Below are positions 1 to 40,059 of a stretch of DNA of 40,059 nucleotides, one piece after another. Source of the stretch: Chloroflexi bacterium ADurb.Bin180 (GTDB taxonomy: Bacteria > Chloroflexota > Anaerolineae > UBA2200). Numbering within the stretch: the first letter of the stretch is position 1; the number at the start of each line of letters is the position of its first letter. The notes under the pieces are model-generated. The model worked only from the letters and a program-made list of their open reading frames with translations. It searched no databases and had not been told where the DNA came from. The stretch covers positions 1 through 40,059 of the forward strand of contig MWCV01000022.1 of NCBI GenBank assembly GCA_002070215.1, read 5' to 3'. Made by a program: the position numbers and the translations under genes.

Positions 1-1473
1 GCCGACGTGCTGGCGCGCTACCACCGGTTGATGGGCGATGACGTGTTCTTCCTCACGGGAACGGATGAGCACGGCCAGAACATCGAGCGCATCGCAGCCG
101 AGAAAAAGGTCACTCCGAAAGAGTACTGCGACGAAGTGGTGGCGCAGTTCCGCGGAGCGTGGCGAACGCTGGACATCTCCAACGACTATTTCGTGCGTAC
201 CACTGACGAGCGCCATATCCAGGCCGTGGGCAAGTTCGCCACAGCCCTGCTCGCGTCGGGCGACGTCTACCGGGACCAGTACAAAGGCTGGTATTGCCCG
301 CGCTGTGAGGCCTTCTTCCAGCCAGAGGAGCTGCTGCCAGAGCACCTGTGTCCCATCCACAAGCGCAGTTGCGAATGGACCGAAGAGGAGAACTACTTTT
401 TCGCCCTGTCACGCTACCAGGAGCGGCTGATGGACCTGGTTGGCGAGACTGACTTTGTGCTCCCAGAGACCCGCCGCAACGAACTGCTGGGCGTGCTCAA
501 ACAGGGTCTGCAGGACTTTTCCATCTCGCGGGAGCGCGTGCACTGGGGCGTGCCCCTGCCAGGCGACCCAAAGCAAGTGCTCTATGTGTGGGTCGACGCA
601 TTGCTCAACTATATCACCGCTATCGGTTACGGCGACGACGAAGCGACCTTCAAGCGCTACTGGCCGGCCGATGTGCACCTGATGGCCAAAGAGATCATCC
701 GTTTCCACTGCCTGTATTGGCCGGCAATGCTGATGTCCGTCGGGCTGCCCGTACCGAAGCGAGTTTTCGCCCACGGCTGGCTGACCAAGGATGGCCAGAA
801 ACTGAGCAAGACTACCGGCAATGTCATCGATCCCTTCGACCTGGCCAGACGTTTTGGATCAGACGCGGTCCGTTACTTTTTCCTGCGCGAGGGTTCGTTC
901 GGAGCGGACTGGGACTATACCGAAGCGGCGTTCATTCGCCGCTACAATGCGGACCTGGCCAACGACCTGGGCAATCTGCTGAACCGCACCGTGCAGATGG
1001 TGGTGCGCTACTTTGACGGCAGGGTTCCCGCTCCGTCCGGCGAGTCTACAGATGCTGACCGCCAGCTTGTCGAGCCAGCGGCTGCGCTGCGAGGTAACCT
1101 GGAAAGGGCGTTGGAAGCGGATGCGCTGCAGGATGTTCTCATCCTGCCTGGCAGTCTCGTGGTCGAGGCCAACAAGTATGTGCAGGCGACCGCACCGTGG
1201 GAGTTGGCCAAGGCGCGCAAGAGCGGCGACGAGCATGCCGGCCGACGGCTGGCTACGGTCTTGTACAACCTGATCGATGTTCTGCGCCTGCTCGGTTATG
1301 CCTTCGCTCCGGTGATGCCGCGCAAAGGTCCCGAGCTGCTGGCACAGATTGGCTTGTCAGCCCGCATCGAGGGCGGGTGGGCAGAACAGATGCGGATCGG
1401 GGCCTACCCCGCAGGCACAGTCGTCAAGCCGGGAGCGGTGCTCTTCCCCAAGTACCAGGTCGAGGCGAACTAG
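1..1473 (+). CDS. metG: Methionyl-tRNA synthetase (5' truncated by the window)
   Basis: Class I aminoacyl-tRNA synthetase that charges tRNA-Met in the cytoplasm. The reading frame is open from base 1 and the first visible residues (ADVLARYHRL) lie just after the usual N-terminal HIGH region, so roughly 25 residues are outside the window. The TGTDEHG motif follows at once, then a Cys-rich knuckle (CPRC ... CPIH, about 295-360), the EENYFF segment, and the KMSKS loop written as KLSKT near 796-813. The visible 490 residues end after the anticodon-binding helical domain, and no C-terminal tRNA-binding extension is present, so this is the short single-chain form. Its TAG stop shares bases with the TAG stop of the convergent sugar kinase. 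Identity is secure; only the true start is unseen. Confidence 0.97.
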   Translation, partial: ADVLARYHRLMGDDVFFLTGTDEHGQNIERIAAEKKVTPKEYCDEVVAQFRGAWRTLDISNDYFVRTTDERHIQAVGKFATALLASGDVYRDQYKGWYCPRCEAFFQPEELLPEHLCPIHKRSCEWTEEENYFFALSRYQERLMDLVGETDFVLPETRRNELLGVLKQGLQDFSISRERVHWGVPLPGDPKQVLYVWVDALLNYITAIGYGDDEATFKRYWPADVHLMAKEIIRFHCLYWPAMLMSVGLPVPKRVFAHGWLTKDGQKLSKTTGNVIDPFDLARRFGSDAVRYFFLREGSFGADWDYTEAAFIRRYNADLANDLGNLLNRTVQMVVRYFDGRVPAPSGESTDADRQLVEPAAALRGNLERALEADALQDVLILPGSLVVEANKYVQATAPWELAKARKSGDEHAGRRLATVLYNLIDVLRLLGYAFAPVMPRKGPELLAQIGLSARIEGGWAEQMRIGAYPAGTVVKPGAVLFPKYQVEAN

Positions 1474-2390
1474 TCCTCCGCGCGCCCCTCGGAACGCAGG
1501 AACGCTTCGGTCTCGCCAAGAGTCGGCAGCCCGGGTCTTCCGCCCAGGGCCAGGCAGTTGAGGGCCGCGACGGCATTGGCAAAGGTGGCGGTTCGGTGCG
1601 GCGGCCAACCCCGCAGCAGGCCGTAGATGAATGCCCCGTGAAAGGCATCGCCCGCACCGGTCGTGTCGAGGGCGTTGACTCGAAAGCCCGGCACGCGCAC
1701 GCTCTCATCGCGGCTGCGGTACAAACACCCCCGCGCGCCCAGTGTGGTGACCACCAGGCGCGTCCCGCCCTTTAGCAGTCTGCCCACCGCCGTCTCCAGG
1801 TCGCTCTCGCCCGAGTATGCGGTCGGAAACAGCGAGTTGGTGATCAGCACATGCACCCACGGCAGGAGATCCTCAAGGCCCGGCCGGGGACGGTTGGCGT
1901 CGAGCACAACAGTGCCGCCCGCCTCGTGCACGATCCTGGCTGCCTCAATTGCTGCCGCCATATGGTGGCCGTCCAGGTGGAGAAAAGGCGCGGCCGCAAT
2001 GTAGTCGCGGTCTCTTTTGTCGAGCTGCAGAGGAGTGGTTGTTCCCCGGTAGCACAGGATGACTCGCTTGGCGGTCTTGGTCTGAACCAGGGAGAAGCAC
2101 ACCGCCGAGCGTGCGCCCGGCTGCACGCGTAGTCTCTGGGTGTCAATGCCCTCCTGCTGAAAGGCGGCCAGAGCCGAGCGTCCCGGTTCGTCGCCGCCCA
2201 GCGCGCCGATGTACCCCGTGCGCACGCCAAGGTGCGCCAGAGCGCTGAGGGCAGTCGCGACCGGGCCGCCGCCAGAGATAGCGAAATCGGACATAGATTC
2301 TGTAGGAGCGTCAAAGTCGGGGATGTGGTCGAGGATGCCCAGGTAATCCCACGAGCAGTAGCCCAGACCGATGACCTCACACGGCGGCAT
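1470..2390 (-). CDS. PfkB-family carbohydrate kinase
   Basis: Ribokinase-like cytoplasmic sugar or nucleoside kinase of 306 residues. The N-terminal GGGPVATALSALAHLG stretch is the substrate-binding glycine motif, and DTTGAGDAFHGAF near residues 245-257 is the PfkB ATP-site signature with the catalytic Asp. The exact substrate cannot be read from sequence; ribose, fructose, a nucleoside or a modified sugar are all possible. The ATG lies two bases after the ligA stop and has no convincing ribosome binding site of its own, so translation is probably coupled to ligA. It is the last gene of the minus-strand operon that begins at 6162, and its stop overlaps that of metG. Confidence 0.9.
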   Translation of the reverse strand: MPPCEVIGLGYCSWDYLGILDHIPDFDAPTESMSDFAISGGGPVATALSALAHLGVRTGYIGALGGDEPGRSALAAFQQEGIDTQRLRVQPGARSAVCFSLVQTKTAKRVILCYRGTTTPLQLDKRDRDYIAAAPFLHLDGHHMAAAIEAARIVHEAGGTVVLDANRPRPGLEDLLPWVHVLITNSLFPTAYSGESDLETAVGRLLKGGTRLVVTTLGARGCLYRSRDESVRVPGFRVNALDTTGAGDAFHGAFIYGLLRGWPPHRTATFANAVAALNCLALGGRPGLPTLGETEAFLRSEGRAED

Positions 2391-2392
2391 GA

Positions 2393-4465
<2,073 letters not shown>

Positions 4466-4473
4466 TCAGGTTC

Positions 4474-6162
4474 TTACCTGCGGATGTCGGGAAGCCACGC
4501 GCGGAATGGCTGGTACTCGCCAAAGTCGCGGATGATGCTCACCGAGTCCTCGCCGGTGTTGGACACGACCACCTGGTTGGTGAGCGGATTCACGGCGATG
4601 CCCCGGAAGAGCCCCGCGCCCACCCCGAGGGTGAGCGCCCAACGACCTTCGTCAGCGTCATAGACGTAGACCACGTTGCCCGTGGCGCTGCAGACAAAGA
4701 CGTTGTTGGTGCGGGGATTGACCGCTACTGCATCCAGGCCGCTGACGACAGGCGGCGAAAGCGTGGCGATGACCGAGTCGGTGCTGCCATCGAGAACAAC
4801 CAGCTTGCCACTGGTGGTGGCCACATAGATGCGGTCGGTAACCGAATTCACGGCCACACCATAGGGCGCCGGCGCCGGAACCTGGTCGTTGTAGGAAAGG
4901 TTGATCGTCTTGACCACCGTCTGGGTAACGCCGTCGATGATGGCGATGCCCCCAGCGTTGTCGGCAGGATAGCCACGGAAGGTAAGGTAGACGCGATTGG
5001 TGCGCGGGTTGACCGCGATTTGACCGGGCACCGGGCCAACAGGTATCGTCTTGATCGCAGCGAGGGTGTCGCCGTTGATGAGCGTGACTGAGTTGAGAGC
5101 CGTATTGGCGACATAGATGGTGTTCGTGCTGGTCAACACCGCTACTGCGCCAGGTGCCGCGCCTTCTGGCAGGGCAACCTCGTCAATGTGCCGGTTAGAA
5201 CACGAGTTAAAGACGCTCATGCTGTTGCTGGCAGTGTTGACCACGTAGAGGCGGCACTGATCCGGGTCGGCAGCAAGGCTGGTCGGCCGATCCCCTCCCG
5301 ACGGCAGTTGGGTCTTGCGCCAGTTCAGAAAGCCATCCAGGCTGGTGATGGTATCCTCGCCGCTGTTGGCGACAAAGAAGCGGTTCAGTCCGTACAGCAC
5401 TGCTACACCCTGAGGCTGCCGCCCGACTGGCAGCGTCTGCACCACGGCAATAGCTGGGGTTGCCGTGGGCTTTGGAGTAGCGGTTGGGAGGCGGGTGGCG
5501 GTGGGAGTCGCGGTGGGCGGAGCGGCTCCTTCCTCTTCGATCCAGATATCGTCAATGTAGAGCTGATCCTGGCCACCGGATTTGACGTTCTCGCCCTCGA
5601 CAAAGATCGTCAGCCGGTCGCTTTTGGCTTCGACCAGGGCGTTGATCTGTACCCACTCCTTATCCTGTCCGTGCCACGGGGCCCAGACAATGTCGGTTGA
5701 CTTGGGATTGGCTCCACCGGCAGGATGAACACCGATGCGCTTGCGGATCTTGTCGTTCTGCACTGCGCTACCGATGCCACCATAGATACTATAGACCCAC
5801 ACGTGGACGGTGTATTTCTTGCCCGCCTGGATGCTGGCCGAGCCCGCGGAGGTTAGCGCGGTGGTCTGCAGTATGCCGGCATACCAGGGTGAATTGTCAC
5901 CCCAGATTTGCTGGCTGGCGACGCCCTGGTGCTTGTGCAGCGTCGAGCGAAGGAACTGGGGGCTGGAGGTCGGGTTCAAGTCGTAGGGCACCCACGATTG
6001 CGCTACCTGACCCGAACCATAGATGTAGAAGGGGCCCTCAAAGTCACCGTTCAAGAGAACTGCGCCCAGCGACCGGGCCTGCTGAGCTCGGCCCGGCAGT
6101 ACTGCCAGGAGAACCAGACACACTGCTGCTAGAGCGACAACACCCGTTCGACGCCTGTTCAT
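4474..6162 (-). CDS. Secreted YVTN/NHL-type beta-propeller protein with N-terminal lectin-like domain
   Basis: Predicted exported protein of 562 residues with unknown ligand. An N-terminal signal peptide (MNRRRTGVVALAAVCLVLLA, then a likely cut after GRAQ) is followed by a jelly-roll-like region (LLNGDFEGPFY...QSWVPY) resembling carbohydrate-binding modules. A Pro/Thr linker (ATPTATRLPTATPKPTATP) comes next, then a C-terminal half of repeated strands of the type TNxIYVAN/NRVYLTF/VAVNPRTN, typical of YVTN-type seven-bladed propellers. The ATG at 6162 is chosen because AGGAGG sits six bases upstream; an in-frame GTG at 6177 would lie inside that ribosome binding site. It heads the operon with ligA and the PfkB kinase, which is an odd pairing with no evident functional link. 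Confidence 0.85.
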   Translation of the reverse strand: MNRRRTGVVALAAVCLVLLAVLPGRAQQARSLGAVLLNGDFEGPFYIYGSGQVAQSWVPYDLNPTSSPQFLRSTLHKHQGVASQQIWGDNSPWYAGILQTTALTSAGSASIQAGKKYTVHVWVYSIYGGIGSAVQNDKIRKRIGVHPAGGANPKSTDIVWAPWHGQDKEWVQINALVEAKSDRLTIFVEGENVKSGGQDQLYIDDIWIEEEGAAPPTATPTATRLPTATPKPTATPAIAVVQTLPVGRQPQGVAVLYGLNRFFVANSGEDTITSLDGFLNWRKTQLPSGGDRPTSLAADPDQCRLYVVNTASNSMSVFNSCSNRHIDEVALPEGAAPGAVAVLTSTNTIYVANTALNSVTLINGDTLAAIKTIPVGPVPGQIAVNPRTNRVYLTFRGYPADNAGGIAIIDGVTQTVVKTINLSYNDQVPAPAPYGVAVNSVTDRIYVATTSGKLVVLDGSTDSVIATLSPPVVSGLDAVAVNPRTNNVFVCSATGNVVYVYDADEGRWALTLGVGAGLFRGIAVNPLTNQVVVSNTGEDSVSIIRDFGEYQPFRAWLPDIRR

Positions 6163-6201
6163 TGCCAACCTCCTCACTGTGTGCGATCAGCAACAGGAGT
6201 T

Positions 6202-6230
6202 AGTATAGCACAGAAAATGACGCCGCGCAA
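6202..6230 (-). promoter_or_regulatory. Promoter for the propeller-ligA-kinase operon
   Basis: On the minus strand TTGCGC (6225-6230) and TATACT (6202-6207) are separated by 17 bases, and TGC directly before the -10 gives an extended -10. The predicted transcript starts about 6195, giving a leader of roughly 33 bases before the ATG at 6162. It is divergent from the apt promoter. Confidence 0.55.
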
Positions 6231-6267
6231 CGGCGCGCAACGCCGGCGAGTTACCGGGCAGGACGGT

Positions 6268-6296
6268 TTGTCATTTGGCTTTTTTTGGGATAGAAT
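6268..6296 (+). promoter_or_regulatory. Promoter for apt
   Basis: TTGTCA (6268-6273) and TAGAAT (6291-6296) with a 17-base spacer, a good housekeeping sigma match. The leader to the ATG at 6340 would be about 37 bases. The apt and propeller operons therefore share a 177-bp divergent control region. Confidence 0.6.
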
Positions 6297-6339
6297 CGGC
6301 CCGATTCCGCGGGCGATACGTCCGTGCAGGAGGCGACAA

Positions 6340-6852
6340 ATGAATCTGGCCAAGCTGATCCGCGATGTCCCCGATTTTCCGGTGAAGGGTGTCCTCTTCA
6401 AAGACATCACCACCATGATCAAGGACCCTGATGCCTTTCAGGAAGCCATCGATGCGCTAGTGGATCGCTACATTGACCAGGACATTGACCTGGTGGCGGC
6501 AATCGAGTCGAGGGGCTTTATCTTTGGCGCGCCGATGGCCTACGAGCTGGCGGCGGGATTCATTCCCATTCGCAAGCCGGGCAAACTGCCTGCGGACAAG
6601 ATCAGCGCGAGCTATACCCTCGAGTACGGTACCAACACCCTGGAGATTCACAAGGATGCTATCCGGCCGGGGCAGCGCGTCCTGCTGGTTGACGACGTGC
6701 TGGCGACCGGTGGGTCGGCCAAGGCGGCTGCCGAGCTGATCGAGAAGCTGGGCGGCAAAGTCGTCGGGATCGTGTTTCTTGTGGACATAACTTTCCTCAA
6801 AGGAATGGAGAAGCTGCGCGGTTATGATGTCTTCTCCCTGATCAAGTTCTAG
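6340..6852 (+). CDS. apt: Adenine phosphoribosyltransferase
   Basis: Salvages adenine with PRPP to give AMP in the cytoplasm. The 170-residue protein begins MNLAKLIRDVPDFPVKG, with the family hallmark VLFKDIT close behind, carries the Apt-specific ESRGFIFGAPMAYEL segment, and has the PRPP loop VLLVDDVLATGGSA near residues 112-125. The ATG at 6340 is preceded by AGGAGG with six-base spacing; the open frame extends farther upstream but without family similarity and across the promoter. The gene is followed 16 bases later by the DksA-like gene, probably co-transcribed, and a terminator follows that pair. Confidence 0.97.
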   Translation: MNLAKLIRDVPDFPVKGVLFKDITTMIKDPDAFQEAIDALVDRYIDQDIDLVAAIESRGFIFGAPMAYELAAGFIPIRKPGKLPADKISASYTLEYGTNTLEIHKDAIRPGQRVLLVDDVLATGGSAKAAAELIEKLGGKVVGIVFLVDITFLKGMEKLRGYDVFSLIKF

Positions 6853-6868
6853 GTGGTGCAGGCAATCA

Positions 6869-7261
6869 ATGATGAACGCGGGCAAAGTCAAAGAGCTTAG
6901 GGCCCAGCGCGAGCACCTTCAGACCGAGCTCAAGCGCCTCAAGATGTACCTTGAAGATGAAGTCGAACGCGTGATTGATGGCGGTGAGGACTCGGTTGAC
7001 GCCGCCTCAGATCTCTATGAGCGCGAGAAGACGCTTTCCATCATCGGTACCTTGGAGAAGAGGCTGAGCGCCATTGAGCACGCCCTCCAGCTGGCGGTGA
7101 AGGGCGAATACGGCATCTGCGAAGTGTGCCACCTGCCGATTGACCCGGCAAGGCTGGAGGCAGTTCCATCGACAACGACCTGTGTCCGCTGTCAGGAGAA
7201 ACTGGAGCGTTCGCAGCGCCGCAGGGTGCCAACCGCCTTGGCTATGCGGGGAGAGGAATGA
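6869..7261 (+). CDS. DksA/TraR-family zinc-finger protein
   Basis: A 130-residue protein with an N-terminal coiled coil (about 5-75) and a C-terminal four-Cys zinc finger (Cys84, Cys87, Cys105, Cys108). DksA-type proteins enter the RNA polymerase secondary channel and tune transcription, often with ppGpp. The coiled-coil tip holds DSVDAA (residues 41-46), which matches the DxxDxA tip motif needed by DksA for activity, so a real polymerase regulator is plausible rather than a degenerate relative. Two ATG codons (6869 and 6872) are possible starts; the nearest ribosome binding site is weak and overlaps the apt stop, which suggests coupling to apt. Which genes it controls cannot be seen here. 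Confidence 0.85.
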   Translation: MMNAGKVKELRAQREHLQTELKRLKMYLEDEVERVIDGGEDSVDAASDLYEREKTLSIIGTLEKRLSAIEHALQLAVKGEYGICEVCHLPIDPARLEAVPSTTTCVRCQEKLERSQRRRVPTALAMRGEE

Positions 7262-7266
7262 ACGCT

Positions 7267-7299
7267 AACGAGTGACATCAGCAATGTCACTCGTTTATT
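7267..7299 (+). terminator. Rho-independent terminator after the apt-dksA-like pair
   Basis: A perfect 12-bp stem (AACGAGTGACAT at 7267-7278 and ATGTCACTCGTT at 7284-7295) with a five-base loop, followed by a short T-rich stretch. It separates the apt operon from the por operon. Confidence 0.7.
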
Positions 7300-7334
7300 G
7301 TGAGCGGGGGTTAGGCCCCCAAAGGAGGAGGCAA

Positions 7335-7913
7335 TTGGCCAAGATGACCGAAATCCGCTGGCACGGGCGTGCCGGGCAAGGCATCGTTACAGCCAGCGAG
7401 CTACTGGCGGAAGCGGCCCTGAAGGAGGGCAAGTACTTCCAGGCGTTTCCCGAGTATGGCCCGGAGCGCATGGGCGCACCGATCAAGGCCTACACTCGCA
7501 TTAGTGACGAGCCGATTGAGATCCACTACCAGATCCTCAACCCTGAGGTCGTGGTGGTGGTGAATCCCAACTTGCTCGGCGTGATTGATGTCACGGAAGG
7601 GCTCGCGGCCGATGGCGTTCTGGTGGTGAACACTCCCGAGAGCCCGGCGCAGGTCCGGCAGCGGCTGCATCTGGTTGGCAAGAAGGTCAGGGTCTTTGCG
7701 GTTGACGCGACGCGTATTGCCCTGGAGACAATCAGGCGGGATATCCCAGCCACCTTGATGCTCGGTGCGGTCATCCGTGCGGCAGGGCTGGTTAAGGTGG
7801 AGAACACACTCCACCTGATAGAGGAAAAGCTGGGCGCCAAGCTCCGCTCCGAAGTTGTGCAGAGCAACGTGACGGCGCTGCGACGGGCGTACGAAGAAGT
7901 TCAAGAAGGGTAG
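7335..7913 (+). CDS. porC: 2-oxoacid (pyruvate):ferredoxin oxidoreductase, gamma subunit
   Basis: Gamma subunit of the CoA-dependent 2-oxoacid oxidoreductase, about 192 residues. The N-terminal EIRWHGRAGQGIVTASELLAEAA segment and the FPEYGPERMGAPI motif are diagnostic. Two starts are possible: TTG at 7335, six bases after AAAGGAGG (7321-7328), or ATG at 7344, which is 12 bases from the nearest Shine-Dalgarno. I favour TTG on spacing. A frame-open stretch farther upstream crosses the terminator and is not coding. It is the first of four adjacent subunit genes in the order gamma-delta-alpha-beta. Confidence 0.93.
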   Translation: MAKMTEIRWHGRAGQGIVTASELLAEAALKEGKYFQAFPEYGPERMGAPIKAYTRISDEPIEIHYQILNPEVVVVVNPNLLGVIDVTEGLAADGVLVVNTPESPAQVRQRLHLVGKKVRVFAVDATRIALETIRRDIPATLMLGAVIRAAGLVKVENTLHLIEEKLGAKLRSEVVQSNVTALRRAYEEVQEG

Positions 7914-7919
7914 TGACAA

Positions 7920-8243
7920 ATGGCCAAAGCGAATGCCACGTGGAAAGAAGCCAATATCGCCGGAATGGTGCTGGAGCCCGGTTCGGCTGCGGAATACGAG
8001 ACCGGGACCTGGCGCGTGCAGCGCCCGGTGCACGACGCCGGCAAATGCACTCACTGCATGATGTGCTGGGTCTTTTGCCCTGACTCGTGCATCATCGTCA
8101 AGGACGGGCGCTGGCAGGAATTCGACTACTTTCACTGCAAGGGCTGTGGAATCTGCGCCAGCGTCTGCCCGGTCAAGGTCGAGGCGCACGAGGTGACGGG
8201 CAAGCCCGGCAAGGTCATTCAAATGACCGATGAGAAGAAGTGA
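7920..8243 (+). CDS. porD: 2-oxoacid (pyruvate):ferredoxin oxidoreductase, delta (ferredoxin) subunit
   Basis: A 107-residue electron-transfer subunit that passes electrons from the catalytic subunits to ferredoxin. It carries two classical [4Fe-4S] motifs, CTHCMMCWVFCP and CKGCGICASVCP, each CxxCxxCxxxCP with all Cys present. The ATG at 7920 follows the porC stop by six bases, and the downstream porA start lies 20 bases after its stop, so the genes are tightly co-transcribed. Confidence 0.95.
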   Translation: MAKANATWKEANIAGMVLEPGSAAEYETGTWRVQRPVHDAGKCTHCMMCWVFCPDSCIIVKDGRWQEFDYFHCKGCGICASVCPVKVEAHEVTGKPGKVIQMTDEKK

Positions 8244-8263
8244 TGGATAGGAGGAACAGCAAC

Positions 8264-9457
8264 ATGGTTGTTTCGACGAAACGGGCCCTGGAGGGGGCAC
8301 ACGCCTCGGCGGAGGCGATGCGCCAGATCAATCCCGATGTCGTAGCTGCCTATCCGATCACCCCTCAGACGGCCATTGTGCAGACCTACTCTCAGTATGT
8401 TGCTGATGGCGAAGTAGACACCGAGTTCATCGCCGTCGAAAGCGAGCACGCGGCGATGAGTGCCTGTATCGGCGCGGCCGCAGCAGGCGGGCGAGTAATG
8501 ACTGCCACTGCAGCCAATGGACTGGCATTGATGTGGGAGGAGCTCTACATCGCGGCCTCCATGCGATTCCCCATCGTCATGTCGTGCGTGAACCGCGCCC
8601 TGTCAGCTCCGCTGAACATCCACTGCGATCACTCGGATTCGATGGGTGCTCGTGATGCGGGATGGATTCACCTCTTTTCCGAGACCGGCCAGGAAGCCTA
8701 TGACAATACGATTCAAGCGGTGAGGATCGCTGAGCACCCGGATCTTTTGCTGCCGGTGATGGTGATGCAAGACGGATTCATCACTGGCCACGCGGTAGAG
8801 CTGGTCGAAGTAGCCGACGACGCCAGTGTCAAGCACTTTGTCGGCAGCTACACTCCGCAGCACAGCCTGCTGGATATCGACCATCCGAAGACGTTCGGGG
8901 CCTGGGATCTCTACGATTACTACTTTGAACACAAGCGGCAGCAGACCGACGCGCTGAGCAAGGCGATGAAGGTCATCGTGGACGTCGGCGATGAGTTTGG
9001 GCGCACCTTTGGTCGCAAGTACGGCGCCTTCGAGGCCTATGGTATGGATGATGCCGAAATGGCCATCGTGGTTCTCAGCTCGACCGCCGGCACGTGCCGC
9101 ACCGTGATCAAGGAGTTCCGCAAGAAGGGCGTCAAGGTCGGCCTGCTAAAGCTGCGTGTTTTCCGGCCGTTCCCGGCAGACGAGCTGGCGGCGGCGCTGC
9201 GGGGCCTCAAGGCTGTGGCCGTGCTGGATCGGTCGATCAGCTTTGGCTCGATGCAGGGCGCGGGCCCGGTGTTTCTCGAGCTCTGCGCGGCGCTCTACGC
9301 TGCCGGCGTCAGGACAAAAGCAGTGAACTATATCTACGGACTGGGTGGACGCGACGTACTTCCCGCTGACGTCGAGCGGGTGGTCCAGGAACTGCAGCAA
9401 CTCGCAGACACGGGTAAGGTCGCGTCGCTCGTGAGCTATCTCGGATTGAGGGAGTAG
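8264..9457 (+). CDS. porA: 2-oxoacid (pyruvate):ferredoxin oxidoreductase, alpha subunit
   Basis: Alpha subunit, about 397 residues. The N-terminal EGAHASAEAMRQINPDVVAAYPITPQT segment contains the YPITPxT motif that helps bind the thiamine diphosphate pyrimidine ring, and VESEHAAMSACIGAAAAGGRV is the next conserved block. The C-terminal domain II (VGLLKLRVFRPFPADEL, then AVLDRSISFGS) is complete. The ATG at 8264 has AGGAGG nine bases upstream; an in-frame ATG at 8240 overlaps porD and lacks such a site. Sequence alone does not fully separate pyruvate from other 2-oxoacids, but the neighbouring pyruvate-forming glycolysis genes make pyruvate the likely substrate. Confidence 0.95.
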   Translation: MVVSTKRALEGAHASAEAMRQINPDVVAAYPITPQTAIVQTYSQYVADGEVDTEFIAVESEHAAMSACIGAAAAGGRVMTATAANGLALMWEELYIAASMRFPIVMSCVNRALSAPLNIHCDHSDSMGARDAGWIHLFSETGQEAYDNTIQAVRIAEHPDLLLPVMVMQDGFITGHAVELVEVADDASVKHFVGSYTPQHSLLDIDHPKTFGAWDLYDYYFEHKRQQTDALSKAMKVIVDVGDEFGRTFGRKYGAFEAYGMDDAEMAIVVLSSTAGTCRTVIKEFRKKGVKVGLLKLRVFRPFPADELAAALRGLKAVAVLDRSISFGSMQGAGPVFLELCAALYAAGVRTKAVNYIYGLGGRDVLPADVERVVQELQQLADTGKVASLVSYLGLRE

Positions 9458-9461
9458 GAGT

Positions 9462-10391
9462 ATGGCGATCAATCTTAAAGAACAGACTGCCAAGCCAGAG
9501 AGACTGGGTCCCGGTCACCGCTTTTGCGCTGGCTGCGCCGAACCCATCGTGATTCGCCAGATCCTCAACGCGATTGAAGAACCAGTCGTGGTAGGTGCCG
9601 CGACCGGCTGCACCGAAATCGCCACTTCGATGTACCCGACCACGGCCTGGAACGTGCCGTGGATTCACAATGCCTTTGAGAACGTTTCCACGACCATCAG
9701 CGGCGTAGAGTCGATGTACCGCTCGCTCGTTCGCCAGGGCAAGATCCCGGAACGCAATCTGCGCTTTGTGGCCATCGGCGGCGACGGGGCAACCTATGAC
9801 ATCGGCCTGCAATGGCTGTCTGGTGCTCTGGAGCGTGGTCATCGCTTCATCTACGTATGCCTCAACAACGAGGCATACATGAATACAGGTATCCAGCGCA
9901 GCTCGGCCACGCCTACGGGGGCACATACCACCACCTCGCCATCGGGCAGCGTCATCCCCGGGAAGGTGCAGTGGAGAAAGCCGCTCACCGAGATCATTGC
10001 TGCCCACCATATCCCCTACGTGGCTCAGGCATCGCCCAGCAACTGGCGCGACTTGATGGAAAAGGCACGCAAGGCGGCGGCGGCCAACGGGCCGTCGTTC
10101 TTGAACGTTCTCGCCAGCTGCAACAGGGGCTGGCGCCACGCTACCGACACCACCATCGACGTCATGCGCCTGGCTGTCGAAACCTGCTACTGGCCTCTAT
10201 ACGAGGTGGACAACGGTGTCTGGAAGCTGAATTTCAAGCCGAAGGAAAAGAAGCCGGTCGAGGAGTGGCTCAAGACGCAGGGTCGGTTCAGCCACCTGTT
10301 CCAACCGCAGTTCAGGCATGTGATCGAGGAGATCCAGGCGCGCGTCGATGAGGAGTGGGCGGCCCTGGTAAAGAAATGTGAGGCAGCCTAG
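9462..10391 (+). CDS. porB: 2-oxoacid (pyruvate):ferredoxin oxidoreductase, beta subunit
   Basis: Thiamine diphosphate-binding beta subunit of 309 residues. The GDGATYDIGLQ start and the NNEAYMNTG end of the TPP/Mg site are both visible, and the N-terminal HRFCAGCAEP holds Cys residues expected to bind the [4Fe-4S] cluster. The gene starts four bases after the porA stop and ends the operon, with a strong terminator just downstream. Together the four subunits form the soluble complex that oxidises pyruvate to acetyl-CoA and CO2 with ferredoxin as acceptor. Confidence 0.96.
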   Translation: MAINLKEQTAKPERLGPGHRFCAGCAEPIVIRQILNAIEEPVVVGAATGCTEIATSMYPTTAWNVPWIHNAFENVSTTISGVESMYRSLVRQGKIPERNLRFVAIGGDGATYDIGLQWLSGALERGHRFIYVCLNNEAYMNTGIQRSSATPTGAHTTTSPSGSVIPGKVQWRKPLTEIIAAHHIPYVAQASPSNWRDLMEKARKAAAANGPSFLNVLASCNRGWRHATDTTIDVMRLAVETCYWPLYEVDNGVWKLNFKPKEKKPVEEWLKTQGRFSHLFQPQFRHVIEEIQARVDEEWAALVKKCEAA

Positions 10392-10398
10392 TACGAAC

Positions 10399-10435
10399 AG
10401 ACCCTAGGTATCGCGAGGTGCCTAGGGTCTTATTT
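10399..10435 (+). terminator. Terminator of the por operon
   Basis: A perfect 10-bp stem, AGACCCTAGG (10399-10408) with CCTAGGGTCT (10421-10430), a 12-base loop, then TATTT. It lies eight bases after the porB stop and before the upp ribosome binding site. Confidence 0.75.
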
Positions 10436-10457
10436 CGCCAGTGGATGGAGGCACTAG

Positions 10458-11111
10458 ATGAGCAGGTTGGTCGTATCGAACCACCCGCTGATACGGCACA
10501 AAGTCACCTTGCTGCGCAGCAAAGACACAGAGCCGAAAAAGTTCCGCGAACTGATTCGCGAAGTGGCGATGCTGCTGGCCTATGAAGCCACGGCGGATCT
10601 GGGCCTGGAGGAATGTCTGGTGCAGACTCCACTGGCCAGCACCATCGGCTATGAACTGACTGACAAGATCGGTCTGGTACCCATCCTGCGCGCCGGACTG
10701 GGTATGGTCGAGGGAATCTGGGAGCTGATGCCTGCCGCGGAGGTCTGGCATATTGGGCTCTATCGCGATCACAAAAGTCTGCAGCCGGTGCAGTATTACA
10801 ACAAGCTGCCGGTGCACCCGACGGTGCAGGTCTGCCTGATTCTGGACCCCATGCTGGCCACGGGCGGCTCGGCTGTGGCGGCGGTCGATGTGCTGAAGAA
10901 GTGGGGTGCCAAACGCATCAAGTATGTGGGCATCATTGGCGCCCCCGAGGGTGTCGAACGCCTCCGCACTGCCCACCCCGATGTGGATATCCATCTGGCG
11001 GTTCTGGACGATCACCTCACTCCCGCGCCCGTGAACGAGAAAGACCCTCCGCAGGGCTATATTGTTCCCGGGCTGGGTGACGCGGGGGATCGCCAGTTCG
11101 GTACTGGTTGA
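10458..11111 (+). CDS. upp: Uracil phosphoribosyltransferase
   Basis: Salvages uracil with PRPP to UMP. The 217-residue protein shows SNHPLIRHK at the N terminus, PILRAGLGM in the middle, the PRPP loop [11 protein letters not shown], and the C-terminal uracil-binding signature [16 protein letters not shown], all canonical. GGAGG lies six bases before the ATG. No clear promoter was found in the 22 bases after the por terminator, so it may depend on read-through or on a weak start site. The transferase gene downstream begins 30 bases after its stop, so the two are probably co-transcribed, as upp and wecA-like genes often are. Confidence 0.97.
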
Positions 11112-11141
11112 GCCGGAACTCGGGCCGGCCCGCGCCAAGCT

Positions 11142-12176
11142 ATGCCCTACCTTGCCGTATTCCTGGTCGCATTTCTGCTGGCGCTCTTGACGACCCCGCT
11201 GGCTGCCAGACTGGGGCAGAAGTGGGGCCTGGTCGACTTGCCCGGCGGCCGCCGTCAACACAGCGGCGCAGTGCCGCGAACCGGCGGCTGGGCCCTGTTC
11301 GCACCCTTCCTCGTTGCCGCAGGGCTGGCGGCGTTCCTTGGGCCCCGGCTTCCCTCACCGGAGGGAATTGATCCCAACGAAGTGCGGCGTCTGGCGGGAA
11401 TCCTGATCGGAAGCACGTTCGTGTTCGCGGTTGGCTTCTGGGATGACCGCCGCGAGCTCAAGCCTCGCCCCCAGCTCCTGGCGCAGGTGGCCGCCGGGTT
11501 GATCGCCGTAGCCGGGCTCCTGTTCATCGAGCGGGTGCGAGACCCTTTCACCGACCGGCTGATTGTGCTGCCCTATGCTCTGACCGTGCCGCTGACCGTC
11601 CTGTGGGTCATGGGAATGATCAACACGGTCAACTTTCTGGACGGGCTGGACGGTCTGGCTACCTGTGTGACCAGTGTCGTTGCTCTGGTACTATTCGTGC
11701 ATATGTATCGGGCTGGCCAGTACAGCGTGTCCTTGCTGCCGCTGGCGCTTCTCGGCGCAACGCTGGGATTCCTGCCCTACAACTGGTATCCGGCGCGCGT
11801 GTTTATGGGGAGCACGGGCTCGTTCTTCCTGGGCTATGCGCTGGCCACGGTTTCTGTTGCCGGCGGTCCCCGCCTGGCCACCATGCTGCTGCTGTTGCTG
11901 GTGCCCATCGTGGATGTCGGCTGGTTGATCCTGTTGCGCACCCGCCGGGCTGGCACCTTTGTTCACGGAGACCGAAGACACCTGCATTTCCGGTTGGTGG
12001 ACCTGGGGTTCTCCCAGCGCCAGGTAGTGCTGGCCTATGCCGGGCTCAGCGCGGCGTTCGGAGTGGTGGCCCTGGTGGTTGCATCACGGCTGCTCAAGCT
12101 GGCAGCGTTGATGGTCCTCGGGGGGGCGCTTGCGTTCGCCCTGGCGGCAGTGGCCAGGCGCAGCGAACCCCAGTAA
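11142..12176 (+). CDS. Polyprenyl-phosphate sugar-1-phosphate transferase (WecA/TagO/MraY-like)
   Basis: Polytopic membrane enzyme of 344 residues, likely attaching a sugar-1-phosphate (often GlcNAc) to undecaprenyl phosphate to start a cell-surface glycan. It has about ten hydrophobic segments, the DD motif (Asp101-Asp102 in GFWDDRREL), and the NTVNFLDGLDGL block at 161-172. Two signatures are altered. The loop usually written GDxGS, whose Asp binds Mg2+ in MraY, reads MGSTGS (Ser224), and the HxHH-type motif reads HLHFR (280-284). These may mark a lineage-specific subfamily rather than loss of function, since the rest is well conserved. No ribosome binding site is obvious. Confidence 0.88.
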   Translation: MPYLAVFLVAFLLALLTTPLAARLGQKWGLVDLPGGRRQHSGAVPRTGGWALFAPFLVAAGLAAFLGPRLPSPEGIDPNEVRRLAGILIGSTFVFAVGFWDDRRELKPRPQLLAQVAAGLIAVAGLLFIERVRDPFTDRLIVLPYALTVPLTVLWVMGMINTVNFLDGLDGLATCVTSVVALVLFVHMYRAGQYSVSLLPLALLGATLGFLPYNWYPARVFMGSTGSFFLGYALATVSVAGGPRLATMLLLLLVPIVDVGWLILLRTRRAGTFVHGDRRHLHFRLVDLGFSQRQVVLAYAGLSAAFGVVALVVASRLLKLAALMVLGGALAFALAAVARRSEPQ

Positions 12177-12211
12177 GACAGTAGAGACAGCTAACCCACG
12201 GGCGCAGGCGC

Positions 12212-12961
12212 TCAGTCGCGATACTCCACTTTACGCTGCAGCAACACCTCGCCTGCCTTCTCCAACCCCAGCAAGAACAGCAGCACCGGGATATCCACCG
12301 CTACGGCCAATGCAAAGACAAAGGTGATGTAGGCAGCGCCCGTGGCCAGCCAGTCCCTGACCGAGGCAGGAACCTGGCGGACCAACCCCGACAGATAGAC
12401 CGCAGCCGCCAGGAGACCCGTGAAGACCAGCACCGGCAGCCAGGGTTGGCGGTCCGACTCACTGGGCAGCATGGCGTTACTCACTGCGAACAGAACGTAG
12501 AGCCAGAGCAGGGCATCGGGGCTCTGGAGTGAGTCGGCCAGAGCGCGCAGAAGGGCACCGGCATTGAAGGGCTGCGGCAGTGTCACCTGCAGGCGCCATC
12601 GCGCCAGCAGCAGGATTGTGATGGCGCCGACCAGGAGGGGTGCCAGACCGATCAGGCTCTCGCGGACGGCATCGGAGCGGCGCACGTTCACCGAGCCAAG
12701 CTGCACTTCGCCCCCTTTGCGGATGTGCGGCAGCAGGGTCATGCCTTTGGTGGGGACATCGAGCAGGGTGGCCGCCAGCCAGTGACTGCATTCGTGGAGC
12801 ACGACCCCTGGCAGGAGCAGGATGCAGAAGAGGACCACGGCGCCCTCGTCTCCGCCAAAGAACAAAAAGCCCACCCGATGGAGCACTTCGGTGAGCCAGC
12901 GATTGACGAGCACCAGGGCCGCGAACAGGCCAACAAGCCACAAAACGGTGGAGATGCTCAT
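12212..12961 (-). CDS. Small M50-like membrane metalloprotease candidate
   Basis: A 249-residue protein with about six hydrophobic segments and an HExxH zinc motif (His56-Glu-Cys-Ser-His60, LHECSHWLAA) at a membrane segment, as in site-2-protease-like enzymes. A later segment, SNAMLPSESD, could supply the third zinc ligand in the manner of the NxxPxxPLDG motif of true M50 proteases, but it is degenerate. No CBS or PDZ domain is seen. It follows tpiA on the same strand by 81 bases and is probably read from the tpiA promoter. It converges on the transferase gene with 35 bases between the stops. Function beyond a likely membrane metallopeptidase is unknown. Confidence 0.7.
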   Translation of the reverse strand: MSISTVLWLVGLFAALVLVNRWLTEVLHRVGFLFFGGDEGAVVLFCILLLPGVVLHECSHWLAATLLDVPTKGMTLLPHIRKGGEVQLGSVNVRRSDAVRESLIGLAPLLVGAITILLLARWRLQVTLPQPFNAGALLRALADSLQSPDALLWLYVLFAVSNAMLPSESDRQPWLPVLVFTGLLAAAVYLSGLVRQVPASVRDWLATGAAYITFVFALAVAVDIPVLLFLLGLEKAGEVLLQRKVEYRD

Positions 12962-13042
12962 CGTCAGATCAGCCCGCAGGTCGCGAAGGCCCTCAGTGCG
13001 ACAGCCTGGCGCCTGGTGAAGGTGAGTGGCATCGAGATCAGG

Positions 13043-13813
13043 CTAGCGTCTCTTGCTGGCCGCCGCCTGCCGGATGATCGGCACGAACTTGGCGGCGACG
13101 AGACTGGCGCCGCCCACGAGAGCGCCGTCGATCTCGGGTTGGCTCATGAATTCAGAGATGTTGTCGGGGCTCACGCTTCCGCCGTACTGAATGCGCACTG
13201 ACTGTGCTGCGTGGGCACCATAGAGCTGGTTAATGGTACCGCGCACGGCGGTGCCAATGGTGCGGTTGGCGAGGTTGCCAGTGGCAGCCTTGCCTGTGCC
13301 GATTGCCCAGATGGGCTCGTAGGCGATGACCAGACCACTGACCTGAGCCGCCGCCAGGTCCGCCAGGGCGGCGCGAACCTGGCCGCTGACCACTGAATCA
13401 GTCAGACCAGCCTCGTTCTGGGTCAGGTTCTCACCCACGCAGACGATGGGGATAAGGCCATGCTTGAGCGCGGCCTTGACCTTGCGGTTCACGGACTCGT
13501 CGGTCTCACCGAAATACTGGCGACGCTCGGAATGGCCGATGATCACATACTGGCACAGTTCCTTGACCATCAGGGGCGAGACCTCGCCAGTGAACGCTCC
13601 CTGGTCCTCCCAGTGCATATTCTGGGCTCCCACTCTGAGGCCTGTGCCCTTCACCAGCTCGGCGACGACGCTCAGGCTGGTGAACGGCGGGCAGAGCACG
13701 CACTCGACCTCGCCCACCGCATCCAGGTCAGAGCGCACTTCGCGCACCAGAGTTGCGGCTTCGGTGACGGTCTTGAACATCTTCCAGTTGCCAGCGATGA
13801 TCGGCTTGCGCAT
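13043..13813 (-). CDS. tpiA: Triosephosphate isomerase
   Basis: Interconverts dihydroxyacetone phosphate and glyceraldehyde-3-phosphate in glycolysis. The 256-residue TIM barrel has the catalytic Lys in AGNWKMFK, His in IGHSERR, Glu in AYEPIWAIGTG and the phosphate loop YGGSVSPDN. The ATG at 13813 is preceded by AGGAGG with four-base spacing; the longer open frame upstream crosses the promoter and its hairpin and is not coding. The gene has its own promoter and is separated from the pgk-apgM group by the tRNA nucleotidyltransferase gene. Confidence 0.98.
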   Translation of the reverse strand: MRKPIIAGNWKMFKTVTEAATLVREVRSDLDAVGEVECVLCPPFTSLSVVAELVKGTGLRVGAQNMHWEDQGAFTGEVSPLMVKELCQYVIIGHSERRQYFGETDESVNRKVKAALKHGLIPIVCVGENLTQNEAGLTDSVVSGQVRAALADLAAAQVSGLVIAYEPIWAIGTGKAATGNLANRTIGTAVRGTINQLYGAHAAQSVRIQYGGSVSPDNISEFMSQPEIDGALVGGASLVAAKFVPIIRQAAASKRR

Positions 13814-13869
13814 AGTTCCTCCTGCGACGGCCAGGGTGGTGATCTGGGGCTTGCCTTGAGACGGAACAA

Positions 13870-13888
13870 AGCGCCACAACGTGGCGCT
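13870..13888 (-). promoter_or_regulatory. Stem-loop at the predicted 5' end of the tpiA transcript
   Basis: An eight-base inverted repeat (AGCGCCAC, three-base loop, GTGGCGCT) lies where the tpiA transcript is predicted to start (about 13887). It could be a 5'-end stabilising hairpin or an operator. The sequence shows the symmetry; the role is inferred. Confidence 0.4.
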
Positions 13889-13893
13889 CCGTC

Positions 13894-13922
13894 ACTATAC
13901 CACAATCTAGAGTTGCTGCCAA
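13894..13922 (-). promoter_or_regulatory. Promoter for tpiA
   Basis: On the minus strand TTGGCA (13917-13922) and TATAGT (13894-13899) are separated by 17 bases. The predicted start is about 13887 and the leader to the ATG at 13813 is about 74 bases. Confidence 0.6.
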
Positions 13923-13934
13923 TGCCACGATGAC

Positions 13935-14178
13935 GAGAGTGTGGAAAAAGCGGGCGAGAGATGGGAGCACCCTGGTGCCTGTGCCTGGTAGTGCCAGGAC
14001 TCCGGGCAACTACAGGCCTCGATAGGTTCGTAGTACAGGCTTTAGCCTGTCCCCACCCACTGACGCGATGAGACCGTCCGGAAGGGGAGCGCTAAAGCGC
14101 CTCTTCGCAGTAGCTCAGAGACCTACGGCAACTACGAACCTGTCGTTCACGCTCCCTGGGCAGTTATTCCACACTCTC
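13935..14178. repeat. Palindrome-rich non-coding repeat element with 12-bp terminal inverted repeats
   Basis: This fills most of the 449-bp gap between tpiA and the tRNA nucleotidyltransferase gene and has no credible reading frame. GAGAGTGTGGAA at 13935-13946 is matched by its exact reverse complement at 14167-14178. Inside lie an 11-bp inverted pair (AGGTTCGTAGT 14024-14034 and ACTACGAACCT 14131-14141), a direct repeat GGCAACTAC (14005-14013 and 14127-14135), and hairpins CCTGG-N5-CCAGG (13984-13998), ACAGGCT-TT-AGCCTGT (14035-14050) and GCGCT-AA-AGCGC (14089-14100). This nested symmetry is typical of REP/MITE-like elements. No target-site duplication directly abutting the ends was seen, so mobility is an inference. 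Confidence 0.55.
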
Positions 14179-14203
14179 ATATGTGACGAGGGAGGTCTTT
14201 CCG

Positions 14204-14232
14204 TTGACAAGACCCCCTTGGTGAGCCATAAT
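14204..14232 (+). promoter_or_regulatory. Promoter for the DHH-CBS-PAP gene
   Basis: A consensus TTGACA (14204-14209) and CATAAT (14227-14232) with a 17-base spacer, the best -35 box in the window. The predicted start is about 14239, giving a short leader of roughly 24 bases to the TTG start codon at 14263. Confidence 0.65.
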
Positions 14233-14262
14233 GGCTACCGATAACTGGTTTAGAGGATCGGA

Positions 14263-16890
14263 TTGAAGGTCATCCTGACGCACGAGAATGCAGATTTCGA
14301 TGCGCTGGCAGCACAACTGGCGGCAAGTATGCTGTACAGCGGGGCCATTCCTCTGCTTTCGCGGCGCCTCAACAGCGACGTGATGGCTTTCCTGCAACTC
14401 TACCGCGAGCAGCTTCCTTTTCGCTCCGTGGAACAGCTGGCGCGCCGGCACGTGACCGATGCAATCATCGTCGATGCCCAGTCCGTTCCCTCGGTGCGGG
14501 GGATGGATGCGACGACAAGCTACACCATCGTGGATCACCACCCTCTGCGTGGAGAACGACGAAACGGAGTTGGCTACCTGGTGGAGGAGGTCGGTGCGAC
14601 GACGACGCTGCTGGTGGAGCAGCTCAGGGAGCGGCGCATGGCGCTCACTCCGGTCGAGGCTACGTTGATGCTAATGGGCATCTACGAGGACACCGGATCA
14701 CTGATGTACACATCGACTACGTCACGCGATCTGCGCAGTGCGGCCTGGCTGCTGGAGAGTGGAGCCAGTCTTTCCGTAGCCAACGACTTTTTGCGGCGCC
14801 CTCTGGACGAGCGCTACCAGGAGGTCTATGGACAACTGGTGGACAACGTCGAGTGGCACAATCGACACGGACAGGCGGTACTGGTGGCTGTGGCTCATCT
14901 GGATGAGTATCTGGAGGAGCTGTCAACGCTGGCTCACAAGGTAGACGACGTTTTCGACCCTGATGCTTCCTTCCTACTCTTTGTGTTCAAGGATCAGATG
15001 CAGCTCATCGCCAGGAGCTCGAGCAAGGCCGTGGACGTAGGTGAGATTGCGCGCGTGTTTGGCGGGGGCGGGCACGAGGCGGCTGCTGCGGCGATGATCA
15101 TGGGCAGCGACTGGGAGGGGGTGAAAAAGCGCCTGGTCGATGAGCTCAAACACCGCATCAAGCCGCCGGTCACCGTGCGGCAGATCATGTCCTACGGCGT
15201 GCACAGCCTGAGTCCGGAAATGACGGTGGCCGAGGCGGATGGCTACGTGCGCCGCTACGGCCACGAGGGATTCCCGGTGGTTGAGAACGGCCAGCTAGTG
15301 GGTGTGCTAACCAGGCGCGAGATTGACCGGGCGATGCAGCATGGATTGGGCAGTTCCAGCGTGCGGAACTATATGCACAAAGGCAATGTCGCTGTTTCGC
15401 CCTCGGATGGTGTGAACCGCGTGCAGCAGATCATGACCGATCATGGCGTGGGGCAGGTCCCTGTGGTTGAGGATGGCAAGGTCCTGGGCATTGTCACGCG
15501 CACGGATCTGATCAAGCTGTGGACCAGCCATGCCCAGCCGGACCGCCGGGGTGAGATTCAGGAGAAGCTGCGCAAGGCGCTGCCTGTTCCGCTGCTGAAC
15601 CTCCTCTGGCAGGCGCGTGACGTGGCCAACAAGATGGGCCACTCCCTGTACGTGGTCGGCGGCTTTGTGCGCGACCTGATGCTAGGCGTGCCCAATCTCG
15701 ATCTGGACCTGGTGGTGGAGGGAGATGCGGTCTCGGTCGCAAGAGAGCTGGCGAAGCAGTTGAAGGGCCGCGTGCGCAGTCACTCTCGCTTTGGCACAGC
15801 CAAGATACTACTCGAAGGAACCAAGGGGACGAGCCTGCCGGCTTCATTGGACTTTGTCACGGCGCGAACCGAGTTCTATCAACACCCGACTGCCCTGCCG
15901 GAGGTGGAGCGCAGCTCCATCAAACAGGATCTCTACCGGCGCGACTTTACGATTAACACCATGGCCATCTGCCTCGATGGTGACCGCTACGGTGACCTCC
16001 TGGATTTCTATGGCGGGGAACGAGACCTGCGAGATGGCCTGGTGAGGGTGCTGCACATCTTTAGCTTTGTCGAAGATCCGACGCGCATCATGAGGGCCGT
16101 TCGGCTGGAGCAGCGGCTGGGATTTCGACTAGAGACCCGTACGGCCGAACTCGTAGCAGATGCGTTGGAGCTGCTGAATCGAGTGAGCGGCGAGCGCCTC
16201 AGACACGAGCTGGAACTGATACTGGACGAGCGCGCCCCGGCCGTTGCCGTGCGGCGGCTCGGCGAGCTGGGGGTGCTGCGCGGCCTCGAGCCGGGTCTGG
16301 AGTACGACAATTGGCTGGCCGGCAAGCTCGAGTCGTCGGTAGCGTGGCATCAGAATCAGGTCACGGCTGTTCGCCCCGGGTCCGAGGCCTCTGCAGTCCA
16401 CCTTGAACAGAACAAGCTGCTGTTGGCCCTGTTGACCTACCGCCTCGACAAGATGCAGCTTACGCGATTCCTTGACCGGCTGCGTTTTGGCCTCGAGGTA
16501 CGCAAGTTCCTGAGAGAGGTACATCAGCTGAGGTCGCTGGCCAACCGGCTGGAGAAACCGGAGCTCAAGCCAAGCCGTGTCTACCGATTGCTGGACGGAT
16601 ACTCAGCGGACGCGGCCACCGCCTTCTGGCTGGCCCTGGACTCGGAAGTGGCACGGCAGCATGTGCGCCTCTACCTGGATCGCCTGCGCTGGGTGCGCAC
16701 GCTGGTAGGCGGGGAGTACCTGAAGGGTCTTGGCCTGCGGCCGGGACCTCTGTACGGGCGGGTGCTGGACAGGCTGTTGTTCGCCCGGCTGGATGGCCGG
16801 ATTCACACGCTGCACGATGAGCAATCGCTGGCACGGCGCCTGGTGGCGAGGCTGGCCGAGTCGGACGCTGCTGAAGAGGGCCAGGACTGA
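14263..16890 (+). CDS. DHH-CBS-CBS-poly(A) polymerase fusion; probable tRNA A-adding/CCA nucleotidyltransferase
   Basis: An 875-residue multidomain protein. Residues 1-150 form a DHH phosphoesterase domain (HENADFDA near 7-14, DHH at 91-93, GIYEDTG at 140-146). A DHHA1 domain ends with FGGGGHEAAAAAM (267-278). Two CBS domains follow (about 303-420). From about 450 comes a class II nucleotidyltransferase with GGFVRD (466-471), the metal-binding DLD (480-482) and RRDFTIN. This order is known from A-adding tRNA nucleotidyltransferases in lineages that split CC and A addition between two enzymes, so maturation or repair of tRNA 3' CCA ends is likely. The tRNA-Val gene in this window lacks an encoded CCA. 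The start is TTG with GAGG six bases upstream. The DHH part may act on short RNA or a dinucleotide; CBS domains suggest adenylate sensing. Confidence 0.88.
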   Translation: MKVILTHENADFDALAAQLAASMLYSGAIPLLSRRLNSDVMAFLQLYREQLPFRSVEQLARRHVTDAIIVDAQSVPSVRGMDATTSYTIVDHHPLRGERRNGVGYLVEEVGATTTLLVEQLRERRMALTPVEATLMLMGIYEDTGSLMYTSTTSRDLRSAAWLLESGASLSVANDFLRRPLDERYQEVYGQLVDNVEWHNRHGQAVLVAVAHLDEYLEELSTLAHKVDDVFDPDASFLLFVFKDQMQLIARSSSKAVDVGEIARVFGGGGHEAAAAAMIMGSDWEGVKKRLVDELKHRIKPPVTVRQIMSYGVHSLSPEMTVAEADGYVRRYGHEGFPVVENGQLVGVLTRREIDRAMQHGLGSSSVRNYMHKGNVAVSPSDGVNRVQQIMTDHGVGQVPVVEDGKVLGIVTRTDLIKLWTSHAQPDRRGEIQEKLRKALPVPLLNLLWQARDVANKMGHSLYVVGGFVRDLMLGVPNLDLDLVVEGDAVSVARELAKQLKGRVRSHSRFGTAKILLEGTKGTSLPASLDFVTARTEFYQHPTALPEVERSSIKQDLYRRDFTINTMAICLDGDRYGDLLDFYGGERDLRDGLVRVLHIFSFVEDPTRIMRAVRLEQRLGFRLETRTAELVADALELLNRVSGERLRHELELILDERAPAVAVRRLGELGVLRGLEPGLEYDNWLAGKLESSVAWHQNQVTAVRPGSEASAVHLEQNKLLLALLTYRLDKMQLTRFLDRLRFGLEVRKFLREVHQLRSLANRLEKPELKPSRVYRLLDGYSADAATAFWLALDSEVARQHVRLYLDRLRWVRTLVGGEYLKGLGLRPGPLYGRVLDRLLFARLDGRIHTLHDEQSLARRLVARLAESDAAEEGQD

Positions 16891-16908
16891 GGGCCAACCT
16901 GCCGAGTG

Positions 16909-18129
16909 CTAAGCTCCGAACTTGGTCAGCCGCAAGGCGTTGGCCATGGCCAGGGGCATCAGATCTACCGCCGGGAACGTTCCCAGAGCGCCTCTGGCAC
17001 AGGCACGCTCGCCGAACTTGGCTGTGCCGTCGCACCGGCAGTAGGGCGAGTAGACCAGTGAAGGAACCGGGTGCCAACTGTGACCCTTGAGCAGTGACGG
17101 CGTAGAGTGGTCGCCGGTCACGACGACGACATCCGGTTTCAGGTTCATCACCCGCGGCACGAACTGATCGAACTCCTCTACCATGGCTACCTTGGCGTCA
17201 AAGTCGCCGTCCTCACCTCGGCTGTCGGTGTACTTGAAGTGCAGATAGAAAAAGTCATAGTCCTTCCAGTACTTCTCCAGCGCATCGAACTCGTCAGCCA
17301 GTTTGGTCCCGCTGGGGAGAGCGGTCATGCCCACCAGCTTGGCCAGACCGCGATACATCGGGTAGACGGCGATGGCGGCAGAGCGCAGTCCGTACACCTC
17401 GGCCATGGTTGGGATGGACGGCCGTCTATCGAGGCCTCGCAGCAGCACTGCGTTCGCGGCAGGCTCCCCTGAGAGTATTCGGCGCGCCTGGGCCGAGAAC
17501 TCGTTGACCAGGTCGGCGGTCCGCTGTGACGCGGCGCGGTCCGGCGCAGACGACAGGGGATGAATGTCCAGCGGCGCAACGCCAAGCTGCTGTGGGTCTG
17601 ATTCGCTGAGTTCACCGCCGAGGCCCTTTCCCCGCAGAACGAGGACAAAGCGATGCTCCTTGACTGGCTCTACCAAGAACTCGACTCCAGGGAGACGTAC
17701 CCTGTCGCGCAGCAGGCCGGTCAGGCGGACGCAGGTCTCGGTGGAGATGCGCCCGGCGCGCCGGTCGGTCACCCTGCCCTGGTTGTCGATGGTGCAAAAG
17801 TTGCCGCGGCCGGCCACGTCGTCTGGGCCGAGGTCCAGGTCGATACCCACTGCCTCCAGCACCCCGCGACCGATGACAAAGTGCAGCGGGTCATAGCCAA
17901 AGAGCGCCAGATGGCCGGGGCCACTGCCGGGCGTAATGCCAGGTCCGACCGGCACGGTGCAGCCGCACACGGAGCGCGAGGCGAGCGCATCGAGGTTGGG
18001 GGTTCTGGCTGTCTCCAGCTCGGTGAGTCCGCCTGGCTCGCGCGGTAGACCCCCCAGTCCGTCCATGACCAGGAAGACGATCTTGCTTTCCGAGGGCACC
18101 GTGAGCTTGCGGATGAGATCCAGGTCCAT
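16909..18129 (-). CDS. apgM: Archaeal-type 2,3-bisphosphoglycerate-independent phosphoglycerate mutase
   Basis: Interconverts 3- and 2-phosphoglycerate without a bisphosphoglycerate cofactor. The 406-residue protein belongs to the alkaline phosphatase superfamily aPGM branch: VFLVMDGLGGL gives the first metal Asp, TARTPNLDALAS and GPGITPGSGPGHLALFGYDP are the family signature with the catalytic Ser/Thr region, and VVVTGDHSTPSLLKGHSWHPVP carries the second metal cluster. The ATG at 18129 has AAGGAG five bases upstream; the open frame farther upstream overlaps pgk and is not coding. It follows pgk by 68 bases, with a strong hairpin between them, and ends the minus-strand run. Confidence 0.95.
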   Translation of the reverse strand: MDLDLIRKLTVPSESKIVFLVMDGLGGLPREPGGLTELETARTPNLDALASRSVCGCTVPVGPGITPGSGPGHLALFGYDPLHFVIGRGVLEAVGIDLDLGPDDVAGRGNFCTIDNQGRVTDRRAGRISTETCVRLTGLLRDRVRLPGVEFLVEPVKEHRFVLVLRGKGLGGELSESDPQQLGVAPLDIHPLSSAPDRAASQRTADLVNEFSAQARRILSGEPAANAVLLRGLDRRPSIPTMAEVYGLRSAAIAVYPMYRGLAKLVGMTALPSGTKLADEFDALEKYWKDYDFFYLHFKYTDSRGEDGDFDAKVAMVEEFDQFVPRVMNLKPDVVVVTGDHSTPSLLKGHSWHPVPSLVYSPYCRCDGTAKFGERACARGALGTFPAVDLMPLAMANALRLTKFGA

Positions 18130-18158
18130 GGATGCTCCTTGTATGCGGGAGTGAGCGC

Positions 18159-18184
18159 CGAGTGGCGGCACAGACCGCCACTCG
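18159..18184 (-). other. Intercistronic stem-loop between pgk and apgM
   Basis: A perfect 10-bp stem, CGAGTGGCGG (18159-18168) with CCGCCACTCG (18175-18184), and a six-base loop, 13 bases after the pgk stop. There is no T-run on the minus strand, so it is unlikely to be a simple terminator; protection of the pgk mRNA 3' end or partial termination is possible. Confidence 0.5.
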
Positions 18185-18197
18185 ACACTGAGGAAGG

Positions 18198-19373
18198 TTA
18201 TTTGTCGAGCAGGGCCGCAACGCCGGGCAGGACCTTGCCTTCGAGGAACTCGAGGGAGGCGCCGCCGCCGGTCGAGATATGCGTGATCTTGTCGGCCACG
18301 CCTGCCTGCTCTACGGCTGCTGCCGAGTCGCCGCCGCCGATGACGCTGGTCGCCTTGCTTGCCGCGAGGGCCCTGGCCACAGCCACAGTACCGGCAGCAA
18401 AGGCGGGAAACTCGAACACGCCCATCGGGCCATTCCACACTACAGTCTTGGCCTTCTTGAGCACCTCGGCGATCCTGGCCACGCTCTTGGGACCAATGTC
18501 GAGGATGCGCCAGCCAACGGGGACCTTGTCCACAGGCACGGTCTTGTGATTCGCGTCGGCAGCGAAGGCATCGGCCACCACGACGTCGACCGGCAGCAGG
18601 AGCTTCTTGCCGCCTCGCTTCAGGAGGTCCTTGGCCAGCTCGACCTTGTCGTCCTCCACCAGCGAAGCGCCGACCTCCAGCCCCTGCGCCTTGAAGAAGG
18701 TATTGGCCATGCCGCCGCCGACGATCAACTGGTCAACCTTGGGCAGCAGGTTCTCGATCACTGCGATCTTGTCCGATACCTTGGCGCCGCCGAGGATGGC
18801 GACATAAGGCCTGCCAGGGTTGGCGGTGGCCTGACCGAGGAAGTTGAGCTCGCGCTCCATCAGGAAGCCAGCAACAGATGGCAGGTAGTGAGTGACGCCC
18901 TCGGTGGAAGCGTGAGCACGGTGAGCCGTGCCAAAGGCATCGTTGACATAAACCTCGGCCAGCGACGCGAGTTGCCTGGCAAACTCTGGATCGTTGGCCT
19001 CTTCCTGGGGATAGAAACGCAGGTTCTCCAGCAGGAGAACGTCGCCCGGCTTGAGGGCCTTGACGGCCTCCTGGACCTCCGGGCCGATGCAGTCCTTGAC
19101 CGTCGCCACAGGCGCGCCGAGCAGCTCAGAGAGGCGCTTGGCCACGGGCGCCAGGCGGAATTCTTCTGCCACCTTGCCTTTGGGTCGGCCCAGGTGCGAG
19201 CAAAGAATGACTTTGGCTCCCTGTTCGCGCAGGTACTGGATGGTGGGCAGAGCGGCTCGGATGCGAGTGTCGTCCGTGATCTGGCCGGTCTTGTCCTGGG
19301 GCACATTAAAGTCTACGCGTACCAGAACGCGCTTCTTGGCTACATCGATATCGCGCACTGTCTTCTTGAGCAT
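18198..19373 (-). CDS. pgk: Phosphoglycerate kinase
   Basis: Transfers phosphate from 1,3-bisphosphoglycerate to ADP. The 391-residue protein shows [28 protein letters not shown], the GGAKVSDKI loop, [11 protein letters not shown] and the GGGDSAAA nucleotide loop, all intact. AGGAGG lies six bases before the ATG at 19373. It is the third gene of the gck-pyk-pgk-apgM stretch, but the 136-base gap upstream contains a promoter, so it can also be transcribed separately from pyk. Confidence 0.98.
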
Positions 19374-19427
19374 GCTAATCCTCCTGTCGGCACATCAGAA
19401 TATGGAATGAACGGTCCGCAACTCGCT

Positions 19428-19456
19428 ATTCTACAAACGGAACGAGCGTACGACAA
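19428..19456 (-). promoter_or_regulatory. Internal promoter for pgk-apgM
   Basis: On the minus strand TTGTCG (19451-19456) and TAGAAT (19428-19433) are separated by 17 bases in the gap between pyk and pgk. The predicted start near 19421 leaves a leader of about 48 bases. Confidence 0.5.
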
Positions 19457-19509
19457 AACGCCAGGAGTGAGGCGTCGCTGGTGTCCGTTTTCGACCGGCG
19501 TTCGGCCTC

Positions 19510-21267
19510 CTACGTTCGGATGGAGCCTTCATAGACCAGGCCGCGTTGCGGGTCGAGGGTCAGGGTCTGGTTGTCTTTGATCGCCGACACAGCATCGCCT
19601 ACGCCGATGATCGCAGGAAGGCCAAGCTCAGCGCACAGTTGCGTTGCATGCGACCCTGTTCCGCCTGCTCCTACTACCAGACCGGCTGCTCTCTCGGCCA
19701 GAGGTATCATCTCAGGGGTAGTCTGGCGCACGACCAGAATGTCCGAGGAATGGATGTCAGCGGCGTCGGGCAGGAGGTCCCCCAAGACTCTGGCCCGGCC
19801 TTGAATCGGGTGAGTGCCGAATCCCGTGCCCTCGGCGAGAATGCGCTCCATCACGTGGACTCGAATGAGGTTGGTTGACATAGGAGCGCTGCCGGCGGCC
19901 CCGGCGGTCAGAACAACGAGCTCGCCGGGATGGACGATGCCGCTGGCTCTGGCTGCGGAGACAGCATCGGTCATCATCTCATCGGTATTGTCAGTGCGCT
20001 TGGCCAGAAGAGGAGACACTCCCCACATCAGGCAGAGCTGCCTTCTCACAGCCGGGCTCGGGGTAACGGCGATGATCGGCATCGGCGGCCGGTACTTGGA
20101 GACCATCCTGGCCGTCTGGCCAGAAGCTGTTGGCGTGATGATTGCGGCTGCGCCGAGATGCATCGCCGTCTCGCACGCGGCGTGACTGACTGCCTCGGCG
20201 ATATCGCGCGTGACCGGAGGGCGAGCGACCGGTGCGCTGATGGAGCTCAGGCCTTCCGCCTCAGTCCGCTGTGCGATCCTGACCATCGTCTGCAGGGACA
20301 GAAGCGGGTAGGCCCCGGCTGCGGTCTCGCCCGAGAGCATCAGGGCATCGGTGCCGTCCAGGATCGCGTTGGCCACGTCGCTCGCTTCGGCGCGTGTGGG
20401 GCGTGGATTCCTGATCATCGAGTCCAGCATCTGCGTTGCCGTGATGACCGGGACTCCGGCGCGGTTGCACTTGCTGATGATCATCTTTTGAACGAGGGGC
20501 ACGTCTTCAGGAGACGTCTCAATGCCCAGGTCCCCGCGAGCGACCATGATGCCGTCTGCCGCGGCGATGATGGCTTCGATGTTCTCGACGGCCTCTGGCT
20601 TTTCGATTTTGGCGACGACGCGCGGCAGCCGACTCGCGGTGCAGCGATGGCGAATGAGTTCCTTGAGTTCCAGGACCTCCCCGCCGCTGCGAACGAAGGA
20701 CAGCGCGATCCAGTCCGCCTGGTGTGCCAGGGCAAAGTCGACGTCCGCCCGGTCTTTGTTAGTGATAGCGGGGATGCTGCTGTGTGCTCGAGGCAGATTC
20801 AGGCCCTTATTGCTGGTGAGCCTGCCGCCCGTTACTACCCTGGTTCGAATGTCCCCGCCCTCGACGCTCAGCACGACCACTTCCAGGAGCCCGTCATCCA
20901 TCAGGATGCGGTCGCCTGGCTCGACGAGCTGCGGCAGGCTGGGGTACTGGACGGGCACTTCTCCCTGGTGTCCGCGGATCTGGCGTGTGGTGAGCACTAC
21001 TTCCTGACCCTGCGTCAGCGCCACGCCGTCACCCTCGATTTCGCCCACCCGGAGCTTGGGCCCCTGGAGGTCCATCAGGATGGCCACTGGCCGGCCGACG
21101 GCCGCACTGGCCGCGCTGATGCGCTCCACGTTCTCAGCGTGGACATCCAGCGTACCGTGCGAAAAGTTGAGGCGGGCAACGTTCATGCCGTTGGCGATCA
21201 GCTCCCGCAGCAGCTCTGGCGAACGGCTGGCGGGACCGATGGTGCAGACGATCTTGGTGCGCAGCAT
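19510..21267 (-). CDS. pyk: Pyruvate kinase with C-terminal PEP-utiliser-like domain
   Basis: Makes pyruvate and ATP from phosphoenolpyruvate and ADP. The 585-residue protein starts MLRTKIVCTIGPASR and has the KIEKPEAVENI active-site Lys, MVARGDLGIE, and ATQMLDSMIRNPRPTRAEASD. After the normal C domain it carries an extra domain of about 110 residues (from about 475) ending GGTGSHATQLCAELGLPAIIGVG, similar to the swivelling phosphohistidine domain of PEP-utilising enzymes and as found in long Bacillus/Geobacillus pyruvate kinases. The His of the usual TSHAA motif is kept. The ATG at 21267 has AGGAG six bases upstream. It follows the glycerate kinase by 37 bases, giving a direct path from 2-phosphoglycerate, through enolase coded elsewhere, to pyruvate. 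Confidence 0.96.
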   Translation of the reverse strand: MLRTKIVCTIGPASRSPELLRELIANGMNVARLNFSHGTLDVHAENVERISAASAAVGRPVAILMDLQGPKLRVGEIEGDGVALTQGQEVVLTTRQIRGHQGEVPVQYPSLPQLVEPGDRILMDDGLLEVVVLSVEGGDIRTRVVTGGRLTSNKGLNLPRAHSSIPAITNKDRADVDFALAHQADWIALSFVRSGGEVLELKELIRHRCTASRLPRVVAKIEKPEAVENIEAIIAAADGIMVARGDLGIETSPEDVPLVQKMIISKCNRAGVPVITATQMLDSMIRNPRPTRAEASDVANAILDGTDALMLSGETAAGAYPLLSLQTMVRIAQRTEAEGLSSISAPVARPPVTRDIAEAVSHAACETAMHLGAAAIITPTASGQTARMVSKYRPPMPIIAVTPSPAVRRQLCLMWGVSPLLAKRTDNTDEMMTDAVSAARASGIVHPGELVVLTAGAAGSAPMSTNLIRVHVMERILAEGTGFGTHPIQGRARVLGDLLPDAADIHSSDILVVRQTTPEMIPLAERAAGLVVGAGGTGSHATQLCAELGLPAIIGVGDAVSAIKDNQTLTLDPQRGLVYEGSIRT

Positions 21268-21304
21268 GCTCTTCTCCTGTGGTGCCTGCTTTTGCGCTAC
21301 GTGA

Positions 21305-22672
21305 CTACCAGGCAAAGAGCAGCACCAAGTCATTCACGTTGGTGTTGGTAGGGCCGGTCTTGATGAGATCACCGAGGGGCTGGAAGAAGTGATAGGCGTC
21401 GTTGTTGGCCAGGAACGCCCGGGGTTCCAGCTCTCTGGCTGCGGCTCGAGAAGCTGTGAGGCCGGTGGTCATTGCCCCGGCAGCATCGGTAGGGCCGTCG
21501 GAGCCGTCTGTCCCCAGCGACAGCAGGGCGACGTTGCTCAGGCCAGCCAGGGGCACCACGGCAGCCAGGGCTAACTCCTGATTCCGCCCGCCCAGCCCGG
21601 ATCCACGGACGGTCACCGTGGTTTCGCCGCCTGCGACCAGGCAGGCCGGGCGCGCCAGGGGCCGCCCCGAGTGGTCGATCTCGCGCAGAATGCCGGCCAA
21701 GACGCGAGCCACTTCTCTGGCCTCCCCCTCGACAAAGGTGGACAGGAGCAGAGCGTGCAAGCCCAGCTCCCGGGCCTTGGCGACGGCAGCTTCCGCGGCC
21801 TGCTCATTGCTGGCGATGATCCAGTTCTGGACTCGCTCAAAGGCGCGGTCACCGCGTTTGGGAGTCTCGGCGACCTTCCCCGCCGCACCGCGCTCGAGGT
21901 GCCTGACGATGGAGGGCGGCGCAGTGGCTATCAGGTCGTACTTGCGTAGAACAGAGAGGGCGTCGACATAGGTGGACTCGTCGGGACTGGTTGGCCCGGA
22001 GGCAATCACATCGAGCGGGCTGCCGATGACATCGGACAGGATCAGGGCGATGACCGTGGCCGGGCTGGCCAGGCGAGCGAGTTGCCCCCCCTTGAGCTGC
22101 TCGAGGTGTTTGCGCACGGCGTTCATCTCGTTGATCGTTGCCCCCGAGCGCAATAGCGAGCCAGTGAGGGCAGACATGTCGGCAAGCGTGATGCCTTCGA
22201 CGGGCAGCGTCATCAGAGCCGAGCCGCCACCGGAGATCAGGCACAGGATGAGATCGCGCTCCGTGGCTTGGTCGACCAGTCCGACGATTTGCCTGCTGCC
22301 CACCACACTGCGCTCGTCGGGAAGGGGATGGCCCGCTTCGTGGATGGCCACGGCGCTGGTGGAGGCCACGTAGCCGTCTTTGACGTTGACCCATCCGCCA
22401 GCGATGCGATTGCCCAGCACCTGCTCCACGGCCACAGCCATGGCTGCGCTCGCCTTACCGGCGCCTACCACGTACACCCGCTGGTATTCGCTCAAGGAGT
22501 AGGCGCGGCCGCAGACCCACAGGACGTCACCTTCCAGTCGCAGTGATCGCTGGACTGCAGCACGAGGGTCGGCGGCGGCAAGAGCCGCACGCGCGATCTC
22601 CTCGACCTGGCCGCGCGAGCCTGGTGGAAGGCCGTCGAAAGCCCTCAGGTCAAAGGCGTCACTGCGTTCCAT
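21305..22672 (-). CDS. Glycerate 2-kinase (MOFRL family)
   Basis: Phosphorylates D-glycerate to 2-phosphoglycerate. The 455-residue protein has the N-terminal domain with VYVVGAGKASAAMA and LCLISGGGSALM, the NAVRKHLEQLKGGQLA block, and the C-terminal MOFRL domain with GGETTVTVRGSGLGGRNQELAL and LGTDGSDGPTDAAGA. All are typical. The ATG at 22672 lies inside the end of the M50 gene (14-base overlap) and has only a G-rich upstream stretch, so translational coupling is likely. Placed directly before pyk, it would feed glycerate into lower glycolysis. Confidence 0.93.
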   Translation of the reverse strand: MERSDAFDLRAFDGLPPGSRGQVEEIARAALAAADPRAAVQRSLRLEGDVLWVCGRAYSLSEYQRVYVVGAGKASAAMAVAVEQVLGNRIAGGWVNVKDGYVASTSAVAIHEAGHPLPDERSVVGSRQIVGLVDQATERDLILCLISGGGSALMTLPVEGITLADMSALTGSLLRSGATINEMNAVRKHLEQLKGGQLARLASPATVIALILSDVIGSPLDVIASGPTSPDESTYVDALSVLRKYDLIATAPPSIVRHLERGAAGKVAETPKRGDRAFERVQNWIIASNEQAAEAAVAKARELGLHALLLSTFVEGEAREVARVLAGILREIDHSGRPLARPACLVAGGETTVTVRGSGLGGRNQELALAAVVPLAGLSNVALLSLGTDGSDGPTDAAGAMTTGLTASRAAARELEPRAFLANNDAYHFFQPLGDLIKTGPTNTNVNDLVLLFAW

Positions 22673-23837
22673 GATCACCCCCGGTGGTCTTGCGTTGCAG
22701 CAGCCGGTCTGTCTGCTGACGGCGCCTGGCTGCGATCTCCAGGGTGTGTATGGCCTTGAGTTGTTCCATGGTGATGGTTCCCAGGAACTGGCCATCCTTC
22801 AGCACCGCCAGGCAGTGTGAGCCCGACAGGAGCATGCGCTGATGGACCGTGGCCAGGTCATCCTCCGGCGCGAGCACGGGCAGGTCGGTCCGGGCGATCT
22901 CTCGCACTGGAATCGTGGCGTCGTAAGTCTCAAACGCGGAGGTGATGTCGTTCAAGCGCAGCAGCCCGACATAGGCGCCTTCGGCAACGACCGCATAGGG
23001 TGGCACCTGGCCACGTCTGAGTCGCTCCAGCGCCACCGAAAGAGGATCGTCGGCCTGGAGCGTTGGCGCGTCGGTCGTGAGCACTTCTCGTACTCGCCGG
23101 GGGCCCAATGTACCGGACAGCTCAATGAGCTGGCGCTCCTGACGCGAGGACAGGAACACCAGTGCGGCCATCAGCGCAGCAGCCAGGTTGGAGTAGAACA
23201 GAGCCACGCCGGCCATTGCCGTAGCGACGAGCTGGCCGGTGTAGGCTGTCCAGAGGGTGGCGTCGGCTCGCCCCAGGCGCGGCGAGAGGAGGCCCCGGAG
23301 GATCCGTCCGCCATCCAGGGGAAACGCGGGAAGGAGGTTGAACAGAGCCAGCAGTACACTGCCCGCCAGCAGATTCAGCAAGAGCCCGACCCACGAGGGC
23401 GTGCCCAGGAGGTAGAGAGCCTGACTCAGGGCCTGCAGCTTGCCCCGCGCAACCAGCAGCGAGACCAGAGCAGCAAAGGGTACTGCTGACACGAGGCTGG
23501 CGACAGGACCCGCAAGCGCCACGAGGAACTCTTGCCTCGGCTGAGACGAGGTCAGGTCCATCTTGGCTATTCCACCCAGAGGCGAGAGCTCGATTTCGGC
23601 GACGCTGATGCCAAGCCGTCGGGCAGCCCAGCTATGGGCCAGCTCGTGGATAACGACCAGGGCAAACACGGCCACGGTAACCGCAATGCCAAACAGCGCT
23701 CCGGCCCAGCCGTGTCCGATCGCTGGTCCCCAGTAGTATGCCGCTAGGAGGATGAGCAGAACAAAGCTCAGATGGAGGCGGATGCGAACGCCGGCTATTG
23801 TCCCTAGAGTAAATGCCAACCTGTACCTTTCGGCCAC
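22659..23837 (-). CDS. M50 site-2-type membrane protease with CBS domains
   Basis: Intramembrane zinc metalloprotease of up to 392 residues. About six membrane segments hold VIHELAHSW (HExxH zinc motif, near residue 64) and NLLPAFPLDGGR (third ligand Asp). The C-terminal part has two CBS domains (about 245-365), which in this family sense adenine nucleotides. The start is uncertain: GTG at 23837 lies within the 3' arm of a hairpin and lacks a clear Shine-Dalgarno, while TTG at 23819 has GAAAGG close upstream and would begin the protein at the conserved TLGTIAGVRIRLH region. It sits between rpiA and the glycerate kinase and overlaps the latter. The substrate is unknown; anti-sigma factors are typical for the family. 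Confidence 0.88.
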   Translation of the reverse strand: MAERYRLAFTLGTIAGVRIRLHLSFVLLILLAAYYWGPAIGHGWAGALFGIAVTVAVFALVVIHELAHSWAARRLGISVAEIELSPLGGIAKMDLTSSQPRQEFLVALAGPVASLVSAVPFAALVSLLVARGKLQALSQALYLLGTPSWVGLLLNLLAGSVLLALFNLLPAFPLDGGRILRGLLSPRLGRADATLWTAYTGQLVATAMAGVALFYSNLAAALMAALVFLSSRQERQLIELSGTLGPRRVREVLTTDAPTLQADDPLSVALERLRRGQVPPYAVVAEGAYVGLLRLNDITSAFETYDATIPVREIARTDLPVLAPEDDLATVHQRMLLSGSHCLAVLKDGQFLGTITMEQLKAIHTLEIAARRRQQTDRLLQRKTTGGDHGTQ

Positions 23838-23854
23838 CCCATTTCGGGGGTGGC
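23833..23854 (-). other. Stem-loop between rpiA and the M50 gene
   Basis: Eight-base arms, GCCACCCC (23833-23840) and GGGGTGGC (23847-23854), lie 12 bases after the rpiA stop. There is no T-run on the minus strand. The stem covers the GTG candidate start of the M50 gene, so it could limit initiation there or act as a weak terminator. Confidence 0.45.
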
Positions 23855-23866
23855 TGGCTGCCGTGC

Positions 23867-24541
23867 CTAGGCAAAGAGCTCGGTCACGCCAATGGGTGAG
23901 CCGACAAAGACCCTGTGAGCGAGGTTGATGAACAGGCCATTCTCCACCACTCCAGGAATGAGGTTGAGCTCACGTTCGAGGCCGGCCGGGTCATCGATGC
24001 GCTCGAAATGACAATCGACGACAAAGTTGTGCTCGTCGGTGAGGAATGGCTCGTCGTCTATCGTACGCAGCTCTGGTTCGCACGCCAGCTCGCGCAGAGC
24101 CCTCTCGTAGGTGGGCCAACCAAAAGGAACAACCTCTACCGCCAGCGGAGAACGGGTCCCCAGTACCTGCACCACCTTGGTCTGGTCGGCGACAATGATC
24201 TCCAGCCGCGTTGCTCGCGCCACGATCTTCTCATGGAGAAGCGCACCACCCTGGCCCTTGATCAGGGTTAACCCGGGACCGATCTCGTCAGCACCGTCCA
24301 CGGTCACGTCGAGCCAGGGGGACAGCCGCAGCGTGGTCAGCGGGATCTCCCACTGTCGAGCCAGACGCTCGGTGCTATTTGACGTAGGCACCCCCTGGAT
24401 GTCCTTCAGTTGGCCATCGCGCAGGCGTCGGCCAAGGGCCTCGACAAAGTAGCTCGCGGTCGTGCCTGTGCCGAGGCCAACCACCATGCCGTTGCTGATG
24501 AACGAAAGGGCGTGCTCTGCTGCCATCTGTTTCGGGTTCAC
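23867..24541 (-). CDS. rpiA: Ribose-5-phosphate isomerase A
   Basis: Interconverts ribose-5-phosphate and ribulose-5-phosphate, supplying PRPP synthesis and the pentose phosphate pathway. The 224-residue protein has VGLGTGTTA, the catalytic DGADEI, KGQGGALLHEK, and the C-terminal GVVENGLF, all characteristic. The GTG start at 24541 is chosen because AAGGAG lies six bases upstream; a long in-frame extension upstream is antisense-like sequence overlapping the esterase in another frame. It has its own promoter in the gap after the esterase. Confidence 0.96.
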   Translation of the reverse strand: MNPKQMAAEHALSFISNGMVVGLGTGTTASYFVEALGRRLRDGQLKDIQGVPTSNSTERLARQWEIPLTTLRLSPWLDVTVDGADEIGPGLTLIKGQGGALLHEKIVARATRLEIIVADQTKVVQVLGTRSPLAVEVVPFGWPTYERALRELACEPELRTIDDEPFLTDEHNFVVDCHFERIDDPAGLERELNLIPGVVENGLFINLAHRVFVGSPIGVTELFA

Positions 24542-24573
24542 TTCTCGCTCCTTCCGGTGGCGCGTCTGTGCGC

Positions 24574-24603
24574 ATTGTATCCCTGTGTCTACGGCCCGGT
24601 CAA
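24574..24603 (-). promoter_or_regulatory. Internal promoter for rpiA
   Basis: On the minus strand TTGACC (24598-24603) and TACAAT (24574-24579) are 18 bases apart. The -35 box contains the TGA stop codon of the esterase (24600-24602). The leader to the GTG start would be about 26 bases. Confidence 0.5.
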
Positions 24604-25370
24604 GCTCGCCTGGAGAAACAGCGGCGGTGAAACGCGAAATCGCTAGCCAGGTGAGCGCGAACCCAGGCAGCATCGTGCATTCCGGGATAGATCTCGTACT
24701 CGTGAGCAATGGCCAGTCGGTCCAGCGCCCGCGCGAAGGCATCGTTCTGCGGTCGGTCGACGGCCTCAGAGCCGGTGGAGAACCGCAGGCTGGTATTGGC
24801 CAGATGGGCACAGCATTCGGTCGGATTGTGCTCACGCCAGGTCGCCAGGTCTCGGCCCAGCAGGCGGGCGAGTCGGTAGTACTCGGGGTGCCACTGAACG
24901 ATGTCCAGTGGGCCCAGCAGCGAGGAGGCAGAGCCAAAGTGCTCTGCGTGTCTGGCCGCCAGGTGCATCGCCCCGAAACCGCCCATACTAAAGCCGCACA
25001 GTCCGCGCGATTCCCGGTCCGCTGCCACTGGATACTCACTCTCGACGAAGCGGACCAGCTCCAGCAGGTAGGATTCGTAGCGCGAGTGCTCAATGATGGG
25101 GCTGTCCAGCCACCATCCCTGGCGGCCGTCCGGGATGACCAGCAGCGCCTCGCCCAGGTCGACCAGGCACGACTGGGGCCGCACATCGCGCAGCACCGTC
25201 GCTGGCGAGTGCCCTGACCCATGTAGAAGGTAAAGCGTGGGGAGGCGGCACGTACTCGCCGATTCCGGCTGGTACAGAATGAACTCTACCTTGCGCCGCA
25301 GGCTCGAGCTCGGCCACACGCGCCGCGAGAAGCCCGGCGGGAGTCTGGTTGGCCACAGAGAAGGGCACAT
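24600..25370 (-). CDS. Putative esterase D-type alpha/beta hydrolase
   Basis: A 256-residue cytoplasmic-looking hydrolase of the esterase D / S-formylglutathione hydrolase-like group (PF00756 type). The oxyanion segment YLLHGSG (47-53), the GWWLDSP block, the nucleophile elbow GFSMGG with Ser128, and a C-terminal YPGMHDAAWV carrying the likely catalytic His are visible; an acidic residue in the segment before EIYPG would complete the triad. The substrate is not predictable. The ATG at 25370 lacks a clear ribosome binding site and follows the transporter stop by 21 bases, so it is probably read with the upstream genes. Confidence 0.85.
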   Translation of the reverse strand: MCPSLWPTRLPPGFSRRVWPSSSLRRKVEFILYQPESASTCRLPTLYLLHGSGHSPATVLRDVRPQSCLVDLGEALLVIPDGRQGWWLDSPIIEHSRYESYLLELVRFVESEYPVAADRESRGLCGFSMGGFGAMHLAARHAEHFGSASSLLGPLDIVQWHPEYYRLARLLGRDLATWREHNPTECCAHLANTSLRFSTGSEAVDRPQNDAFARALDRLAIAHEYEIYPGMHDAAWVRAHLASDFAFHRRCFSRRA

Positions 25371-25391
25371 CAGCGCCGCCTGGCCCGCCGA

Positions 25392-26297
25392 TCAGGTGCC
25401 TGCCTTGAGGCGGCCCAGCACCACGCCGACTACGATGGCCGCCGCGCCGACCGCCTGCCAGGGATGCATGGTTTCACCCAGCGTGATCCAGGCGACGCTC
25501 ACCGAGATCAGCGGCGTGAGGTAGGAGTAGACCGCGGTGCGGGCACTACCCACATGCTTGACACCAGTGCTCCAGACAGTGTAGCCAATGGAGATGGCCA
25601 GGACGGTGGAATAGAGCAGGCCGAGCCAGCTCCGAGAGGAGACGGCGTGCCAGTTCTGTGCGCGCAGGTCGGGGGCAGCGGCCAGGATGAGCAGTGGCGA
25701 GGTGAGAGCCATTACCCAGGCCGTGGCAACCAGCGACGAGTACTTGTGCACCATGCGCTTGAGCAGCAGCGTGTACACCGACCAGCAGAAGGCAGAAGCC
25801 AGCACCAGGAGCCCGCCGACCAGGGCACCGCGACCCATTACCAGACCGGCTGTCGACGCGGCGGTAAGAACAAACAGGCCGCCAAAGCTGAGGAGAACGC
25901 CGACCCAGTTCACCGCTGACAGACGCTCCTGTCCTGTTGCCGTGCCGAGGACCGCCACCCAGATGGGAGCTGTGGACAGAATCAGCGAGGTGTTTCCAGC
26001 GCGGCTCAACGCCAACCCGTTGATGAAGAGAACCTCGTAGATCAAGTTGCCAATCAGGCTGAGCATCAAGAAGTAGCCCCAGTCGGAACGCTCGATGCGC
26101 AGGTTCCGCTCTACGAGCCAGGCAAGCAGAAGGGTCAAGAGTGAGGCTCCGCCAAACCTCAGCGCGTTGTAGGTCATTGGCGTCAGTTCGGCCAAAGCGT
26201 ACTTCACCACGGAAAAGTTGGCCCCCCAGATGAACACGGTGGCCAGCAGTGCCAGGTCCATCAGGCCGAGCCTGGTAGAGCGGTTCCGATCGGTCAT
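25392..26297 (-). CDS. EamA/DMT-superfamily transporter
   Basis: A 301-residue inner-membrane protein with about ten hydrophobic segments arranged as two EamA repeats (TVFIWGANFSVVKYAL near 15-30; VLASAFCWSVYTLLLKRM near 160). These proteins usually export amino acids, sugars or metabolites; the substrate is unknown. GAGGGG precedes the ATG, and the start overlaps the stop of the LOG-like gene as ATGA, indicating translational coupling. The esterase gene follows by 21 bases. Confidence 0.92.
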   Translation of the reverse strand: MTDRNRSTRLGLMDLALLATVFIWGANFSVVKYALAELTPMTYNALRFGGASLLTLLLAWLVERNLRIERSDWGYFLMLSLIGNLIYEVLFINGLALSRAGNTSLILSTAPIWVAVLGTATGQERLSAVNWVGVLLSFGGLFVLTAASTAGLVMGRGALVGGLLVLASAFCWSVYTLLLKRMVHKYSSLVATAWVMALTSPLLILAAAPDLRAQNWHAVSSRSWLGLLYSTVLAISIGYTVWSTGVKHVGSARTAVYSYLTPLISVSVAWITLGETMHPWQAVGAAAIVVGVVLGRLKAGT

Positions 26298-26866
26298 CGT
26301 CTGTCCCCTCTCAATCCAGTGTCGATCAGGCGAACTGCGTCCTCTGGCGTGTCCGCAAGTTGGGGGATCGCCAGGTCCCCCGGGCGGGTGATGAAGGACT
26401 CGCGGGCGAGCGTGAGCAGACCTTGCCAGGGATGGCTGAGCAGCACAAAGGGGCGCTGCTCCAGGGAGTGCGTCTGCAGCAGACTCCAGACCAAGCTGAT
26501 CTCAGTGAGGGTGCCTACCCCGCCGTGCACGGCGAGGTAGGCAGCACCGGTCTCGATGAGCTTGTTGAGTCGGTCCTGGTACCTGCCAGTGCGGATCTCC
26601 TGGTCGATCCATCGGTTGGCCTGGAGCTCGGAGAACCAGTCCGTGGTGACACCGATAGTGCTTCCGCCGGCTTCCTTCGCGCCGCGGCTGACCGCTTCCA
26701 TCGTGCCACCATAGCCGCCGCTGCAGACGCGGTAGCCGGCGCGGGCCAACAGGCAACCGACACGTCTGGCCTCTTCGTACGGCAGGCTGCCTTCCGCTAC
26801 CAACGAACTGCCAAAAACGCAGACCACTAATGAGCTATCCGGGGAGACCTTCACCTGGCGGACCAT
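26294..26866 (-). CDS. LOG-family (lysine decarboxylase-like) Rossmann protein
   Basis: A 190-residue protein of the LOG / TIGR00725-like group, whose characterised members cleave nucleoside 5'-monophosphates to the free base and ribose-5-phosphate. VCVFGSS and CSGGYGGTMEAVSRGA (48-63) form the first nucleotide-binding loop. The signature loop usually read PGGxGTxxE is HGGVGTLTE here (114-122): the Pro is replaced by His while the Glu and the preceding Arg99 are kept. Activity is therefore plausible but untested. It is the first gene of the ten-kilobase minus-strand run and overlaps the transporter by four bases. Confidence 0.82.
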   Translation of the reverse strand: MVRQVKVSPDSSLVVCVFGSSLVAEGSLPYEEARRVGCLLARAGYRVCSGGYGGTMEAVSRGAKEAGGSTIGVTTDWFSELQANRWIDQEIRTGRYQDRLNKLIETGAAYLAVHGGVGTLTEISLVWSLLQTHSLEQRPFVLLSHPWQGLLTLARESFITRPGDLAIPQLADTPEDAVRLIDTGLRGDRR

Positions 26867-26946
26867 CCTGTCTCGATCCTCTCGCCGCCGGGACCGTCGG
26901 AGTGCATACCGGCGGAGGCGGTCGTTGACCGGCCTGATATGGGGCG

Positions 26947-26952
26947 ATTATA
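26947..26952 (-). promoter_or_regulatory. -10 element upstream of the LOG-like gene
   Basis: A perfect TATAAT on the minus strand, about 80 bases before the ATG at 26866. No good -35 lies at the correct distance (GGTTTC or TTTCCC region), so it would be a weak or activated promoter for the long minus-strand run. Confidence 0.35.
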
Positions 26953-26970
26953 CCACAGGCGCTCGAAGGG

Positions 26971-26997
26971 AAACCCGTTTGTCGGGGGTTTTTCTTG
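26971..26997 (+). terminator. Possible terminator in the gap between the LOG-like and DUF3467 genes
   Basis: AAACCC (26971-26976) and GGGTTT (26986-26991) can form a six-bp stem followed by TTCTT on the plus strand. On the minus strand, where the genes lie, the stem is not followed by a T-run. Placed 24 bases after the DUF3467 stop, it may still end that operon. Weak evidence. Confidence 0.25.
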
Positions 26998-27014
26998 CGG
27001 GTCTGTGGCCCGGG

Positions 27015-27326
27015 CTAGTGCTTGAAGCCGATGGTCCTGTCTTCTCCAAAGCCCTGCTCCGGAGTCTTGATCTCGCCGAACTGGGCCTCGAACTTGCTCA
27101 GGTTCTCGCCCAGCGCCCGATGCAGCAGTTTGGCGTTCATGGGCGTCATGATGATCCGCGCGTAGATCTTGACCTTGGGGACATTGGGCAGCAGACGCGC
27201 AAAGTCGAGCACCATCTCCGATGTCGAGTGCGTGATCATCGCGAAATTGGCATAGATGGCCTCCAGGTCGGCTGGCAGCTCGATATTCAGTTGCACGGGC
27301 GGCGGTTGCGGTCTATCCTGCGGCAT
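27015..27326 (-). CDS. DUF3467-family protein
   Basis: A 103-residue protein with no known function. Residues from LPADLEAIYANFAMITHSTSEMVLDFARL to the ARIIMTPMNAKLLHRALGENLSKFEAQFG block match the pattern of DUF3467 proteins, which are small cytoplasmic proteins in many bacteria. The N terminus is Pro/Gln-rich. The ATG at 27326 has AAGGAG six bases upstream; a longer in-frame start is not supported. It follows the zinc-ribbon TPR gene by 39 bases and is probably in its operon. Confidence 0.8.
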   Translation of the reverse strand: MPQDRPQPPPVQLNIELPADLEAIYANFAMITHSTSEMVLDFARLLPNVPKVKIYARIIMTPMNAKLLHRALGENLSKFEAQFGEIKTPEQGFGEDRTIGFKH

Positions 27327-27365
27327 GGGACACTCCTTCTGTGGCGTATATAGAGAACCGACCAA

Positions 27366-28913
27366 CTATGGCCGTGCCTGGAACTCGACCCAGGCGAGCT
27401 TGCTCCAGTCTGCCTTCACCGACAGAGGCACCGAAGGCAGGTCAAGGAGGGTGAGCGTGTAGGTCACCGGATTGCCCAGACCATCGAAGGCAAAGAGCCC
27501 TTCGCCGTTGGTTACTGCTGGCGAGGCATTCCAGTCGAACGCCGATAGACCAACCTGGGTGTTGGGGATTGGCTGACCCTGCGCGTCCTTCACATAGCCG
27601 CGGATCATCATCGCGCTGGCCGAACCCACGTCCTCGACCGTGACCAATCGGCCAACGAATGTGCCGCTTGGCGCCGGGGTTGCCGTGGGCAAGGCTCCCT
27701 GAATGCAGAGCTGTTCGGCGCTTTCCCTCTTGGCCACCACCTCGGCGTTGACCGAGTAGCTGAGCGCTCCGTTGTACTGATCGCGAGCGTTGCACCACTG
27801 GTCCTTACTGAGCAGATAGTCGCCGAACTCGACATGAGCGTCAAAAAGGCGCTGCTTGGTGTCCAGGTAGTTGGGCTGCAACTGGTAGAGCGCAGTGAAG
27901 GTGTCGATCGCCCCCTGCCAGTTCGCGCCCCAGTAGCCGATTCCAGCCAGGTACAGAGAAGCGTATCTCTTCTGGTCGCGCACGGTAACGTCAGACGGAC
28001 GGAGCGCGAGTGCGTGGTCAAAGTAACGGATGGCTTCTTCCATCCGGCTTTCGCCTACCAGCTTCTGACCGGCCTTGAAGCTAGACTCGAAAAGCAGCTC
28101 GGTGACCTTGTCCGGTTCATAGTCAGCATCGAGTGATCGCACCTGCTCCAGTTTGGCCGCAGCGCCTTCCCAGTCGCCCTGGTTGTAGAGCTCGCGGGCC
28201 TCGTTGTAGAGCAAGACCGCCGTCTGGCGCCTGACGGCTGACGTCGGAGTAGGCAATTGCCCAACCAGCGAGTTGACCTCGATCAGCTTGGCCTCTGCAT
28301 CGCGGTTGCGGGGGTCGAGCGCCACGGCCATCTCCAGCTCGGCCCTGGCCAGCTCATAGTTGCTGGCGGCGAGCTGCTCCAAGCCGCGCTGGTAGTGCTC
28401 CGCTGCTGCGGCGCGGTTCAGCCGGGTACGTTCCTGCAGTCCCTGATAGACGGCCAGGCCGCCCACGGAGAGCATGATCAGCAGGGCGCATCCGGCCAGC
28501 ATGCCCGCGATCATAGCCCACCCGCAGCCGCGGCGGCGACGTGAGCGGGGCTTGCCCTTGACCGGCACCTCACTACTCTCTGGTTCGACCGCGGGGGTGG
28601 GTGTGGCGGCCGCAGCGGTGCCTGCCTCTGCCTTGTCAGGCGATGCTGGCATCTCGATTTCCCTGTGCGCGGCAGCCTCCGCCGAATTCGGTGGCGTGAG
28701 TGGCAGCGTCTCTTCCTGCGGAACGAAGGAGCGGCCGCTGTCCAGGAGCTCGTACTCTTCGGGTTGCGGTCTCGCCTCTTCATCAGGCGTCGGCACGGTG
28801 CCGGTGCTGGATCTGAGCAGCAGCGCTCGCAGGCTCTCAGGAACGTCGTGTCCGCACCTGGGGCAAGTCCAGATGCCATCGTCAAGCCTGGTGCCGCATT
28901 GGTTACAATACAT
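27366..28913 (-). CDS. Zinc-ribbon, single-pass membrane TPR protein with C-terminal carboxypeptidase-regulatory-like domain
   Basis: A 515-residue protein not assignable to a named gene. An N-terminal zinc ribbon (Cys3, Cys6, Cys17, Cys20) leads to an acidic, Pro-rich disordered stretch, an Arg-rich stop (PRSRRRRG), and one membrane segment (about 131-155). The likely extracytoplasmic part has TPR-like repeats (HYQRGLEQLAASNYELARAEL...; YNEARELYNQGDWEGAAAKLEQ...), a TATPAPSGT linker, and a beta domain (VKDAQGQPIPNTQVGLS) like carboxypeptidase regulatory domains. The ATG at 28913 has TAGGAG eight bases upstream; the frame is open farther up without similarity. The layout suggests a cytoplasmic sensor end and an outer protein-binding end. 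It lies between the DUF5107 lipoprotein and the DUF3467 gene. Confidence 0.82.
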   Translation of the reverse strand: MYCNQCGTRLDDGIWTCPRCGHDVPESLRALLLRSSTGTVPTPDEEARPQPEEYELLDSGRSFVPQEETLPLTPPNSAEAAAHREIEMPASPDKAEAGTAAAATPTPAVEPESSEVPVKGKPRSRRRRGCGWAMIAGMLAGCALLIMLSVGGLAVYQGLQERTRLNRAAAAEHYQRGLEQLAASNYELARAELEMAVALDPRNRDAEAKLIEVNSLVGQLPTPTSAVRRQTAVLLYNEARELYNQGDWEGAAAKLEQVRSLDADYEPDKVTELLFESSFKAGQKLVGESRMEEAIRYFDHALALRPSDVTVRDQKRYASLYLAGIGYWGANWQGAIDTFTALYQLQPNYLDTKQRLFDAHVEFGDYLLSKDQWCNARDQYNGALSYSVNAEVVAKRESAEQLCIQGALPTATPAPSGTFVGRLVTVEDVGSASAMMIRGYVKDAQGQPIPNTQVGLSAFDWNASPAVTNGEGLFAFDGLGNPVTYTLTLLDLPSVPLSVKADWSKLAWVEFQARP

Positions 28914-28981
28914 AAGATAGTCTCCTATTCGCCAGTCGGCCTGCTCATAGTTACGCGGCGAGCCTGCTGTGTTGCCAGTGG

Positions 28982-30985
28982 TCACTGGCTACCAAGGGTG
29001 CGCGTGAAGGTCAGCAGGTGCAGTCCCCCCTCACGCAGGTCGATCTGGAGCTCGCCGGGCACGGAAGCGCCCGATGGCAGCGGCAGATTCAAGGCAGCAG
29101 GGCGGTTTGGATCCAGGACCAGTTGGCCCGTGTACAGGGTCTTCCCGTTCCAGGACACCCTAAGCTCTGAATTGCCGGCTCGCGCTGGGGCGATGGACAA
29201 ACGCACTGCCCCGCCGTCGAGCATAGTGAAAGCGACTGCCTCTGCGTTGGCATAGCTGATGCCGCCGAGCCCGGTGAAAGGCAGCCACGTCTCGCTCCAG
29301 GCGATGGACTGGCCGGCGGCCAGCAGCAGGTCATCCTCTGCCCAGAAAGAGCGGCAGGGGCCGCCCCAGAGCTCGAAATACTGCGAGCCGTCATCGGCGT
29401 ATTCGTCGCGGGCCGCAAAGTCGGTGCCAAAGCCGAACAGCTTGCACCCGGGGGCCAGATCAGACGGGTAGACCCTGGCCACACCCAGGCCGGTCTCGTC
29501 GCTGTAGGCGCCAACATAGTTGGCCGCCGCGTCTGGGAAAAAGACGCCCAGCCAGTTGCGCCAGTTCCCGTACCGGCTCAAGTCGCGGCCATCGTACACG
29601 GGCCAGGACATCGTCTGGTGCTCGGCGGGCAAAGTCGAGTCGCCGCTGCTGTGCACTGTAGCGCGGTTCGCAGGAATGACGAAATGCGTGTTGGGCGTGA
29701 CCGTTGTCGAACCCAGAGCCAGAGCGGCATTGATCCAGAACTGCAGCGCCTGGGGCTGGGAGGAGCGGTTCGTCAGGCGCGGTTGTACGCGAAAGGAGCG
29801 AGATTCGGCGGGCAGGGTTAGAGTGACCGAAGCCGCCACCTGGTCCGCCCCACCACTGCTGGTAAGGATGATCGTCGCTCCTTCTCGGCTCGTTGTGGTA
29901 CGGTAGGTCCACGGCACGCCCCAGTCGTAGCCGTGCTCCTGAACTGGCAGAGCCCACTCCATGCCTCCTGCGGCCAGCCACCAGTTCTCGTCTCGCGGCA
30001 GGGGGCCCCAGTAGGAGGGCTTGATCACTGGGTTCTGGTAAAAGATGTTCTGGCCGGTGGCTTTGATGATGCACTGGTAGAGTCTGCCCCCCAACTCGGG
30101 CAGGAAAACGAGCTGGAGATAGCGGTTTTCCAGGACCACTGCCTGGTACTGCCGAGGCTGAGGCACGGGCCGGCTCGCCTCGTAGGCCCCGTGGTCGAGC
30201 CACAGCACTCGCCAGTTGTAGTCAGCGTCGAGGCGCTCGTGCAGGAATGAAGCATAAGGATAGGTGGGGATGCTCAGTCGAGTCTCGTAAACACGAACCG
30301 GCGGCGTGGAAGTGGGTGAAGGCGTGGGAGAAGGTGCCGGGGTGGGAGTGACCGGTTGAACTAACGTCACCTGCTGCGCCGCCAGGCCTACGTTGCCGTC
30401 GGCATCGATGGCTTCGACACGCAGCTCGTAGACGCCGGCTGTCTCGCCGCCCGTGTTCCAGGCGTAATCGAGCTCGGCTCCCCTGGTCTCAAACAGGAAT
30501 GAGCCGTTCGTTGACAATCGCATGCTGACCACCTGGTCATTGTCTGTGGCTCGGGCACGAATGGACACGGTATCGCCGACCCTTGCCGAAGCGGAGACCC
30601 CGGCCAGCTCTACGTGCGGTGAGGCTGTATCGCGCAAGGTCTCGGTGAGGGTAAGCGCCTGGCCCGGCGCAAGCTCCATGGTGCGTTCAACAGGCGCGTA
30701 GCCGGCGAGCTCCACCCTGATAGTATGGGTCGAGGGTGCCAGGGTCAGCTCCAGCGGTGTATGGCCAGATGGCTGGCCATCCACCAGTACAGCAGCGCCT
30801 GCGGGTGACGTCGTAATCACAACCCTGGCTGGCTGCAGAGTCGGAGTAGGGGCGGGCGTGGGCGATGCCTGCGGCTGTGTCAGGCGGCAGGCGGACGACA
30901 GGGCAACAACTGCCAGCAGCACCCACTGGCGCCCAATGCTGCGGTTTTTCTTCGTTTGCGGGCAGGTCACTCGGGGGATTCCCAT
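28982..30985 (-). CDS. Putative lipoprotein with PEGA, Ig-like and DUF5107 domains
   Basis: A 667-residue exported protein of unknown role. After a basic N terminus and hydrophobic core (VLLAVVALSSAC) a Cys could be lipidated, although the lipobox is imperfect. A PEGA domain follows (VVITTSPAGAAVLVDGQPSG, about 53-117), then an Ig-like region (HVELAGVSASARVGDTVSIRA) and a PT-rich linker. The large C-terminal part has QYQAVVLENRYLQLVFLPELG and GRLYQCIIKATGQNIFYQNPVIKP, the pattern of DUF5107, related to galactose-mutarotase-like folds and often next to glycan enzymes. Carbohydrate binding or processing at the surface is an inference. The ATG at 30985 has no ribosome binding site and lies about five bases after the predicted transcript start; GTG at 30970 is the alternative. 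Confidence 0.8.
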   Translation of the reverse strand: MGIPRVTCPQTKKNRSIGRQWVLLAVVALSSACRLTQPQASPTPAPTPTLQPARVVITTSPAGAAVLVDGQPSGHTPLELTLAPSTHTIRVELAGYAPVERTMELAPGQALTLTETLRDTASPHVELAGVSASARVGDTVSIRARATDNDQVVSMRLSTNGSFLFETRGAELDYAWNTGGETAGVYELRVEAIDADGNVGLAAQQVTLVQPVTPTPAPSPTPSPTSTPPVRVYETRLSIPTYPYASFLHERLDADYNWRVLWLDHGAYEASRPVPQPRQYQAVVLENRYLQLVFLPELGGRLYQCIIKATGQNIFYQNPVIKPSYWGPLPRDENWWLAAGGMEWALPVQEHGYDWGVPWTYRTTTSREGATIILTSSGGADQVAASVTLTLPAESRSFRVQPRLTNRSSQPQALQFWINAALALGSTTVTPNTHFVIPANRATVHSSGDSTLPAEHQTMSWPVYDGRDLSRYGNWRNWLGVFFPDAAANYVGAYSDETGLGVARVYPSDLAPGCKLFGFGTDFAARDEYADDGSQYFELWGGPCRSFWAEDDLLLAAGQSIAWSETWLPFTGLGGISYANAEAVAFTMLDGGAVRLSIAPARAGNSELRVSWNGKTLYTGQLVLDPNRPAALNLPLPSGASVPGELQIDLREGGLHLLTFTRTLGSQ

Positions 30986-30996
30986 TGGCTGGCGTC

Positions 30997-31025
30997 ATTA
31001 TAGGAGCACCAGGAAAGCGCAGCAA
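30997..31025 (-). promoter_or_regulatory. Promoter for the DUF5107 lipoprotein operon
   Basis: On the minus strand TTGCTG (31020-31025) and a perfect TATAAT (30997-31002) are 17 bases apart. The predicted start near 30990 leaves almost no leader before the ATG at 30985. Confidence 0.6.
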
Positions 31026-31081
31026 GCCAGGTGCGGCCGACGGTCGAGCACAGTGCCGTGTTCCTCCGGCCCCGCCAGATG

Positions 31082-31090
31082 TGCTATAAT
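31082..31090 (+). promoter_or_regulatory. Extended -10 promoter for the M28 peptidase
   Basis: TG-C-TATAAT (31082-31090 region, TATAAT at 31085-31090) is an extended -10 with only a poor -35 (TTCCTC at 31061-31066). The leader to the ATG at 31119 would be about 22 bases. It is divergent from the lipoprotein promoter about 60 bases away. Confidence 0.5.
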
Positions 31091-31118
31091 CGGCGCCATT
31101 CGTGTCGGGAGAGAAGCG

Positions 31119-33161
31119 ATGTTCAAAGCACTGCAAGAGACCATCATGGCCGAGTACTCGGGCCAGCGGGCCAAGAATGACGTGGCTGAGATCATACAGT
31201 TCCATCGGATTCAGGCCAGCCCCGGCTTGCGCGCTGCTGCCCATTCGCTGTGCCGCAAGCTGGAGGAGATGGGGATAGCGGCTGAAGTGCTGAGCTACCC
31301 CGCGAATGACCGCACTTCCTACTGGGGCTCGCGCCAGTTCCAGGAATGGGAGGCTACTGCCGGCGCGCTGCATCTGGTTGCTCCTGAGGATCAGGCGCGC
31401 AAGCTCGCCGACTATTCCGAGAGCAAGACGGCTCTGATCCAGCGCAGCGCGCCTGTCAAAGACTGGCAGGGGGAAGTTGTCCTCCTCGAGGACGGGGAAG
31501 AGCAAGCCGAGTACGAAGGGCTCGATGTGGCCGGCAAGCTCGTCATGACCCGTGGCGACATTGACCGCGTCCGCGAGCTGGCCGTCACGCAACGTGGCGC
31601 TGCGGGCATCCTGTTTGACGGGATGCACGAGCAGCCGCCCGTATATGAACGAATAGACCATCCTGACCTCCTTCGCTACACCTCTTTCTGGTGGCGTCCG
31701 GGTGATCGTCCCTGCTGGGGTTTTGTCGTGAGCCCGCGCGTTGGAGAGCAATTGCGCAAGCTGATCAAGAGCCGACGTGCCGAGGGCAAGCCAGCTCTCC
31801 AGTTCACAGCCAGCGTGGCCAGCAGGCCGTACGATGGCGAGCTGGAGGTCCTCTCGGCGCTGATTCCGGGCCAGACCGACGACGAGGTTGTGCTGGTGGC
31901 TCACCTGTGCCACCCACAGCCATCGGCGAACGACAACGGCTCTGGCAGCGCCGCGCTTGTGGAGATGGCGCACACTCTCAGCCGGCTGCTGAAGGAAGGC
32001 TTTCTTGCGCGGCCGCGGCGCGGCATCCGCCTTCTATGGGTGCCAGAGATGACTGGCAGCTTTGCCTATCTGGCTGGCAACCCGGAACGGATTCCACATA
32101 TGGTGGCTGGCGTGAACCTGGACATGGTGGGTGAGAATCAAGAGGCCTGTGGCAGCGTATTCGTGATCGAGTCACCGCCCGCGGCGATGGCCTCCTTTGC
32201 GCCGGACCTGCTGGTGCGAATGCGCGAAGAACTGCTGACAGGAGCCAAGAGCCCGGGAGGCTCCGCCTCCTATGCTCCTTTTCGTCATGCGGTCACGCCG
32301 TTCTCCGGAGGCAGTGATCACTATGTATTCTCGGATCCATCGGTCGGAGTGCCCATGCCGATGCTCATCCAGTGGCCGGACAAGTACTGGCATACCTCCG
32401 GCGATACGCTGGACAAGGTCGACGCGCGCATGCTCGGCATCATCGGAGGCCTGGCCACGACCTACGCCTACTTTCTGGCCAATGCCGGCGACGCTGAAGC
32501 ACGGTGGCTCGGACAGGAAATGGCGGCGTGCTTCAGGGCCAGGCTGGCGCGTGACGTCCAGGCAGTGGTGACTGATGCTCTGGTTCTGCCTGATGCTGGC
32601 AAGGTAGCACTCTCATGGCAGCGACTCGAGCGGCAGATGACGTTCCTGGTTGACCGCTGTCGCGAGGCGATGGCCACGTTGCTGAGGCTGGCCCCGACCG
32701 AAACGTCGCTCGTGCAGGGGCTTCAAGATGACGCGGTGCAAGCCGGTGCTGCTGAGCTTGCCCGGGTCAGAGGTCTGTTTGAGAGTCGTATTCGGGAGCT
32801 GGGTGGGGCGAGCCTCGTGCCGCCGGCCGTTGAGCCAAGCGAGTGGGATCTCGAGGCGGCGACTTGGGTGCCAGAACGCAAGTTCCCGGGACCGGTGGCG
32901 GTCGGTGCACACATGTCCCGGCTCGGGGCGGAGGACCGGGAGAAGTGGCGCAAGTGGCTCAAGGAGCACCGCGTAGAGTACGGAGCTACCACCACACAGG
33001 CTGACTACTGGGTAGACGGACGCAGGAGCGTGGCCGAGATTGTCGACCTGGTGGAATGTGAGACCGGGCTGCGTTGCCCCGAGGTTCTGGTTGAGCATTT
33101 TCATCTGCTGGAGCAGCTCGGGCTCATGGGGCTGCGTCAGGTCCAGCCTCAAGCCGCTTGA
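31119..33161 (+). CDS. M28-type zinc aminopeptidase with DUF4910-like arrangement
   Basis: A 680-residue peptidase. A PA-like insert (VAGKLVMTRGD...GAAGILFDG, about 137-168) sits inside the N-terminal half, and the M28 zinc core follows: AHLCHPQPSANDNGSGSAAL (His262/265 and Asp272), WVPEMTGS (Glu310), NLDMVGEN (Asp335) and KYWHTSGDTLDKVD (His425). The pattern fits co-catalytic zinc aminopeptidases of the DUF4910-like branch. The last 70 or so residues (YWVDGRRSVAEIVDLVE...LVEHFHLLEQLGLM) resemble a winged-helix or PqqD-like fold. No signal peptide is seen, so it is probably cytoplasmic. The ATG at 31119 has GGAGAG upstream; the open frame before it crosses the promoter. Confidence 0.87.
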   Translation: MFKALQETIMAEYSGQRAKNDVAEIIQFHRIQASPGLRAAAHSLCRKLEEMGIAAEVLSYPANDRTSYWGSRQFQEWEATAGALHLVAPEDQARKLADYSESKTALIQRSAPVKDWQGEVVLLEDGEEQAEYEGLDVAGKLVMTRGDIDRVRELAVTQRGAAGILFDGMHEQPPVYERIDHPDLLRYTSFWWRPGDRPCWGFVVSPRVGEQLRKLIKSRRAEGKPALQFTASVASRPYDGELEVLSALIPGQTDDEVVLVAHLCHPQPSANDNGSGSAALVEMAHTLSRLLKEGFLARPRRGIRLLWVPEMTGSFAYLAGNPERIPHMVAGVNLDMVGENQEACGSVFVIESPPAAMASFAPDLLVRMREELLTGAKSPGGSASYAPFRHAVTPFSGGSDHYVFSDPSVGVPMPMLIQWPDKYWHTSGDTLDKVDARMLGIIGGLATTYAYFLANAGDAEARWLGQEMAACFRARLARDVQAVVTDALVLPDAGKVALSWQRLERQMTFLVDRCREAMATLLRLAPTETSLVQGLQDDAVQAGAAELARVRGLFESRIRELGGASLVPPAVEPSEWDLEAATWVPERKFPGPVAVGAHMSRLGAEDREKWRKWLKEHRVEYGATTTQADYWVDGRRSVAEIVDLVECETGLRCPEVLVEHFHLLEQLGLMGLRQVQPQAA

Positions 33162-33194
33162 CCGGGCAGTTATGAGCGTGAGCGAGTTGTCCAG

Positions 33195-34316
33195 ATGTAC
33201 ATAGGGAAACGGCAACGCCGCAATCGCAAGCCGGTTCTGCTCGTCTTGGTGGTCCTGGCTGCCGTCGCGGCGTGGTACCTGACGTCCAAAGATATCAAGC
33301 TGGATGATCTGAGCCTGCCCTGGCGGCAGCACCCCACACCGACCGTACCGAGTGTGACCAGCGCGCAGAAGACCAGTGCTGCCGATGCCCTGTTCGCTGC
33401 CGGCAGACTGCAGGAGGCGCTTGCGGCCTATCGTGAGGCAATCGAGCTTGATCCATCCAACGCTGCCGCACACGCTCGGCTGGGCAGGCTGCTCGTTCTG
33501 CGAGGAAGAACCGCACAGGGGCTGGAGATGGCCCGGCGAGCGGTCGAGCTGGATTCAGAAAGCTCGGAGAACCAGGCCATCCTGGGCATGGCCCTGGATT
33601 GGAGCGGGGACTATGCTGTAGCGCTCGAAGCGTGCTTGCGGGCCGCGGACCTCGACCCCAAGAGCTCGCTGGCCTATGCTTACATGGCCGAGGCCTACGC
33701 CGACCGTGAGCGCCCCGACCGAGCCCAGCAAGCGGTGGACAAGGCGCTGTCGCTGGATTCAGCCAGCTTCTGGGCCTATCGCAATCTCGGTTACATTCGT
33801 GAGCTCCAGGGAGATGCCGACGGAGCGGCCGAAGCGTACATCGAAGCCATCTCGATTCAGCCGAATCTGGTCTTCCTCTACCTGAGTCTGGGCCGCCACT
33901 ACAGAGCCATCGGCGATCCAGAGGGAGCGGTGGTTCAGTTCTTGAAAGCCATTGAGGTGGACCGGAGCGACCCGACAGCGCACGACAGCCTGGGCCTGGT
34001 GCGCTTTGATCAGAAGGATTATGAAGAGGCTGTGGCAGCTTTCAAGAAAGCTACAGAGGCCGACTCCGAATACATCCCGGCGTACGGTCACTGGGGCTGG
34101 TGTCTGTACGTGCAGCGGCGCTACGAAGACGCGATTCCTCAGTTTGAGAAGGCAATCTCGCTGGGCAGCACTACGGTAGAATACTACTACGAGCTGGGCC
34201 TGTGCTATGTCTACATTGGAGATTGCGCATCCGCGCGCCCCTGGCTGGAGAAGGCCCTGCAGCTCGACCCTACTGCCCAGCCAGCGCTGGATGGATTGAG
34301 GGCCTGCGGGGGCTAG
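33195..34316 (+). CDS. Membrane-anchored TPR-repeat protein
   Basis: A 373-residue protein with a basic N terminus (MYIGKRQRRNRKP), one membrane segment (about 13-30, LLVLVVLAAVAAWYL) and then at least seven tetratricopeptide repeats (for example ALAAYREAIELDPSNAAAHARLGRLL and AVAAFKKATEADSEYIPAYGHWGWCL) up to the C terminus. Such proteins scaffold protein complexes; the partner is unknown. It starts 33 bases after the M28 peptidase stop and is probably co-transcribed, so it may assist or localise that enzyme. The ribosome binding site is weak. Confidence 0.85.
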   Translation: MYIGKRQRRNRKPVLLVLVVLAAVAAWYLTSKDIKLDDLSLPWRQHPTPTVPSVTSAQKTSAADALFAAGRLQEALAAYREAIELDPSNAAAHARLGRLLVLRGRTAQGLEMARRAVELDSESSENQAILGMALDWSGDYAVALEACLRAADLDPKSSLAYAYMAEAYADRERPDRAQQAVDKALSLDSASFWAYRNLGYIRELQGDADGAAEAYIEAISIQPNLVFLYLSLGRHYRAIGDPEGAVVQFLKAIEVDRSDPTAHDSLGLVRFDQKDYEEAVAAFKKATEADSEYIPAYGHWGWCLYVQRRYEDAIPQFEKAISLGSTTVEYYYELGLCYVYIGDCASARPWLEKALQLDPTAQPALDGLRACGG

Positions 34317-34339
34317 TGCCCCGAAATTCGGTCAACGGA

Positions 34340-34362
34340 CTGCTGCGCCCGCACGGCAGCAG
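34340..34362 (+). other. Stem-loop upstream of the small membrane protein gene
   Basis: CTGCTGC (34340-34346) and GCAGCAG (34356-34362) form a seven-bp stem with a nine-base loop, ending eight bases before the AGGAGG ribosome binding site. A palindrome CCGAAATTCGG lies just upstream at 34321-34331. There is no T-run; the role is unknown. Confidence 0.35.
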
Positions 34363-34380
34363 GGACGTGAGGAGGTAACG

Positions 34381-34590
34381 GTGAGCAAGAGTCGATACAA
34401 TCGCAGCAGCCAGTTGATGTGGCTGCTCAGTCTGTTCATCGCGGTGAGCATGATTGTTGGAACGCTGTTATCCGTCCTGCCTCGACGGCAGGTGAGGGCC
34501 ACGCCGACTCCGCCCAGGCCGACCCTTACTGCGACGCACACGTCGCCCACGCCAACCTTGTCGGCCCCTCAGGTCGCACCTTCACAGTGA
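34381..34590 (+). CDS. Small single-pass membrane protein
   Basis: A 69-residue protein of unknown function. The N terminus is basic and is followed by one hydrophobic segment (LMWLLSLFIAVSMIVGTLLSVL, trimmed at either side), then a short Pro/Thr-rich tail (ATPTPPRPTLTATHTSPTPTL) typical of exported linkers in this group. The GTG start at 34381 has a full AGGAGG five bases upstream, which is the main reason to accept this short gene. It may be the last gene of the M28-TPR transcript. Confidence 0.65.
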   Translation: MSKSRYNRSSQLMWLLSLFIAVSMIVGTLLSVLPRRQVRATPTPPRPTLTATHTSPTPTLSAPQVAPSQ

Positions 34591-34625
34591 ATCAAGGCCG
34601 CACAGGAGTGCTGCCGGTTCCGCAT

Positions 34626-34654
34626 TTGCCAATTCGCTGCAACCTGAATATACT
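34626..34654 (+). promoter_or_regulatory. Promoter for tRNA-Val
   Basis: TTGCCA (34626-34631) and TATACT (34649-34654) with a 17-base spacer, predicting a start about six bases before the mature tRNA 5' end. Confidence 0.6.
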
Positions 34655-34666
34655 GCTGGCCGTCAT

Positions 34667-34740
<74 letters not shown>

Positions 34741-34765
34741 TGCCCTTTTCTCCCGGAGTGCTACA

Positions 34766-35506
34766 GTGTCCCTCTCTTATCCGCTCCGTCTGCTGGCGTT
34801 CGTTCTGGTCTATGTGCTCAGCCGATTCGCTGCTAGCTGGCTCGTTCTGGCGCTTCCGCGGCTGAGGAACGGACCGCTCCTCCGAATCGCCGCCAGCGTC
34901 CAACTGTGGGCTCCTCGTCTGGGGCTTGACGAGTTCTTGCGCCTCGCCTACTACGTGCTGGTGCCCTTCGCCGTACTGCAGCTCGGGTGGGTCAGTCCCG
35001 TGGATCTGGGGCTGGTCAACCTTGATTGGGTCCGTGGCATCGGCGTCACTGTTGCCCTCACTGTGGCCGCTCTAGGGCCGCTGGTCTGGATCTGGTGGCG
35101 CTATCTGCGGCTGGTCGAGTGGTCAGGCGATTGTGTGGTCGTGAGGCAGTGGGCTGAGCCGTGGGGCTGGACCAGGTCACTCCGCGAGGCCGTACTTCTG
35201 GAAGCGTCCTGGGCTCTGATTCGCTCCGCCGGTCTGGTGGCGCTGGGTGGCTACTGGGGTGTGTGCGCCGGCCTGAGCTTGATACTGGTCTCGGTGCTGA
35301 TTGATCCTCGGGCACTGAGCAACTTGCGCACAGTGGGGCGCCGCGAAGAATCACTGCTCAACGCGTCCCTGGTCCTGGCGACATCCGCGCTCTTCTGGCT
35401 CAGCGGCAACCTGTGGTTGTGCTGCTTGGCGCACGCCGCGTTGCGGTGCTCGGTGCTGTCGATGGTGAGCCGCTGTGGAGTGAAAGCAGCGGACAGAGGA
35501 ACCTAG
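34766..35506 (+). CDS. Polytopic membrane protein, possible degenerate CPBP-family member
   Basis: A 246-residue hydrophobic protein with about six membrane segments. The pattern near the middle (REAVLLEASWALIRSAG) and near the end (SGNLWLCCLAHAALR) recalls the EExxxR and HxxxN-type motifs of CPBP intramembrane proteases (CAAX prenyl protease 2 / Abi), but the paired Glu and the final Asn are missing, so protease activity is doubtful. The start is GTG at 34766 with GGAG seven bases upstream. It follows the tRNA gene closely and ends at a shared bidirectional terminator region. Confidence 0.65.
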   Translation: MSLSYPLRLLAFVLVYVLSRFAASWLVLALPRLRNGPLLRIAASVQLWAPRLGLDEFLRLAYYVLVPFAVLQLGWVSPVDLGLVNLDWVRGIGVTVALTVAALGPLVWIWWRYLRLVEWSGDCVVVRQWAEPWGWTRSLREAVLLEASWALIRSAGLVALGGYWGVCAGLSLILVSVLIDPRALSNLRTVGRREESLLNASLVLATSALFWLSGNLWLCCLAHAALRCSVLSMVSRCGVKAADRGT

Positions 35507-35530
35507 TCCGAGGCAGCCAGAGACAGCAAA

Positions 35531-35568
35531 ACGGACAGGCTGCGCTCGGCGAACGTCCGCCTGTCCGT
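35531..35568 (-). terminator. Terminator between converging genes
   Basis: A perfect 10-bp stem, ACGGACAGGC (35531-35540) with GCCTGTCCGT (35559-35568). On the minus strand it is followed by TTTTG, so it best ends the 80-residue protein gene; on the plus strand the tail CTTGG is weaker but it may act in both directions. Confidence 0.65.
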
Positions 35569-35585
35569 CTTGGTGATTGAGCCAG

Positions 35586-35828
35586 TTACTTGAGGACGAG
35601 GGCGAGTACGAAGAGCAGTGCAAACATCGCCGCGGCGAGGACGCCCATCTTGCGCAGGTCGGCGAAAACGTAGCGGTACTCCTGGTTCAGGTCAACCTTG
35701 GCGGTGGGAGTTCGCCATGGGGAGGCTGCGGGTGCCTCTGTGGCCGCGAGCGTCTGTGCCGCGCCCGGCACTGACGTTTCCTGCCTCGGGGTGACCTTTC
35801 GTGGTGCGCGTCGGTTCTTCTTGGACAT
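35586..35828 (-). CDS. Small C-terminally anchored membrane protein
   Basis: An 80-residue protein of unknown function. The N-terminal half is basic and disordered (MSKKNRRAPRKVTPRQ), then comes a short conserved-looking stretch (KVDLNQEYRYVFADLRKMG) and a single hydrophobic C-terminal segment (VLAAAMFALLFVLALVLK). AGGAAGGGG lies about five bases before the ATG. It has its own strong promoter and its own terminator, which supports a real single-gene unit. Confidence 0.75.
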   Translation of the reverse strand: MSKKNRRAPRKVTPRQETSVPGAAQTLAATEAPAASPWRTPTAKVDLNQEYRYVFADLRKMGVLAAAMFALLFVLALVLK

Positions 35829-35851
35829 CGTAGCCCCTTCCTGTGACTAGT

Positions 35852-35867
35852 GCGCGGTGAGCCGCGC
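35852..35867 (-). other. Leader stem-loop of the 80-residue protein gene
   Basis: GCGCGG-TGAG-CCGCGC (35852-35867) forms a six-bp G+C stem a few bases downstream of the predicted transcript start near 35874. Confidence 0.35.
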
Positions 35868-35880
35868 AGAATGCGTTCAG

Positions 35881-35908
35881 ATTATAGCCGGGCGGCCGGT
35901 GGGGTCAA
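35881..35908 (-). promoter_or_regulatory. Promoter for the 80-residue membrane protein gene
   Basis: On the minus strand TTGACC (35903-35908) and a perfect TATAAT (35881-35886) are 16 bases apart. It lies immediately after the murJ stop codon. Confidence 0.65.
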
Positions 35909-35915
35909 ACGCAGA

Positions 35916-37496
35916 TCAATGCCCCGTTTTCTTGCGGACGAGGTTCAGCACGAGACGTGCTTCGTCCACTCTGAGCCAGAACGCAGTTAGGGCATAGACA
36001 GCGAGGCCAACGCCTCCCGCCGCTCCCAGACGGAGCGCCTGACGAACGATCCCAATGCCGGGCAGGGCAAGGTCCAGTAGACGGTAGACGCCGAACGTGG
36101 CGGCACCCATGGTCAGGGAAGCGGCGAGGACCTTGCCCAGTGCGGCAAGCAGCCCCATTCGCTCCCACTGCCCGACCCTGCGCCGAATGAGCCACAGAGT
36201 GATGAGAGCATGAGCGGTCAACTGCAGCGAATTCGCCGCCACCAGTCCCAGCATGCCCCAGCCCAGCACAAAGGCTAGCACCGGGGCTGCCAAAAGGTAG
36301 ATGCCCACGCAGACAATGCCGACCACCACGGGGGTAACCGTGTCCTTCTGCGAGTAGAAGGCAATGATCAGGAGCAGGTCCACCGCCGCGAAGGGAGTGC
36401 CGAGCAGGTAGAACAGCAGTGCGCGAGCAGTCTGCGCGGTGTCCGCGGCAGTGAACTCGCCGTGCTGGTAGAGCAGTGAGATCACCGGAGAGCCCAGCAC
36501 GATCAATCCAACCGCAGCCGGGATGATCAGGAACAGCACGAGTCTCATGCCAAGCGCGAGCGTCTGCTTGAACTGTTCGCGGCCAGTGCTCAGGTTGAGC
36601 CGTGACAGCGCGGGCAGAATGGCCATCGAGACGGCCGTCGAAACGAGGCCCAGAGGGAACTCGCGCAGCCGAGTGGCTGCTGCCATCCAGGCGATGGCTT
36701 GCTCGCCAACCCGCGAAGCGAGATTACGATCGACCACGATACCCACCTGGCTGACCACCAGACTGAGCACGACCGGTGCGTAGAGGATGGCAATACGCCG
36801 CAGAGCGGGGTGGGCCAGATCCAGAGTGAAGCGCAGCCTGGCTCCCCGCAGCCCGGGGAGCTGCACCACCATCTGCAACAGCGAACCGAGCACGATCCCC
36901 ACGGTGAGACTGGTGACGCCAAAGCGGCCCGCCAGGAACTGGACTCCGAGAATGCCGCCGAGGTTAAAGACGGCTGCACCAATGGCGGGGAAGGTAAAAA
37001 CCTGCTGGGCGTAAAGAATGGCTGTCAGTACGCCAGAAATGCCGAAAAAGACAATGGCCGGCGAGATGACGCGGATTAGCAGAGTGGTGAGAGCCCGCAG
37101 ATCGGCCGCAAAACCGCTCACCAGCGCGCCGGTCATCAGCGGTGCGGCTGCTTCGACGAGGATCAGGAAGCCGCCCATTACCACGGTCACCAGACTGAGC
37201 AGGGTGCTGGCCAGATGCCACAGCTCGTCCTGCTGCTCTCGTGCGGCATACTCGCTGAACACCGGCACCAGTGCCGCACTGACCATCCCGCCTACCAGGA
37301 GTTCGTAGATGTTCTTGGGCACCAGCGATGCCGCCTCGAAAGCGCTCATCGCGCCGGTGGCGCCAAAGTAATAGGCGTTGCGATTGTCGCGGAGCAGGCC
37401 GAAAAGCCGGCTGGCGATGTTGCCCAGGGATACAATCAAGGCAGCCCTGGCAATCCCTCGCCCCTGTCCCTCGCGATGTTCGACAGACTCGGTCAC
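35916..37496 (-). CDS. murJ: Lipid II flippase MurJ (MviN)
   Basis: Integral membrane protein of 526 residues with about 14 hydrophobic segments. It belongs to the MurJ branch of the MOP exporter superfamily, which moves lipid II across the membrane for peptidoglycan synthesis. ALIVSLGNIASRLFGLLRDN at the N terminus, NIYELLVGGMVSAALVPVFSEY, and the ATRLREFPLGLVSTAVSMAILPALSR segment are characteristic. The GTG start at 37496 has AGGAG seven bases upstream. It lies 172 bases downstream of rdgB on the same strand. The presence of MurJ supports a peptidoglycan-type wall or a retained part of that pathway. Confidence 0.95.
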   Translation of the reverse strand: MTESVEHREGQGRGIARAALIVSLGNIASRLFGLLRDNRNAYYFGATGAMSAFEAASLVPKNIYELLVGGMVSAALVPVFSEYAAREQQDELWHLASTLLSLVTVVMGGFLILVEAAAPLMTGALVSGFAADLRALTTLLIRVISPAIVFFGISGVLTAILYAQQVFTFPAIGAAVFNLGGILGVQFLAGRFGVTSLTVGIVLGSLLQMVVQLPGLRGARLRFTLDLAHPALRRIAILYAPVVLSLVVSQVGIVVDRNLASRVGEQAIAWMAAATRLREFPLGLVSTAVSMAILPALSRLNLSTGREQFKQTLALGMRLVLFLIIPAAVGLIVLGSPVISLLYQHGEFTAADTAQTARALLFYLLGTPFAAVDLLLIIAFYSQKDTVTPVVVGIVCVGIYLLAAPVLAFVLGWGMLGLVAANSLQLTAHALITLWLIRRRVGQWERMGLLAALGKVLAASLTMGAATFGVYRLLDLALPGIGIVRQALRLGAAGGVGLAVYALTAFWLRVDEARLVLNLVRKKTGH

Positions 37497-37668
37497 TTGG
37501 CATCTCCTGGTGTGGCAGAGCCACGGATGCGTGCTGCGGGGATGGATGAAGCGTGGCCGAGCGTGATTGCAGCGACATGCAGCAGGTCAAGTCCCCCGTT
37601 AGTGAACATAAATGACTCACGGGACCGGGCTAGTCTGCGCCGGATTCGCACAGCGCTGCCGAGGCTGA

Positions 37669-38325
37669 TCAGGCGTCCCATCCCTCGGCCTTGGGGACTG
37701 GTGCTTGCCTGGCAGACATAAGGCCGCCGGCTGCGACGTAGCTCTCCAGGATACGGCGCAGCGCCCTGACCGCGTTGGCGCGATGACTGATCTGATTCTT
37801 GGCTTCGGAGGTTAGTTGCGCCATAGTGCATTGCTGCCCGGGGAGAAAGAAGACCGGGTCGTAGCCGAATCCTTTCTCACCGCGGGGCTCCAGGGCGATG
37901 AATCCCTCGCACGTGCCTTCGACGGTGTGTGTGGCTCCGCCAGGCACGGCCAGAGCAAGAACGCACCTGAATCTGGCAGTGCGCTTCTGCCAGGGAACCC
38001 CCGCCAGTCTGGCCAGAAGCAGCTGCCAGCGATCCCGGTCGGAGGCGCCGTGGCCGGCGTAGCGAGCAGAGTGCAGACCCGGCGCGCCGTTCAGGGCGTC
38101 TACCTCGAGGCCCGAGTCGTCGCCCAGGGTTGGTAGGCCACTGGCGTGTAGCAAAGCCTCTGCCTTGAGCTGGGCGTTTTCGCCATAGGTGGCGCCAGAC
38201 TCTTCGACGGGGACGAGCAGGCCCAGGTCGCCCGCCCCAACTACTTGAATGGGGAGGTCTCTCAGCAGACTGGAGAACTCGGCGAGTTTGCCACGATTGT
38301 GGGTGGCCAGCAGCAGCTGAATCAC
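37669..38325 (-). CDS. rdgB: XTP/dITP diphosphatase (RdgB/HAM1)
   Basis: Removes non-canonical purine nucleotides (XTP, dITP) from the pool by releasing pyrophosphate. The 218-residue protein has LLLATHNRGKLAEF, TYGENAQLKAEAL, the DDSGLEVDALNGAPGLHSARYAG block, GFGYDPVFF and SHRANAVRAL, all canonical. I choose the GTG at 38325 because the protein then begins at the family N terminus and the predicted promoter's transcript start falls on that codon. An ATG at 38343 lies upstream of the -10 box and has no ribosome binding site. The last residues (after AAGG) are extended relative to many homologues. Confidence 0.94.
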   Translation of the reverse strand: MIQLLLATHNRGKLAEFSSLLRDLPIQVVGAGDLGLLVPVEESGATYGENAQLKAEALLHASGLPTLGDDSGLEVDALNGAPGLHSARYAGHGASDRDRWQLLLARLAGVPWQKRTARFRCVLALAVPGGATHTVEGTCEGFIALEPRGEKGFGYDPVFFLPGQQCTMAQLTSEAKNQISHRANAVRALRRILESYVAAGGLMSARQAPVPKAEGWDA

Positions 38326-38331
38326 GGGGCG

Positions 38332-38360
38332 ATGATAGCACATCTGGGGGGTTTCCCCAA
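38332..38360 (-). promoter_or_regulatory. Promoter for rdgB, apparently leaderless
   Basis: On the minus strand TTGGGG (38355-38360) and TATCAT (38332-38337) are 17 bases apart, with TGC before the -10 (extended -10). The GTG start codon begins six bases after the -10, at the expected transcript start. Confidence 0.5.
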
Positions 38361-38361
38361 T

Positions 38362-38389
38362 TTGACCCATTGTGAATTCTGTGTAATAT
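38362..38389 (+). promoter_or_regulatory. Promoter for the M23 peptidase
   Basis: TTGACC (38362-38367) and TAATAT (38384-38389) are 16 bases apart, with TGTG before the -10. The predicted start near 38396 gives a leader of about 150 bases. The -35 box lies one base away from that of the rdgB promoter. Confidence 0.5.
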
Positions 38390-38396
38390 AGCCGTT

Positions 38397-38546
38397 ACGA
38401 TTTCACAAAGAAGCGACGCCGCTTCGGGGCTGACAGCCTGGCTACCGCAACGACAACCCGGTCAGTTATCATTCCGTTCATCTGCAGTTTGATCCCGACT
38501 GAGAAGCTCACCGTAAGCAGGGTAGTCCGTTGCCGGAGGGGCGTAG
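38397..38546 (+). other. Long structured 5' leader of the M23 peptidase gene
   Basis: About 150 bases without a credible reading frame. A perfect hairpin GAAGCG-ACGC-CGCTTC (38410-38425) is followed by GGCT-GAC-AGCC (38428-38438), a possible CTGAC/GTCAG pair (38430-38434 with 38461-38465), and GACT/AGTC (38497-38500 with 38524-38527) around GAG-AA-GCTC. It could be a riboswitch-like or protein-binding leader; no known class was confidently recognised. Confidence 0.35.
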
Positions 38547-39629
38547 GTGCCGAAGAAAAAGGGTAGTCAGCCTCTAACGCTAATCGTGGTTCCGCATGAC
38601 GAGCGGCCGCCGATCAGCTTTCGTTTTCCTACCTGGTTAGTTCCTCTTCTGAGTCTGCTCACCGTTACTACAGTGGCGGGCTTTGCTGTCGTCGGGGCGC
38701 ACTCTTTGCGCCTCACGCAGGAAGTCGCTGCGCTGCGGCAGGATCGTCAGCTACAACAGGCGCGGGAACGCGAGATGCGTTCCACTATCCTTGTCCAACA
38801 GGATGAGGTTCGTGGTCTGTCGTCGCTGGTGAGCGGTTTCGAGACAGAGCTGGCCAGTGTCAACAACCTGAGCGCCGAAGTCCGCGAAATCATCGGTCTG
38901 CCCGCTCCTGAGAGTACCCCCGAGCCCCTTGTCACCACCTACTCGGAGGCAGCTTATCGGAGCATGGCGGCGGACGCACGCCTGTCAACCGCGGGCTATG
39001 AGGGACGCGGCGGAGGTCTGACGGCCGAGATCTCGGACAAGGGCATGGACGCCGCCGTGGAGCAGAGCCAGCAGATCATCGAGATGCAAAACGCGGTGCC
39101 CAGTATGCTTCGTGAGCTGGCAGAGCTGCGTGACGAGGTGCTGGTGCGAATGGCCAAGATCGAGCCGGAGAAGCGTACCAACCTTGATGACCTCGAGTTT
39201 CAGTTGCGGCTGCTGGCGGCAGCGCCACACCGTTGGCCGACGGACATCCGTCGAATCAGCAGCAAATTCGGCTACCGCTCCCTGCTGGGGAAACTCGAGT
39301 TCCACAACGGCATCGACATCCCGATGTGGTTCGGCACACAGGTCCTGGCTACCGCCGACGGCGTGGTCATCAGCGCGGGCTGGGACGGAGGACTTGGCTG
39401 GGCGGTCGAAGTGCAACACGAGATGGGGTTCACCACCACTTACGGTCACACTTCCAAGCTGCTGGTCAAGAAGGGTGACGAGGTCAAGGCCGGCGAGGCG
39501 ATCGCGCTTTCCGGCAACTCGGGTCGCTCGACCGGTCCGCATCTGCACTATGAGATGCGCTTGAACAACATACCGGTGGACCCCTTAAAGTACCTGGACG
39601 CGGACCGCCCCTACGTCATTGAGAAGTAG
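38547..39629 (+). CDS. M23-family peptidoglycan endopeptidase, membrane anchored
   Basis: A 360-residue cell-wall hydrolase. A short cytoplasmic N terminus precedes one membrane segment (about 29-51), then a periplasmic-type coiled coil (LTQEVAALRQDRQLQQARERE, about 55-115) and a C-terminal LytM/M23 domain. The zinc residues appear in FHNGIDIPMW (HxxxD), YGHTS and GPHLHYEMR (HxH), so the enzyme should be active. The GTG start has GGAGG seven bases upstream. A bactofilin gene follows after a terminator, a pairing seen in other bacteria where bactofilins position M23 peptidases to shape the wall. Confidence 0.93.
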   Translation: MPKKKGSQPLTLIVVPHDERPPISFRFPTWLVPLLSLLTVTTVAGFAVVGAHSLRLTQEVAALRQDRQLQQAREREMRSTILVQQDEVRGLSSLVSGFETELASVNNLSAEVREIIGLPAPESTPEPLVTTYSEAAYRSMAADARLSTAGYEGRGGGLTAEISDKGMDAAVEQSQQIIEMQNAVPSMLRELAELRDEVLVRMAKIEPEKRTNLDDLEFQLRLLAAAPHRWPTDIRRISSKFGYRSLLGKLEFHNGIDIPMWFGTQVLATADGVVISAGWDGGLGWAVEVQHEMGFTTTYGHTSKLLVKKGDEVKAGEAIALSGNSGRSTGPHLHYEMRLNNIPVDPLKYLDADRPYVIEK

Positions 39630-39642
39630 TCATTCCACAGAT

Positions 39643-39680
39643 GAACCTCGGAAACCATTGGGCCGAGGTTCTTCTTTTTC
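39643..39680 (+). terminator. Terminator between the M23 peptidase and bactofilin genes
   Basis: GAACCTCGG (39643-39651) and CCGAGGTTC (39663-39671) form a perfect nine-bp stem with an 11-base loop, followed by TTCTTTTTC. This is a canonical intrinsic terminator, placed only 18 bases before the bactofilin start codon. Confidence 0.8.
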
Positions 39681-39697
39681 TGACAGCTAGGAGGAAC

Positions 39698-40059
39698 ATG
39701 TTCAGAAAAGAGCGCACCGTCGTTCCTTTTGAAGGCAAGATTGAGAACATCATCGGGCCCAAGACTCATTTCAAGGGACACCTGGTGGCCGAAGGCAACC
39801 TGCGCATCGATGGCCTCTTCGAGGGGACGTTGGAAACCAACGGCAACGTGGTGGTAGGTGAGTCAGCCAAGGTAGCGGCCGACATCAAGGCCAACAACGT
39901 CCAAGTGTGGGGCTCTGTGCAGGGCAATGTGACCGCTACTGGTCGACTGGAGATCCTGCCTGCGGGAAGCGTCTGGGGCGATGTCAAGGTCAAGTCGCTG
40001 CTGATTGACGAGGGGGGCTCGTTCCACGGCAAGAGCGTCTCGGCGGGTGACGACCAGGA
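39698..40059 (+). CDS. Bactofilin (polymer-forming cytoskeletal protein), 3' truncated by the window
   Basis: Runs off the window with no stop, so about 120 residues are visible. The sequence MFRKERTVVPFEGKIENIIG leads into the repetitive beta-helix core of bactofilins (GHLVAEGNLRIDGLFEGTLE, VVVGESAKVAADIKANNV, VWGSVQGNVTATGRLEILPAGSVWGDVKVKSL), with a strand roughly every six residues. Bactofilins assemble without nucleotide into filaments at the membrane. AGGAGG lies three bases before the ATG, a tight spacing. The only visible route to expression is read-through of the terminator just upstream, or a promoter I could not see. Confidence 0.9.
   Translation, partial: MFRKERTVVPFEGKIENIIGPKTHFKGHLVAEGNLRIDGLFEGTLETNGNVVVGESAKVAADIKANNVQVWGSVQGNVTATGRLEILPAGSVWGDVKVKSLLIDEGGSFHGKSVSAGDDQ

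Follow-up and report, generated by a model that had tools for sequence, protein, structure and literature searches.

A 244-bp MITE upstream of tpiA in a Chloroflexota genome, and the probable guidance of its insertion by promoters

Between the divergent genes tpiA and a tRNA nucleotidyltransferase gene, a stretch of 40,059 nucleotides of Chloroflexi bacterium ADurb.Bin180 (contig MWCV01000022.1; the whole stretch is called the window below) carries a non-coding block of 244 bp. The question raised by this locus is what kind of element the block is, and how it came to lie next to promoters. In an earlier note, made from the sequence alone, it had been described as a REP/MITE-like element located just upstream of the promoters of both genes. 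The features of the locus are reported here, with positions relative to the window.

13935..14178, + strand: complete MITE copy, 244 bp; the same termini occur in 19 full-length or nearly full-length copies of its own genome
13935..13949, + strand: left terminal inverted repeat, GAGAGTGTGGAAAAA; the ends of the autonomous insertion sequence C67:188-1628 match it
14164..14178, - strand: right terminal inverted repeat, reading GAGAGTGTGGAATAA on the - strand
14024..14034, + strand: left arm of the inner inverted pair, REP-like module AGGTTCGTAGT; the module is also found free in the genome
14131..14141, - strand: right arm of the inner inverted pair, REP-like module
13043..13813, - strand: tpiA; above the cut-off for TIGR00419, with PF00121
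14263..16890, + strand: tRNA nucleotidyltransferase gene of the A-adding type; best match NF041569, below its cut-off; PolyA_pol, CBS and DHH domains
13917..13922, - strand: predicted tpiA -35 box, TTGGCA, with its first base at a distance of 13 bp from the edge of the element; TTGGCA is also present in the G001 gap
13894..13899, - strand: predicted tpiA -10 box, TATAGT, after a 17-bp spacer
14204..14209, + strand: predicted -35 box of the tRNA nucleotidyltransferase gene, TTGACA, 26 bp from the element edge; TTGACA is also present in the G001 gap
14227..14232, + strand: predicted -10 box of the tRNA nucleotidyltransferase gene, CATAAT, after a 17-bp spacer

The inverted and direct repeats described in the earlier note are present. 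Exact terminal inverted repeats of 12 bp (GAGAGTGTGGAA) occupy 13935-13946 and 14167-14178, and extend to 15 bp with one mismatch; the 11-bp inner inverted pair, also exact, is located at 14024-14034 and 14131-14141, and a script-based repeat scan places the 9-bp direct repeat GGCAACTAC at 14005 and 14127. When folded, as that note had proposed, the block turned out better than every one of 200 dinucleotide shuffles on either strand, with z values of -5.1 and -4.8. An exact inverted pair of 12 bp was found in 198 of 3,000 shuffles, a crude count which includes self-palindromes and is therefore an unfair null for two separate arms. The block contains neither an internal ORF of at least 80 aa nor a transposase gene. 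That it is a real unit is decided by its repetition: a search for further copies revealed at least 44 matches in its own genome, with 40 of 87 first-look candidates scored, and 19 copies align over 13935-14178 at full or nearly full length, one being 6 bp short at a contig end and one having a changed first base.

The genome in question (G000) is a 95%-complete draft of 3.13 Mb in 170 contigs. Copies fall into length classes of about 215, 244, 248 and 277 bp, differing by interior segments of 29 and 33 bp, and many lie at contig ends, as expected of repeats, which break an assembly. The terminal repeat GAGAGTGTGGAAWAA, allowing up to 2 mismatches, has 119 matches in the genome against 8 for the reversed control, and is common to several element types. 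Target duplications of 5-9 bp were found at 18 of the 24 end pairs examined, compared with 0.8 on average for re-paired flanks; the window copy is among the six pairs that lack one. The block is a complete MITE of 244 bp. A MITE pattern search of the genome contig collection, which may omit this genome, gave no match. A second MITE type, of about 190-226 bp, was observed at L035, L042, L043, L054, L055 and L063 (contigs C12, C13, C28, C21, C8 and C9); its ends and inner module are those of the window MITE, its outer arms are different, and the copy on C12 resembles a hybrid of the two. L035 and L042/L043 (C12, C13, C28), which share the inner module, had been considered as a candidate autonomous element, and turned out to be further MITE types of 220-226 bp.

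As for the composite designation REP/MITE-like, its MITE half stands, on the basis of the copies, the common termini, the target duplications at most paired copies, the absence from this place in the same-genus genome G001 and the existence of an insertion sequence with matching ends; its REP half holds only for the inner module. The interior consists of an inverted pair of REP-like hairpins (GGTTCGTAGT plus the GCTTTAGC hairpin). REP and REPIN elements are typically formed by an inverted hairpin pair with adjacent GTAG/CTAC, and the inner module resembles them in the inverted hairpin pair, in the adjoining GTAG/CTAC and in its additional occurrence as free arrays. The MITE differs from them in having the outer ends, the duplications and the copies of a DDE element, and no cognate Y1 transposase was identified for it. 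Free arrays of the GGTTCGTAGT and GCTTTAGC module are located at C47:11849-12334, C9:11886-12559, C26:18285-18577 and C60:112-259 (L083-L086), the C47 array with a 93-bp period. A search for REP-type transposases detected in the genome one Y1 gene (PF01797; L070, 1285-1860, contig C36), which was rejected as a partner: a different REP, AGACTTCGGAAGTCT, borders it on either side. No Y1 transposase cognate to the inner module was found in the 95%-complete draft. A REP-like element may have been captured by the MITE, or the MITE by a REP-like element.

The search for an IS transposase, the other kind of partner that had been proposed, revealed an intact DDE transposase. It is encoded by an autonomous insertion sequence of 1,441 bp, C67:188-1628, whose ends (GAGGGTGTGGAATAA and GAGAGTGTGGAATAA) match the MITE termini and which is associated with an 8-bp duplication, CATGTGGG. 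Its open frame of 395 aa contains DUF772 and DDE_Tnp_1 (PF05598, PF01609), a domain content shared with the IS5/IS1182 group. The protein reaches 145.9 bits against NF033581 (IS5_4), above the cut-off of 140, and 186.8 bits against NF033551 (IS1182), below the cut-off of 270 and yet with a better E-value than for NF033581. Residues D164, D268 and E326, assigned by us to the D-D-E triad, are invariant across three aligned transposase proteins; a transposase of genome G194 is 58% identical, and plasmid relatives are 24-29% identical among the matches listed. As suggested by the shared ends, the MITE is probably mobilised in trans by insertion sequences of the C67 type. A Mutator-type transposase (PF00872), considered as an alternative partner, has no match in the genome. 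The transposase search of the genome contig collection returned 42 pattern stretches, none of them a relative by its test, and an AlphaFold model built from three sequences was discarded at a mean pLDDT of 43. A second insertion sequence of the same genome, with the left end GAGAGTGTTGAAAAA, is found in pieces at contig ends only; its N-terminus is half identical to the C67 transposase over 28 residues.

The location just upstream of promoters, pointed out in the earlier note, proved to be the important feature, with the window copy at 13 bp from the predicted tpiA -35 box and many family copies at a near-fixed promoter distance. That note had also suggested a look for empty sites. In G001, a genome of the same genus, tpiA and the nucleotidyltransferase gene are adjacent, with no element between them, and the two promoters can be recognised; divergence of the gap prevents a base-exact definition of the insertion point. 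A perfect 8-bp hairpin (AGCGCCAC/GTGGCGCT) was also observed at 13870-13888 of the window, where the tpiA transcript is predicted to have its 5' end.

Promoters were scored as TTGACA-N16-19-TATAAT with at least 9 of 12 matches, and are thus consensus matches, not measured start sites. In the own genome, 108 ends were collected from fetched loci by a slightly wider pattern than the one with 119 whole-genome matches, 100 of which were listed; 98 ends were used, after leaving out 5 with a flank shorter than 75 bp, 4 flanked by another element and 1 chance match. Outward promoters of the sigma-70 type are present in 51 of the 98 flanks, against 3 inward ones and a shuffle mean of 1.1. In 38 of the 51, corresponding to 38/98 flanks, the first base of the -35 box lies 10-16 bp from the element edge, the mode being 13 bp (12 flanks), against 0.23 flanks in dinucleotide shuffles; among 4,186 intergenic positions preceding long frames, 26 (0.6%) satisfy the same criterion. 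When insertions with both flanks available are considered, such a promoter accompanies 16 of 22, in 1 of them on both sides, and is missing from the other 6. Promoter-side flanks are little conserved beyond the two hexamers, except for a G at the seventh base which is seen in the own genome and is absent in relatives, and the promoter is therefore not part of the element. Distances peak at 13 bp, with few beyond 17 bp, in the own genome as in the relatives and in the G005 and G066 stretches described below. For the insertion sequence with the GAGAGTGTTGAAAAA end, a promoter at 10-16 bp lies next to 6 of 11 ends at the transposase start and next to 1 of 8 presumed other ends, which are of the GGAAAAAGAGGG type; this may reflect an orientation bias.

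Relatives of the transposase were detected at E 1e-20 in 10 of 396 genomes of the class, i.e. in nine genomes besides the own one. At their transposase loci, ends were found within three mismatches of GAGAGTGTKGAAWAW. The pattern GAGRGTGTKGAAWAW, with up to one mismatch, has 5 to 257 matches per genome in the nine genomes, while the reversed pattern gives 0 to 3; the corresponding values for G224 are 5 and 3. From loci L105-L190, 116 of 118 ends were used, G084 being represented by 73 of about 188 ends, mainly where both ends are among the matches listed. A promoter at 10-16 bp, an interval chosen on the own genome and applied here after the first relatives had already been looked at, is present in 37 of the 116 flanks, with a mode of 13 bp (17 flanks), against 3 for the reverse strand and 0.93 for dinucleotide shuffles. 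At any distance, 52 flanks contain an outward promoter and 11 an inward one. Leaving out the best sampled genome, 17 of 43 flanks still fall within the interval; 53 of the 73 flanks in G084 have no promoter there, and in G224 the count is 0 of 2. Target duplications accompany 27 of 43 paired end sets, against a mean of 0.7 with re-paired flanks. Short MITEs, about 90 bp long and amounting to little more than two terminal repeats, were observed in G084 (e.g. L151-L185). Their ends are of the same kind, and they reach a high copy number, with 188 end matches in the genome.

For two genomes, whole 20-kb stretches rather than picked places were evaluated, covering 400 kb of G005 and 278 kb of G066, with ends partly overlapping the 116 above. 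In G005, 7 of 29 ends have a promoter at 10-16 bp, none has an inward one, and the background is 1.4%; such a promoter is found at 5 of 13 paired insertions and is missing at the other 8. The G066 stretches gave 8 of 12 ends, 1 inward promoter, a background of 1.6% and 3 of 3 paired insertions, with a target duplication in 0 of these 3. Among 400 sampled genomes of the phylum, 4 besides the own one gave a transposase match at E 1e-40: in G409 an end-like sequence lies 14 bp from a TTGACA-17-TACAAT promoter, and the other three are ambiguous. A scan for back-to-back elements, in which loci L231-L236 were included for this purpose only, detected ends separated by 6-8 bp at five places. In four of them, two with a degenerate left end (L165 and L174, both in G084), the bases in between are identical to the duplication beyond the second element's outer end; in the fifth (L230) the right element runs off the contig, leaving the far side outside. 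This suggests that the same few bases were used twice at the four places.

Taken together, the preferred reading, to which a probability of about 0.85 is assigned, is that of a non-autonomous MITE which a DDE transposase (DUF772 and DDE_Tnp_1 domains, IS5/IS1182-like) moves in trans and whose insertion is guided by the promoter. The case for guidance is carried by the distance peak. The transposase of an insertion sequence with matching ends would move the MITE preferentially to sites at which an outward predicted -35 box begins about 13 bp from the edge. Since the duplications next to the edge measure 7-8 bp and the -35 box starts at 13, the staggered cut would fall 4-5 bp upstream of the -35 box, roughly at -42 to -49 in the usual numbering; an insertion there would leave the promoter intact and do little harm. 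The guide could be the -35 DNA, read by the transposase itself, or the RNA polymerase holoenzyme sitting on the promoter. The former is slightly favoured, on account of a few -35 boxes which lie at the same distance and lack a -10 box, while polymerase docking would fit the mainly one-sided placement (1 of 22 insertions in the own genome is two-sided). Such -35 boxes at 10-16 bp, some of them TTGACA-like at 11-14 bp, number 3/14 in the own genome and 8/27 in the relatives, and a full promoter may not be required for insertion. Conversely, -10 boxes with a poor -35 were found at 33-38 bp in 5/9 and 7/34 cases, respectively, and the two sets of counts are not decisive as to the part of the promoter that is read. 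An inward TTGACA peak at 14-15 bp in the relatives (12/48) is attributed, by our reading, to TTGTCAA being nearly its own reverse complement.

Other explanations have to be weighed against guided insertion. If the block were a fixed control region or regulatory RNA serving tpiA and the tRNA nucleotidyltransferase gene, its strong fold on both strands and its position between two predicted promoters would be accounted for. Over the block, no Rfam family was detected at the gathering threshold, many copies exist elsewhere, none of the 40 relatives searched contains a match, and the element is missing from the same gap of G001, so that this explanation is extremely improbable; the MITE reading, for which a lack of copies together with conservation at the same place had been named as the refutation, survives. 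Insertion might instead be random, with selection purging copies from genes and promoters and sparing those just upstream of -35 boxes, in agreement with reports that insertion sequences often lie in promoter regions, under 100 bp from genes (PMC9208149). Random insertion followed by selection should spread distances broadly past the -35 box and does not readily explain a peak at 13 bp with few beyond 17 bp, nor does it fit the background of 0.6-1.6% computed for upstream intergenic positions in three genomes, or the repeated use of the same bases suggested at the four back-to-back places; we consider it unlikely.

Slightly less credit still is given to the idea that copies are kept at this spacing by the help that an element end provides to the neighbouring promoter, for instance through an A-tract acting as UP element. 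A/T tracts do occur about 10 bp inside the edge at both element ends. Nevertheless, promoters are faced by both ends of the MITE (13/24 and 9/26), the same distance is found for full insertion sequences and for MITEs with other interiors, and most paired copies have exact duplications, which points to insertion in the fairly recent past.

In comparison with known systems, the element is similar to MITEs in general in being short and non-coding, with ends matching those of an insertion sequence, target duplications and many copies; it differs from them in the near-fixed insertion distance from the -35 box and in the inner REP-like module. Within the IS5/IS1182 group (NF033581, NF033551, PF05598, PF01609), the C67 transposase is below the NF033551 cut-off for IS1182, a family whose member IS1272 reportedly takes the place of inverted repeats and makes no duplications (PMC5678879). 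The IS5 element of E. coli shares with the present family the insertion upstream of promoters, e.g. at bgl (PMC8836124, PMC11043490); its insertions in promoter regions have been linked to a destabilised (SIDD) DNA region, and a near-fixed distance from the -35 box, as found here, was not found mentioned there (PMC8836124). Among open-licence PMC papers, mostly represented by titles and the first part of abstracts, none was found to describe insertions that keep a fixed distance to -35 boxes. A MITE whose parent is IS5/IS1182-like is ordinary, and the fixed promoter distance was not found described in this limited search.

Target choice by bacterial transposons is mostly known to rely on short motifs, attachment sites, DNA structure or replication. 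Guided by Pol III factors, the yeast Ty1 and Ty3 elements integrate upstream of Pol III genes, keeping a preferred distance and sparing the genes; the family described here is like them in the preferred upstream distance and differs from them, which are retroelements directed by Pol III factors, and no homology is claimed. That a family of insertion sequences and MITEs, spread over many genera, prefers a near-fixed point of sigma-70 promoters, at about -42 to -49, through recognition of the promoter or of the polymerase, seems somewhat better than an even bet. If true, a DDE element tied to the transcription start site would solve the 'do no harm' problem in a different way, and would be a bacterial counterpart of the Pol III-guided yeast elements. 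The elements would then lie beside many promoters, able to rewire expression. They could be put to use as an in-vivo promoter finder, as a natural promoter marker in uncultured genomes and as a tool for guided integration.
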